This document shows, one piece after another, positions 1-49,721 of a DNA stretch of 49,721 nucleotides. Below the pieces are notes generated by a model. The model did not search any database. It was not told the origin of the DNA and worked only from the letters and a program-made list of their open reading frames with translations. A program made the position numbers and the translations under genes. Origin of the DNA: Eubacteriales bacterium (lineage in GTDB: Bacteria; Bacillota; Clostridia; Oscillospirales; Oscillospiraceae); the NCBI GenBank assembly GCA_030531505.1, contig JAUNNH010000012.1, forward strand, positions 19,322-69,042, in the 5' to 3' direction. How positions within the stretch are numbered: position 1 is the first letter of the stretch; each line of letters starts with the position of its first letter.

Positions 1-104
1 GTGGCGGCAGGAGCCTCGGTGGCGGCGGGAGCGGAGGAATTACCGCAGGCGGCCAGAGCGAACACCATTGCCAGAGCGAGAAGCAGGGCAAGAATCTTCT
101 TCAT
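1..104 (-). CDS. Peptide ABC transporter substrate-binding lipoprotein, N-terminal fragment
   Basis: Only the first 34 codons lie in the window; the gene continues past base 1. The visible protein begins MKKILALLLALAMVFALAAC, a short basic N-terminus, a hydrophobic core and a LAAC lipobox, so Cys20 should be lipidated after signal peptidase II cleavage. After it comes a Ser/Ala/Pro/Thr-rich linker typical of Gram-positive binding proteins. The ATG follows an AAAGGAAC ribosome binding site. It is the fifth gene of the leftward opp operon, 66 bases after the second ATPase gene, so it is most probably the cognate oligopeptide receptor. The binding domain itself is not visible; the family call rests on position. 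Confidence 0.75.
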   Translation of the reverse strand, partial: MKKILALLLALAMVFALAACGNSSAPAATEAPAA

Positions 105-135
105 TTTGTTGTTCCTTTCAACAAGTATTTTCAAA

Positions 136-153
136 CTGCGGCGTTGCCCGCAG
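136..153 (-). other. Stem-loop between oppF and the binding-protein gene
   Basis: CTGCGG and CCGCAG arms (6 bp) enclose a 6-base loop in the 66-base gap. Only three T residues follow on the minus strand, so it is at most a weak terminator. It could help process or attenuate the message so that binding protein and permease are made in different amounts. Function is inferred. Confidence 0.35.
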
Positions 154-170
154 GATGAAGCAAAGTTGGA

Positions 171-1154
171 TCAATTGATTTCCGCCAGACGGTGGCAGGC
201 CACGAAGTGCCCGGCGGAGACTTCCTTGAATTCCGGCATGCTCCCGGCACAGACCTCCGTCGCGTTGGGGCAGCGGGTGCGGAAGGGACAGCCGGAGGGA
301 GCGTTCAGCGGACTCGGGATGTCGCCGGAGAGGACGATGCGCTTGTTGGCGCGCGCCACCTTGGGGTCGGGCTGCGGCACGGCGGACATCAGAGACTTGG
401 TATAGGGATGCAGCGGGTGCTCATAGATCTCTTTCGCATCGGCCAGCTCCACCATCTTGCCCAGATACATGACGGCTATGCGGTCGCTGATGTGCCGCAC
501 GACCAGAATGTCGTGTGCGATGAAGAGATAGGTCAGTCCCATCTGCTCCTGCAGCTCATCAAACATGTTGATGACCTGGGCCTGGATGGAGACGTCCAGT
601 GCGGAGACCGGCTCGTCGCAGACGATGAATTCGGGCCGCAGGGCCAGAGCGCGGGCGATGCCGATGCGCTGGCGCTGGCCGCCGGAGAACTCATGGGCGT
701 AACGGGAGGCGTGCTCGCTGTTGAGGCCGACGCGGTCCATCAGCTCGAGGATGCGCTCGCGGCGCTCCGTCGCGCTCTGATACATGTGATGGATATCGAG
801 CGGCTCGCCGATGATGTCGGAGACGGTCATGCGGGGGTTGAGCGAGGAGTAGGGGTCCTGAAAGACCATGGTGGCCTTTTTGCGGAACTCATTGATCTCG
901 GCGCGGGTCCGGACCGGCTTGCCGTCATAGTAGATCTCGCCGGCGGTGGGCTTATAGAGATGCAGCAGCGTGCGGCCGACGGTCGTCTTGCCGCAGCCGG
1001 ATTCCCCGACGAGACCGAGCGTTTCGCCGCGGCGGATGGCGAAGGACACGTCGTCCACCGCCTTGAGGGGCTTCGATTTGAACATGCCCACATTGATGTT
1101 GAAGTACTGCTTCAGATGCCGGACCTCAACCAGCGTATTCTCGTTATCAAGCAT
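171..1154 (-). CDS. oppF: Oligopeptide/dipeptide ABC transporter ATP-binding protein (OppF/DppF type)
   Basis: Cytoplasmic ATPase of a peptide importer. The protein has a Walker A GESGCGKT near residue 50, the signature [14 protein letters not shown], a Walker B ending CDEP, and the C-terminal oligopeptide-transporter extension with GCPFRTRCP and a later cysteine, characteristic of OppD/OppF pairs. An upstream in-frame extension exists, but the ATG at 1154 has a GGAAGGAGGG ribosome binding site and gives the usual 327-residue length. It overlaps the end of the preceding ATPase gene by 8 bases, so the two are probably translationally coupled and form a heterodimer. Peptide class (oligo, di or nickel-chelate) cannot be told from the ATPase. 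Confidence 0.93.
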
Positions 1155-2181
1155 GCTCGCTGCCCTCCTTCCCGCTGTCCTCAAGCGTGATGCTGCCATC
1201 CTCCAGACCGGCCTTCACGTTCATCCAGCAGGCGGCCATATGGTCCTCGTTGATGCGCATACGCTCGCAGCGGCTGCGCAGGCAGATTTTCATCGCGTTG
1301 TCGCAGCGCGGAGCAAAGGGGCAGCCCTCGGGCATGTTCAGCAGGTCGATGGGCGTGCCGCTGATCGGCTGCAGCCGGGTGCCGGCCGTATCCGCCGTGG
1401 GGATGGAGCGCATCAGGCCCTTCGTGTATTCATGGCGGGGATTGTAGAAGATCTCGTCGGCCGTGCCCTGCTCGCAGATCGAGCCGGCATACATGACGAT
1501 GACCTCGTCGCACATCTGCGCCACAACGCCCAGGTCGTGGGTGATCATGATGATGGCCATGCCCAGCTCTTCCTGCAGCGACTTCATCAGCTCCAGGATC
1601 TGGGCCTGGATGGTCACGTCCAGCGCCGTGGTGGGCTCGTCCGCGATCAGGATATCCGGCTCGCAGGCGAGGGCCATGGCGATCATAACACGCTGACGCA
1701 TACCGCCGGAATGCTCAAAGGGGTACTGCTTCATGCGCTTTTCCGGATCGTTGACGTTCACGAGACGCAGCATTTCCACGGCACGGTCCCAGGCCTCGCG
1801 CCGGTTGCGGTCGGTATGGAGGGTGATGGCCTCCACGAGCTGGTGGCCGATCGTATAGGTGGGATTGAGAGAGGTCATGGGGTCCTGGAAGATGATGGAC
1901 ACCTTGTTCCCACGGACGTTTTTCATGACCTTTTCGCCCGCGCCGACCAGCTCCTGCCCGTCGAGCTGGATGGAGCCGGAGACGATCTTGCCGGTGTTGG
2001 CGAGGATCTGCATGATGGAATAGGCGGTGACGGATTTGCCCGATCCGCTCTCACCCACGATGCCGAGGACCTTGCCGCGCTCGAGGTTGAAGGAGATGCC
2101 GTTCACGGCACGCACCTCGCCGGCGGGAGTAAAGAAAGAGGTGTGAAGGTCGCGGACCTTCAGCAGGGGAGTATCAGACAT
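1147..2181 (-). CDS. oppD: Oligopeptide/dipeptide ABC transporter ATP-binding protein (OppD/DppD type)
   Basis: Second ATPase of the peptide importer, 344 residues. It shows Walker A GESGSGKS, a Q-loop [10 protein letters not shown], the signature [15 protein letters not shown] and Walker [13 protein letters not shown], then the C-terminal oligopeptide domain with [15 protein letters not shown] and further cysteines that in this family can hold an Fe-S cluster. The ATG at 2181 follows AAAGGAGAG; the 13 codons upstream in frame have no such site. It lies 16 bases downstream of oppC and overlaps oppF by 8 bases, within one five-gene operon. Confidence 0.93.
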
Positions 2182-2197
2182 TTTCCTCTCTCCTTTC

Positions 2198-3253
2198 TCA
2201 GTTTCTGAGCTTGGGGTCAAACGCGTCCCGCAGACCGTCGCCGAACAGGTTCAGCGACAGCACGATGAGGGAGATGACCACAGCGGGGATGACCATGCGG
2301 AACGGATAAGAGGAGAGACCGTTGAGCGCATCCGAGGCCAGAGAGCCCAGAGAGGGCATGGGGGCGTTGACGCCGAGGCCCAGGAAGGAAAGGTAGCTCT
2401 CGGTGAAAATGGCGTTGGGGATCTGCAGAGCGGTGGAGATGATGACCACGCTGATGCAGTTGGGGAGCAGATGACGGCGGATGACCCAGCTGCCCTTCGC
2501 ACCGGCGGCGCGGGAGGCGAGCACATACTCCTGCTCACGCAGGGAGAGGATCTGACCGCGGATCAGACGGGACATGGAGACCCAGTAGAGCAGACCGAAA
2601 ACGATGAAAAGACTGATGATGTTGCTGCCGATCTTCTCAAGAGCCGTGCCCTCCAGGGCGGGGCCGAGGGTCGTTTTGAGGACGCTGGCCAGCAGGATGA
2701 CCATGAGCATGTCAGGCAGCGAGTAAATGATGTCGACGATGCGCATGATGATCAGGTCGACCTTGCCGCCGCAGTAGCCCGCGATGGAGCCGACCGTCAT
2801 GCCGATGATCAGCACGATGATGCTGGCGAAGAAGCCGACCGCGAGGGAAATGCGCGTGCCGTAGACCACGCGGATAAAGTAGTCGCGCCCGGAGGAATCC
2901 GTGCCGAAGACGTGCGGGAACACCTTTTCACCGGCTTCGATCTGCTTGAGCTCCGTCTTGCCGTAGGTGAAGGGCGCGAGGTTGTTATAGGAGGCATCCA
3001 CGGGCCTGCCGGGGTTCACGCCCAGCATGCTGTCGTAGGAATAGGGCCAGAACATGGGGATGATGATCGAGGCGAGAGTGATGATCACGATGATGATGAA
3101 GCTCAGCGTCGCGACATGGTTTTTCAGCAGACGCTTCACGCCGTCCTTGAAGAAGGTGGAGGAAGGGCGCATTTGCACCATATAGGCCTTTTCTTCGTCG
3201 TTCGCCGGAAGAAAAGCGTCCACGTCCACGTGCATGCTCAGTTTTTTTGACAT
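2198..3253 (-). CDS. oppC: Peptide ABC transporter permease (OppC/DppC type)
   Basis: Inner-membrane permease of 351 residues. A hydrophilic N-terminal tail of about 50 residues precedes the first membrane helix, which is the usual OppC layout. A long extracytoplasmic segment (about 70-125) follows, and then the transport domain with five more helices. The ATPase-contacting EAA-like loop reads EYVLASRAAGAKGSWVIRRH. The start has an AAGGAGGG site 8 bases upstream. It sits between oppB and oppD and pairs with OppB to form the pore. Confidence 0.93.
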   Translation of the reverse strand: MSKKLSMHVDVDAFLPANDEEKAYMVQMRPSSTFFKDGVKRLLKNHVATLSFIIIVIITLASIIIPMFWPYSYDSMLGVNPGRPVDASYNNLAPFTYGKTELKQIEAGEKVFPHVFGTDSSGRDYFIRVVYGTRISLAVGFFASIIVLIIGMTVGSIAGYCGGKVDLIIMRIVDIIYSLPDMLMVILLASVLKTTLGPALEGTALEKIGSNIISLFIVFGLLYWVSMSRLIRGQILSLREQEYVLASRAAGAKGSWVIRRHLLPNCISVVIISTALQIPNAIFTESYLSFLGLGVNAPMPSLGSLASDALNGLSSYPFRMVIPAVVISLIVLSLNLFGDGLRDAFDPKLRN

Positions 3254-3268
3254 TGTCCGCGTCCCTCC

Positions 3269-4198
3269 TTACTCCAGATTGATGCGCGGGTCGACGATCT
3301 TGTAGAGGATATCGCTGACCAGGTTCATGACCACGATCAGCACGGCCAGCACGATGGTCGTGCCCATGACCATGGGATAGTCGCGGTTGGTGATGCTGCT
3401 GACGAAGGCACGGCCGATCCCCGGCACGGCAAAGATGCGCTCCACCACCAGGGAGCCCGTGACGATGTAGGCCAGCATGGGGCCGAAATAGGTGATGACC
3501 GGAATCAGCGAGTTCTTCAGCGCGTGCCCAAAGATGATCTTCCAGCCGGAGACGCCCTTGGCTTTGGCCGTGCGGATATAGTCCTGCCCCAGTACGTCCA
3601 GCATGGAGGAGCGGGTCAGACGCGTGATATAGGCCATCGGGTAGAGGGCGAGCGTGATGATCGGCAGGATCAGGCCGCGGGAGGTGGAGCCGTTGGCCGG
3701 GAGCAGCGCCCATTGTATGGCGAAGAGCACCAGCAGCAGCGAGCCCATGATAAACGAGGGCATGGAGACAAAGGCGGTGGTAATGACCATGATGATCTTG
3801 TCGATCAGCTTGTTGCGCCGCAGCGCCGCCACGGCGCCCAGCACGATGCCCACGGCGGCGGCCAGGAGAGCGGCCATCACGCCGAGCTTGACGGAGGTCT
3901 TCAGACCGTCGGTGATGACGTCGATCACCATGCGGCCGCGCTGTTTGAGGGAGGGACCGAAATCAAAGCGCGTGACCACATCCTTGAGGTAGGTGAAATA
4001 CTGCTCCATCAGAGGCTTGTCCAGCCCGTATTTCGCCTCCAGCGCCGCCTGCGCCGCAGGAGAGACGGCCTTCTCGCTCATGAAAGGACCGCCCGGAACA
4101 GCGTGCATGACGAAGAAGGTCACCGTGATGACCACCCAGACGGTGAGAATGGCGAGGCCGATACGTTTTAAAATGTATAACAGAGTCTTTGAGTTCAT
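3269..4198 (-). CDS. oppB: Peptide ABC transporter permease (OppB/DppB type)
   Basis: First gene of the operon, 309 residues, about six membrane helices. The N-terminal helix followed by FVMHAVPGGPF is the OppB hallmark, and the cytoplasmic EAA loop reads YIRTAKAKGVSGWKIIFGHA. A periplasmic-type stretch between the first and second helices contains the TFFVMHAVPGG and EAKYGLDKPL motifs common to the family. The start at 4198 has an AGGCGGAT site. It is transcribed from the promoter at 4296-4324 through a leader of about 90 bases. Confidence 0.93.
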   Translation of the reverse strand: MNSKTLLYILKRIGLAILTVWVVITVTFFVMHAVPGGPFMSEKAVSPAAQAALEAKYGLDKPLMEQYFTYLKDVVTRFDFGPSLKQRGRMVIDVITDGLKTSVKLGVMAALLAAAVGIVLGAVAALRRNKLIDKIIMVITTAFVSMPSFIMGSLLLVLFAIQWALLPANGSTSRGLILPIITLALYPMAYITRLTRSSMLDVLGQDYIRTAKAKGVSGWKIIFGHALKNSLIPVITYFGPMLAYIVTGSLVVERIFAVPGIGRAFVSSITNRDYPMVMGTTIVLAVLIVVMNLVSDILYKIVDPRINLE

Positions 4199-4295
4199 GG
4201 TTTATCCGCCTGTCTGCCGGAGAGACGTGCCGTCCCCCGCAGAGCGGGAAAACAGGAGGGCACACGACCGGCATTTTCTTAACTTATGCTTTAGG

Positions 4296-4324
4296 ATTAT
4301 AATGCAGTAAATTAGAAAAATCAA
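4296..4324 (-). promoter_or_regulatory. Sigma-A-type promoter for the opp operon
   Basis: On the minus strand TTGATT (-35) and a perfect TATAAT (-10) are separated by 17 bases, about 98 bases ahead of oppB. The surrounding DNA is AT-rich, in contrast to the flanking genes. No clear CodY box was found by eye. Confidence 0.75.
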
Positions 4325-4409
4325 ATTGTATCCGGTTTTTCTGAAAAGATTTGTTGTTTTTCTCAAGAAACCGGGGGTACAATGGATACGGTTTATGCAA
4401 TTTGCGGAT

Positions 4410-4438
4410 AAAAAACCGCCGTGCCGGAGGCACGGCGG
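4410..4438 (-). terminator. Intrinsic terminator after the PfkB kinase gene
   Basis: CCGCCGTGCC and its complement form a 10-bp GC-rich stem with a 3-base loop. On the minus strand it is followed by six T. It sits 16 bases after the kinase stop codon and separates that operon from the opp promoter. Confidence 0.9.
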
Positions 4439-4453
4439 CGGAAGCGATTTTGT

Positions 4454-5389
4454 TCAGACAAGGACCGGCACGTCAAGCCCGAGCTCGCCCGGCAGGAAAC
4501 GGGGACAGGTGTTCTCGGTCACGGTGATGACCGAGGCGGCGAGGCGCGCGCCGATGTCCGCCGCCTCCGGCAGGCTCTTGCCGTAGGTCAGGCCCACGGC
4601 GACGCCGGAGCAGAAGGCGTCGCCCGCGCCGCTGGTGTCGCGCACCTGCACGGGCCGGGCCGCGCAGTGGCCCTTCTCACCGTCCATGGTGGCGTAGACC
4701 GCGCCGCGGCTGCCCATCGTGACGACCATGGAGGGGATGCGCGCGGAGATCACGCGCTCCGAGAGCGCCTCCACAAGTTCCTCCGGCGTCATGCCGGCCA
4801 TATAGTCATCGGTGAAGAGGATGCCCGCCTCCTGGGCGTTGCAGACGAAGCAGTCGATAGACTGGAAGAAATCGCGCCGCTGCGTGGCGATGGACATGTT
4901 GGCCACGACCGCGAAGACGCGTTTGCGGTACTTCTTGGCGTACTGGAAGACGCGCTTGATGATCTCCTTGTCCATGTCGATCTCGACGACGATGCTGTCG
5001 GCGTCGGCAAAGATCTCGTCCCCGTGCTCGTCGAGCATGCGGGCGAGCGCGTCCATGCAGGGGCGCTTGGAGATGGAGGAGACGATATCGCCGGTGGAGT
5101 CGTGGATCGCGAGCCACAGACCCATCCCGTCCGGGACGGCGGCCACAAAGCGCGTGTCCACCTTGTGGTTCTGGAGCTTGCGCAGTACGGCCTCGCCCTG
5201 CTCGCTGTCGTCCACCATCGAGACGAAGCGGGGGCGCAGCTCGATGTTGGCGATGTCCTCGGCCACATTGCGGCCCACGCCGCCGTGCACGAATTCCACC
5301 CAGCCGGAGTTGCGGCCGGAGGGGATGTACTTGGTGTCGGGGAAACCCTTGATGTCCACGAAAACGTTGCCTACGACGACGATCGGCAT
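4454..5389 (-). CDS. PfkB/ribokinase-family carbohydrate kinase
   Basis: A 311-residue cytoplasmic sugar or nucleoside kinase. The N-terminus VVVGNVFVDIKGFPD and a GGVGRNVAEDIA segment match the substrate-binding PfkB signature 1. The C-terminal DTSGAGDAFCSGVAVGL is signature 2, with the anion hole GAGD and the catalytic Asp. Length is normal. The ATG follows AGGAGGATC. It is the last gene of a leftward operon, 20 bases after a MATE exporter. Substrate cannot be assigned: pseudouridine, ribose and other sugars are all possible. Confidence 0.88.
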   Translation of the reverse strand: MPIVVVGNVFVDIKGFPDTKYIPSGRNSGWVEFVHGGVGRNVAEDIANIELRPRFVSMVDDSEQGEAVLRKLQNHKVDTRFVAAVPDGMGLWLAIHDSTGDIVSSISKRPCMDALARMLDEHGDEIFADADSIVVEIDMDKEIIKRVFQYAKKYRKRVFAVVANMSIATQRRDFFQSIDCFVCNAQEAGILFTDDYMAGMTPEELVEALSERVISARIPSMVVTMGSRGAVYATMDGEKGHCAARPVQVRDTSGAGDAFCSGVAVGLTYGKSLPEAADIGARLAASVITVTENTCPRFLPGELGLDVPVLV

Positions 5390-5409
5390 GATGAGATCCT
5401 CCTCTATAT

Positions 5410-6762
5410 CTATATTGTCTCCCGGTCAAAGCTGTGGACCCAGTCGGCCCGCAGGGTGTAGACGGTCAGAAACACGGTGCTCAGGGCCCAGGTCAGCGGA
5501 TAGACCCAGTTGACCACGTCGATGCTGTGCCAGATGGGGACGGCGATCTTCAGAAAGCTCACGCGCAGCACGCACCAGAAGGCGAGCATCGAGATCATCG
5601 GGATCACGGCCTTGCCTGCGCCGCGCAGCACCGCCGCGAGGGAATGGCTCGCCGCAAGCAGGCAGAAGAAGAGCGAGCAGATCCGGCACTTTCCCGCGCC
5701 GAAGGCGATGGCCTCCGGCTCCACGGTGAAGAGCCCGATGAGCCCGGGCGCCGCGAGATACAGCAGCAGCCCCGCGAGCTCCGACATGAGCAGGCAGCTC
5801 ACGATGCCGAAGGCCGCGCCGCGCTTGGCGCGGCTGTGCTCCCCGGCGCCGAGGTTCTGCCCGACGAAGGTGGTGAGCGCGAGCGTGAAGCTCGTGATGG
5901 GCAGGAAGGCGAAGCCCTCCAGCTTCCCGTAGGCGCCGCAGCCGGCTACGGCCATGGTGCCGAAGATGTTGATGTTCGCCTGCACGACGACGTTGGCGAG
6001 GCCGATCACGGAGTTCTGCACGCCTGAGGGCAGCCCATAGCGGAGCATCAGGCGGAGCATCGTGGGATCGAAGCACAGCTCCCGCAGCCGCACGCGATAG
6101 GCCTCCTCCGTCCGCGCGAGACGGCGCAGACAGAGAAGGCCGCTCAGAAACTGCGCGAGCACCGTCGCCAGGGCCGCACCGCCGACGCCGGCGTGGAACA
6201 CCGCGATGAACGCGATATCGAGCACCACGTTCAGCAGGGAGGAGAAGATCAGGTACCAGAGTGGATGGGTGCTGTCGCCCACGGCCTGCATCACGCCGCG
6301 CAGAGAGTTATAGAGCACGAGGCCGAGGCTGCCGCCGAAGAGGATGCGGGTATAGGTGATGGCGAGATCCATCACATCCGCCGGTGTGTCCATCCAGCGG
6401 AGGATCATCGGGGTCATCGTGACGCCGACAAGGGTCATCAGCACGCCGGAGGCAAAGCTGAAGGCGAGGTTTGTACGGACCGCGAGGCGCAGCTTCTCCG
6501 TGTCGCGCGCGCCGTAGTAGCGGGAGATCAGCACGCCGGAACCGGCCGCAATGCCCATGAAAAAGCTGATGAGCAGGTAGCTGAGGTTGCCCGTTGCGCT
6601 GACGGCGGCCAGCGCGTCGTTGCCGAGCATGCGCCCGACGATCAGGGCGTCGGCCGTGTTATAAAGCTGCTGAAAAAGATTGCCGATGAAGAGGGGCACC
6701 GCAAAGGCGATCATGTGCCGCGGGATGCTGCCCTCGGTCATGCGGGTATCGGAAGAGTGCAT
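5410..6762 (-). CDS. MATE-family multidrug/metabolite efflux transporter
   Basis: A 450-residue membrane protein with about twelve hydrophobic helices in two related halves. The N-terminal MTEGSIPRHMIAFAVPLFIG and FQQLYNTADALIVGRMLG segments are typical of NorM/DinF-type MATE proteins, which export drugs or metabolites in exchange for Na+ or H+. The ATG at 6762 is preceded only by a weak GAAAGCGG site; the alternative start eight codons in has none, so the longer form is given. It lies between a DUF3783 gene (39 bases upstream) and the PfkB kinase (20 bases downstream). Confidence 0.92.
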   Translation of the reverse strand: MHSSDTRMTEGSIPRHMIAFAVPLFIGNLFQQLYNTADALIVGRMLGNDALAAVSATGNLSYLLISFFMGIAAGSGVLISRYYGARDTEKLRLAVRTNLAFSFASGVLMTLVGVTMTPMILRWMDTPADVMDLAITYTRILFGGSLGLVLYNSLRGVMQAVGDSTHPLWYLIFSSLLNVVLDIAFIAVFHAGVGGAALATVLAQFLSGLLCLRRLARTEEAYRVRLRELCFDPTMLRLMLRYGLPSGVQNSVIGLANVVVQANINIFGTMAVAGCGAYGKLEGFAFLPITSFTLALTTFVGQNLGAGEHSRAKRGAAFGIVSCLLMSELAGLLLYLAAPGLIGLFTVEPEAIAFGAGKCRICSLFFCLLAASHSLAAVLRGAGKAVIPMISMLAFWCVLRVSFLKIAVPIWHSIDVVNWVYPLTWALSTVFLTVYTLRADWVHSFDRETI

Positions 6763-6801
6763 GGAAATTGTTCGCCGCTTTCTATTCTTAAATAGAGGGA
6801 T

Positions 6802-7185
6802 TCAGCGCCGGTGGACGCTGCGCGCCTTCGAGCTCATGGCCGCGTGCTCGGCGGCGAGCTCCCGGTGGAGGCGTTCGGAGGACCAGGCGATGTTCGTATC
6901 CGTGACCACGGCCTTGAGCGGGACGGAGACGCGGCTGCGGCGCAGCGCGTCGAGCAGACCGCTGAACTGCGCGGAGCTGAGCGCGTGCATCACCAGCATC
7001 TCCTCGGTGAATACCGTCCCGGCCGCGCCGGGTTCGAAGCCCGCGAGCCCCAGCAGCAGACCGAGCGGATGGCCCTGCTCCTCGGGCGCGACATCGACGC
7101 CGCCGATGCCCAGCCGGTGCAGACAGAGCTTGACCGCCATGCGCCGTTCGCTGTCGGTGAAATTGTACAGCAGCACCTTTGCCAT
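6802..7185 (-). CDS. DUF3783-like small protein
   Basis: A 127-residue soluble protein beginning MAKVLLYNFTDSERRMAVK. The opening strand, a central acidic FTEEMLVMHALSSAQFSGLLD segment and a C-terminal basic tail resemble the DUF3783 family, whose function is unknown. The start follows GGGAGGGAG. It heads the operon with the MATE and PfkB genes and has its own good promoter at 7218-7246. No catalytic motif is visible, so no role is proposed. Confidence 0.7.
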   Translation of the reverse strand: MAKVLLYNFTDSERRMAVKLCLHRLGIGGVDVAPEEQGHPLGLLLGLAGFEPGAAGTVFTEEMLVMHALSSAQFSGLLDALRRSRVSVPLKAVVTDTNIAWSSERLHRELAAEHAAMSSKARSVHRR

Positions 7186-7217
7186 GGGCCGCTCCCTCCC
7201 TTCGCCGTAATATATCT

Positions 7218-7246
7218 ATTCTACAAGATAATTGCGCATCTGACAA
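7218..7246 (-). promoter_or_regulatory. Promoter for the DUF3783-MATE-PfkB operon
   Basis: Minus-strand TTGTCA and TAGAAT are separated by 17 bases and lie about 35 bases ahead of the gene start. This overlaps a weaker opposite-strand candidate for the Smr gene. Confidence 0.7.
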
Positions 7247-7260
7247 GAGTATGATACGAT
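7232..7260 (+). promoter_or_regulatory. Possible weak promoter for the Smr-DUF1294 pair
   Basis: TTGCGC and TACGAT are separated by 17 bases, 31 bases ahead of the Smr start. Matches are only moderate; the location between divergent genes supports it. Confidence 0.4.
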
Positions 7261-7291
7261 GATACCTAAAGAAAAAAGAGGGGGGAAGAGC

Positions 7292-7534
7292 ATGGCGGCT
7301 TTTGAGGAGCTGGATATCCACAACATGAACAAGACCCAGGCCATCGCGGCGATCGACGCGAAGCTCCGAAAAGCGGGCGGGGACGTCTACCGTCTGCGGA
7401 TCGTGCACGGCTACCACGGCGGGACCGTGCTGCGGGATATGGTGCGCGCACACTACCGGAACCACCCGAAGGTGAAGCGGATCGAGCTGGGCCTCAACCC
7501 GGGTGAGACCGAGTTCGTGCTGCGGGAGCTGTGA
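7292..7534 (+). CDS. Stand-alone Smr domain protein
   Basis: An 80-residue protein that is nothing but an Smr (MutS2 C-terminal-like) domain. It has LDIHNMNKTQAIAAID at the start, the core VHGYHGGTVLRDMVR (matching HGxGxGxLR) and the closing strand GLNPGETEFVL. Smr domains bind or nick nucleic acid; stand-alone forms are poorly characterised. The ATG at 7292 follows a GGGGGGAAGAG site; an upstream in-frame ATG at 7259 lacks one. The next gene starts 3 bases after its stop. Confidence 0.85.
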   Translation: MAAFEELDIHNMNKTQAIAAIDAKLRKAGGDVYRLRIVHGYHGGTVLRDMVRAHYRNHPKVKRIELGLNPGETEFVLREL

Positions 7535-7536
7535 GT

Positions 7537-7824
7537 ATGGTGAGAGGGATCGTCGGCGCGCTGGCGCTGTATCTGTTTCTGATGAACCTGCTGGCCTTCG
7601 CTGCCTTCGGATGGGACAAGCGCTGTGCGCAGCGGGATCGACGCCGCACGCCGGAGAGGCGGCTGCTGCTGGTTGCCGCGCTGGGCGGAGCGGTCGGCGC
7701 GCTGGTCGGGATGCGCGTGTTTCACCACAAGACGCGCAAGCTGCGCTTTCGTCTGCTCGTGCCGCTGTTCCTGCTGCTGCACCTCGGCCTGGCGGCTATG
7801 CTTTATGTCACCTATATTATGTAA
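7537..7824 (+). CDS. DUF1294 small membrane protein
   Basis: A 95-residue membrane protein with three hydrophobic segments. It carries the family hallmarks NLLAFAAFGWDKRCA, RRTPERRLLLVAALGGAVGA and MRVFHHKTRKLRFRL. DUF1294 proteins are widespread, often fused to cold-shock domains, and have no settled function. An in-frame GTG two codons upstream overlaps the Smr stop; the ATG is preferred because GGGAG lies about 9 bases ahead. It is co-transcribed with the Smr gene. Confidence 0.85.
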   Translation: MVRGIVGALALYLFLMNLLAFAAFGWDKRCAQRDRRRTPERRLLLVAALGGAVGALVGMRVFHHKTRKLRFRLLVPLFLLLHLGLAAMLYVTYIM

Positions 7825-7949
7825 AATTGCACAAAACTGATCTGAGAATCCGGGCTAAAAACAAGCATATTTTAGCAAAATGCACAAAAATTGCGAAAAA
7901 ACTTTGGCCGGACTGTCACTTGAAAATAAAACGAAGATTTGCTATCTTA

Positions 7950-7977
7950 TAGACACAGAGATCGAGATCTTTATAAT
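7950..7977 (+). promoter_or_regulatory. Promoter of the orphan RNA
   Basis: TAGACA and a perfect TATAAT are separated by 16 bases. A second candidate (TTGAAA, 17 bases, TATCTT) ends about 30 bases upstream. No protein gene follows on this strand before the terminators, so it must drive a non-coding transcript starting near 7984. Confidence 0.65.
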
Positions 7978-7983
7978 AGACCG

Positions 7984-8222
7984 GGCGACGGACTTAAATG
8001 GGCTCCTTAGCCGGCAAGGTCGGGTACCGTTTGAAACAATCGCAACAGAGGCTCTTAACTTCGGATCCGAAGAACAGGGAGCGTGTTTGCTGAGAGGTCA
8101 TCAGGCTGTCCCCGGGCGTATCCTGCAGAAAGAGAGGTAACCAGGATGTTAGATACCAAGAACTGCAAATGACCCTTGACCGTTTTGAGAAAGACAGGAT
8201 GGTCAAGGGTCATTTGTTTTAT
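7984..8222 (+). ncRNA. Putative structured non-coding RNA, possibly 6S-like
   Basis: About 240 bases with a promoter in front, no credible reading frame and a strong terminator at the end. Complementary blocks are arranged in rod order: 7990-7993 with 8108-8111, 8009-8012 with 8104-8107, 8026-8028 with 8096-8098, 8042-8047 with 8084-8090 (one bulge), 8051-8055 with 8078-8082, and an apical CTTC/GAAG hairpin at 8059-8072. Large internal loops lie between the blocks. A second hairpin pairs 8120-8125 with 8142-8147. A long rod with a central bubble is the shape of 6S RNA, the RNA polymerase mimic. I do not recognise conserved 6S sequence, so another small-RNA class is equally possible. No SRP, RNase P or tmRNA motif is present. 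Confidence 0.5.
8166..8222 (+). terminator. Very long intrinsic terminator of the orphan RNA
   Basis: CAAATGACCCTTGACC pairs perfectly with its complement at 8201-8216 (16 bp), with a 19-base loop, followed by TTTTAT. It is much longer than needed for termination, and its stem may itself be a functional RNA element. Confidence 0.85.
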
Positions 8223-8247
8223 GTGGCTTATGATAGGGAGAGGAACG

Positions 8248-8269
8248 GACGCCGGCGGGCGTCTTTTTT
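8248..8269 (+). terminator. Second rightward intrinsic terminator
   Basis: GACGCC and GGCGTC form a 6-bp stem with loop GGCG, followed by six T. It backs up the terminator 26 bases upstream and guards against read-through into the convergent gene. Confidence 0.8.
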
Positions 8270-8274
8270 GCTGC

Positions 8275-8305
8275 AAAAAGCCGGGGCGCTCCTGCGTCCC
8301 GGCTT
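8275..8305 (-). terminator. Terminator of the coiled-coil YbjN-like gene
   Basis: Arms AAGCCGGG and CCCGGCTT, with a 12-base loop, are followed on the minus strand by a run of five T. It lies 9 bases after the stop codon. Confidence 0.85.
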
Positions 8306-8313
8306 GTCGCATC

Positions 8314-9426
8314 TTACTGCGCGTAGGGAAGAAAGTGCTCTTCGTTCTCCTCCATGACATCGAGCATGCGGCGGAAGGCGGCGAAGCCGTCACCGTCCTC
8401 TGTGTCCTGCCCGGAGACGGGCAGCATGCCGCGTACCGAGACCGAGTTGTCCCAGTCGTCGACGAGGAAGGTCATGTCCGTGTACTCCTTGTTCAGAAGG
8501 TTGCAGAGCTCCAGTACGGGGGCACGATCGATCGCGGAGAAGCGGATATACTGCCAGACCAGGTAGGGGGCGGTGGGATTCCCGCCGCTGAACCAGACGC
8601 GGACCGTGAAGGGGATCAGCCCGGACTGCTTGACGGTGATGCAGTCGTCCCCATCGGCATCCGCGCCGTGGTATTCACAGCGCAGGCCCTCCGCCTCGCA
8701 GCGCTGCAGAAACGCGCGGGTCGCGTCGAAGGCATCCTCCACGTCGGCGGGGGCCTGCAGCTCCTCGATGGCGGCGTTGAGCAGTTCAAGCTCGGCGGCC
8801 TTCTGCTCGAGGTCGGCGGTGAGGGACTCGATGGCGGCGTCCTTCTCCGCGGCGTCGGCGGTGAGGGATTCGATCTCATCGGTCTGTGCGGCGGCCTCCG
8901 CTGTGAGGGTCTTGATCTCGTCAGCACGTGCGGCGGCCTCTGCAGTAAGAGCTTCGATGGCAGCAGCCCGTGCCTCGGCGTCGGCGTTCAGGGACGCGAT
9001 CTTGTCGCCCTTGGCGGCGGCATCCGCGCGCAGTGAGGCGATCAGCGCGGCCTTGGCCTCGGCGTCGGCGTTCAGGGTGCGGATCTCGGCGTCCCGCGCC
9101 TCGACGTCAGCGGTGAGGGACTCGATGGCGGCGCTCTTCTCGGCAATTTCGCCCGCTTTGGTCTCCATGTCGGCGGTGAGGGACTCGATGGCGGCGTCCT
9201 TCTCCGCGGCGTCAGCGGTGAGGGATTCGAGCTCGTCGGCCCTCGCGGCGGCCTCCGCCGTCAGGGTTTCGATCTCGCCGGCCTGCGTCTCGGCCAGCGC
9301 AGTGAGAGATTCGATCTCGGCACTCAGCTGCGCGCCGGCGCTCTTTTCCAGGACGAAGAGCGTGCCGACGGCGGCCAGCGCGAGTGCCAGCACGGCGACC
9401 AGAATGGAAAGCGCTTTCTTGCTCAT
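8314..9426 (-). CDS. Membrane-anchored coiled-coil protein with C-terminal YbjN-like domain
   Basis: A 370-residue protein in three parts. Residues 1-28 form a basic start plus one hydrophobic segment, either a signal anchor or an uncleaved signal. Residues 35-223 are a continuous coiled coil of 14-residue (double-heptad) repeats built on IESLTADAAEKDA, with one 7-residue slip near 94-101. Residues about 228-370 resemble the YbjN fold, with VWQYIRFSAIDRAPVLELCNLL and a D/E-rich end. The ATG at 9426 follows AAAGGAG; an ATG five codons upstream does not. It lies 61 bases after nifJ with a GC stem-loop between. The function is unknown. The coil suggests a cell-surface stalk or an oligomer. Confidence 0.75.
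   Translation of the reverse strand: MSKKALSILVAVLALALAAVGTLFVLEKSAGAQLSAEIESLTALAETQAGEIETLTAEAAARADELESLTADAAEKDAAIESLTADMETKAGEIAEKSAAIESLTADVEARDAEIRTLNADAEAKAALIASLRADAAAKGDKIASLNADAEARAAAIEALTAEAAARADEIKTLTAEAAAQTDEIESLTADAAEKDAAIESLTADLEQKAAELELLNAAIEELQAPADVEDAFDATRAFLQRCEAEGLRCEYHGADADGDDCITVKQSGLIPFTVRVWFSGGNPTAPYLVWQYIRFSAIDRAPVLELCNLLNKEYTDMTFLVDDWDNSVSVRGMLPVSGQDTEDGDGFAAFRRMLDVMEENEEHFLPYAQ
8758..9324 (-). repeat. Tandem 42-base coding repeats (14-residue coiled-coil units)
   Basis: About thirteen units encode variants of IESLTADAAEKDA. Hydrophobic positions recur every 14 residues (38, 52, 66, 80, 94, then 101, 115 and onward to 213), with one shift of 7. The GCGGCGTC-type DNA pattern recurs visibly on the plus strand, so copy number could vary between strains. 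Confidence 0.8.
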
Positions 9427-9443
9427 GGGGGCTCCTTTCATGC

Positions 9444-9475
9444 GGCGGGCGGCCGGAAGGGACCGGCCGCCCGCC
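9444..9475 (-). other. 13-bp GC stem-loop between nifJ and the coiled-coil gene
   Basis: GGCGGGCGGCCGG pairs perfectly with its complement around a 6-base loop. No T run follows on either strand, so it is not a normal intrinsic terminator. It may stabilise the 3' end of the nifJ message or attenuate read-through. Confidence 0.55.
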
Positions 9476-9487
9476 GGGGGACGGCAC

Positions 9488-12400
9488 TTACTCGGCCAGG
9501 CTCTTGTAGAGGGCGTAACGCTTGTTGGTGAACTCCTCGGCTTCGGCGAAGAGGACCTCGGCGCGCTCGGGGAAGGTACGGGTGAGGGCGGAGAAGCGGA
9601 CCTCGCCCATCATGAACTCGCGGAGCTTTCCGTTGGGCTCCTTGCTGTCGAGCACGAAGGGGTTCTTGCCCTTCTCGATGTTCTCGGGGATGTAGCGGAA
9701 GAGGGGCCAGTAGCCGCACTCGACCGCGAGCTTCTCCTCGGCCTGGGCCTTGCCCATGCCGTTGACGAGACCGTGGTTGATGCAGGGCGCGTAGGCGATG
9801 ATGAGCGACGGGCCCTTGTGCATCTCGGCCTCCTTGAGAGCGGTGATAAGCTGCGCGGGGTTCGCGCCCATGGCCACCTTGGCCACGTACACGTTGCCGT
9901 AGGCCATCGCGATACGGCCCAGATCCTTCTTCGGGGTGGCCTTGCCGGCGTTGGCAAACTGCGCCACCGCGCCGATGGAGGTGGCCTTTGAGGCCTGGCC
10001 GCCGGTGTTGGAGTAGACCTCGGTGTCGACGACGAGGATGTTCACGTCGATGCCCGAGGCGAGGACGTGGTCGAGACCGCCGTAGCCGATGTCGTAGGCC
10101 CAGCCGTCACCGCCGTACATCCACATCGTCTTCTTGACCAGGGCGTCGGTGCGCTCCTGCAGGAACTTCACGTCCGGGCTCTCGCACGTTGTCGCGGCGA
10201 GGGCGGCCTTGAGCGCCTCGGTCACGCGGCGCGTCTCGCTCGGATCGTCGCCCTTCTCGAGCCACGCGGCGAGCGCGGCCTTGAGCGCCTCGTCACCGGT
10301 TGCGGCGAGCGCGGCCTCGGCGTGGGTCTTGGCCTGGCGGCGCATCTGGTCGACGGAGAGGCACATGCCGAGAGAGTACTCGGCGTTGTTCTCAAACAGG
10401 GAGTTCGAAGGGGCGGGGCCATAGCCCTGCGCGGTCTTGGCGTAGGGGAAGGCGGGCGTGGAGGAACCGACGACGTAGGTGCAGCCGGTCGCGTCCGCGA
10501 TGTACATCCGCTCGCCGAAGAGCTGGGTCATAAGCTTCATGTAGGGCGCCTCGCCGCAGCCGGCGCAGGAGCCGTTGAACTCGTAGAGCGGGCGCTCGAA
10601 CTGGCTGCCCTTGACGGAGAACTTGTCCATCGGGTTCTCCTTCACCGGCAGGTTCACCAGGTAATCCCAGTTCGGCTGCTCGTGCATCTGGCTCTCCAGC
10701 GGCTCCATGACCAGCGCCTTCTCCTTCGCGAGACAGACGTTTGCGCAGCTCGAGCAGCCCTGGCAGTCCACCGGGTCGACCTGGATGCGGAAGGTGTAGC
10801 CGGACAGGCCCTTGCCCAGCGCCGGCTTCGTGACCATGCCTGCGGGTGCGTTCGCCTCGTCCTCCTTCGTCAGCAGGAAGGGACGGATGGCCGCGTGCGG
10901 GCAGACCAGGGAGCACATGTTGCAGCCGATGCAGTTTTCGGGGATCCACTTCGGCACGTTCGTCGCGATACCGCGGCGCTCGTACTTCGAGGTCTCCACC
11001 GGGGTCACGCCGTCGGCGTAGTCCATGAAGGCCGAGACGGGGATCGCGTCGCCCTGCTGCTTGTTCACGGGGATCTGGATCTCGCGGATGTACTTCGGCA
11101 GGCTCGGATCCACGACCTCCGGCTGATCCTGCAGCGAGGCCCAGGCCGCCGGTACCTTGATCTCAACGGCGTGGTCAAGCCCCGCGTCGACCGCGGCGCA
11201 GTTCATATTGACGATCTTGTCGCCCTTCTTGGAGTAGGTCTTCACGATCGCGTCCTTCATGTACTTCACGGCGTCCTCGGTGGGGATCACGCCGGAGAGC
11301 TTGAAGAAAGCCGCCTGCAGCACGGTGTTCGTGCGGTTGCCGAGACCGATCTTCTGCGCGATGGCGGTCGCGTCGATCGTGTAGAACTTGATGCCGCGCT
11401 GGGCCAGGACGCGCTTGGCGCGGTTGGGCAGGTGCTCTTCGAGACCGGCCATATCCCAGTCGCAGTTGAGCAGGAAGATGCCGCCGGGCTTGATCTCGTC
11501 CACGATGTGGAAGTCCTTCATATAGCTCTGCTTGTGGCAGGCGACGAAGTCCGCCATCGTGACGTAGTAGGTGGAGTGGATCGGTTCGTGGCCGAAGCGC
11601 AGATGGCTCTTGGTCACACCGCCGGACTTCTTCGAGTCGTACTCGAAGTAGGCCTGAGCGTACTGGTCGGTGTGGTCGCCGATGATCTTGATGGAGTTCT
11701 TGTTGGCGCCGACCGTTCCGTCGGAGCCGAGACCCCAGAACTTGCAGGAGATGATCGACTTGCCGGAGGTGACGATGTTCTCGCCCACGGGCAGGGAGGT
11801 GAAGGTCACGTCGTCCTCGATGCCGACGGTGAAGTGGTTCTTCTTCTCACCGGCCATGTTGTCGTAGACGGCCTTCATGTGGGCGGGGATGGTGTCCTTG
11901 GAAGAAAGACCGTAGCGGCCGCCGAGGATCGTGAAGTGCCGGCCGGACTCGCTGAGCGCGGTGCAGACGTCGGCAAAGAGCGGCTCGCCCGCGGAGCCGG
12001 GCTCCTTGGTGCGGTCGAGGACGGTGACGGTCTGCACGCTTTCGGGCAGGGCGTCAATGAGATGTTTTGCGGAGAAGGGACGATAGAGATGCACCTGCAC
12101 CATGCCGACCTTTTCGCCGCGGGCGCAGAGATAGTCCACGACCTCGCGCAGGGTCTCGCAGACGGAACCCATCGCGATGATGACGCGCTCAGCGTCGGGC
12201 GCGCCGTAGAAGTTGAAGAGCTTGTAGTCGCGGCCGGTCAGGGCGTTGATGGCGTCCATCTTGGCCTGCACGATCTCGGGCAGCGCGTTGTAGGCGCTGT
12301 TGCAGGCCTCGCGGGACTGGAAGAAGGTGTCGGGGTTCTGCAGGGTGGAGCGGATGGTCGGGTGCTCGGAGTTCAGGGCGTGGTCCTTGAAGCGCTTGAC

Positions 12401-13003
12401 CATGTCCCAGTCCACCAGGCCGCGCAGATCCTCGTAGTCCAGCACCTCGATCTTCTGAATCTCATGGGAGGTGCGGAAGCCGTCGAAGAAGTGCATGAAG
12501 GGGATGGAGCCCTTGATGGCGCTCAGGTGCGCGACGGCGCCGAGGTCCATCGTCTCCTGGACGCTCGCGGAGGCGAGCATGGCAAAGCCGGTCTGGCGAC
12601 ATGCCATCGCGTCGGAATGGTCGCCGAAAATGGAGATGGAGTGGGTGCCGACGGTGCGCGCCGCGACGTGCATCACGCCGGGAAGCATCGAGCCCGCGAT
12701 GCGGAACATCGGGGGGATCATCAGCATCAGGCCCTGGGAGGCCGTGTAGGTCGTGGCGAGAGAACCGGTCTCCAGCGCGCCGTGCATGGCGCCGCAGGCG
12801 CCGCTCTCCGCCTGGAGCTCGACCAGCTGCACCGGCTGGCCGAAGAGGTTCTTTTTCCCGTGCGCCGCCCAGTCGTCCACATGGTCGGCCATGGGGCTCG
12901 AGGGCGTGATCGGATAGATGGTGGCGACTTCGGTGAAGGCATAGCTCGCGTACGCCGCCGCTTCGTTGCCGTCCATCGTCTTGAAGATCTTGTCTTTGCT
13001 CAT
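9488..13003 (-). CDS. nifJ: Pyruvate:ferredoxin (flavodoxin) oxidoreductase
   Basis: A 1171-residue single-chain PFOR. It oxidises pyruvate with CoA to acetyl-CoA and CO2 and passes electrons to ferredoxin, a central step of fermentation. The N-terminal TPP-side domain begins MDGNEAAAYASYAF with TIYPITPSSPMADHVD. Around residues 690-750 are the two [4Fe-4S] motifs CIGCNMCSLVCP and CQGCSSCANVC. Near 813 lies the CAGCGEAPYM cysteine pair that, with a later cysteine (ATGCTYV), holds the third cluster. The TPP motif GGDGWAYDIGYGGLDHVLASG is near 965. Length and domain order are complete. The start has an AAAGGAGAG site and its own promoter at 13080-13109. Confidence 0.97.
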   Translation of the reverse strand: MSKDKIFKTMDGNEAAAYASYAFTEVATIYPITPSSPMADHVDDWAAHGKKNLFGQPVQLVELQAESGACGAMHGALETGSLATTYTASQGLMLMIPPMFRIAGSMLPGVMHVAARTVGTHSISIFGDHSDAMACRQTGFAMLASASVQETMDLGAVAHLSAIKGSIPFMHFFDGFRTSHEIQKIEVLDYEDLRGLVDWDMVKRFKDHALNSEHPTIRSTLQNPDTFFQSREACNSAYNALPEIVQAKMDAINALTGRDYKLFNFYGAPDAERVIIAMGSVCETLREVVDYLCARGEKVGMVQVHLYRPFSAKHLIDALPESVQTVTVLDRTKEPGSAGEPLFADVCTALSESGRHFTILGGRYGLSSKDTIPAHMKAVYDNMAGEKKNHFTVGIEDDVTFTSLPVGENIVTSGKSIISCKFWGLGSDGTVGANKNSIKIIGDHTDQYAQAYFEYDSKKSGGVTKSHLRFGHEPIHSTYYVTMADFVACHKQSYMKDFHIVDEIKPGGIFLLNCDWDMAGLEEHLPNRAKRVLAQRGIKFYTIDATAIAQKIGLGNRTNTVLQAAFFKLSGVIPTEDAVKYMKDAIVKTYSKKGDKIVNMNCAAVDAGLDHAVEIKVPAAWASLQDQPEVVDPSLPKYIREIQIPVNKQQGDAIPVSAFMDYADGVTPVETSKYERRGIATNVPKWIPENCIGCNMCSLVCPHAAIRPFLLTKEDEANAPAGMVTKPALGKGLSGYTFRIQVDPVDCQGCSSCANVCLAKEKALVMEPLESQMHEQPNWDYLVNLPVKENPMDKFSVKGSQFERPLYEFNGSCAGCGEAPYMKLMTQLFGERMYIADATGCTYVVGSSTPAFPYAKTAQGYGPAPSNSLFENNAEYSLGMCLSVDQMRRQAKTHAEAALAATGDEALKAALAAWLEKGDDPSETRRVTEALKAALAATTCESPDVKFLQERTDALVKKTMWMYGGDGWAYDIGYGGLDHVLASGIDVNILVVDTEVYSNTGGQASKATSIGAVAQFANAGKATPKKDLGRIAMAYGNVYVAKVAMGANPAQLITALKEAEMHKGPSLIIAYAPCINHGLVNGMGKAQAEEKLAVECGYWPLFRYIPENIEKGKNPFVLDSKEPNGKLREFMMGEVRFSALTRTFPERAEVLFAEAEEFTNKRYALYKSLAE

Positions 13004-13079
13004 CTTCGTGCGTCTCTCCTTTGTCTGGATTTGTATGTGATGGCGCTTTCTCCGCGCGAAAGGGCGCGATAACGTTTTT

Positions 13080-13109
13080 ATTATACACCCGGAAGGCAGC
13101 CCGGTTCAA
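13080..13109 (-). promoter_or_regulatory. Promoter of nifJ
   Basis: Minus-strand TTGAAC and a perfect TATAAT are separated by 18 bases, with a leader of about 70 bases to the nifJ ATG. The leader holds a hairpin at about 13051-13067 (CGCGCGAAAGGGCGCG). Confidence 0.7.
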
Positions 13110-13150
13110 GAACAAGATGGGACAAATACGGGACTGTTTTTCGTTTTTTC

Positions 13151-13180
13151 TGGACAAAGGGGCGCCGTGGCGCGTATACT
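13151..13180 (+). promoter_or_regulatory. Promoter of the CapA-like gene
   Basis: TGGACA and TATACT are separated by 18 bases, about 30 bases ahead of the gene. It lies back to back with the nifJ promoter, 42 bases apart. Confidence 0.65.
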
Positions 13181-13210
13181 GGGGAAAAAAAGGACGGAAG
13201 GAGGCGCGCG

Positions 13211-14449
13211 ATGAGAAAGAGAAACGTGCGGACGGGGAGCGCCCGCCGCTGGGCTGGGCTGCTTCTGCTGCTCGCACTTCTGCTCGCGCTGCCGCCGCTT
13301 TCCCCAGCCGCGGCGGAGGAGGGGCACGATGTGCGCCGCATCACGCTCTCCGCCGTCGGGGACTGCACGCTCGGCCGCTGCCACAAGATGATCTACTACG
13401 AGTCCTGGGATCATCTGTATGACAAGTACGGGAGCGATTATTTCCTGCAGCATGTCGCCGAGGTCTTTCAAAACGACGATTTGACCATCGCCAATCTTGA
13501 GGGCGTGCTGTCCGAGTCCGCGCCGCGGCAGAAGAGCTTTTTCCGCCAGAAGACGGGCCTGCCGGACAAAAAGGAATACTGCCACCTCGGCCGGCCGGAG
13601 TATCTCGAGGCGCTCACGGGCGGCGGCGTGGACGTGGTGAGCTTTGCCAACAACCACAACATCGACTACGGCCTGCAGGGCTTCACCGATACCCTCGACG
13701 CCTGCGCCGCCTACGGAATGCCCGTGGCGTACTACGACACGGTCGTGCGCTGCGAGATCCAGGGCCTTACGGTGGGCGTGCTGTCGGTGGACGCGAGCTA
13801 CTGCAGCCGGGAAGTCACGGAGGGCTATCTCCGCGCCGGGATGGCCGAGCTCAACCGTGACTGCGACCTGATCGCGGTGTGTATGCACTGGGGCAGCAAC
13901 TACGAAAAGGCGGCGAGCCGCGAGCAGATCGAGCTCGGGCACCTCTGCGTGGAGCTCGGGGCGGACGTGGTCTTCGGCTGTCACGCGCATATCCTCCAGG
14001 GCGTTGAGCGCTACAAGGGGCGCTATATCTTCTACTCCCTCGGCAACTTCACCTACGGCGGACGGCCGAAGCCGAAGGATGTGCAGACCATGATCGCGCA
14101 GCAGACCTTCACCTTCGTCGACGGCGAGCTGCAGCTCGACGACGCGGTACAGCTCATCCCCTGCTGGATGAGCGGCAGGAAGGACATCAACGACTACAGC
14201 CCCGTCATCCAGACCGGGTCGGAAGCGAAGAAGATCCTGAAGCGCATCAACGAGCGCTCCGCGCGCTTTGAGACGGCCTTCGACGAAGAGGGGCGGCCTT
14301 GCATGCCTCCGGCGGCAGACACGGCGATCCCGCCCGTGCCGGTCGCTGAAGAACCGCTTATGCCGGAGCGGGTGCCTGCCATCATCCGGACGCTGCTGAA
14401 CGTACAGGAGCCCGGTACCGAGGCGGAGCTGACCGTCGAGCGAAAATAA
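13211..14449 (+). CDS. Secreted CapA-family metallophosphatase-like protein
   Basis: A 412-residue exported protein. Residues 1-36 are a signal peptide with a long Leu-rich core ending in PAAAEE. The rest is the CapA (poly-gamma-glutamate capsule) domain of the calcineurin-like fold. It has VGDCTLGRC (metal-binding GD), ANLEGVLSES, FANNHNIDYG (NNH motif), VCMHWGSNYE and GCHAHILQGVE, then YSLGNFTYGG. These supply the expected metal ligands. No capB/capC genes are near, so a polyglutamate role is unlikely; related stand-alone proteins probably act on cell-wall or other extracellular polymers. A GGAAGGAGG site precedes the ATG. Confidence 0.88.
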   Translation: MRKRNVRTGSARRWAGLLLLLALLLALPPLSPAAAEEGHDVRRITLSAVGDCTLGRCHKMIYYESWDHLYDKYGSDYFLQHVAEVFQNDDLTIANLEGVLSESAPRQKSFFRQKTGLPDKKEYCHLGRPEYLEALTGGGVDVVSFANNHNIDYGLQGFTDTLDACAAYGMPVAYYDTVVRCEIQGLTVGVLSVDASYCSREVTEGYLRAGMAELNRDCDLIAVCMHWGSNYEKAASREQIELGHLCVELGADVVFGCHAHILQGVERYKGRYIFYSLGNFTYGGRPKPKDVQTMIAQQTFTFVDGELQLDDAVQLIPCWMSGRKDINDYSPVIQTGSEAKKILKRINERSARFETAFDEEGRPCMPPAADTAIPPVPVAEEPLMPERVPAIIRTLLNVQEPGTEAELTVERK

Positions 14450-14460
14450 AAGGCTAACGC

Positions 14461-14500
14461 AAACACAGCCGGGAGGAAGGCTCCTCCCGGCTGTGTTTTT
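14461..14500 (+). terminator. Terminator of the CapA-like gene
   Basis: A 17-bp stem (14461-14477 with 14482-14498) with a 4-base loop is followed by TTTTT. The stem also serves the convergent gene, although the T run on that side is only three long. Confidence 0.9.
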
Positions 14501-14517
14501 CTCTTTGGATGGGGTGA

Positions 14518-15444
14518 TCAGAAGTTGCCCCAGTTCTCGTAGTTTGAACCCGCGTTGCCGTCAGAGACGCCGGTGGTCAGCGTGTAGATGTAGCCGCTCT
14601 TGAATTTGTACGAGTCCGCGCCGCCGTCGAAGGTCCAGGTCACATACCAGCCGTCCTCGCCGAAGGCGTCCTTTCGGCCGTACCAGTCGTGGCCATTGCC
14701 CTGCTTGATGGTGTAGCGCCCGGCTTTCAGGCTCGTCTGCGCGCTGCCGTTGCCGCCGATGAAGAGCACGGCGACCAGCTTGTCGTCGGAATTGTAGATC
14801 TTGAAGCAGGTCGCTTCATCCGAATCGGCGTTCTTGACCTTGAACTTGACCGTAACGCCGGAGCCGATCGAAGAGCTCTTCCAGACACGGCCGTCCTTCG
14901 GCCAGTCCTTCACGCAGGAATCGGCACGGTCGGCCCAGTCGGCCCACTGGCTCGCCTCGTAGCTCTGCTTGGCGAGATAGTAGTGGCCGCTGCTCGCCTG
15001 ATAGCGGGCCAGGCAGTACAGGTACTCGGCCTCGGGCATGCCCGCGGCGATGACCGCATCCTCGGCCTTCTCGCCCTCCTGATACACGTACAGCGCGCAG
15101 AGGAGCTCGGCAAAGATCTCAGCGTCGACATAGTCGGTCTGCTCCATGCCGTAGCGCTTCTGGACCTTGTTGAGGACTTTGAAGGTGCCGCTGCCGGCCT
15201 TGCCGTCGGTGGAGACGTCCTCCCCGAAGGCCTTCAGCACGCGCTGCAGGGCTTTGGCGTTGTCGCCGCTCGCGCCCTTCTCGAGGATCTCACCCTCCAG
15301 GAGCGCGGCGTAGCAGGATTTGTAGGAGTTTTTGTCGAGCGCATCCAGCACCGCGCTCATATCGGTCTCGTCGTAATACGCGCTCGCGAAGGCGCAGGGG
15401 AGCAGAACAGCCAGGATCAGCAGGAATGAAATCAGTTTTTTCAT
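14518..15444 (-). CDS. Secreted peptidoglycan-binding-like domain protein
   Basis: A 308-residue exported protein with a clear signal peptide (MKKLISFLLILAVLLPCAFA). Residues about 50-100 form a PG_binding_1-like three-helix motif: EKGASGDNAKALQRVLKAFG, then a Gly-containing turn and GTFKVLNKVQKRYG. A helical region (about 105-175) has TPR-like character, and the end is a beta-rich domain with several Trp, Tyr and Gly that I do not recognise. The ATG follows AAGGAGGC. It likely works at the cell wall; no catalytic domain is seen. Confidence 0.75.
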   Translation of the reverse strand: MKKLISFLLILAVLLPCAFASAYYDETDMSAVLDALDKNSYKSCYAALLEGEILEKGASGDNAKALQRVLKAFGEDVSTDGKAGSGTFKVLNKVQKRYGMEQTDYVDAEIFAELLCALYVYQEGEKAEDAVIAAGMPEAEYLYCLARYQASSGHYYLAKQSYEASQWADWADRADSCVKDWPKDGRVWKSSSIGSGVTVKFKVKNADSDEATCFKIYNSDDKLVAVLFIGGNGSAQTSLKAGRYTIKQGNGHDWYGRKDAFGEDGWYVTWTFDGGADSYKFKSGYIYTLTTGVSDGNAGSNYENWGNF

Positions 15445-15610
15445 GGTGATGCCTCCTTATTCTAAACATGCTCTCTTTTCCAGGGTACGGGAAGATTTCG
15501 ATTCCGGTAAGTTCAGTATATACCAAATGCTGGGAAAGGGAAAGCCTTTTTTAAAAAAGTGTGCGGAGACGTCCGCTGCCGGCAGATGCCAAAGAATCCC
15601 GCGGCATGCC

Positions 15611-15639
15611 TTGTTTTTTGAATCGCGCGGTCTTATAAT
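15611..15639 (+). promoter_or_regulatory. Promoter at the left edge of the hairpin array
   Basis: TTGTTT and a perfect TATAAT are separated by 17 bases. Transcription would begin around 15646, a few bases before the first hairpin, so the whole array would be transcribed rightwards, possibly on into the lipoprotein gene. Confidence 0.5.
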
Positions 15640-15875
15640 GACTATATGATAGCGAAAAGCCAAAAAGCTTTTCGCCGCGCGGCTTTGCCGCGCAGCCAAA
15701 CAGCTTAGCTGTTTGGCCATGTATTCATTTCAATGAGCATCGGGCGAATGACCCTTTGGGTCATTCGCTGCCAAACTTGTCGTTTGGCAGCGAGAACGAT
15801 CGAATTTGCGATCGTTCTCGCCATCCTATAATCATTATAATGATTATAGGATGGCAAAACAGCAGGGCTGTTTCG
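15633..15875. repeat. Mosaic array of eight contiguous perfect hairpins
   Basis: The 515-base gap at 15445-15958 has no credible gene; its right half is this array. Perfect stems are H1 15652-15675 (9 bp), H2 15677-15693 (7 bp, loop TTT), H3 15695-15717 (10 bp, loop TTA), H4 15744-15768 (11 bp, loop TTT), H5 15769-15789 (8 bp), H6 15790-15821 (13 bp), H7 15820-15855 (a 36-base perfect palindrome) and H8 15857-15873 (7 bp). Most touch with 0-2 bases between them. H3, H5 and H8 share CCAAAC/AAACAGC-type arms. The 21 bases at 15633-15653 recur with three changes at 15835-15855, giving the array direct-repeat-like edges. It resembles mosaic intergenic palindrome elements (BIME-like in form), not a known named family. 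Confidence 0.8.
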
Positions 15876-15958
15876 TCCTGTACTCATGGCAAGGATCTGA
15901 TAGATAACAAAGGAAAACAGAAAACGACCACTGCAATTTGTTACGGGAGTGATTCAAC

Positions 15959-17671
15959 ATGAAACGCGCTTTTTCCGTCCGGCTTTTCCGTGTGCTCGCC
16001 CTGCTGCTGTGCGCGGTGATGATGCTCACGCTGCTCAGCGGCTGCGCCATCTCGGGGCGGGAACTTGCCGCCGCGGCGCTGGGGCCTGCCGGCATCTCCG
16101 TCGTCGTCGGCGCGGCACCGATCGCGCCGTCCCAGCCGGTGACCATGCCATCCCCGCTGCTGAACACCGCCCAGCAGATCCAGCTGCTCGAACGCTGCCG
16201 CACGCAGTGGGCCTTCGGCAGCACGGAGGCTGTGAGCTGGTCCTATGCCTATACCGATCTCAACCGCAACGGACGGCTCGAAGTGCTCGCCGCCGCCACC
16301 CAGGGCACGAGCTCCTTCACTACCGTCAAGTGCTTTGAGGTCTCCCCGAACTTCAGCGGCGTCACGGAGTGTTACAGCCCGAGCCAGACCGAAGGCTGGC
16401 CGGAGATCACCGTCGCCGCGCTGCCCTGCTTCTCCGACAGCCGCACCGGCGCCTGCTATTACGTCTGCGAGGATCTCACGAAGCTGAGCGCGGCGGAATA
16501 CAGCTACGCCCAGCGCGTATTCTGGCTTTTTGACGGCGTGCTGCAGATGAACACACTCGCCACCAAGTCTGTCACCTACAGTGCGAACGGGCAGGTGGGC
16601 ACGGTCTGCCGCGACTGGGCGGGCAACCCCATCAGCGAGGCCGATTACGCCGCCTATCCCGACCGCTACTATGCCTCGCTCGCCAAGTCCACCCTCTCCC
16701 TCAGCTGGCAGCAGGGGGGCAATTACCCGGCTGTGGCCCCAATGTCCACGCCGATCCCCACGCCGATGCCGACACCCGTTCCCACCCCCGCCGGACCGGT
16801 GGGCCCCACGGTGGTCATCACCAAGAATCCGACCAGCGAATCCCTTGCGATCGGCGGGACGACCTGGTTCATCGCCCACGCGAACAACGCGTCCTCCGTC
16901 ACCTGGCAGGCCGTGAGCCCCGACGGGCGTATCTATTCCGCGGCCGAGGCACTCTCGCTCCATCCGGGCCTTGCGCTGAGCGGCGTCAACAACGACACCC
17001 TCGCGCTGCGCAACGTCCCCCTCTCCCTCAACGGCTGGGGCTTCCAGGCCCGCTTTGACGGCCAGGGCAACGCCGCCGTCAGCACCGCCGCCTATATCTA
17101 CGTCGGCGATTTCGTCACGGCCTACCAGAGCGTGCTGAACGCCTACCGCGCGGCCTATCAGGTCGGCGGACACACGGCGCAGTACGCGCGGCAGAACGGC
17201 CTGTCCGAGCTCATCGCACACAGCCCGCATGTCGGCTACGCCTTCAAGGATCTCAACAAGGACGGCACGCCCGAGCTCTTTATCGGCGGCGTGAATCCGG
17301 ACGCCTTTGCGCGTCTGATCGTCTACGACTGCTACGCGCTTGTCAACGGCGTCCCCGTGCGCCTCGCGGTCTCCTCGGAGAACGACCGCTTCTACCTGCG
17401 CACCGACAGCAGCCTCCTCAACGGCGGCGAGGACGGCAAAGGAAACGAACACTACTTTATCTTCCGCTTCTCGAACAACAGTCTCAACGCCGTCGAAGGC
17501 TATATGAAGTACCGGGCCGGCAGCCCGGAGGACGGCTACTATTACCAGCAGGGCGCGTATTCCGCCGTGCCGCGCCCGGGCGACCGGAAGGTCGAGGAGA
17601 GCGTGATGGGCAACAAGGTACATGAGTATGAAAACGCTGCCTTCGCGCTGCTGATGACGCAGATCGCCTGA
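15959..17671 (+). CDS. Lipoprotein with two calcium-loop-like motifs
   Basis: A 570-residue lipoprotein with a signal peptide ending in the lipobox LSGC (Cys29). It has two halves joined by a Pro/Thr linker (residues about 260-280, STPIPTPMPTPVPTPAGP). Each half carries an aspartate-rich loop, DLNRNGRLE near 100 and DLNKDGTPE near 430. These are like the EF-hand-type loops of VCBS/dockerin-like repeats and probably bind calcium. An Ig-like segment follows the linker (TVVITKNPTSESLAIGG). The ATG follows GGGAGTGA. No enzyme motif is recognised. It lies 27 bases ahead of the MoxR-type ATPase gene and may share its transcript. Confidence 0.75.
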   Translation: MKRAFSVRLFRVLALLLCAVMMLTLLSGCAISGRELAAAALGPAGISVVVGAAPIAPSQPVTMPSPLLNTAQQIQLLERCRTQWAFGSTEAVSWSYAYTDLNRNGRLEVLAAATQGTSSFTTVKCFEVSPNFSGVTECYSPSQTEGWPEITVAALPCFSDSRTGACYYVCEDLTKLSAAEYSYAQRVFWLFDGVLQMNTLATKSVTYSANGQVGTVCRDWAGNPISEADYAAYPDRYYASLAKSTLSLSWQQGGNYPAVAPMSTPIPTPMPTPVPTPAGPVGPTVVITKNPTSESLAIGGTTWFIAHANNASSVTWQAVSPDGRIYSAAEALSLHPGLALSGVNNDTLALRNVPLSLNGWGFQARFDGQGNAAVSTAAYIYVGDFVTAYQSVLNAYRAAYQVGGHTAQYARQNGLSELIAHSPHVGYAFKDLNKDGTPELFIGGVNPDAFARLIVYDCYALVNGVPVRLAVSSENDRFYLRTDSSLLNGGEDGKGNEHYFIFRFSNNSLNAVEGYMKYRAGSPEDGYYYQQGAYSAVPRPGDRKVEESVMGNKVHEYENAAFALLMTQIA

Positions 17672-17697
17672 CAATTCTCTTTTCGGAGGTAATACAC

Positions 17698-18612
17698 ATG
17701 ATCGATTTTCTGCGAAGCGAGGGCATCGACGCCGCCGTTTTGGAGAGACTGGAGGATTTCCGGCGCCGCTGGCCCGCTGATAAGGGGGACGAAAACCGCA
17801 TCCCGCATCCGAGGTTTCGCTACTACGGGCGTGACATCTGGCAGAAGGCGCTGATCGCGCTGCTGGCGGGGGAGAACATCCTGCTCGTCGGCCCCAAGGC
17901 CACCGGCAAGAACGTCCTGGCCGAGAACCTCGCCGCGGTCTTCGGCCGCCCGGCCTGGGACATCTCCTTCTACCTCAATACCGACGCCGCTTCCCTCATC
18001 GGGACCGACACCTTCCTCGGCGGCGAGGTCCGCTTCCGCAAGGGTCCCGTGACCCAGTGTGCCGAGAAGGGTGGCTTCGGCGTGCTCGACGAGATCAACA
18101 TGGCCAAGAACGAGTCCCTTGCCGTGCTGCACGCGACGCTCGATTTCCGCCGCATCATCGACGTGCCGGGCTACGAGCGCATCACGCTCAGCCCCTGCAC
18201 GCGCTTCATCGCCACCATGAACTACGGCTATGCGGGCACCCGCGAGCTCAATGAGGCACTCGCTTCGCGCTTCATGGTCATCAACATGCCCATCATCTCG
18301 GACGCGGATCTGGAGAAGCTCCTGCGCGAGCAGTTTCCGACGCTGAAGCAGGCCTATGCCGAACAGCTCGCCGGGCTCTTCGGGGACATACGCCAGAAGT
18401 GCGACAGCTCCGAGATCTCCACCAAGCCTCTGGACCTGCGCGGCCTGCTCGCCGCCGTGGAGCTGGTGGAGAACGGACTCACGCTCGGCCCGGCGCTGGA
18501 GCTTGGGCTTGTGAACAAGTCCTTTGACGAGTTCGAGCGGCAGCTTGTCGCCGATCTGATCGCCGCGCGCGTGCCCGGCACGCTCGGCGCGGCGGAGCTC
18601 TTCGACGCATAA
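17698..18612 (+). CDS. MoxR-type AAA+ ATPase
   Basis: A 304-residue AAA+ protein. The P-loop at 65-72 reads GPKATGKN, a variant of GPxGTGKT. Walker B is GVLDEIN (128-134), sensor 1 is ATMN, and the arginine-finger segment reads EALASRFMV. The arrangement is of the MoxR/CbbQ/NorQ clade, ATPases that work with a VWA-domain partner to remodel or insert metal or cofactors into a target. The ATG follows CGGAGGT. It overlaps the VWA gene by 1 base (TAATG), a strong sign of coupling. The target protein is unknown. Confidence 0.88.
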   Translation: MIDFLRSEGIDAAVLERLEDFRRRWPADKGDENRIPHPRFRYYGRDIWQKALIALLAGENILLVGPKATGKNVLAENLAAVFGRPAWDISFYLNTDAASLIGTDTFLGGEVRFRKGPVTQCAEKGGFGVLDEINMAKNESLAVLHATLDFRRIIDVPGYERITLSPCTRFIATMNYGYAGTRELNEALASRFMVINMPIISDADLEKLLREQFPTLKQAYAEQLAGLFGDIRQKCDSSEISTKPLDLRGLLAAVELVENGLTLGPALELGLVNKSFDEFERQLVADLIAARVPGTLGAAELFDA

Positions 18613-20318
18613 TGAGTGAGATTACGGAGCTGCAGAAGCGCCGTGCCGTCAACACGATCTGGAACGGCGCGCGCGACTACAGCTTTCAGCCCGACTTCAA
18701 GGCCTACGGGCCGGACGGGCAGGCCGAGCTCTACTGGAATCTGCTGATCGGCGCGCTCCGGCGGCATTATGAGTATCCGAAGCTGCGCCGGCTCTTCGAT
18801 TCCTTTGAGGACGAGGAGGAGCGCGACACCTACGAGGGACTTCTGTGGCTGGGACTGGAGAACGCCGTGTTCCAGCGTGAGCTGCCCGAGCGCCCGGTAC
18901 TGGCCGCGCTGCGGCAGGACTACGCCGCGCGCTTTGTCGCCGCCTTCGGCGGCAGCGTCCCCGACGACTACCACCTGCTCGACTGCCTCTCTTATGCCCA
19001 CTATCTGCGGGTGCTGGGGCGGGAGGTGAAGCTCAGCCGCTACGACGAGACGCTGCTGGATGAGCTGGAATTCCCCCCTACGCTCACGACGGATGAGATC
19101 GTCGAGCGGGCCGCGGCGCTCTATAAGCGCTGGTTCCAGATCACGACGGAGGAACGACGCCGCGAGCGACGGCAGTTCCCCCTCTCATTCGGGCGAAAGG
19201 AAGCACGGAAAAAGGCGCAGCGCTACCGCCGGTTCGGCATCGGCCTGCTGGATCGCCCGCGCGCGGGCGGCTCCGCCGAGGGAGATGCGGAGCGGGCCGG
19301 GCTGCACACCAGCATGAGCGCCGCGGAGCTGCGGGTGTTCATGGCCGGTAAGTTCGGCCGCTCGCTCTATTCCGAGCACGAACTCAGGGAGATCGAACGA
19401 CGCCTCTGCACCGGCAGCCACCGGCTGTGCCGTCTGCACTTCACCAAGGGGGAACCGGCGGCATGGAAGCTCCAAAACGGCTTCGAGGCCCTGCAGAAGG
19501 AGCGCGAAGCCGAGCAGATCGAGCGCAACCGCCGTTATTATCAGGACAACCTCGCCCGCGGCCGCGCCGGGATACAGAAACTGGCCGGGGCGATCCAGAA
19601 CGCCGTGCTGCTGCATCTGCAGCCCGCGCCCGTCCGTGCCGATACGGGGCGGCTGCTCGGCGGGAAGGTCTGGCGCGCGACGCTGCTGGACGATCCGAAG
19701 GTCTTTGAGCGCAGTGAGCAGAACAACATGGGCGACCTTTGCGTGGACATCCTGCTCGACGCTTCCACCTCGCAGAAGGATCGGCAGGAGACTGTCTCGA
19801 CCCAGGGCTATCTGATCGCCGAGGCGCTGACCCGCTGCCAGATCCCCTGCCGGGTCATGTCCTTCTGCTCGATGACGGGCTTTACGATCCTGCGTGTCTA
19901 TCGCGACTACGGGGAGCCGCAGGAGAACCGCCGCATCTTCGAGTATGTCTCCAACGGCTGTAACCGCGACGGACTCGCGATCCGCGCGGCGCATTACCTG
20001 ATCAGCTCGGCGCCTTACGAACACAAGCTGCTGATCGTCCTCTCCGATGTCAAGCCCAACGACATCATGAAGATGCCCGGGACGGGGGAGGAGGAATACA
20101 TCGACTATGAGCGGGAGGCCGGCGTGCGCGACACGGCGTACGAGGTGCGCCGCGCCCGGGCCGACGGCATTGCGGTGATCTGCGTCTTCACCGGCGAGGA
20201 TGCGGACGTGCCGAATGCGCGCCTCGTCTACGGACAGGATCTCGCGCGTATCCAGTCGCTGGAGATGCTGGCCGACACGGTGGGCCGCCTGATCCAGAAT
20301 CAGATGCGCAACCTGTGA
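18612..20318 (+). CDS. VWA-domain partner of the MoxR-type ATPase (CobT/NorD-like)
   Basis: A 568-residue cytoplasmic protein. The N-terminal two thirds are helical and charged, with basic RRRERRQFPLSFGRKEARKK around 185-200. The C-terminal VWA domain starts near 375: CVDILLDASTSQ contains the DxSxS MIDAS motif near 383, and LIVLSDVKPND supplies the later Asp. There is no signal peptide. MoxR/VWA pairs such as NorQ/NorD or CbbQ/CbbO activate a specific client enzyme. No nitric oxide reductase, Rubisco or chelatase is nearby, so the client may be encoded elsewhere. Confidence 0.85.
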   Translation: MSEITELQKRRAVNTIWNGARDYSFQPDFKAYGPDGQAELYWNLLIGALRRHYEYPKLRRLFDSFEDEEERDTYEGLLWLGLENAVFQRELPERPVLAALRQDYAARFVAAFGGSVPDDYHLLDCLSYAHYLRVLGREVKLSRYDETLLDELEFPPTLTTDEIVERAAALYKRWFQITTEERRRERRQFPLSFGRKEARKKAQRYRRFGIGLLDRPRAGGSAEGDAERAGLHTSMSAAELRVFMAGKFGRSLYSEHELREIERRLCTGSHRLCRLHFTKGEPAAWKLQNGFEALQKEREAEQIERNRRYYQDNLARGRAGIQKLAGAIQNAVLLHLQPAPVRADTGRLLGGKVWRATLLDDPKVFERSEQNNMGDLCVDILLDASTSQKDRQETVSTQGYLIAEALTRCQIPCRVMSFCSMTGFTILRVYRDYGEPQENRRIFEYVSNGCNRDGLAIRAAHYLISSAPYEHKLLIVLSDVKPNDIMKMPGTGEEEYIDYEREAGVRDTAYEVRRARADGIAVICVFTGEDADVPNARLVYGQDLARIQSLEMLADTVGRLIQNQMRNL

Positions 20319-20324
20319 GAAAGC

Positions 20325-20363
20325 AAAAAAGATCGGAGCGAACAAACGCTCCGATCTTTTTTT
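20325..20363. terminator. Bidirectional terminator between convergent operons
   Basis: A 16-bp stem pairs 20325-20340 with 20347-20362 around loop AACAAA. The stem base is A6/T6-7, so it works for both the VWA gene and the leftward dehydrogenase gene. Confidence 0.92.
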
Positions 20364-20380
20364 GTTTGTTGCTATCAGCC

Positions 20381-21826
20381 TTACAGGCCGGCGTCCAGCG
20401 CCTCGGCGCGGTCGAGTACCATCTGGACGAAGGCGTCATCCCACTTGCCGCTGAAGTGCAGCAGGTCGATGATGGAGAAACGGTTGCGCATCAGGTGGCA
20501 GTTCGTGATCGCCCAGCGCACGGTATCGGCGTCCACGGGGAAGTTCAGATCCTTGTAGCGGCAGGGCGCGTTGGCCTTGTGCATGCAGGCGGCGATGTAG
20601 GCCGGATCCTTGACCCAGCCGGACACCTGCTGCTTGAAGGCGTCGAAGTTCGCGAGGAAGGCCTTGAAGTTCTCCTTGTTGTTGTGCCACTTCGTGAGCT
20701 TCTTCTGGTAGTCCGACCAGCACTCGTTGGCGGCGGAGTGTGTGTTGTCCAGCCAGTCGAAAGCGGCGCGGACCCGGGGCTCCATCTCCTCGAGCGTCGG
20801 ATAGCAGGCGTCCACGTCCACGCTCGCGGGATCGAACTCGTGGAGCAGATAGTCCCAGAGGATGCAGGAGAGGATGCCGGACACGGCGACCTGGGTGCCG
20901 TGATAGCAGATGCCGGTCTTGCGCACGCCGGAGGACATGTCGATCAGGTGGCTCATGACGTGCTCGGAGCCGGAGGCCGGGGAGCTCTCATCCGCGAGAC
21001 CCATCGAGAAGCCGCTGAGCGTGAGGACGTTGGCGAGGTCACCGATGACCTCCGGGTCGCAGGCGGCGAGCCGTTCGGAGTTCTCGAGCAGGCGCTCGCA
21101 CTGGGTGCGGATCATGTCCGAAGGCGCGGTGTGGAAGTTGCCGCCCATACCGAGTGTATAGGACAGATACCAGTCCACCGGCGCCGTCCAGGTGGCGATC
21201 AGGTCGCCGTAGCCGCTGACGTTCATCTCGGGCGGCGCGGCGGTGACGACATCCAGGTCGATGATGAGGATGGTCGGATAGCGGGAGTGGACGGTGCGCT
21301 TGACGCCGTTGATGAGCATGACGGAGGAGTTGTCCGAGAAGGCGTTGACCGACAGCGCCGTCTGTACGATGATCAGCGGCAGCGGGTGCTCCTTGTCGGC
21401 ATAGAAGGTGGCGTATTTGTTCAGGTCACAGATCGTGCCGGAGCCGACGCCGACCACACAGTCCACACCCTCGAAGCGGGCCTGGATCTTCGCGGCGTTC
21501 TCCGGCGTGCAGTGGACGATGCTGTCCGGCTCGCTGATGACGAGCCACTCGACCTCAAAGCTCTCCTTCAGCTGGGCGAACACGGCCTCCTTGATATTCT
21601 GCTCATGCACGTCCTGGATGAGCGTGGGACCGGTGACCAGCAGGACCTTGCTCCCCGCGGTCAGCGAGCGGACACAGTCCGAGAGCTTGGCCAGGGCGCC
21701 ATGCTCGATCAGGACGGCGTCCATGGCGATATCATGCAGCTTTTCCGGGTTTTCCTGATGGGCCATGATGTCCCGCAGCTCATCGAGCTTCGAGGCGTCG
21801 GCTTCGATCAGACGTTTGTCCAACAT
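20381..21826 (-). CDS. sn-glycerol-1-phosphate dehydrogenase-family protein, long paralog
   Basis: A 481-residue iron-alcohol-dehydrogenase-fold NAD(P)-dependent enzyme. The dinucleotide segment is VVGVGSGTICDLNKYATF, and the metal-ligand regions are SGYGDLIAT (Asp), SGSEHVMSHLID (His) and YHGTQVAVSG (His). These match the EgsA/AraM family, which reduces dihydroxyacetone phosphate to sn-glycerol-1-phosphate. It is about 80 residues longer than usual, with an extra N-terminal helix and a long C-terminal helical tail. Last gene of the TRAP operon, after a paralog. An AAAGGAGAT site precedes the ATG. The true substrate is probably not DHAP but the imported compound. Confidence 0.8.
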   Translation of the reverse strand: MLDKRLIEADASKLDELRDIMAHQENPEKLHDIAMDAVLIEHGALAKLSDCVRSLTAGSKVLLVTGPTLIQDVHEQNIKEAVFAQLKESFEVEWLVISEPDSIVHCTPENAAKIQARFEGVDCVVGVGSGTICDLNKYATFYADKEHPLPLIIVQTALSVNAFSDNSSVMLINGVKRTVHSRYPTILIIDLDVVTAAPPEMNVSGYGDLIATWTAPVDWYLSYTLGMGGNFHTAPSDMIRTQCERLLENSERLAACDPEVIGDLANVLTLSGFSMGLADESSPASGSEHVMSHLIDMSSGVRKTGICYHGTQVAVSGILSCILWDYLLHEFDPASVDVDACYPTLEEMEPRVRAAFDWLDNTHSAANECWSDYQKKLTKWHNNKENFKAFLANFDAFKQQVSGWVKDPAYIAACMHKANAPCRYKDLNFPVDADTVRWAITNCHLMRNRFSIIDLLHFSGKWDDAFVQMVLDRAEALDAGL

Positions 21827-21849
21827 GATGTTCCATCTCCTTTTTATAG

Positions 21850-21872
21850 CCCGGGGAGATTGCCTCCCCGGG
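21850..21872 (-). other. Stem-loop between the two dehydrogenase genes
   Basis: CCCGGGGAG and CTCCCCGGG form a 9-bp stem with a 5-base loop, 22 bases after the first dehydrogenase stop. There is no T run, so it is probably a message-stabilising or attenuating element within the operon. Confidence 0.5.
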
Positions 21873-21894
21873 ACGGCAGCGTTTGTGCGTACTC

Positions 21895-23142
21895 TCAGTC
21901 AAAGTCCAGCACGCGCTTCATGCGGATGAGCGTGAGGCGGTTGCGGATGGCGGCGGAGATGTCCAGCGCCTCCTCGGAGAGACTCGGGTCGATGCCGATG
22001 TGCTCCGGCAGGTACTTGCAGCCGCAGGCCTTGTAGAGCGCTTCCAGCTCGTCGGCGGGCGGGATGGTGCCGATGATGTCCACGATCTCGTCCCAGTGAT
22101 CGACGATGTTCTGCGGATCGAATTTGCCCAGGATATCCTTGTCCGGGGCGTTCTCCTTCATGATGCCGTCGTAGAGCCGCTCGCCGAATTTCTCCATTAC
22201 CCACTCGCTCGTCAGCGGCTCGAAAGCCTTGGCCTTCGGGTGGAGCTTTGCGAGCCGGTGATATTCCTTCACCGCGGCGAAGGTGCCGACGCCGACGCAC
22301 TCGCCGTGGATGCCCTCGGCGTTTTCAAAGCGCGGCGGCTTCATCTCGACCAGGTGAGCCATCAGATGCTCGGCACCGGAGGCGGCGCGGGAGTTGTCCC
22401 AGAGCTGCATGGTGAGGCCGCTCTTCATTTGGGCCATCGTCATCGCCTCATGGTCCACCTCACCCGTGGCGGCCATCTTGTCGGCCGCGGCGCGCATGAT
22501 ATCCAGCGCCTCCTGGGCGAGGCCCGCGACCATCGGGCAGTAGTCCTCGCCCGAGACGAGGGTCGCGATCTTCCAGTCGGCCAGGGAGATGTACTTGGCG
22601 AGGATGTCGTTCACACCGCTGGAGACCAGGCGCTTCGGCGCGCCCTTGATGATGTCGAGATCCGCCACGACCAGCGCGGGCGCCTTCATGGTGATGGACT
22701 TCTTCTGCCCCTTGAGGATCACGGAGCAGATACTGGCCGTGAAGCCGTCGGAGCTTGCGAGCGTCGGCACCGCGACGAAGGGGATGCCCAGCTTGTAGGC
22801 GGGATAGCGGCCAAAGTCCATGATCGTGCCGGCGCCGAAGGCCACGAGCACCTCGGGCGAATCGAGCTTGGTCATCATGTCCTCAATGAGAATATCTTCG
22901 CTGCGCAGACCCTGCGCGGGCAGGACGATCTCCTGATCGGCCTTGACGTGCTTGCCCTCGGTCAGGGCGTAGATGTTGCTGTCGTAAACGACGGTGCGGC
23001 GCTTGTCGCCGAGGCCGACGGCCGCCATGTATTCCTCAAAGCGGCTGAGAGCGTCGTATTCCACGACGACCATTTTGGTCTCCAGTTCATGGTCACGGCC
23101 GCAGCTGCACGGGCCGACGTATTTCGAGCAATCCATAATCAT
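21895..23142 (-). CDS. sn-glycerol-1-phosphate dehydrogenase-family protein, short paralog
   Basis: A 415-residue paralog of the next gene. The dinucleotide segment is VLVAFGAGTIMDFGRYPAYK, followed by PTLASSDGFTASICSV. The ligand regions are SSGVNDILAK (Asp), ASGAEHLMAHLVE (His) and GIHGECVGVG (His), so the metal site looks intact. The N-terminus has an unusual cysteine cluster, MDCSKYVGPCSCGRDHE, also seen in some clostridial members. The ATG at 23142 follows AGAGGT; a second ATG two codons in is too far from it. It lies 25 bases after the flavin reductase gene. Confidence 0.82.
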   Translation of the reverse strand: MIMDCSKYVGPCSCGRDHELETKMVVVEYDALSRFEEYMAAVGLGDKRRTVVYDSNIYALTEGKHVKADQEIVLPAQGLRSEDILIEDMMTKLDSPEVLVAFGAGTIMDFGRYPAYKLGIPFVAVPTLASSDGFTASICSVILKGQKKSITMKAPALVVADLDIIKGAPKRLVSSGVNDILAKYISLADWKIATLVSGEDYCPMVAGLAQEALDIMRAAADKMAATGEVDHEAMTMAQMKSGLTMQLWDNSRAASGAEHLMAHLVEMKPPRFENAEGIHGECVGVGTFAAVKEYHRLAKLHPKAKAFEPLTSEWVMEKFGERLYDGIMKENAPDKDILGKFDPQNIVDHWDEIVDIIGTIPPADELEALYKACGCKYLPEHIGIDPSLSEEALDISAAIRNRLTLIRMKRVLDFD

Positions 23143-23167
23143 AACGTACTACCTCTTTTCCCGGTCC

Positions 23168-23671
23168 TCAGACCGTATCCAGGCGGGCATAGCCGTCCCA
23201 GGCAAATAAGGATTTGACTTCCGCGTCGCCGCGGCAGGCAAGAATCTCGGCCAGATAGAACACATGGTCTCCGGCCTCGGCCGTGCTGACGAGGCGGCAC
23301 TCAAAGGCCGCGCGGCTGCCGGAGACGAGGCTCGCGGGGATCGCCGACGCCGCCTCCAGCGGGATGCCGAACTCGGCCGCCTTGTCGTGATCGCGGCCGG
23401 AGCAGCGTCCGCAGGCGAGCGCCGCGTCCCGCAGCTGCTCCCCGACGATGCTCAGTGTGAAGACACCGCTGCGCTCAATCAGAGAGCCGCTCAGGCCCTT
23501 CTTGCTCAGACAGACGCCCAGCATGGGCGGGTGGTTGGACAGATAGGTCCACCAGGATACGGCCATCAGGTTATCGCTGCCGTCGGCCCGCCGGGCGGAG
23601 AGCAGCGCAAAAGGGGCAGGCGCAGTCAGGCGCTGTGCCTGCCCCAGGGTGATTTCGGTCATACCGCTCAT
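23168..23671 (-). CDS. Flavin reductase-like (FMN-binding split barrel) protein
   Basis: A 167-residue protein with the flavin reductase-like domain. It has PAPFALLSARRADGSDNLMAVSWWTYLSNHPPMLGVCLSK, the usual N-terminal strands (residues 18-58), then ERSGVFTLSIVGEQLRDAA. Such proteins bind FMN and reduce free flavin or act as flavoenzymes. Its ATG overlaps the stop of the TIM-barrel gene (ATGA), so the two are coupled. In this operon it could supply reduced flavin or be a redox enzyme of the pathway; which is unknown. Confidence 0.85.
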   Translation of the reverse strand: MSGMTEITLGQAQRLTAPAPFALLSARRADGSDNLMAVSWWTYLSNHPPMLGVCLSKKGLSGSLIERSGVFTLSIVGEQLRDAALACGRCSGRDHDKAAEFGIPLEAASAIPASLVSGSRAAFECRLVSTAEAGDHVFYLAEILACRGDAEVKSLFAWDGYARLDTV

Positions 23672-24342
23672 TTCGCCTTCATGTAGTAGGCGACGGCGAC
23701 CAGGTTGTCACGGAAGCTGCCGGTCGGGACAAACTTCTTCTCAAACAGCGCGGAGCCCATCGTGAAGGTCCAGGGCCCGATGTCGAACATGGTGTCGATG
23801 CGCTTGAAGCTGTTGATGCTGCCGGCAATGCAGATCTTGGCAGGGACGGCAGCGCAGAACTCATACGCGAGCTTCTCGCCGTCGATCACATGGCGATAGG
23901 CGAGGATGTCAAAGCCCTGGATGCCCTTGGCCATGAGCTCCTTTGCGTTCTCGATGATCTCCTCGTTCGTGCCCTCGAGGATGCTGGGGCTGCCGGAGAC
24001 CTTGCCGACGAAGGGCAGATACTCCATGCCGTTGTCCTTGAGGAGCTTCGCGACGGAATCATAGTACAGGGTGCCCATCAGATAGTCGAAGCCGCAGTCG
24101 ATCGCGGTCTGGGCGCCGTCGAGGCAGCTCGCCTCGTCGTAGGTCACGACCTCGAGGAAGGTCGTCTTGCCGGCGGCCTTCATGGCGGCGACCAGCGCCT
24201 TCATCTGATCCTTGGGCAGTCCGACGTTCTTGAAGCCCCAGTACTTGACTTCCTCGAGGTCCTTGCACTCCTCGAAGACTTCGGCCGCGTTCTTCACGGT
24301 CACGTCGTGGTGGGTCAGCATGATGATGATGTCAGGTCTCAT
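23668..24342 (-). CDS. TIM-barrel protein of unknown function
   Basis: A 224-residue soluble protein with regularly spaced beta strands that fit a (beta/alpha)8 barrel: DIIIMLTHHD, VKYWGFKNVG, TTFLEVVT, DYLMGTLYYD, YLPFVGKVSG, GFDILAYRH, KICIAGSI and FTMGSALFEKKF. The last two strands (a Gly-Ser and a GSALF turn) suggest a phosphate-binding site, as in HisA/HisF- or KGPDC-like barrels. I do not recognise a named family. The ATG follows AGGAGGAAGAATC. Fifth in the TRAP operon, it may be an aldolase, isomerase or decarboxylase acting on the dehydrogenase product. Confidence 0.7.
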   Translation of the reverse strand: MRPDIIIMLTHHDVTVKNAAEVFEECKDLEEVKYWGFKNVGLPKDQMKALVAAMKAAGKTTFLEVVTYDEASCLDGAQTAIDCGFDYLMGTLYYDSVAKLLKDNGMEYLPFVGKVSGSPSILEGTNEEIIENAKELMAKGIQGFDILAYRHVIDGEKLAYEFCAAVPAKICIAGSINSFKRIDTMFDIGPWTFTMGSALFEKKFVPTGSFRDNLVAVAYYMKAK

Positions 24343-24386
24343 GATTCTTCCTCCTGTTATATAGTTTAGAATGGATTGTGTGCGTG

Positions 24387-24884
24387 TCAGGATCCCGCGG
24401 CGCCCGGGGGAGAGAGCTCCTCCAGGAGCGCGGTGTATTCCGCTGCGGCGTCCTTCTGAAGCAGGGTGGGATCCACCGTGTCGAGCAGGGCGCGCCCCGC
24501 TTCGGTATCCCCATCCCGCAGCTTTTCGGCGGCGAGCTTCACGGCACAGGTGTTCGCCATGACGGCGGCCGCCTGCTGCTCGTCGATCCCGGCGAAGGCC
24601 TCCCGTGCGGCCTCATAGTCGCCGCTCTCATAGAGGAGCCCGGCGTCGATGAAGGCCTTGAGATCAGGGCGGTATTGCTCCACCCAGCGCGGATAGACCA
24701 TCAGCTTCTGCGCCGCGCGGAAATGCCCGGCGAGCGCCAGCCGCTGGGAAAAGAAGCCGGAGATCAGAAAAACGGAGAGCAGCAGGGCCGTGCCCAGGAT
24801 GATCCGCCACCAGGACATCTTGCCCAGGGTGCGCCAGGTCCGCTGGGCGCGGACCTGCCGGTAGCTGCCGTAGCGGTTATCCAT
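24387..24884 (-). CDS. Small single-pass membrane protein in the TRAP operon
   Basis: A 165-residue protein with a basic N-terminus, one hydrophobic helix at about 27-46 (IILGTALLLSVFLISGFF) and a mostly helical C-terminal part. Its repeats of the form YESGDYEAAREAF and LRDGDTEAGRALL are TPR-like. It starts 3 bases after the dctM stop and precedes the TIM-barrel gene by 44 bases, so it belongs to the operon. It is not a standard TRAP subunit. No clear ribosome binding site is seen, which suggests coupling to dctM. Confidence 0.65.
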   Translation of the reverse strand: MDNRYGSYRQVRAQRTWRTLGKMSWWRIILGTALLLSVFLISGFFSQRLALAGHFRAAQKLMVYPRWVEQYRPDLKAFIDAGLLYESGDYEAAREAFAGIDEQQAAAVMANTCAVKLAAEKLRDGDTEAGRALLDTVDPTLLQKDAAAEYTALLEELSPPGAAGS

Positions 24885-24887
24885 GGG

Positions 24888-26177
24888 CTACATGGGGCCG
24901 AGGAGCAGATCGGGAAGCCAGGTGCAGAAGCCGGGGATGAAGGTGGTGAGCGCCACGACGACCAGGTCGACGAGGATCATCACCAGCATCCAGGGGATGA
25001 GCTTGGTCACGCCGGTCTTGACGACAGTGACGGTGACGAAGAGGTAGGAGCCGACAGGCGGGGTCAGACCGCCGATGATCGTGCAGAGCGTGAACACCAG
25101 ACCGAACTGGACCATGTTGCAGCCGAGCTTCTGGAGCAGCGGGTACACCAGCGGGAGCACCACGGGCATGACCGCCACCGGCTCCATGAAGCAGCCGATC
25201 AGCAGCACGAAGGCGCCGACGAGCAGCATGATGACGGTGGGGGAGCCGGAGGAGACGTTCATCAGCCACTCCTGGAAGACGCGGCCGAAGCCCTCGACCG
25301 TGAAGATGTAGGCGAACATGGTGGAGGCGGCGTAGAGCGAGAGGACCTGGCCCGTGCCCTCGGCGGCCTTGAAGAGGACGTTCAGGATTTTTTTGAGGTT
25401 CAGCTCGCGGTAGAAGAAGATGCCGACGACGAGACCGTAAACACAGGCGATAGCGCCCGCCTCGGTCGGGGTGCAGAAGCCGGCGGTGATGCCGATGATG
25501 ATGATGAGCGGCATCAACAGCGCCCAGAAGCAATCCTTCAGCGCCTTGGCGACCTTCTTGCCCTCAAACTTGCCGCCGTAGTCGATGTTGTGCTTCTTGG
25601 CGTAGAAGTGGCAGATGATCATCAGGATGATGCCGATCACGAAGCCGGGCGTGTAGCCGGCGAGGAACATGCGCGTGATGGACAGGCCCGTGATGGCGGC
25701 GAACATGATCATGACGTTGCCGGGTGGGATGATGGGGGCGGTGGAGGCCGCGCCGGCGATCATGGCGCCGGTGAACTCCTTTTTATAACCGATCTTCTCC
25801 ATGTCCGGAGCGGTGATGGAACCGATGGCGGCGACCGCCGCCGTGCCGGAGCCGGAGACCGCGCCGAAGATCATGTTGGCCGCGACACAGACGATGCCGA
25901 CGCCGCCGCGCAGCCAGGAGAACAGGGCCGAGCAGAACTGGATGATCCGCTTGGACAGACCGCCCTGGTTCATGATGGAACCGGAGATCATGAAGAAGGG
26001 GATGGCCATCAGGGTAAAGGAGTTGACGCCGCTGATAAAGCCGCGGCAGTTCATGTACATCTGGAGCGGCCCGTCGCCGAGCAGGACGGCCAGGAAGCCC
26101 GCGCCCAGCAGCGAGAAGGTGATGGGGACGCCGAGCAGCATCAGCGCGAGAAGCGAAATGCACGCGATCAGTAACAT
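24888..26177 (-). CDS. dctM: TRAP transporter large permease
   Basis: A 429-residue membrane protein of the DctM/SiaM family, with about twelve helices. It begins LLGVPITFSLLGAGFLAVLL and contains the GAVSGSGTAAVAAIGSITAPDMEK motif near 95-120 and IIPPGNVMIMFA, all family hallmarks. A second half-repeat (FMEPVAVMPVVLPLVYP) completes the Na+ and substrate site. It overlaps dctQ by one base (TAATG). Confidence 0.95.
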   Translation of the reverse strand: MLLIACISLLALMLLGVPITFSLLGAGFLAVLLGDGPLQMYMNCRGFISGVNSFTLMAIPFFMISGSIMNQGGLSKRIIQFCSALFSWLRGGVGIVCVAANMIFGAVSGSGTAAVAAIGSITAPDMEKIGYKKEFTGAMIAGAASTAPIIPPGNVMIMFAAITGLSITRMFLAGYTPGFVIGIILMIICHFYAKKHNIDYGGKFEGKKVAKALKDCFWALLMPLIIIIGITAGFCTPTEAGAIACVYGLVVGIFFYRELNLKKILNVLFKAAEGTGQVLSLYAASTMFAYIFTVEGFGRVFQEWLMNVSSGSPTVIMLLVGAFVLLIGCFMEPVAVMPVVLPLVYPLLQKLGCNMVQFGLVFTLCTIIGGLTPPVGSYLFVTVTVVKTGVTKLIPWMLVMILVDLVVVALTTFIPGFCTWLPDLLLGPM

Positions 26178-26725
26178 TACTCAGCCACCTCCCCTTCGTT
26201 GATCTTTTCAAACTCCGTCTTTTCCACGGTGTTGTTCCAGAGCGCCTTGACCTTGCCCGGTGTGATGCGCAGATAGCCGAGCACCATCATGATCGAGCCG
26301 ACGATGTAGGAATCGTAGAGCACCCACTGGGGCCAGCCGGTGCCGGTCAGCTTGGTCGGGGCGTAAATTTTGACCATTTTGAAGGCGGCCGGCAGAAGCG
26401 CCACCAGGAAGAAGCAGGCGAGGAAGCGCGTGACGGCATACAGGACAGCGCGGACCTTGTTGTTTTTGATGAGCTCCTGCAGCAGGTCGAGGGTGACGTG
26501 GTCGTCGATGCGGGCGGTGAGCGAGGCGCCGACGCAGGTGACCCAGACCGCGCAGAGGATGACGATCTCCTCCGCCGCGCGGAAGGAGTGGTGGAAGGCA
26601 TAGCGGCCGACGGTGTTCACAAAGCAGACCGCGATCATGATCGCGAGCAGCAGCGCGCAGAAATACTTGATGATGAGCGCGAGAACGTCGTCCACCTTCT
26701 GATAGACAGCTAAAACTTTTTTCAT
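26177..26725 (-). CDS. dctQ: TRAP transporter small permease
   Basis: A 182-residue protein with four hydrophobic helices. It shows the DctQ motif FVNTVGRYAFHHSFRAAEEIVIL (residues 36-58) and VTCVGASLTARIDDHVTLD, the characteristic amphipathic second-helix region. The C-terminal 30 residues (from ITPGKVKALWNN) extend beyond the usual end. The AAAGAGGTC site is 7-8 bases from the ATG. It forms the membrane complex with dctM. Confidence 0.93.
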   Translation of the reverse strand: MKKVLAVYQKVDDVLALIIKYFCALLLAIMIAVCFVNTVGRYAFHHSFRAAEEIVILCAVWVTCVGASLTARIDDHVTLDLLQELIKNNKVRAVLYAVTRFLACFFLVALLPAAFKMVKIYAPTKLTGTGWPQWVLYDSYIVGSIMMVLGYLRITPGKVKALWNNTVEKTEFEKINEGEVAE

Positions 26726-26784
26726 AGACCGACCTCTTTTCCTGAGGTATTTGCCAGTGTCGGGGGAAAATGCCTGTAAAAGCG

Positions 26785-26813
26785 TCCGGAGAGCCCGGAA
26801 GGGGCTCTCCGGA
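26785..26813 (-). terminator. Partial terminator/attenuator between dctP and dctQ
   Basis: A 12-bp stem pairs 26785-26796 with 26802-26813 around loop GGAAG, followed on the minus strand by CGCTTTTAC. With only four T it should stop some transcripts, leaving more dctP than permease message, as is common in binding-protein operons. Confidence 0.7.
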
Positions 26814-26851
26814 AAAGAGCTTCAGATCTTGATTTTTATGCGGAAAAGAGC

Positions 26852-27904
26852 TTATTTCGCGTTGGCGGCGACATACTCGAGCGCTTCGTTGAAGACATCC
26901 TCAACGCCCCACTCGGCGATCTTGCTGTCACGGAACGGCGTGTCGGCCTCCTTGAAGGCGGCAAAGGCTTCCTCGGTCGGGGTGACGACCTCAACACCGG
27001 CGGCCTTGATGTCGTCCAGCAGGGCGGCGTTGACGATCTCGCGGTCATAGCACTGCTCGACGCTCTTCTCCTTGAAGACGTCGATCAGGATCTGCCGCAG
27101 ATCCTCAGGCAGCTGCATGAGGTTGGACTTGTTGATCATCAGCAGGTTCAGGGAGGCGATGTGATAGGTCTCGATGTACCAGTGGAAGCCCTCCTGCTGG
27201 CCGCGGGCCAGGATGGAGGCGGGGTCAGACTCAAAGCCCTCGATGGTGCCGTTGGCAAGACCGGTGATGACCTGAGAGGAGCTCATCGCGGTGGGAGCGC
27301 AGCCCCAGCCCTCGACGGTGGCCATGTAGACGTCAGACTGCGGGACGCGGATACGCAGGTTCTTGCAGTCCTCCACGGTGTTGACGGGGAACTTCTCAGC
27401 GGTGCAGAGGCAGCGGATGCCCTGGCTCAGCGCGCCCAGGCAGTACAGGTCGATGCCGGCCTCTTCCAGCTGCTTGTTGGTCAGGTCGGGCAGAATCTCG
27501 CCCAGGGCGTTCATCTGGGAGTAGTTGTCAACGACATAGGGAAGCTCGGACCAGCCGATGGCGTCAATGTTGCCGACCGTGCCCCAGACGGAGGGGCCGG
27601 AGAGGCTCATGTCGAGCGCGCCCGCGAAGACCTGCGGGATCAGCTCTTCCTCAGAGCCCATGACGCCGCCGGGAACGCAGTCGATTTTCAGGCGGCCTTC
27701 GGATTTCTCCTCGACCTCCTGGATGGCCTTGTTGATCCACAGAGACTCGTGGCCGCCGGCTTCCTCAGCTGCGAAGATGTGATAGAAGGTCAGGGTGTAG
27801 ACGTCCTTCTTCTCCGTGATGGCATAAGCCTGCGTGACGCCGGTGAGCGCGACTACCATGATGAGCATCAGGGTAAACGCCAGAATCCGTTTCATGCTTT
27901 TCAT
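26852..27904 (-). CDS. dctP: TRAP transporter solute-binding protein
   Basis: A 350-residue exported receptor of the DctP family. The signal peptide (residues 1-28) ends AYA, and no lipobox is present. The mature part has LTFYHIFAAEEAGGHESLWI, EVEEKSEGRLKI, PGGVMGSEEELIPQVFAGALDMS and NLRIRVPQSDVYMATVEGWG, where the family's substrate-binding Arg lies (LRIRVP). Since that Arg salt-bridges a carboxylate, the ligand is probably an organic acid. The first ATG (27904) follows AAAGGAGGATCTCA. First gene of the operon. Confidence 0.94.
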   Translation of the reverse strand: MKSMKRILAFTLMLIMVVALTGVTQAYAITEKKDVYTLTFYHIFAAEEAGGHESLWINKAIQEVEEKSEGRLKIDCVPGGVMGSEEELIPQVFAGALDMSLSGPSVWGTVGNIDAIGWSELPYVVDNYSQMNALGEILPDLTNKQLEEAGIDLYCLGALSQGIRCLCTAEKFPVNTVEDCKNLRIRVPQSDVYMATVEGWGCAPTAMSSSQVITGLANGTIEGFESDPASILARGQQEGFHWYIETYHIASLNLLMINKSNLMQLPEDLRQILIDVFKEKSVEQCYDREIVNAALLDDIKAAGVEVVTPTEEAFAAFKEADTPFRDSKIAEWGVEDVFNEALEYVAANAK

Positions 27905-27941
27905 TGAGATCCTCCTTTTGATTCAAAATTTCGTACCGTTT

Positions 27942-27961
27942 GTCATTTTTGTACAAATGAC
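27942..27961. promoter_or_regulatory. Inverted-repeat operator candidate in the dctP leader
   Basis: On the minus strand the 20 bases read GTCATTTGTACAAAAATGAC, with GTCATTT/AAATGAC arms and a TTTGTACAAA core. It lies just downstream of the -10 element, so a bound repressor would block transcription. The shape suits a GntR- or similar family regulator; none is encoded here. Confidence 0.65.
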
Positions 27962-27970
27962 CCTGCGTTT

Positions 27971-27999
27971 ATATTACTTCCCTTGCGCGCATTTGTCAA
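27971..27999 (-). promoter_or_regulatory. Promoter of the TRAP/dehydrogenase operon
   Basis: Minus-strand TTGACA (perfect -35) and TAATAT are separated by 17 bases. The predicted start is near 27964, leaving a 60-base leader that carries the operator. Confidence 0.8.
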
Positions 28000-28040
28000 G
28001 TTGCCCAAAAGATATTGATAAAAAATTTTTCGCATATGAT

Positions 28041-28068
28041 AAAAGGGCACCCTCACGGATGCCCTTTT
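28041..28068 (-). terminator. Terminator after iorB
   Basis: Arms AAAAGGGCA and TGCCCTTTT with a 10-base loop give a TTTT tail on either strand. It sits 23 bases after the iorB stop and isolates the TRAP promoter. Confidence 0.85.
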
Positions 28069-28090
28069 CATGTCGGAAAACGGATAAAAC

Positions 28091-28666
28091 TCAGCCTGCG
28101 GCGGCCCGGCCGGCCCGGTAGGCGGCGAGGTTGAGGTCGAGGAATTTCGGCGGAACGGTCTCCCGGATGACGGCCTCCCAGTCGATCTCATCGAGGGAGA
28201 GGGCCTTCGTCATCGCACCGAAGAGCACGATGTTCATGCACTTGGGATTGCCGAGCTCCAGGGCGATCTTCGCCGCGTCCAGGGTATAGCAGCGGAAGTT
28301 CGCCTGCATCGCCTCGAGGCAGCCCGCGGGGTATTCCTCCAGCCCGGCCGCGATGGTCGCGGAGGGCATGGCGTAGTCGTTGATGACGGCGATGCCGTCG
28401 GGCTTGAGGAAGGGGGCGTAGCGCACGGCTTCCATCTTCTCGAAGGCGAGCATCAGGTCGGCCGCGCCTTCGCCGATGACGGGAGAGTAGACCTTCTCGC
28501 CCCAGTGGACCTGGGTGGAGACGCTGCCGCCGCGCTGGCTCATGCCGTGTACCTCGGACATCTTGACGTCAAAGCCGGCCTTCATGAGGCCGTTCACGAG
28601 GACCTTGGCCGTCAGGATCGCCCCCTGGCCGCCGACGCCCACGAGGATCGCGCTTGTGGTTTTCAT
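28091..28666 (-). CDS. iorB: Indolepyruvate:ferredoxin oxidoreductase, beta subunit
   Basis: A 191-residue gamma-domain-type subunit. It has the N-terminal VGVGGQGAILTAKVLVNGL, the SEVHGMSQRGGSVSTQVHWG motif and PKCMNIVLFGAM. These are hallmarks of 2-oxoacid:acceptor oxidoreductase gamma domains, which bind CoA. With the alpha subunit it oxidatively decarboxylates aryl pyruvates from Trp, Phe and Tyr to aryl-acetyl-CoA. The ATG at 28666 overlaps the iorA stop (ATGA) and follows AAGGAGGAA; a longer frame continues upstream but overlaps iorA deeply. Confidence 0.94.
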   Translation of the reverse strand: MKTTSAILVGVGGQGAILTAKVLVNGLMKAGFDVKMSEVHGMSQRGGSVSTQVHWGEKVYSPVIGEGAADLMLAFEKMEAVRYAPFLKPDGIAVINDYAMPSATIAAGLEEYPAGCLEAMQANFRCYTLDAAKIALELGNPKCMNIVLFGAMTKALSLDEIDWEAVIRETVPPKFLDLNLAAYRAGRAAAG

Positions 28667-30420
28667 GCCTGTTCCTCCTTCCTGCGGATGGCCCCGACCG
28701 GACAGACCTGCGCGCAGACCGTGCAGCCGACGCACTGGGTGGGATCGATCGCGGATTTCTTCCCGCTGACCATGACGGCGGGGCAGCCGACCTTCAGGCA
28801 CATGCGGCAGCCGATGCATTTGTCGGGATCGACGACGCAGAGCCCGGTCTCGTGCTTGAGCCGCTTGATGAGCAGACAGGGGCGGCGGGTGATGATGGCC
28901 GCGGGGACCTCGGAGGCGAGCGCCTCGTCCACGGCCCGCTGCATGGCGGCAAGGTCCTGCGGATCAACGATGATGACCTTCTCGTAGCCGTAGGCGCGCA
29001 GAACGTCCTCGATCTTGATGGCGGCCGCCACCTCGCCCTGCAGGGTATAGCCGCTGCCGGGGTTGTCCTGATGGCCGGTCATACCGGTGATGTGGTTGTC
29101 GAGCACGACCGGGATGACGCGGCCCTTGTTGTAGAGAATCTCGGCCGCGCCGGTCATGCCGCTGTGGAAGAAGGTGGAGTCCCCGACGACGCCGAAGACC
29201 TTTTTCTGCTGTCCGGTGGCCTCGAAGGCCTTGGCCATGCCCATCGCCACCGAGAAGCCGCCGCCCATGCAGATGCAGGTGTCCAGCGCGTTCAGCGGCG
29301 GGTTGGCGCCGAGCGTGTAGCAGCCGATGCCCCCGGCGATGACAAAGTCCTTCCCCTTGGACATCGTGTAGAAGAAGCCGCGGTGAGGACAGCCGGGGCA
29401 GAGGGCGGGCGGACGGGAGGCGGGTTTGACCGGCAGCTCTTTGACGGCGGGCTTTTCCCCGAAGAGCATCTCCCGCAGGCGCTGGGGATTGAGCTCGTAC
29501 ATATTGCTGACGAGCTCCTTGCCGATGCAGGCGATGCCGGCGGCCTTGATCTGCTCCTCCATGAAGGGCTCCAGCTCCTCGATGACGTAGAGCGTCTCCA
29601 CCTTTTCGGCAAAGTCGCGGATGAGATCCATGGGGAGGGGATTGGTCAGGCCGAGCTTGAGGAAGGAGGTATCCTCCGGGAACACGTCCTTCGCGTACTG
29701 ATAGGCGATGGAGGCGGTGATCACGCCGATCTTCGTGCCCTTCATCTCGAGGCGGTTGAGCGGACAGACGTTGCTGTACTCCGCAAGCGCGGCGAGGTTG
29801 CGCTCCACCTTGGGGTGGTTGCGGTAGGCGTTGGCCGGCGCGCAGTTGAACTTGCGGGCGTTTCGCGTGTAGGCGAAGGGCTCCGCCTCCTCCCGCTCAC
29901 CGAAGGTCACGAGGCTCTTGGAGTGGGAGACGCGCGTCGTGGTGCGCAGCAGCACCGGCATGTCGAAGCGCTCGGAGATGCGGTAGGCCTCCTTTATGAA
30001 GTCCTTGCACTCCTGGGAGTCGGAGGGCTCTATGAGCGCGACCTTCGCGGCTCTGGCGTAGCGGCGGTTATCCTGCTCGTTCTGCGAGGAGTGCATGCTG
30101 GGATCGTCGGCCGTCACAATGACGAAGCCGCGGTTGACCCCGTTGTAGGCGGCGGTGAAGAGCGGGTCGGCCGCGACGTTGAGGCCCACGTGCTTCATCG
30201 CGCAGAGGCTCCGCACACCGCCGATGGCGGCGCCGTAGGCGACCTCCGTCGCCACCTTCTCGTTGGGCGCCCACTCGCAGTAGAGGGCGTCTCCGTACTG
30301 GGGGAGCGATTCAAAGATCTCTGTGCTGGGGGTGCCGGGATAGGCGGAACAGACCTTTACCCCTGCCTCGTAAGCGCCGCGGGCAATGGCCTCGTTGCCG
30401 GACAGTAAGTGCGTTGTCAT
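28663..30420 (-). CDS. iorA: Indolepyruvate:ferredoxin oxidoreductase, alpha subunit
   Basis: A 585-residue fusion of the pyrimidine-binding, TPP-binding and ferredoxin domains. SAYPGTPSTEIFESL lies near residue 25, TADDPSMHSSQNEQD near 105 and LCPGCPHRGFFY near 345. GDSTFFHSGMTGAAE is the TPP motif. The C-terminus has two [4Fe-4S] motifs, CIGCRMCLKVGCP (fourth cysteine one residue late, as usual for IorA) and CVGCTVCAQVCP. The ATG follows CGGAGGTC. Its product supports fermentation of aromatic amino acids and ferredoxin reduction. Confidence 0.95.
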   Translation of the reverse strand: MTTHLLSGNEAIARGAYEAGVKVCSAYPGTPSTEIFESLPQYGDALYCEWAPNEKVATEVAYGAAIGGVRSLCAMKHVGLNVAADPLFTAAYNGVNRGFVIVTADDPSMHSSQNEQDNRRYARAAKVALIEPSDSQECKDFIKEAYRISERFDMPVLLRTTTRVSHSKSLVTFGEREEAEPFAYTRNARKFNCAPANAYRNHPKVERNLAALAEYSNVCPLNRLEMKGTKIGVITASIAYQYAKDVFPEDTSFLKLGLTNPLPMDLIRDFAEKVETLYVIEELEPFMEEQIKAAGIACIGKELVSNMYELNPQRLREMLFGEKPAVKELPVKPASRPPALCPGCPHRGFFYTMSKGKDFVIAGGIGCYTLGANPPLNALDTCICMGGGFSVAMGMAKAFEATGQQKKVFGVVGDSTFFHSGMTGAAEILYNKGRVIPVVLDNHITGMTGHQDNPGSGYTLQGEVAAAIKIEDVLRAYGYEKVIIVDPQDLAAMQRAVDEALASEVPAAIITRRPCLLIKRLKHETGLCVVDPDKCIGCRMCLKVGCPAVMVSGKKSAIDPTQCVGCTVCAQVCPVGAIRRKEEQA

Positions 30421-30473
30421 GCGTTCGACCTCCGTTCCGAGAGAAATGTGAAATCCGATATTTGGCTATTTCC

Positions 30474-30503
30474 AGTATAACACCATGGGGCAGACTATGA
30501 CAA
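30474..30503 (-). promoter_or_regulatory. Promoter of iorAB
   Basis: Minus-strand TTGTCA and TATACT are separated by 18 bases, about 54 bases ahead of iorA. Confidence 0.7.
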
Positions 30504-30526
30504 TAGCTTCCGGCTACTTTCGCATA

Positions 30527-30560
30527 GAAAAGCACGACTCCCTTCCGGGAACCGTGCTTT
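30527..30560 (-). terminator. Terminator after the asparaginase gene
   Basis: Arms AAAGCACG and CGTGCTTT are extended by near-complementary GTTCCC/GGGAGT around the loop, followed by TTTTCT on the minus strand. It starts 3 bases beyond the stop codon. Confidence 0.8.
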
Positions 30561-30563
30561 GCG

Positions 30564-31577
30564 TCAGCTGTGGATACTGAGCTCACCGCGCAGATCGAGC
30601 TCCATGGAGGCCTTGATGGCGTCGCGGCTCAGACCGCGGCTGAAGAGATAGTAGAGCTTGGCAACGGCGGCCTCGGTCGTGAGGTCGTGGCCGCTGATGG
30701 CGCCCGCGCGCTTGAGCGCGCCGCTCACCTCATACGCGCCGAGGGAGACCGTGCCCTGCGGGCACTGGGAGCAGACGGTCACGACCGTGCCGTTGCGGAA
30801 GGCCTTTTCAATGATGGGCAGGAGCGCCCCGTGCCCCTCGGGGATGTTGCCCGCACCGAAGGTCTCAAGGACGATGCCGCGCAGCGTCTCGGTCATGATG
30901 GACTCGAAGAGCTCAAACTGGATGCCGGGGAAAACCTTGAGCACCCCGATGGGGATGTTCTCAAGCCGCTGGAGGCGAAGCTTCCCGCCCGGGCGGGGGA
31001 GCAGCGCGGAGTCGAGATAGCGGATTGCAATCCCCGCCTCGGCGAGCGCGGGGTAGTTCGGGGAGGCGAAGGCCATCATGCCGTCGGCGGAGTACTTGGT
31101 GGCGCGGTTGCCGCGCAGGAGCTTCCCGCCGAAATAGAGGCAGACCTCATGCACCCGCTCGTCGGCGGCGATGAGCAGGGAGGTGATGAGGTTGTCGCGC
31201 CCGTCGCTGCGGATCTCACAGAGCGGGATCTGGGAGCCGGTGAGGATGACGGGCTTGGCGAGGTTCTCGAGCATGAAGGAGAGCGCCGAGGCCGTGTAGG
31301 CCATGGTGTCGGTCCCGTGCATGATGACGAAGCCGTCGTAGCGCTCATAGTTTTCCGCGATGAGGGCGCCGATTTTGTTCCACTCCTCGACCGCGATGTT
31401 CGAGGAGTCGAGGATCGGGTCCGTCTCCAGGAAATCCCAGTGCGGCAGGCGGGGGTGGTGCAGCTCGGGCACGGCCTCGAGCGCTCCGCGGAAATAGCCC
31501 GCGCGCGGACTGTAGCCGTTCGCGGTGGGGACCATGCCGATGGTCCCGCCGGTATACAGGAGCAGGATGTTCTTCAC
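30564..31577 (-). CDS. Type I L-asparaginase
   Basis: A 337-residue enzyme that hydrolyses asparagine to aspartate and ammonia. It shows LLYTGGTIGMV near the N-terminus (first catalytic Thr) and VIMHGTDTMAYTASALSFML (HGTDT, second Thr-Asp pair). SDGRDNLITSLLIA and AGNIPEGHGALLP are further type I landmarks. No signal peptide, so it acts in the cytoplasm. The start is a GTG at 31577, about 8 bases after AGGAGG; a longer in-frame ATG has no such site and would add a non-conserved tail. Monocistronic. Confidence 0.92.
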   Translation of the reverse strand: MKNILLLYTGGTIGMVPTANGYSPRAGYFRGALEAVPELHHPRLPHWDFLETDPILDSSNIAVEEWNKIGALIAENYERYDGFVIMHGTDTMAYTASALSFMLENLAKPVILTGSQIPLCEIRSDGRDNLITSLLIAADERVHEVCLYFGGKLLRGNRATKYSADGMMAFASPNYPALAEAGIAIRYLDSALLPRPGGKLRLQRLENIPIGVLKVFPGIQFELFESIMTETLRGIVLETFGAGNIPEGHGALLPIIEKAFRNGTVVTVCSQCPQGTVSLGAYEVSGALKRAGAISGHDLTTEAAVAKLYYLFSRGLSRDAIKASMELDLRGELSIHS

Positions 31578-31654
31578 GGCGGCGCCTCCTCTCTCTGCTT
31601 TCAGCCTATCATATTCTGCCCCGCCTTGCAAGTGCGATGCGCCGCGGCGGAGGA

Positions 31655-31683
31655 TTGCCGTCCGGCGCGCTGTGTGATATACT
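31655..31683 (+). promoter_or_regulatory. Promoter of the cardiolipin synthase gene
   Basis: TTGCCG and TATACT are separated by 17 bases, with a leader of about 85 bases to the ATG. Confidence 0.65.
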
Positions 31684-31774
31684 ATAAACTAAGAAACCGT
31701 CCGGACAGGACAGGCCCCGCGGCGCGGAAAGACGCGTATCGCCGTATAACCCGGCTATATCAAAGGGAGGATCT

Positions 31775-33346
31775 ATGCGAAACAGCGAAGAAAACAGCGG
31801 ACTGCATCTCATCAAAAAGCATAAGAAGACGCTGCTGCGCGCGGTGTTCAGCCGCGCGGGGCTGATCGTGCTGCTCCTGCTGCTGCAGATCGCACTGATT
31901 GCGCTGGCCTTCAGCCGGCTGCGGGTCTTCCTGCCGCACTTCGTCACGGTGATGACGATCTTCTCGGCCGCCATGGCGATGTATCTGCTCAATTCCCGGC
32001 ACGATCCCAGCGCCAAGCTGACCTGGATCGTCGTGATCCTGGTGCTGCCGATCTTCGGCGCCCTGCTCTATGCCTACACCCGCAGCGACATCGGGCACCG
32101 GCTCCTCAAGCGGCGCTTCTGGCAGATCCAGGGGGAGACGCAGGAGCGCATTCCGCAGGACCCTGCGGTGCTCGCACGGGCCGGGGTGGAGGCGCCGGAG
32201 CTGGAGGGCCTCACGGCTTTCGTCGGCCGCACGGGCTGCTACCCGGCCTTCGACGGCTGCCGCGTGCGCTATTTCCCGCTGGGCGACGAGCTGTTCCCCG
32301 CGCTGCTCGAGGAACTCGAGAAGGCGGAGAAGTTCATCTTCCTCGAATTCTTCATTGTGGATGAGGGCGTCTTCTGGGGTCGCGTGCTCGAGATCCTCGC
32401 CCGCAAGGCTGCCGCGGGTGTGGACGTGCGCCTCCTCTACGACGGCACCAACGAATTCTTCAATCTTCCGCGCAGCTACCCGAAGAAGCTCGAGGCGCTC
32501 GGTATCCAGTGCCGCAGCTTCGCCCCGGTCCACCCCTTCGTCTCCACCCACTACAATTACCGCGACCACCGCAAGATCCTGGTGGTGGATGGGCGCGTCG
32601 CGATGACCGGCGGCGTCAACCTCGCCGACGAGTACATCAACGTCAACTCCCGCTTCGGCCACTGGAAGGATACGGCGGTCATGGTCTACGGCCCGGCGGT
32701 GACGAGCTTCACGCTCATGTTTCTGCAGACCTGGAACATCACCGAACGCGAGACGAGCTACCCCTATCTGGATCTGCCCGCCGAGCGGCAGGAGGGGAGC
32801 GGCTTCGTGCTGCCCTACGCCGATTTCCCGCTGGACGACGAGCGCGTGGGCGAGTGGGTCTATATGGATATCCTCAACCGTGCGCGGCGCTATGTCCATA
32901 TCTTCACGCCCTATCTGATCCTTGACGGGGAGATGGAGACGGCGCTCAAGTTCGCCGCCGAGCGCGGTGTGGATGTGCGGCTGATCCTGCCCGGCATCCC
33001 GGACAAGAAGCTCGCCTGGGCGCTCGCCAAGACACACTATCCCTCGCTCCTGGAGTCCGGTGTGAAGATCTATGAATACACGCCAGGCTTCGTGCACGCA
33101 AAGTGCTTCGTCGCCGACGACCGGGAGGCTGTGGTCGGCACGATCAACCTCGACTACCGCAGCCTCTATCACCATTTTGAGTGCGCACTGTATATGAACG
33201 GCTGCGAGGCGGTCGCGGATGTGGAGCGGGATTTCCGGCATACGCAGGAGAAGTGCCGCCTTGTCACGGCCGAGACGCTGCGGCAGGAGAAGGCCTCGAT
33301 GCGTCTGGCGGGCTTCTTTATGAAGGTCATCGCACCGCTCTTCTGA
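31775..33346 (+). CDS. cls: Cardiolipin synthase (phospholipase D family)
   Basis: A 523-residue membrane enzyme that joins phosphatidylglycerol molecules. Two or three N-terminal hydrophobic segments (about 28-50, 55-72, 83-100) are followed by two PLD domains. The first HKD motif reads HYNYRDHRKILVVDGRVAMTG (H..HxK...D), and the second reads VHAKCFVADDREAVVGTINL. Length is typical for the ClsA type. The ATG follows AAAGGGAGGATCT. It is 13 bases ahead of a small membrane-protein gene. Confidence 0.93.
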   Translation: MRNSEENSGLHLIKKHKKTLLRAVFSRAGLIVLLLLLQIALIALAFSRLRVFLPHFVTVMTIFSAAMAMYLLNSRHDPSAKLTWIVVILVLPIFGALLYAYTRSDIGHRLLKRRFWQIQGETQERIPQDPAVLARAGVEAPELEGLTAFVGRTGCYPAFDGCRVRYFPLGDELFPALLEELEKAEKFIFLEFFIVDEGVFWGRVLEILARKAAAGVDVRLLYDGTNEFFNLPRSYPKKLEALGIQCRSFAPVHPFVSTHYNYRDHRKILVVDGRVAMTGGVNLADEYINVNSRFGHWKDTAVMVYGPAVTSFTLMFLQTWNITERETSYPYLDLPAERQEGSGFVLPYADFPLDDERVGEWVYMDILNRARRYVHIFTPYLILDGEMETALKFAAERGVDVRLILPGIPDKKLAWALAKTHYPSLLESGVKIYEYTPGFVHAKCFVADDREAVVGTINLDYRSLYHHFECALYMNGCEAVADVERDFRHTQEKCRLVTAETLRQEKASMRLAGFFMKVIAPLF

Positions 33347-33359
33347 GGGGAGAACGGAG

Positions 33360-33902
33360 ATGAAAAGGCAAAGCTATACGATCGCGTTCTGCGCGCTGAT
33401 GGCGGCGCTGGGCGCGGCGCTTATGACGACGGGCGGGCTGATCCCGGTCGCGACCTACTGCTCGCCGCTGCTGGCGGGGCTGCTCCTGCTACCGGTGCTG
33501 GTCGAGTTCGGGCAGCGCGAGGCCTGGATGGTCTGGGCTGTCACGGCGGCGCTCTCGCTGATCCTGAGCCCCGACAAGGAGGCCGGGAGCATGTACCTCT
33601 TCCTGGGCTGGTACCCGATCCTCAAGCCGGCTTTCGACCGCATCCGGCCGAAGGCTATGGGCTTTCTGGCTAAGATCGCCGTGTTCACGGCCGCCTTCGC
33701 CCTGATGTATGCGCTGCTGTATTTTGTTTTTCAGCTCGACCAGGTCATGGAAGATATGCAGGAGCTGAGCCTTGCGCTGAACCTCGCCCTCGACGCGCTG
33801 CTCGTCGTGGTCATGCAGCTCTATGATTTTATCCTGGGCCGCCTGCTGCCGCTTTATGTGTATCGTCTGCGCCCGCGGCTGAAGCTGCCGCCGAAGAACT
33901 GA
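33360..33902 (+). CDS. Integral membrane protein, ECF-component-like
   Basis: A 180-residue protein with five or six hydrophobic helices and a basic tail (RLRPRLKLPPKN). The small Ala/Gly-rich N-terminal helices (MAALGAALMTTGGLIP) recall ECF S components and other small transporter subunits. A specific family is not recognised and no ECF ATPase is near. It is co-transcribed with cls, 13 bases apart, and so may serve membrane or envelope function. Confidence 0.7.
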   Translation: MKRQSYTIAFCALMAALGAALMTTGGLIPVATYCSPLLAGLLLLPVLVEFGQREAWMVWAVTAALSLILSPDKEAGSMYLFLGWYPILKPAFDRIRPKAMGFLAKIAVFTAAFALMYALLYFVFQLDQVMEDMQELSLALNLALDALLVVVMQLYDFILGRLLPLYVYRLRPRLKLPPKN

Positions 33903-33914
33903 TTCTCTGCCGAA

Positions 33915-33946
33915 AGGCCCGGCTGTCTTTTTGGACGGCCGGGCCT
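33915..33946. terminator. Stem-loop terminator between convergent genes
   Basis: AGGCCCGGCTGTC pairs with its near-perfect partner (one G-T wobble) around a T-rich loop. On the minus strand it is followed by TTTCGG, on the plus strand by TCAAATTC, so neither U-tract is strong. Confidence 0.65.
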
Positions 33947-33977
33947 CAAATTCTTCAAAGCCTTTCCTTTCTGCCTG

Positions 33978-35117
33978 TCAAAAACTGTGTGCCGTCAGCC
34001 ATGTCACCGCCGTTTCAACCAGATCGGTGATGTCTGTGCCGTCGGCTGTGATGACCGTCTGCTTTTCCAGTCCCTTGTGGAAATCAACGTGCTCAAGCTC
34101 CGCGATGGCGTTTTTCAGATAATTGTTGTCATCCGAAAATCCGGGATCCGGCTGGATCTGGCAGATGCTCCAGGCCTGCAGGATCGCGCAGACGGGAACG
34201 CCGTGGTACAAAAGTCCCTTGTACCGCTCGATCTCGCTCTGCGGGATAGGAGCGCTTTCCCGGTAGAGCCGCATGGCCTCCGCAAGGGCCTGCTTCTCCT
34301 CGCCAGTCAGAGGCTCTGCGCTGTTCGCGGTCTTTGTATTGTCTAGGACCTGTTCCAGCGTGCTCATGCCGGAGAGGACCGCGATGACGTCCTCCTTCTC
34401 CAGACAGAAACGCACGGCCCAGGAAGCGATGCTCCAGTCTGGATGGACAGCTTTCAGTACGCTCTCCGCTCTCTCCGGCAGCCTGGCAAGTCCGCCGCCC
34501 TTGACAGCCTCCATGATGACGACCTTCCGGCCGTGCTTGCGGATCACCTCGTAGCAGGGGCCGGCCTGCACCAGTTCGCTGTCCCAGTCGATGGGGTTGA
34601 GCGCGATCTGGACAAACTCGATCTCCGGGTGCTCCGTCAGCACGCGGTCCAGCAGCTTGGCGGAGGAATGGAAGGAGATGCCCAAGTGGCGGATTTTCCC
34701 GTCGTCCTTCCACTTTTTCGCGTGATCAAACAGGTGGGTCGTCTTCACGATACCGCCTTTGCCGTCATAACCGTCGTAGTAGACAGTTTGAATGTTGTGG
34801 AGCAGATAGTAATCGATATAGTCCACGCCCAGATTGTCCAGCTGGCTCCGGAAGGTCTCTTCGATCTTCTCCTCCGGGACAAGCATAAAGGTCGGGAACT
34901 TTGTCGCGACCGTAAAGCTCTCCCTCGGATGCCGCTCCACCAGGGCCTTTCGGGTCGCCTCTTCGCTCTTCCCGTTGTGATAGACAAAGCTTGTGTCAAA
35001 GTAGGTGTACCCGGCGTCCAGAAACGCATCCACCATTTGGTTCAGCTGCTCATAGTCGAAATCGGTCGGCCCGGATAGCACCGGAAGCCGCATCATGCCA
35101 AAGCCCAGGTTCTTCAT
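33978..35117 (-). CDS. Aldo/keto reductase
   Basis: A 379-residue NADPH-type oxidoreductase of the AKR fold. The catalytic tetrad is visible: DTS (Asp), SFVYHNGKSE (Tyr), VATKFP (Lys) and YYLLHN (His). LGISFHSSAKLLDRVL and AVKGGGLA are typical of the subgroup common in gut Firmicutes, which often has an extra C-terminal domain, here with Cys residues (VPVCAILQAWSICQ). The ATG at 35117 follows AGGAGGAGATC. It ends a four-gene operon with lower GC than its neighbours. Confidence 0.88.
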   Translation of the reverse strand: MKNLGFGMMRLPVLSGPTDFDYEQLNQMVDAFLDAGYTYFDTSFVYHNGKSEEATRKALVERHPRESFTVATKFPTFMLVPEEKIEETFRSQLDNLGVDYIDYYLLHNIQTVYYDGYDGKGGIVKTTHLFDHAKKWKDDGKIRHLGISFHSSAKLLDRVLTEHPEIEFVQIALNPIDWDSELVQAGPCYEVIRKHGRKVVIMEAVKGGGLARLPERAESVLKAVHPDWSIASWAVRFCLEKEDVIAVLSGMSTLEQVLDNTKTANSAEPLTGEEKQALAEAMRLYRESAPIPQSEIERYKGLLYHGVPVCAILQAWSICQIQPDPGFSDDNNYLKNAIAELEHVDFHKGLEKQTVITADGTDITDLVETAVTWLTAHSF

Positions 35118-35139
35118 GTCGATCTCCTCCTGTAAACTC

Positions 35140-35508
35140 TTAATACGTGGAAGCGCGGGAGCTGCTGAATTTCCAGCGCCCATTTTCTTTCCTCAGTGTA
35201 AAGTCTCCCCGCAGGCGCCAGCTGTGCTTCCCGCCGCCATAAACGGCAGCCAGCACCCGGCTCCTGCCGATCATGCTTGCTTGATCCCCGGCCACGGTGA
35301 CCTCGATACTGTCATGCTCTGCCGCGAAGTAGTGGAAGGTCCCATCCAGAAGACCCTTCAAAAACGTCTCGGCTGACTGCTTCACGCCGGTCATGTGAAG
35401 CAGCGTATAGTCGTCTGTCATCAGGCTGCGCAGGCCGTCCGCGTTCTTTTCGATCATGTACTGCCAGTATTTCCTGTACAGTTCGCGGATCCATTCTGCA
35501 TCATCCAT
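35140..35508 (-). CDS. SnoaL/NTF2-like small protein
   Basis: A 122-residue cone-shaped NTF2-fold protein. MDDAEWIRELYRKYWQYMIE and MTDDYTLLHMTG, ending in a beta sheet with WRLRGDFTLRKENGRWKF, are the DUF4440/SnoaL-like pattern. Members bind small hydrophobic ligands or act as isomerases or hydratases; nothing here defines which. The ATG at 35508 follows AGAGGGAAT and sits one base after the acetyltransferase stop. Confidence 0.8.
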   Translation of the reverse strand: MDDAEWIRELYRKYWQYMIEKNADGLRSLMTDDYTLLHMTGVKQSAETFLKGLLDGTFHYFAAEHDSIEVTVAGDQASMIGRSRVLAAVYGGGKHSWRLRGDFTLRKENGRWKFSSSRASTY

Positions 35509-35509
35509 T

Positions 35510-36094
35510 TTATTCCCTCTGTTCCGCCGGGTCAAGCATACGGATCACTTTTGCCGGGACGCCGCCCACAACGGCATAATCGGGCACGTCCTTTGTGACG
35601 ACCGCACCTGCCGCAACGACAGCATAGGCCCCGATCGTGACTCCTGGGCAGATCGTGACGTTCATGCCGAGCCAGGCGTTCTTCTTAACCAACACTTTTC
35701 CGTAGGTATACCGGGTGTGGCGCTCGTTCATGTCATGGTTAATCGTGGCGATCCGCAATCCAGGAGCCGCCATGGAGCCATCCTCAAATTCGATTCCTCC
35801 GGATGCGGAGAGGATCGCGGAATGGTTGATGAAAACGCCCTTTCCGAACTTGACCCGATTTCCGAAATCGCAGATGAACGGAGTGAGGATCCGCACGTCA
35901 TCCAGTTTCCGGCCAAACAGCTCTTCCAGGTATCCCATATAGGCAGGATCGTCAGGCATCGCGGCATTGGCCTTGGCGCAGAGCGTTCTCGCACGCATCA
36001 TTTCTTCCACGGCCTCTTTGAAATAGGCCTCCCGGGTATCCGTCGGCCCGCCCTTGTCCATCAGTTCGTATACATAGCCTTTTTGATAATCCAT
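35510..36094 (-). CDS. Sugar O-acetyltransferase (hexapeptide-repeat, maltose/galactoside type)
   Basis: A 194-residue left-handed beta-helix acetyltransferase. An N-terminal helical cap (RARTLCAKANAAMPDDP) is followed by hexapeptide turns FGKGVFINHSAILSASGG and WLGMNVTICPGVTIGAYAVV. The catalytic His is in TINHDM and the ending is GGVPAKVIR. It transfers acetyl from CoA to a sugar or related hydroxyl. The ATG at 36094 follows TGAGGAG; the upstream in-frame extension overlaps the flavodoxin gene. Confidence 0.88.
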   Translation of the reverse strand: MDYQKGYVYELMDKGGPTDTREAYFKEAVEEMMRARTLCAKANAAMPDDPAYMGYLEELFGRKLDDVRILTPFICDFGNRVKFGKGVFINHSAILSASGGIEFEDGSMAAPGLRIATINHDMNERHTRYTYGKVLVKKNAWLGMNVTICPGVTIGAYAVVAAGAVVTKDVPDYAVVGGVPAKVIRMLDPAEQRE

Positions 36095-36105
36095 CTGTTT
36101 TCTCC

Positions 36106-36627
36106 TCACAGCAGGCCGTTTGCAGAAAGCCAGCGCTTTACTGCCTCTTTGGAATCGGCCGCGCTGCTTCCCGTGATGGCCAGACCGCTCTTCACAGTCG
36201 CACCGGGGCAAGTGCGTTTGATGTCGCGCTCGCTGCCGCCCATGCCGCTGCCCTCGTTGGTGCAGAGCGGCAGGATGGTTTTGCCGGAGAAATCGTAATG
36301 CTCAAGGAAACTGAAGACGGCCATCGGCATGGTGCCCCAGTAGTTCGGGTAGGCAAGCACGATGGTATCATACCCGTCGATGGAGTCCGGCAGGGAAACG
36401 AGCTCCGGTCTGGCCTTTGCCCGCAGATCCCTCTTGGCCTCTTCGATGCAGGTCATGTAGACCGGCGAGTAGGGATTCTTCATTTCGATTTTGAAGCTGT
36501 CCGCCGGGAGCAGCTCTTTCATGATGCTGCAGACGATCTCCGTGTTGCCCACTTTGACATAGCGCATCGCGCCGCCGAAGTAGTTCTCATCCGCTCTGGA
36601 ATAATAGGCAATCAAAGTTTTGGACAT
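36106..36627 (-). CDS. Flavodoxin
   Basis: A 173-residue FMN-binding protein of the long-chain type. It has KTLIAYYSRADENYF at the start (phosphate-binding strand-loop), YDTIVLAYPNYWGTMPMAV around the isoalloxazine and LCTNEGSGMGGSERDIK at the other side. It carries single electrons at low potential. First gene of the leftward operon, with its own promoter facing the LysR gene. The ATG at 36627 follows AGGAGGAACGC; the frame open upstream lacks support. Confidence 0.9.
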   Translation of the reverse strand: MSKTLIAYYSRADENYFGGAMRYVKVGNTEIVCSIMKELLPADSFKIEMKNPYSPVYMTCIEEAKRDLRAKARPELVSLPDSIDGYDTIVLAYPNYWGTMPMAVFSFLEHYDFSGKTILPLCTNEGSGMGGSERDIKRTCPGATVKSGLAITGSSAADSKEAVKRWLSANGLL

Positions 36628-36657
36628 TATGCGTTCCTCCTGTTCGGTTCTGCCTTC

Positions 36658-36686
36658 ATTATACGCAACGCCTATTGCATTGTCCA
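36658..36686 (-). promoter_or_regulatory. Promoter of the flavodoxin operon
   Basis: Minus-strand TGGACA and a perfect TATAAT are separated by 17 bases, ending about 30 bases ahead of the flavodoxin ATG. Its -35 overlaps the LysR promoter. Confidence 0.75.
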
Positions 36687-36704
36687 ATTGAAATGCTGTA
36701 TAAT
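36675..36704 (+). promoter_or_regulatory. LysR gene promoter with LysR-box-like inverted repeat
   Basis: TTGCAT and TATAAT are separated by 18 bases. The spacer holds GCATT (36677-36681) and AATGC (36692-36696), an inverted repeat of LysR-box form placed between the two divergent promoters. Confidence 0.6.
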
Positions 36705-36735
36705 TGATTTAATTCTTAAATAATAGGAGTAGACG

Positions 36736-37623
36736 ATGACAACGAAACAGATCGACTGCTGTATAGAGCTTGCCCGGACACTGAACTTCAGCCGGGCAGC
36801 GGAGAACAGGTTTGTCAGCCAGCCGACCCTGACCTATCAGATCAAACTATTGGAAGAAGAGGTTGGCTTCACGATCTTTGAACGCGGCGGGAAAGGCGTG
36901 GCATTGACGCCTGCGGGAGCGCAGTTCGTCTCTTTTCTGGCCGGCATGCGGGAGGATCTGAAACGCGCCATAGAGCAGGGACAGAATTTCAGCGTGACCT
37001 ACCGGGACAGCATTTCCATCAGCCTCATGGTGCGGCAGGCCGTATACTTTCTCCCGGAGGCCATACGGCTGTTCTCGGAAACAAACAGCGACGTGCAGAT
37101 CGCGCCCGTATTCCAGTATGAAAACGGGGTCGGGTCCTTTCTGAGAAATGAAGTGGATATCCTGTTTGCGCTGAAAGAGCAGACGAAACACATCCCGGGC
37201 ATCGTTGTCCATGAGCTGTTCGAAAGCCGCATTTATCTGATCGCGGACAGAACCGACCCGCTCGCCGGGAAGAACATCATTCGGGAAGAGGATCTCTACG
37301 GACGCAGCCTGATGGTGGGCGGCGGTTCGCCTCCCGCCCTGAGGGCTGTCCAAAACCGATTGATAGACACCGGAAAGATCCGGTATTTCAACAGTCCGGA
37401 TCATGACACGACCCTTACAAACGTTGCCGCCGGGAGGGGCGTATGCCTCGCCCCCGGTTTTCTGAACGACCACAGCGGCCAGTTTGCATGGATACCGTTT
37501 GACTGCAAAGAGAGCTTTTCCTGTGTTCTGTGTACCCATAAAGCGGATAAGCGGCCAAGCGTATCGGCGTTTATTGCTGTTTTGAACGACTTGTATCGAG
37601 AGGCTGTGGCATTCCCTCTGTAA
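36736..37623 (+). CDS. LysR-family transcriptional regulator
   Basis: A 295-residue regulator. Residues 1-60 form the winged HTH (CCIELARTLNFSRAAENRFVSQPTLTYQIKLLEEEVG). The rest is the periplasmic-binding-like effector domain. Divergent placement, with an inverted repeat in the shared intergenic region, suggests it controls the flavodoxin/AKR operon and itself. The effector is unknown. Base composition is visibly less GC-rich than that of the genes on either side. Confidence 0.92.
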   Translation: MTTKQIDCCIELARTLNFSRAAENRFVSQPTLTYQIKLLEEEVGFTIFERGGKGVALTPAGAQFVSFLAGMREDLKRAIEQGQNFSVTYRDSISISLMVRQAVYFLPEAIRLFSETNSDVQIAPVFQYENGVGSFLRNEVDILFALKEQTKHIPGIVVHELFESRIYLIADRTDPLAGKNIIREEDLYGRSLMVGGGSPPALRAVQNRLIDTGKIRYFNSPDHDTTLTNVAAGRGVCLAPGFLNDHSGQFAWIPFDCKESFSCVLCTHKADKRPSVSAFIAVLNDLYREAVAFPL

Positions 37624-37729
37624 CCGTTAACTACGGCTTCCTTCATGGACGACGTGTTGACGCGTCGGATAAACGCGGAAAAACGCTGCGCCATCGCAAG
37701 CCCGGCCGCATGAGTTCGGCTGCGGCCTG

Positions 37730-37762
37730 AGGCCCGGCTGCCTTGAACAACCGGGCCTTTCT
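37730..37762 (+). terminator. Terminator downstream of the LysR gene
   Basis: AGGCCCGG and CCGGGCCT arms with a 13-base loop are followed by TTCTG. A preceding GGCCGCA/TGCGGCC stem (37703-37727) may add to it. Confidence 0.7.
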
Positions 37763-37765
37763 GTC

Positions 37766-37795
37766 TTGACGAAAGAGGGGATGGCGTGCTATTTT
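37766..37795 (+). promoter_or_regulatory. Promoter of the exported flavoprotein gene
   Basis: TTGACG and TATTTT are separated by 18 bases, about 45 bases ahead of the start codon. Confidence 0.5.
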
Positions 37796-37840
37796 TAGGA
37801 TTAGCCAGATCGGCAATTCTACACAAGGAGATGCATGCAC

Positions 37841-40051
37841 ATGAAAGAAATTTCCAGACGGAATTTCATCAAGGGTGCGGCTGCGAGCGCGCTGAGCGTC
37901 GCGGCGCTCGGCAAGGTCGGCGGCTTTGCGACGCCGGCTGCGGCGGAGGAGGCCAAGCTCGCCGAACAGTACGCCCCCTTCGATAAGATCCCGGCGGCCT
38001 ACCTCAACCCCCAGCGCACGGATTACCGCACGCACGACAAGGAGCTCACGACCCTCTTTTCCCCGTTCAAGATCGGCAACGTCGAGCTGAACCACCGCAT
38101 GGTGAAGTCCGCCGCGGGCTCCGCCACCTACCTGCCCGGCATGACCGACGAGCTGCTCACCTACTACTTCAACCTCGCCAAGGGCGGCGTCGAGCTGATC
38201 TTTGTGGAGTCGGTCGCCTTCCTGGAGGTCCCCGAGAGCGGCGAGTATGACGAGGAGACCCGCGCCTACCTTGAGAAGCTCGTGAACGGCTGCGCCGAGT
38301 ACGGCGCCAAGCTCGGCTATCAGATCTCCGGCTTCGGCATGGGTGAGAACGAGATGACCATTGAGGACATCCACGCCAAGCAGGCCCGGATGATCCAAGT
38401 CGCGAAGGGCCTCTATGAGGTCGGCTTCCAGGTCATTGAGTACAACTGCGCCGGCTTCAACATGCCCGCGCACTTCCTCTCCCGCTTCCATAACACCCGC
38501 GTCGACGAGTACGGCGGCAAGAGCGTCGAGAACCGCGCCCGCTTCGTCACCGAGATCCTGACCCAGCTCAAGGCCGACTGCCCGGATCTCGCCGTCCAGA
38601 TCCTGATCGACTGCATCGAGGAGAACGACAACATCGCGAACAACCCCACCATCATGACCCTCGATACCGACGTCACCACCCCGCATACCAAGCCCCTCAC
38701 CATCGAGGAGGGCATCGCCGCCGCGAAGCTCTTCGAGGCCGCCGGCGCCGACTCCATGCACCTGCGCATCGGACCGCTCGGCCACCATGTCGCGCAGTTC
38801 GCCTCCGATCTGTACTTCATCCTCAACGGCGTCGAGGGCGCCACCGGCTTCGGCACGCAGTATGACTTCACGCAGGCTTTCCAGGGCGCGGCCATCGGCG
38901 ACACCAGCGGCTGCGGCATCGCGCTCGACATCGCGGCGCGCTATAAGAAGGAGCTCTCGATCCCCGTCGGCGCCGTCACCTATATGGACCCGGCGCACGC
39001 GCCCGACTTTTTTGAACAGGCGCTCGAGGACGGCAAGGTCGACTTCCTGCTGATGAACCGCCCGCTCACCGTCGACATGGACTACGTCAACAAGCTGCGG
39101 GAGGGCCGCCTTGACGAGATCGCGCCCTGCACCCGCTGCCTGCACTGCCACTCCGGCTCCAACGAGATGAACGCGATGTTCTGCTACTGCCGCGTCAACG
39201 CCCTCACGCAGCGCGTCATGCGCGAGGGCGGCCCCGCCACCTACGAGTTGCCGAAGGCGGACACGGTGAAGAAGGTCATGGTCATCGGCGGCGGCCCCGC
39301 CGGCATGGAGGCTGCGCGCATCGCGGCCATGCGCGGCCACGACGTGACGCTGTATGAGAAGAAGGGCATGCTCGGCGGTCTGCTGGACTTCGCGAGCTAT
39401 GTCAAGGGCCCGCACGAGAACCTCGCGGACCTCAAGAACTACCTGATCCGCCAGCTCGAGATCACCGGCGTCACGGTCAAGACCGGCGTCGAGGTCGATC
39501 AGGCGCTCATCGAGGCCGAGGCCCCCGACGCCGTCATCCTCGCGGCCGGCGGTCTGCGCCCCGAGCTCGAGGTCAAGGGCGACGGCAGCGCCCCCATCAT
39601 CGGCATGGACGACTTCCTTTTCGCCGAGATGGGAGAGAACGTCATCGTCTACGGCTCCAACGCCCAGGCCTTCGACGCGGCGCTGTGGCTGACCGTCCAC
39701 AAGAAGAAGGTCAGCATTGTGACGCCCAACACCGCCGACGAGCTGGATATCCAGCAGTCCCAGCACGCCAAGCGCATGATGACCACCGCGCTCTACGCCC
39801 TCGGCGTGCACTCCTGGCCCGAGGCTGCGATCAAGGAGGTCAAGGACGGCAAGGCCATCGTCAGCATCGAGGCAGGCGTGGATATGGAAATCCCCTGCGA
39901 CGCGATCGTGAACGCGGGCGATATGCTCCCGAACACGGCGCTTCTTGACGGCATCTCCGTTGCCGAGACCTATGCCATCGGCGACTGCGCCAATCCCTTC
40001 AATATCGCGCTGGCTATCCGCGGCGGCAACGACGCGGGCCGCGCCGTGTAA
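37841..40051 (+). CDS. Tat-signal old-yellow-enzyme-family FMN/FAD/Fe-S oxidoreductase
   Basis: A 736-residue flavoprotein. The N-terminus SRRNFIKGAAASALSVAALG is a twin-arginine signal, so the folded, cofactor-loaded enzyme is probably exported. Residues about 70-410 are the OYE barrel (FSPFKIGNVELNHRMVKSA; NTRVDEYGGKSVENRARF). CTRCLHCH with a later FCYC supplies Fe-S cysteines near 430. From about 480 an FAD/NAD(P) half follows (VMVIGGGPAGMEAARIAAMRGH). The domain order is that of 2,4-dienoyl-CoA reductase, BaiCD and trimethylamine dehydrogenase. The first cysteines are CxxCxxC, slightly unusual. ATG 37841 is chosen because AAGGAG is 10 bases away; ATG 37835 would be only 4. Substrate unknown. 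Confidence 0.88.
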   Translation: MKEISRRNFIKGAAASALSVAALGKVGGFATPAAAEEAKLAEQYAPFDKIPAAYLNPQRTDYRTHDKELTTLFSPFKIGNVELNHRMVKSAAGSATYLPGMTDELLTYYFNLAKGGVELIFVESVAFLEVPESGEYDEETRAYLEKLVNGCAEYGAKLGYQISGFGMGENEMTIEDIHAKQARMIQVAKGLYEVGFQVIEYNCAGFNMPAHFLSRFHNTRVDEYGGKSVENRARFVTEILTQLKADCPDLAVQILIDCIEENDNIANNPTIMTLDTDVTTPHTKPLTIEEGIAAAKLFEAAGADSMHLRIGPLGHHVAQFASDLYFILNGVEGATGFGTQYDFTQAFQGAAIGDTSGCGIALDIAARYKKELSIPVGAVTYMDPAHAPDFFEQALEDGKVDFLLMNRPLTVDMDYVNKLREGRLDEIAPCTRCLHCHSGSNEMNAMFCYCRVNALTQRVMREGGPATYELPKADTVKKVMVIGGGPAGMEAARIAAMRGHDVTLYEKKGMLGGLLDFASYVKGPHENLADLKNYLIRQLEITGVTVKTGVEVDQALIEAEAPDAVILAAGGLRPELEVKGDGSAPIIGMDDFLFAEMGENVIVYGSNAQAFDAALWLTVHKKKVSIVTPNTADELDIQQSQHAKRMMTTALYALGVHSWPEAAIKEVKDGKAIVSIEAGVDMEIPCDAIVNAGDMLPNTALLDGISVAETYAIGDCANPFNIALAIRGGNDAGRAV

Positions 40052-40073
40052 GCAGAATCCCGATCAAAGCTCT

Positions 40074-40112
40074 CCGGGCGCCTCGTTCGAGGCGCCCGGT
40101 TTTTTTTTTTTT
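40074..40112 (+). terminator. Strong terminator of the flavoprotein gene
   Basis: CCGGGCGCCTCG and CGAGGCGCCCGG (12 bp) are followed by thirteen T. Confidence 0.95.
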
Positions 40113-40115
40113 GTA

Positions 40116-40144
40116 TTGTCAAAAAAATAATAAAAAAGTATCAT
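40116..40144 (+). promoter_or_regulatory. Promoter of the metal-efflux operon
   Basis: TTGTCA and TATCAT are separated by 17 A-rich bases. The start is near 40151, ahead of the operator. Confidence 0.75.
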
Positions 40145-40164
40145 AATAACAAAAAACAGAGTAG

Positions 40165-40186
40165 CATATGAACAGTAATTCATATG
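40165..40186. promoter_or_regulatory. SmtB/ArsR-type operator
   Basis: CATATGAA and TTCATATG form a perfect inverted repeat with a 6-base spacer, very like the ATATGAAC-type operators of metal-sensing ArsR/SmtB repressors. It lies between the transcription start and the repressor gene, consistent with autorepression. Confidence 0.85.
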
Positions 40187-40203
40187 AACGGAGGCGCATG
40201 TGT

Positions 40204-40545
40204 ATGCCCCATGACCATGGCGAGCTGCTGCTCCGGGTCAAGACCGAGCTCCCGACCGACGAGCTGCTGGCGGACCTGAGCGATCTGTTCAAGCTCTTCG
40301 CCGACTCCACCCGCGTCAAGATCCTCTACGCGCTCTTCGAGTCTGAGATGTGCGTGTGTGCGATCGCGGAGCTGCTGGGGATGACCCAGTCGGCGATCTC
40401 CCACCAGCTGCGCATCCTCAAGGACGCCAATCTCGTCGCAAACCGGCGCGAGGGCAAGACCATCTACTATTTCCTGTCCGACGATCATGTGCGCACGATC
40501 ATCGCGCAGGGCTTTGAGCATCTCATCGAAAAACACGATCATTAA
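40204..40545 (+). CDS. ArsR/SmtB-family metal-sensing repressor
   Basis: A 113-residue winged-helix repressor. The recognition region is CAIAELLGMTQSAISHQLRILK. The last helix has DDHVRTIIAQGFEHLIEKH, which fits the alpha-5 metal-site pattern DxHx10HxxE seen in zinc and cobalt sensors of the CzrA/SmtB type. A CVC pair before the HTH resembles the alpha-3 site of CadC-like members. ATG 40204 has GGAGG 9 bases upstream; ATG 40198 would be only 3 bases from it. It controls the downstream chaperone and P-type ATPase. Confidence 0.9.
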   Translation: MPHDHGELLLRVKTELPTDELLADLSDLFKLFADSTRVKILYALFESEMCVCAIAELLGMTQSAISHQLRILKDANLVANRREGKTIYYFLSDDHVRTIIAQGFEHLIEKHDH

Positions 40546-40561
40546 TTAGGAGGAACAGACC

Positions 40562-40779
40562 ATGAAGAAGACCTTTAAGCTGGAGGACCTGGACTGCGCC
40601 AACTGCGCCGCCAAGATGGAGAACGCGATCAAGAAGCTCGACGGCGTGAAGGACGCGACCGTGAGCTTCATGACCCAGAAGATGACGATCGAGGCCGACG
40701 ACGAGCGCTTCGACGAGGTCGTAAAGGCCGCTGTCAAGTGCATCGCCAAGGTGGAGCCGGACTGCCGGGTCATCCTGAA

Positions 40780-40783
<4 letters not shown>
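40562..40783 (+). CDS. HMA-domain metallochaperone-like protein
   Basis: A 73-residue ferredoxin-like HMA domain. The metal-binding CxxC is in LEDLDCANCAAKMENAI, near residues 12-15. It has the length and fold of CopZ, but it stands directly before a P-type ATPase that lacks this domain. It therefore probably acts as the ATPase's detached N-terminal domain or its metal-delivery partner. The ribosome binding site is TAGGAGGAAC. Its stop overlaps the ATPase ATG (ATGA). Confidence 0.92.
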
Positions 40784-42621
<1,838 letters not shown>

Positions 42622-42645
42622 GCGAACGAACAGAATAAGCGAACA

Positions 42646-42679
42646 AAAAAGGATCACCGCCGCGGCGGTGATCCTTTTT
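42646..42679. terminator. Bidirectional terminator
   Basis: AAAAAGGATCACCGCC pairs with its perfect complement around GC, giving T5 tails on both strands. It ends the efflux operon and the convergent XRE/membrane gene pair. Confidence 0.93.
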
Positions 42680-42689
42680 GCGCCGTTTC

Positions 42690-43142
42690 TTACTCGTCCT
42701 CGGGCTCGGCGTTGAGCTTCGCCTGGCGTTTCTTCATCGCGGCGGCGGAGAGCTGCAGCGCGGCGAAGCAGAGCACGGCGACCAGCACAAAGGTGATGGC
42801 GGCGCCGCCGAGCGAGATCCTCACATTGCCGCTCCGGCGCTCGATCACAAAGAACCAGATCGTGGCCATGACGAGACCCGCGACCAGCGAGATCACCAGG
42901 TTGGTCCTGGCATCCGCGCGCAGCCGCCGGTCCCAGATCCCGGCGCGCATGCAGCCGATCATTACGTAGAGATTGGCCAGCATGAACACAACCCACTCCC
43001 CGGCGACGGTTTTCCAGTCGTCGGACAGGATCGTCTGCACCGCAATGGCGACGAGCAGGCCCGTGAAGCAGAACCAGTAGCCGTTGTGCTCGATCTTGAG
43101 GAGCTGCTGCTCCTGCATCTCATCCAGATTACTTTTCTTCAT
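42690..43142 (-). CDS. Four-helix membrane protein (DUF6773-like) paired with XRE regulator
   Basis: A 150-residue membrane protein with four hydrophobic helices in two pairs (about 22-40, 55-70, 85-103 and 115-135). A short acidic/glutamine-rich start (DEMQEQQLLKIEHNGYW) and a basic tail flank them. The layout and the XRE neighbour match the poorly known DUF6773 type. It overlaps the regulator gene by 14 bases, so translation is coupled. The ATG follows GGAGGAAGAGG. The role is unknown. Confidence 0.75.
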   Translation of the reverse strand: MKKSNLDEMQEQQLLKIEHNGYWFCFTGLLVAIAVQTILSDDWKTVAGEWVVFMLANLYVMIGCMRAGIWDRRLRADARTNLVISLVAGLVMATIWFFVIERRSGNVRISLGGAAITFVLVAVLCFAALQLSAAAMKKRQAKLNAEPEDE

Positions 43143-43341
43143 TGTCCTCTTCCTCCCAGAACAGATCATTCAATGTGACGCCGAGTGCCTTGCAGATCGC
43201 GACGCAGAGCTTGATGGAGGGGTTGAAGTCCCCCGATTCGATCAGCCCGATCGTCTGGCGGGTGACACCCGCGCGCTGCGCAAGCTCGGTCTGTGACATG
43301 TCCAGCTCAATGCGCCGAAACTTCATTTTCAGGTTTCGCAT
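43129..43341 (-). CDS. Small XRE-family (Cro/CI-type) DNA-binding protein
   Basis: A 70-residue protein that is a single helix-turn-helix. It has MSQTELAQRAGVTRQTIGLIE and FNPSIKLCVAICKALGVTLNDLFW, the compact YozG/PlcR-type regulator common in Firmicutes. The start follows AAGGAGG. The promoter at 43365-43393 and its symmetrical flanks suggest autoregulation. Confidence 0.92.
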   Translation of the reverse strand: MRNLKMKFRRIELDMSQTELAQRAGVTRQTIGLIESGDFNPSIKLCVAICKALGVTLNDLFWEEEDNEEK

Positions 43342-43364
43342 GGCCTTGCCTCCTTACGATGCAA

Positions 43365-43393
43365 AGTATAGTATACATGGTTGCATTTGTCAA
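43365..43393 (-). promoter_or_regulatory. Strong promoter of the XRE gene pair
   Basis: Minus-strand TTGACA and TATACT are separated by 17 bases. The -10 region holds GTATACTATAC, a near-palindrome suitable as an operator. An A/T-rich stretch at 43396-43437, with symmetrical TTTGCAAA-type blocks, lies upstream like an UP element. Confidence 0.85.
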
Positions 43394-43493
43394 GTATATT
43401 TTGCAAAAAAATTTTAAAATTTGCAAAACGAAAACTATACCCGTCAAAGGAGCTGCACCGCAGGGGAATCCTTTGCGCCGCGCGGCAAGACAG

Positions 43494-43525
43494 AAAAACC
43501 CGGAGCAGCCGAGGCTGCTCCGGGT
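43494..43525 (-). terminator. Terminator of the sortase/surface-protein operon
   Basis: ACCCGGAGCAGC and GCTGCTCCGGGT (12 bp) with a 4-base loop are followed by TTTTT on the minus strand. Confidence 0.92.
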
Positions 43526-43545
43526 CAGGGTATGGGGTCAGGGAT

Positions 43546-46500
43546 TTACTTCTTGTCGGCGGGACGGGCGTCGGCCTTCGGAGCCTGCTTCTTGCCCGCC
43601 TTGCCCTTGCGGCCGCGGCGCAGGAAGAGCGTCGCCACGGCGAGGATCAGCAGCGCGGAGACGGCCAGCAGCACGATCCAGAGGGTGAGCTTGTTGGTGT
43701 CGCCGGTCTTGGGGCTGCCGTCGCTGTTGTTGATGGTCAGCGTGCCGTCGATGCGGGTGATGTCGTAGTTCGAGGTGACCTCGATGCCGTTCGAGTCGAC
43801 GATGTGCACATCGGTGACCTTCTTGGTGTAGGTGCCCACGGCGACCGGGCCGTTCTGGATCAGGTTGCCCCGGCTGTCATAGACGGAGAACTTCACGCCG
43901 TCGTTGGCGCGGAAGCGGTGGCCGCTCAGAAGAGCCGTGGCCTTGACATTGCTGTTGCGCAGGGGGCTGCCGTCGTAGTTCTTGACAGCGGACTCGGCGG
44001 TCAGGGTGAGCTTATAGGGGCTCACGGTGAGCGTGCCGGACTTGACGACGGTCACGTTGTAGCGCGAGGAGTCGTAGCCGGTGCAGTCGGCCTTGATGGT
44101 GTAGGTCCCGGCGTCGGTGACGGCGCTGAGGGTCCGGCCGCCGGCGTCGACGACGCTGAGCTTGACGGTAAGGGTGTCGTTGCCCTGCAGACCGGAGACC
44201 GTGTAACCGGAGGCGTTCGGCGTGTGGGCCGTGCCGTCGTAGGTCCAGGCCTGGTCGTTGACCGTGACGGTCACGTTGGTGACGTTGGAGCCGGTGATGG
44301 TCAGGGTGCCGAAGTGTGCGCGGCCGTTCTTATAGTCGGTCGAAACGACCTGACCGCTGCTGTCGAGGATGGTGACCCGGTAGCCATTGGCGGGGGCGTT
44401 GGAGAAGCTAAGGGAATCCAGATAGATCTCGTAGGTGCCGGGGTTGATGGCCTGGGCGACGGTCTGGCCGTTCTGCTCCAGATGGAACTGGAAGGTGACG
44501 CCTCGGGTGTTCTGCGCATAATTGCTGAGGTTGTATGCGTTGCCGTTGTAGGGCATGCTGACGTTGTAGCCTTTGATGCTTATCGGGGTCGAAACGGGCG
44601 CCTGGTTCACGACGAAGGTCGTGGCGGCGGAGCCGTCGGTGAACTCGATGGAGATCGCGTGGTTGGCCGGGGTCAGGTTCTTCAGATACTCAGGCAGGAG
44701 TGTGACAACGGTGCTGCCGGAGCTCACGATGTAGCAGTTCTCCGGGAGCTGCACGCCGTCGACCTTCACGCCGACGAACTTGCGGATATCCGCATCCACC
44801 TTCAGGACGAGGCTGGTGCCGCTGGCCTGGGTCCACTGGTAACCGTTCTGTCCGTCCATGAAGCGATACACGATGGGGGAGCTCACCGTCAGCTTGCCGG
44901 GGATCACGGTGACGTGGTATTTGGCGGTGTCGTAGCCGCTGAGCGCAGCCGTGATTTCGTAAGTGCCGGCCAAACCGGTGTAGCCCGTGGCGCTGAGGGT
45001 CACGGTGTACTGGTCGCCCGGCTCAAAGCCGGTGACGGTATAGCGGGTCTGGTCAAGTACGGTGCCGCTGCCGACGATCCAGCTCTGATCCGCGACGGTG
45101 ACGGTCACTGCTTTGACCGCAAGCTTCGGGATCACGGTCTGCTCCAGGGTGATCTCCTGGGCGGCGTTGGCGTCCGCATAGAGTTTGCCGCAGCCGGAGC
45201 AGCTGTAGTATTCGATGTTGCCGTCCTTCTCATAGGTGGCGGCGGTGGCAGGGATCTTCGTAAGGCTGTGGGTGTGGCCCTTCTTGGGAATGGGACGGGT
45301 CTCGGTGTGAGTCTCATCGTTCCGGCAGGTGCGGGTCTCAATGCCCTCTTCGGCCTCGGTGGCCTCCTTGGTCACCGCCCATTCGCCCCAGTCATGGCCG
45401 GTGGCGGGGACGGCGACGGGCGCTTCGATCTCCTGGGTGCCGGCCTCGTCGCTGAAGAGCTTGTTACAGCCGGAGCAGGTCCAGTAGGCCTCGGTGCCGC
45501 CGGCCTCGCAGGTGGCGGGGACAGCCTCGACCTTTGTGAGAGAGTGGGTATGGCCGATCGCGGGGATGGCCTTGGTCTCAACGTGGCTCTCGTCGTTCCG
45601 GCAGACACGGGTCTCGACGCCCTCTTCGGTCTCGGTGGCCTCCTTGGTCACCGCCCATTCGCCCCAGTCATGGCCGGTGGCGGGGACGGCGACGGGCGCT
45701 TCGATCTCCTGGGTGCCGGCCTCGTCGCTATAGAGCTTGCCGCAGCCGGAGCAGGTCCAGTAGGCCTCGGTGCCGTCGGCCTCGCAGGTGGCGGGGACGG
45801 CCTCGACCTTCGTAAGCGTGTGGGTGTGGCTCTTCTTGGGGATGGGGCGCGTCTCCGTGTGGTTCGCGTCGTTCTGGCAGACACGGGTCTCGACGCCCTC
45901 TTCGGTCTCGGTGGCCTCTTTGGTCACCGCCCACTCGCCCCAGTTATGGCCGAGCGCCTCGCTGGTGACGGTCTCGCGGCTGATCTCCGCCTCGCAGACG
46001 GTGCAGCGCACGACCTCATCGTAGGAACCGCCGGCCTCGCAGGTCGCGGGGACCTCGTTCTCGCGGACGGCTTCGCCCGGGGTATGGGGAACGGGATCGG
46101 TGGTCACGGTTTCACGGCTGAGCTCAGCACCGCAGACAGTGCAGCGGACAACGGCGTCGTAGGAGCCGCCCTGCGCGCAGGTCGCGGCGATCTCATTTTC
46201 GACCACGGCCTCGCCGGCGGTGTGGCCGGTAGCCTCCGCGGTCACGGTTTCACGGCTGAGCTCGGTGCCGCAGACGGTGCAGTAGACGACACTGTCATAG
46301 TGGCCCTGCTCGGTGCAGGTGGCGGGGACGTTGTTCTCGACCACGGCCTCGCCGGCGGTGTGGCCGGTAGCCTCCGCGGTCACGGTTTCACGGCTGAGCT
46401 CGGTGCCGCAGACGGTGCAGTAGACGACACTGTCATAGTGGCCCTGCTCGGTGCAGGTGGCGGGGACGTTGTTCTCGATCACGGCCTCGCCCGGCGTGTG

Positions 46501-47670
46501 GGGAACGGGATCGGTGGTGACGGTCTCGCGGCTGAGCTCGGTGTTGCAGTAGATGCAGCGGACGACGGCGTCGTAGGAGCCGCCCTGAGCGCAGGAGGCC
46601 GGGACCTCGTTCTCACGCTGGGCCTCGCCCGGGGTGTGGGAGAGGGGATCGGTGTAAACGGTCTCGCGGCTGAGCTCCTCGCCGCACTCGACGCAGCGGA
46701 CGACGGCGTCGTAGGAGCCGCCCTGAGCGCAGGAGGCCGGAATCTCGTTCTCATGGACGGCCTCGCCCGGCGTGTGCGTATGGACCGGCGCGGCGATGAC
46801 GGTGAGCGGAGCGGTGCCGGTCACCAGCATGGCGACGTCGGCGGGCACGGCGCTGCCGTCGCTGTAGGCGAGGTAGGCGCCGGGATTCACGCAGAGGACG
46901 CTGTCAGCGGCGGGATAATCCCCGTCCTGACAGTAGCCGTCGCCGCCCACGACCTGCATGTTGTAGGGCAGGTTGAGGAAATCGACCTGGACATAGCCGA
47001 CCGGATCGCCGGCGTTGATGCTCATGGCCTGGGGCTGCGCGGTCACGACGGTGGCATAGGCCGCCTCATAACGGCAGTTGGCGTAGGGGTAGACGGTCAT
47101 GCCGGGCTGGACCAGCGCGGTGATGTTGCTGCCGTAGTCCAGCCGCCAGCCGACGAAGCCCTCGCCGCCGGGATTGCCGGGCAGGGTCACGGAGCCGGTG
47201 GAGACATTGCCCCAGGCGTCGCTGATCTCGACCGGGACGGCCGGATCGACCGGGGCGAGCAGCACATGCAGGGTGTAGGCGCCGCCCAGGGAGGCGAGGA
47301 GCGCGTCGTTGAAGACGGGCTCATAGCCGCTGTGGTCGACGAAGGCCTCGCCGCTCATGCCGACGCTGGTGGAGCCGTTGGGATCGGCGCTCAGCGGGAG
47401 CATGGTGCCGTTCGCGCCGTCGCCGCCCTCGATCCAGGCGGACTGGACACAGTAGCCGGAAGGCGGCACGATGGACAGGCCGTCGCTCATCAGCGCGGCC
47501 ATGGAGGAGCCGGCGGTGATAAACTCGCTGCCGAACTCGGCTCCGTCGGTGGCGGAGACGGCCAGGGCCAGCGATTCGCCGTAGGTCGCCGCGGCGGAGA
47601 CGGTGAAGAGCTGGACCAGCAGAGTCAGCACGATGAGCAGACTCAGTAGAGCTTTTCCTTTCAATTTCAT
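43546..47670 (-). CDS. Large repeat-rich sortase-anchored surface protein
   Basis: A 1374-residue cell-wall protein. A signal peptide (about 1-27, ending VSAAATYG) is followed by a unique N-terminal region (about 30-298) and six 46-residue repeats (about 299-574). Next come three 92-residue repeats (about 575-850) and several MBG-like beta domains (VTVTVADQSW, VTVTVNDQAWTYDG). The end is SPKTGD (from 1319), a hydrophobic helix and a basic tail. SPKTG is a variant LPxTG sorting signal. The sortase gene is 43 bases upstream in the same operon. ATG 47670 follows GAGGTGATCTCC; a GTG three codons upstream is less likely. It probably serves adhesion or acts as a surface scaffold. Confidence 0.92.
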   Translation of the reverse strand: MKLKGKALLSLLIVLTLLVQLFTVSAAATYGESLALAVSATDGAEFGSEFITAGSSMAALMSDGLSIVPPSGYCVQSAWIEGGDGANGTMLPLSADPNGSTSVGMSGEAFVDHSGYEPVFNDALLASLGGAYTLHVLLAPVDPAVPVEISDAWGNVSTGSVTLPGNPGGEGFVGWRLDYGSNITALVQPGMTVYPYANCRYEAAYATVVTAQPQAMSINAGDPVGYVQVDFLNLPYNMQVVGGDGYCQDGDYPAADSVLCVNPGAYLAYSDGSAVPADVAMLVTGTAPLTVIAAPVHTHTPGEAVHENEIPASCAQGGSYDAVVRCVECGEELSRETVYTDPLSHTPGEAQRENEVPASCAQGGSYDAVVRCIYCNTELSRETVTTDPVPHTPGEAVIENNVPATCTEQGHYDSVVYCTVCGTELSRETVTAEATGHTAGEAVVENNVPATCTEQGHYDSVVYCTVCGTELSRETVTAEATGHTAGEAVVENEIAATCAQGGSYDAVVRCTVCGAELSRETVTTDPVPHTPGEAVRENEVPATCEAGGSYDEVVRCTVCEAEISRETVTSEALGHNWGEWAVTKEATETEEGVETRVCQNDANHTETRPIPKKSHTHTLTKVEAVPATCEADGTEAYWTCSGCGKLYSDEAGTQEIEAPVAVPATGHDWGEWAVTKEATETEEGVETRVCRNDESHVETKAIPAIGHTHSLTKVEAVPATCEAGGTEAYWTCSGCNKLFSDEAGTQEIEAPVAVPATGHDWGEWAVTKEATEAEEGIETRTCRNDETHTETRPIPKKGHTHSLTKIPATAATYEKDGNIEYYSCSGCGKLYADANAAQEITLEQTVIPKLAVKAVTVTVADQSWIVGSGTVLDQTRYTVTGFEPGDQYTVTLSATGYTGLAGTYEITAALSGYDTAKYHVTVIPGKLTVSSPIVYRFMDGQNGYQWTQASGTSLVLKVDADIRKFVGVKVDGVQLPENCYIVSSGSTVVTLLPEYLKNLTPANHAISIEFTDGSAATTFVVNQAPVSTPISIKGYNVSMPYNGNAYNLSNYAQNTRGVTFQFHLEQNGQTVAQAINPGTYEIYLDSLSFSNAPANGYRVTILDSSGQVVSTDYKNGRAHFGTLTITGSNVTNVTVTVNDQAWTYDGTAHTPNASGYTVSGLQGNDTLTVKLSVVDAGGRTLSAVTDAGTYTIKADCTGYDSSRYNVTVVKSGTLTVSPYKLTLTAESAVKNYDGSPLRNSNVKATALLSGHRFRANDGVKFSVYDSRGNLIQNGPVAVGTYTKKVTDVHIVDSNGIEVTSNYDITRIDGTLTINNSDGSPKTGDTNKLTLWIVLLAVSALLILAVATLFLRRGRKGKAGKKQAPKADARPADKK
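45121..45948 (-). repeat. Three 276-base (92-residue) tandem coding repeats
   Basis: Units begin HxWGEWAVTKEATE and contain ETRxCxND, then TKVEAVPATCE and CSGCxKLxSDEAGTQEI. Each has cysteines in C-x(n)-C and CSGC form. The first two units are nearly identical; the third diverges at its end. The unit is exactly twice the 46-residue unit that precedes it. Confidence 0.88.
45949..46776 (-). repeat. Six 138-base (46-residue) tandem coding repeats
   Basis: Each unit runs HTPGEA...ENxxPAxC...SYDxVVRCxxCxxELSRETV and has cysteines at 16, 28 and 31 of the unit. The third and fourth copies are almost identical at the DNA level, a sign of recent duplication and possible copy-number variation. Confidence 0.9.
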
Positions 47671-47713
47671 GGAGATCACCTCATATTGGAAAAAATGGAA
47701 TGTACGGAGGGAA

Positions 47714-48568
47714 TCAGCCGTTCTGGACGGCGCTTATGTTGGTGACGCTGCCCAGCGGGACCAGACGGCCCTGGACCACGTAGCGGGCGTCGTGCCACTC
47801 ATAGGAACAGGTGGAGAGGGTGATGATCCGATCGCCCGGCTGGATCTCGACATCGCTCGGGAAGTCGGACTTGGCCTTCATCTCCTGGCAGTAGAGCAGG
47901 AAACTGGAGGTGTCGGGGAAGGAGATCGTGTAGGTGCTGGAGTCGGCGTCGGTCAGGTAGCCGGCGAAGAGCTCGACCCGGTAGTTCTGGGTCGGGGTGT
48001 TCAGGTACATGACCATGTGGTCTTTGGCGAACTGGCCGTCCGGCTTGCGGTAATTGTCGAGCGAGGCAAACATCGAGCCGTCGTTCATGTGGTGGCCGTA
48101 GATGATGCTGTTGTAGTCGGAGAAGTCCCCGGCGCACAGCACATCCAGGAAGGGGGTCCCGTTGCCGGAGTAGTTCCCGTGGATGTCACGGTAGAGGTAG
48201 TAGTAATCGGCGGTGGAGGGATTGTCGTTCGCGCAGCGGACGACGGGGTAGTTGATCTTGGTGCCCTCGGAGTAGATCCAGCCGACAATGTCGCTGCACT
48301 CGCCGCGCAGCTGATCGAAGTCGACCTGGATGGGGGAAGCCTCCGGCGTCGGCGCCGGGGCCGGCGTGGGGCCGGCGTTCTCCGCGGGGGCCGCGTATGG
48401 GGTGGTGGAGGGGATCGGCGCGACGTAGCGCTCGCTCAGGTTGGAATAGGTCTTCTCGGAGGCTTTGTAGCCGTGCATGATGGTGAAGAGCTTGTAGCCG
48501 CTGAAAGCGAACACGCCGACAAAGATCGCGCAGAGGAAAAACAACAGAACTTTGACTGATTTCTTCAT
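47714..48568 (-). CDS. srtB: Class B sortase
   Basis: A 284-residue membrane-anchored transpeptidase. An N-terminal hydrophobic segment (KVLLFFLCAIFVGVFAFSGY) is followed by a Pro/Ala/Thr-rich stalk and then the sortase domain. The catalytic His is in YGHHMNDGSMF (about 160), Cys is in TLSTC (about 254) and Arg is in DARYVVQGRL. The class B N-terminal helices (LRGECSDIVGWIY) are present. It attaches the downstream surface protein via SPKTG. The ATG at 48568 is chosen for the correct anchor; AAAGGAG is about 12 bases away, rather far. Confidence 0.93.
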   Translation of the reverse strand: MKKSVKVLLFFLCAIFVGVFAFSGYKLFTIMHGYKASEKTYSNLSERYVAPIPSTTPYAAPAENAGPTPAPAPTPEASPIQVDFDQLRGECSDIVGWIYSEGTKINYPVVRCANDNPSTADYYYLYRDIHGNYSGNGTPFLDVLCAGDFSDYNSIIYGHHMNDGSMFASLDNYRKPDGQFAKDHMVMYLNTPTQNYRVELFAGYLTDADSSTYTISFPDTSSFLLYCQEMKAKSDFPSDVEIQPGDRIITLSTCSYEWHDARYVVQGRLVPLGSVTNISAVQNG

Positions 48569-48601
48569 AAGGAAAACGCGCTCCTTTTTCTGACTGAGGC
48601 C

Positions 48602-48630
48602 ATTATACAACAGGACAGTCCAAAATAAAA
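48602..48630 (-). promoter_or_regulatory. Probable promoter of the sortase operon
   Basis: A perfect minus-strand TATAAT is present 34 bases ahead of the sortase ATG. The -35 is poor (T-rich, no TTGACA). GGACTGTCC is a small palindrome in the spacer that could bind a regulator or explain dependence on an activator. Confidence 0.4.
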
Positions 48631-48698
48631 GTGAAGATATCTTAAGATTGCGCTGCGTAAAGCGGAAAAAACCGGCAGCACAGGAAGAGCTTTCCGGC

Positions 48699-49586
48699 TC
48701 AGCCGGAGCTGCGGTTCAAAAGCACTACGGCAGCGAGGATCAGCGCGACGCCGAGCGCCGCCGTGAGCGTGAGCGGCTCGCGGAAGACCAGGATGCCGAG
48801 GAGCGCCGCGACCATCGGCTCGACGGTGGCGAATATCGCGGCGCGGCCGGGCTCCACGGTCCGCAGGCCCAGCGTGTAGCACAGGAAGGGGCCCACGGCA
48901 GTGACGAGAGCCATCAGCACAAAGAAGAGCGCCGTGGGCAGCGGAGAGGCAGAGGCGGCGATCTGCGCGAACGTTTGCGCCGGGGAGGCGAGCAGACAGG
49001 AGCCGAGCCCCGCGACGGTTAAGGTCCAGGCGGTGACGGTGAGGGGCGCGTAGCGCCGCAGCGCCACCGTGCCAAGGATGCTGTAGAGCCCGTAGCCGAG
49101 TCCCGCGCCGAGGCCGATCAGCAGCGCCGGGAGCGTGATCGACCCGCCGCCGAGACCGGAGACCAGCACGCAGCCGCCAAAGGCGAGCGCCAGCGCGAGC
49201 AGCTTCACGGCGCTCAGCTTTTCGTGAAAGAGCGGCACCGCGAGCAGCGTCACCCAGATGGGCGAGGTATAGAGCAGGATGGCCGCGGTCGCAAGCGGCA
49301 TGAGCGTGATGGCCGTGAAGTAGCACACGGTGAAAAACAGGATGCTCCCGAGACCGAGGCCGAGAAAGAGCGGGACGTCCTTCAGACGGATGCGAAAGCC
49401 CTGCCGGTCCCGCAGCAGCAGGAGCAGGCAGAAGACAAGCGCCGCGAGACGCAGACGCACCGCGGTGATCTGTACCGCCGAGAAGCCGAGCGCCTGCAGA
49501 TGACGCACGAAGAGGCCCATGCTGCCCCAGAAGATCCCGGCGAGCAGGATCAGCAGCACGCCGGAGGATGCGGATTTGCTTTTCAT
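48699..49586 (-). CDS. EamA-family (DMT) metabolite exporter
   Basis: A 295-residue membrane protein with ten hydrophobic helices in two related EamA halves. Markers are GIFWGSMGLFVRHLQALG and YFTAITLMPLATAAILLYTSPIWVTLLA in the first half, and LRTVEPGRAAIFATVEPMVAALLGILVFREPLT in the second. Such proteins export amino acids or other metabolites; the substrate is not predictable. An AAGG-type site precedes the ATG. It lies between the tRNA-Cys gene and the sortase promoter, on the same strand. Confidence 0.93.
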   Translation of the reverse strand: MKSKSASSGVLLILLAGIFWGSMGLFVRHLQALGFSAVQITAVRLRLAALVFCLLLLLRDRQGFRIRLKDVPLFLGLGLGSILFFTVCYFTAITLMPLATAAILLYTSPIWVTLLAVPLFHEKLSAVKLLALALAFGGCVLVSGLGGGSITLPALLIGLGAGLGYGLYSILGTVALRRYAPLTVTAWTLTVAGLGSCLLASPAQTFAQIAASASPLPTALFFVLMALVTAVGPFLCYTLGLRTVEPGRAAIFATVEPMVAALLGILVFREPLTLTAALGVALILAAVVLLNRSSG

Positions 49587-49611
49587 GTGATCACGACCTT
49601 GCTATAATGAA

Positions 49612-49645
49612 GAAACAGCCGCCAACATGTGTTGGCAGCTGTTTC
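49612..49645 (-). terminator. Terminator downstream of tRNA-Cys
   Basis: GAAACAGC and GCTGTTTC arms, extended past one mismatch by GCCAACA/TGTTGGC, are followed by TTCTTCATT. It starts 3 bases after the tRNA CCA end. Confidence 0.7.
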
Positions 49646-49648
49646 ATT

Positions 49649-49721
49649 TGGAGGCGCCACCCAGACTTGAACTGGGGAATCGCGGATTTGCAGTCCGCTG
49701 CCTTACCACTTGGCTATGGCG
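49649..49721 (-). tRNA. tRNA-Cys (anticodon GCA), 5' end cut by the window
   Basis: The minus strand reads a complete cloverleaf less about two 5' bases. The D-arm contains AGTGGTAAGGCA, the anticodon loop is CTGCAAA with anticodon GCA, and the T-arm is CCCAGTTCAAGTCTGGG. The acceptor 3' strand TGGCGCC is followed by TCCA, so CCA is encoded. The 5' acceptor strand starts CGCCA at the window edge. Confidence 0.95.

Follow-up and report, generated by a model that had tools for sequence, protein, structure and literature searches.

The window analysed here is a stretch of 49,721 nucleotides from a GC-rich draft genome (G000; 2.24 Mb in 42 contigs, 74% complete), and one of its intergenic gaps is filled with closely packed hairpins. 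Upstream of the hairpins lies a divergent gene (14518-15444, minus strand) encoding a peptidoglycan-binding domain (PF01471), whose promoter presumably falls within the same gap. The sole listed ORF of at least 80 aa that overlaps the hairpin element (15457-15720, minus strand) lies mostly in host flank. The features of the gap and of the gene that follows it are these:

15611..15616 (+): TTGTTT, a -35-like hexamer in the host flank, 17 bp from the element's terminal TATAAT, which is the spacing peak over 100 copies
15634..15839 (+): full-length hairpin element, 206 bp (nhmmer model 1-206, with the outer T and A counted in)
15634..15639 (+): TATAAT -10 box, composed of host T, AT and the element's AAT
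15635..15636 (no strand): putative AT target duplication (2 bp), left copy, judged from another copy's empty site and from end conservation
15637-15836: strict core of the element, AATGA...TCATT
15637..15651 (+): outer inverted repeat of unit A, pairing with about 15718-15730
15652..15675 (+): hairpin 1, 9-bp stem
15677..15693 (+): hairpin 2, 7-bp stem
15695..15717 (+): hairpin 3, 10-bp stem
15724..15741 (+): inner junction TTCATT-TC-AATGAGCATC (end of unit A, 2-bp spacer, start of unit B)
15744..15768 (+): hairpin 4, 11-bp stem
15769..15789 (+): hairpin 5, 8-bp stem
15790..15821 (+): hairpin 6, 13-bp stem
15822..15836 (-): outer inverted repeat of unit B
15837..15838 (no strand): putative AT target duplication (2 bp), right copy, judged from the same two kinds of evidence
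15820..15855 (no strand): perfect 36-bp palindrome formed where the right end of the element meets an older copy's left end
15836..15895 (+; end approximate): older truncated copy, its left end joined to the hairpin 3 region and hairpins 1-2 missing (model 1-24 and 62-103)
15856-15873: last (eighth) hairpin, hairpin 3 of the older copy
15959..17671 (+): downstream gene, 570 aa, with a signal/lipobox-like N terminus (by eye) and only a sub-threshold FG-GAP match

The original prediction placed eight inverted repeats in this gap and every one of them is found there; the predicted RNA fold of 15633-15875 has an energy of -132.7 kcal/mol, compared with -65.8 +/- 4.3 in 200 shuffles (z -15.5). It also assigned nearly every base to a perfect stem. 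The eight stems are real, but 15718-15743 lies outside any local hairpin and contains instead the two inner inverted-repeat ends of the element. Nor are the eight hairpins a single unit: six make up one element copy, the seventh is a junction and the eighth is hairpin 3 of the older copy, so that the latter half of the long stem originally drawn falls outside the 15634-15839 repeat unit. An arm sequence common to several stems, AAACAGC, does recur as described, and it does so because the eighth hairpin is hairpin 3 of the older truncated copy (of which the model 62-103 piece scores E 1.1e-5, the 1-24 piece being weak alone at E 0.073). The TATAAT said to precede the block is present at 15634-15639 with TTGTTT, a TTG-type -35, 17 bp upstream, and on this promoter anatomy transcription of the block is plausible. 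At 206 bp, the element could specify at most 68 codons; it is of the size and non-coding character of MITEs (below about 600 bp).

Copies, ends and target duplication

Other genomic copies, which the original prediction proposed to look for, are plentiful. A search of G000 with the 15633-15875 block returned 14 that are full-length, and 102 distinct full-length copies were collected in all (104 hits, with two duplicates dropped). In the 13 other copies in G000 the match stops between query positions 206 and 211 and only the window copy extends to 243; the repeat unit is therefore 15634-15839. Identity to the window copy is 96-100% for eight of the 14, itself counted, and 83-84% for the other six; below these come partial matches, two of some length (135 and 69 bp) and many short ones at the level of single hairpins. 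Identical 204-bp cores make up two sets of four in G000 (L002-L005; L009, L011, L013 and one copy in L007). The flanks of these identical cores are unrelated, which implies recent movement in this genome. Copy number and the two sets thus give the element the multicopy character and recent mobility of MITEs.

The element was found in 47 of 149 genomes searched (G000 included), all of the window's genus; five candidates were scored per genome, making copy numbers from this survey lower bounds, and a few of the matches are weak. A survey at the level of the family gave a match in 18 of 400 genomes and 9 of 106 genera (one of them, G165, weak), and at the level of the order three of 394 genomes matched, namely G000, G165 (again weakly) and, over 40 bp, one from another family. 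An exact 25-bp pattern identified 69 stretches in named records, whose titles give Ruminococcaceae, Oscillospiraceae, Clostridiales or Clostridia; the hosts, where the titles of these records give one, are sheep, goat, roe deer and water buffalo. The bearers are thus gut bacteria, often of ruminant origin. All of the genomes are drafts, mostly MAGs. The window copy has no match in 72,556 plasmid and 50,697 phage records, and there are no exact hits in viral contigs to one end pattern of the element; spread by phage, plasmid or virus was rejected on that account. Two full copies and a contig-end copy lie inside 2 kb at G000:C13:1-2000. Since copies also stop at contig ends in G062, G063, G243 and G000:C30, repeats of the element may break assemblies.

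Conservation of the ends, like the pre-insertion sites considered below, was counted over 100 of the 102 copies (L116, which is orthologous to L115, and one copy with a short flank were dropped). The ends read (T)ATAATGA...TCATTAT(A), with A/T of the AT conserved at 97/94% on the left and 98/98% on the right, and the outer T/A at only 71% (left) and 65% (right). Allowing at most three mismatches, the end pattern has 35 matches in G000 and none for the reversed control, as expected of terminal inverted repeats; these matches form 15 pairs of element length or shorter and five single ends, all interpreted as copies that are decayed, in tandem or cut by a contig end. Only one clean empty site defines the 2-bp duplication of the AT target: at the orthologous locus G034:C95 (77% identity over 231 columns) the flanks meet at a single AT where the copy has two, and the net insertion is thus AATGA...TCATT plus one AT. 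A candidate second empty site (G013:C118, 68% alike) is ambiguous, and consistent with AT duplication.

The hairpin block is read here as a non-autonomous, MITE-like mobile element that is mobilised in trans and often inserted at -10 boxes; on the sequence evidence, the probability that this is correct is put at roughly 0.8. A non-autonomous mobile element had been among the original suggestions and it is borne out by the many copies, their unrelated flanks, the sharp inverted-repeat ends, the target duplication with its empty site, and the identical copies. Comparison of copies establishes an element that is sharp-ended and multicopy, that has an AT duplication at one clean site and that has spread very recently in G000.

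Insertion at promoter -10 boxes

TTG is found exactly 17 bp 5' of the terminal TATAAT at 13 left and 12 right ends, out of 100 each. Other spacings (8-41 bp) yield 0-5 per 100 ends, except for 20 bp (8 and 6), a peak that is expected from insertion at the second AT of TATAAT. Reconstruction of the pre-insertion sites with one AT restored generates a perfect in-register TATAAT in 32/100 and a match of at least 5/6 in 63/100, as against 1.7% and 10.2%, respectively, of 3,319 control AT dinucleotides, which lie no more than 500 bp from a copy and include genic and intergenic sites alike. In the combined count over these 100 sites TTG peaks also at 14 and 20, since two registers 3 bp apart are taken together. 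Without the six copies that have end-like flanks (some of these may be chance), 27 of 94 sites are perfect and 57 of 94 match at 5/6 or better. A TTG-17-TATAAT-like arrangement is found at 26 of these 94 sites and at 64 of the 3,319 controls (odds ratio 19, p 5e-21). By these counts, insertion is strongly enriched at the AT of promoter -10 boxes.

A plain preference for the TATA palindrome, or for TATAAT, may explain part or much of that enrichment. In the fetched flanks outside elements, TTG stands at 17 bp from 5.3% of TATA, 25.6% of TATAAT (n=86) and 1.8% of any AT; the enrichment at element ends is thus only about 2.4-fold over TATA sites, and TATAAT sites are richer in TTG than the ends are. 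The insertion-site consensus is the near-palindrome ATTATAAT.

TATAAT is rebuilt at its original spacing because host T plus AT joins the element's AAT. The clearest case is that of a HypB-like gene (CobW/HypB/UreG domain) in G000, with the element within its -10 box: the promoter reads TTGCTT-17-TATAAT, and the distance from -10 to ATG is 263 bp with the insert and 57 without its 206 bp. Among 13 relatives of this gene the start was located in 12, and none of these 12 loci holds the element; nine have TTG-17-TANNNT upstream, at distances of 32-198 bp (7/9 at 32-81). More generally, a start codon with a Shine-Dalgarno sequence lies at most 200 bp past the far end of the element for 30 of 43 promoter-bearing ends and for 78 of 159 others (p 0.017; gene starts were called with an approximate Shine-Dalgarno and start filter). 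On the promoter's own side such a start is found for 21/43 (p 0.08 against the 30/43 past the far end), and the gene-start test as a whole is weak.

Hairpin stems as RNA, as DNA or as products of mutation

The six hairpins comprise 58 pairs. In an alignment of 87 of the 102 copies (those at least 97% alike dropped), 98.1% of cells are paired and copies do not lose complementarity without compensation: 28 of the 58 pairs have changed on both sides, the mean in shuffles being 10.0 (0/500 reach 28). In slid controls the paired cells fall to 27-49% and both-side changes to 7-15, and RNAalifold predicts 56 pairs, 26 of them with both-side changes. The hairpins are arranged as two units. The left outer end of unit A (hairpins 1-3) pairs with ...CATATATTCATT, and in unit B (hairpins 4-6) AATGAGCATCGG... 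pairs with the right outer end; the spacer between them is 2 bp (GC in 73/87 copies). In the stems that close the two units pairing amounts to 87.8% (85.9% in shuffles, 21-53% when slid), with a regular mismatch at the sixth pair of either stem, and 10 of the 24 pairs have changed on both sides (shuffle mean 4.8, slid 4-11). Because one slid version (+1) reaches 11, this covariation carries less weight than the covariation of the hairpins. Minimum-energy folding, for which shuffles keep base composition only, yields two cloverleafs for L344 and for the g138 copy L341; in the g127 copy L333 the six hairpins are kept and the two closing stems are not.

L343 and L344, two copies of another genus (G393), are 221-222 bp long with 68-69% identity. 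Hairpins 4 and 5 have wholly different sequences in them and the others are partly changed, but the number and order of the hairpins and the closing repeats are kept; these two are perhaps a second subfamily with its own copies. Their hairpin 4 is 19-20 bp. Elsewhere there are solo A units (L187, L307), single-hairpin forms (L265, L266, L190) and copies without one or more hairpins. The mobile element is the one of the original suggestions that fits, and the loss of hairpin modules in many copies makes it mosaic as well. Tandem units with a common AT junction (in the window and in G065) and end-like flanks in L006 suggest that the six-hairpin element goes back to an old tandem of two units with three hairpins each. 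In L186 (about 1690-1865; G021:C9) hairpin 4 of an element copy is interrupted by roughly 180 inserted bp, the short inverted ends of which read TAAACG/CGTTTA (by eye).

The strong covariation of the stems, and the location of copies often between promoter and start codon (30/43 promoter-bearing ends), would also suit a structured regulatory RNA, a leader or small RNA with stems selected in one strand's transcript to regulate the downstream gene, the copies being the device of a regulon. This must be considered unlikely. Selection on RNA is expected to favour G-U, yet mispairs on the plus strand are G-T in 58 cases and A-C in 52 (p 0.63), or 42 and 47 when the two loop-closing pairs are left out (other mismatches, 43). 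Promoters enter left and right ends about equally (13 versus 12 per 100), hairpins are lost as modules in many copies, and the element has no Rfam match at gathering score. The multi-hairpin small RNA of the original prediction is weakened by the Rfam result, the two-way promoters and the equal mispairs. Since selection on one strand's RNA would favour G-U, the mispairs seem to point to a fold that is important in either strand, as DNA, or else to one kept by mutation.

The last of these is a possibility that deserves some weight, although we do not favour it. Template switching between arms would keep palindromes perfect, so that the covariation would be mutational and the stems without function; template switching is reported to be able both to create stems and to preserve them (PMC8794818). 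Loops do occur in both orientations (for example, hairpin 4, CAAAG 10 and CTTTG 13; hairpin 5, CTGTC 16 and GACAG 1; hairpin 6, AATCCT 23 and AGGATT 1), as fits template switching, and covariation is for that reason not proof of RNA function. However, these are raw counts, and such very short loops could also invert by point mutation. Moreover, hairpins 4 and 5 of the G393 copies differ in sequence while the number, order and closing repeats stay, and template switching accounts for the maintenance of stems rather than for the retention of six of them. It is compatible with the mobile-element explanation.

A role of the hairpin cluster as transcription terminator or insulator is very improbable. 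Hairpin clusters are reported to induce intrinsic termination (PMC8355165), but many copies, in either orientation, lie directly 3' of a -10 box and 5' of a start codon, and a terminator in that position would shut off the host gene. The original prediction had itself dismissed a terminator series, a CRISPR and an integron site; all three were rejected here as well, the supporting anatomy being absent.

Known relatives, the mobilising enzyme and a possible mode of spread

Bacterial MITEs (Correia, ERIC, RUP and others) are reviewed in PMC10969869. As described in sections of that review, they share with the present element its shortness, multicopy and intergenic distribution, inverted-repeat ends, target duplication, stable secondary structure and frequent location 5' of genes. 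MITEs are one foldback or an IS remnant, whereas the body of this element is six separate perfect hairpins in two closed units, and Correia elements carry their own promoters, whereas the end of the hairpin element restores a host -10 box. Those sections make no mention of insertion into -10 boxes, and titles and abstract openings in the open-licence literature yielded no description of the element or of a bacterial MITE inserting into -10 boxes. A hairpin-forming mobile body is also a property of the double-hairpin or repetitive hairpin-forming elements of mitochondria, and of a mobile DNA family of yeast mitochondria (PMC2800124, PMC4478555). These elements are organellar, unlike the bacterial one. 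They have fewer hairpins and, to our knowledge, no promoter targeting.

REP, BIME and REPIN sequences with their RAYT enzymes (PMC3733652; PMC3116915) resemble the element in being intergenic palindromes that form hairpins and are presumably mobile in trans. They differ from it in that its consensus is without GTAG/CGTC, its inverted-repeat ends come with an AT duplication and its body is two three-hairpin units, not a REP doublet. That the element is a member of this type, and that a Y1 (HUH) tyrosine transposase moves it by way of its hairpins in single-stranded DNA, is unlikely. It is hairpin-rich and intergenic, Y1 transposases occur in 56 of 102 genomes of the genus, and tyrosine transposases flanked by GTAG repeats or by unrelated TIRs are on record (passages of PMC3733652). 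However, GTAG/CGTC is absent on both strands from the majority consensus and from the window copy (22 of 102 copies hold one somewhere), and two element-bearing genomes, G000 (74% complete) and G044 (95%), have no PF01797 match. None of 52 Y1 loci read is flanked by the element, L299 having a partial copy 2.2 kb away. A 2-bp duplication at a symmetric target is not the pattern known for IS200/IS605.

Transposition of the IS30 type offers the best mechanistic analogy, as a likeness of behaviour and not as membership: passages of PMC9333248 describe how IS30 duplicates 2 bp of its target, prefers hot spots that are nearly palindromic and has a second specificity, for its own ends, from which tandem copies result. 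No IS30-type gene with element ends is present among 10 PF00665 loci read, and three of the 11 element-bearing genomes yielded no rve-domain gene.

End-pattern and Pfam-family searches of these incomplete draft genomes found no transposase bearing element ends. The end pattern applied to 102 genomes of the genus gave seven matches, of which two are full-length copies already collected; the other five, with about 260 bp read after each, are element variants or no element. This pattern leaves out ends that have the element's own next base, and would miss a parent with identical sub-terminal letters. In five element-rich genomes, 20 stretches read among the matches listed contained no parent. The transposase families considered were Y1 (56/102 genomes), DDE_3 (17/102), DDE_Tnp_1 (6/11 element-bearing) and rve (PF00665; 8/11 element-bearing); none of the four occurs in all 11 element-bearing genomes, and none of 80 of their loci read has element ends as flanks. 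Single end-like matches with at most four mismatches are common around 20 RAYT-like genes; at no more than three mismatches only L297 (one) and L299 (two, its partial element) remain.

A mode of spread can be proposed for the MITE-like element favoured here. A transposase acting in trans would recognise the AATGA ends, perhaps together with folded hairpins in single-stranded or cruciform DNA, and cut near-palindromic ATTATAAT targets with a 2-bp stagger. Such cutting would favour -10 boxes as well as the element's own ends, generating tandem units, and the two-unit element would itself be an old tandem insertion. Joining of T, AT and AATGA recreates TATAAT and keeps the original spacing from the host -35. 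The host gene would keep its promoter and gain a hairpin leader of about 200 nt, and the retained promoter would limit the damage and allow the element to persist. The perfection of the stems could be due to selection for mobility, to template switching between arms, or to the two together.

A more far-reaching version is advanced only tentatively: a new kind of bacterial mobile element composed of two tandem four-way-junction (cloverleaf) DNA units, the enzyme reading their folded shape rather than their sequence, with site-specific insertion into -10 boxes (perhaps in the melted open complex) that the element's own ends rebuild. Were this the case, the element would spread through promoters, become the leader of host genes and spare their expression.

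Promoters are usually harmful places for insertion. The hairpin element seems to hit the -10 box and to repair it in doing so, and this would account for a genome's tolerance of a dozen or more copies, many of them beside genes. Provided that the leaders are transcribed, many unrelated genes have acquired one and the same long structured 5' leader. With more than 100 copies, module losses, solo units and a strongly diverged relative, the element also provides a natural series suited to asking whether it is selection on folded DNA or template switching that preserves perfect palindromes.

The RAYT-like genes provide a separate observation. In this genus most of their Y1 transposase frames (L281-L300) contain a REPIN, two GTAGGG-headed palindromes in inverted orientation, within the coding part itself. 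Passages of PMC3733652 describe REPs that lie within genes or next to RAYT genes and do not mention two of them in the RAYT frame. The internal REPIN is present in 16 of 20 frames (18-of-26 rule, scores 21-26); one further frame scores 17 and three have none. In L284, for example (frame 1312-1833, plus strand), the repeats lie at +117 and +284 of the frame. The repeat differs from gene to gene, and its two arms match within each gene.
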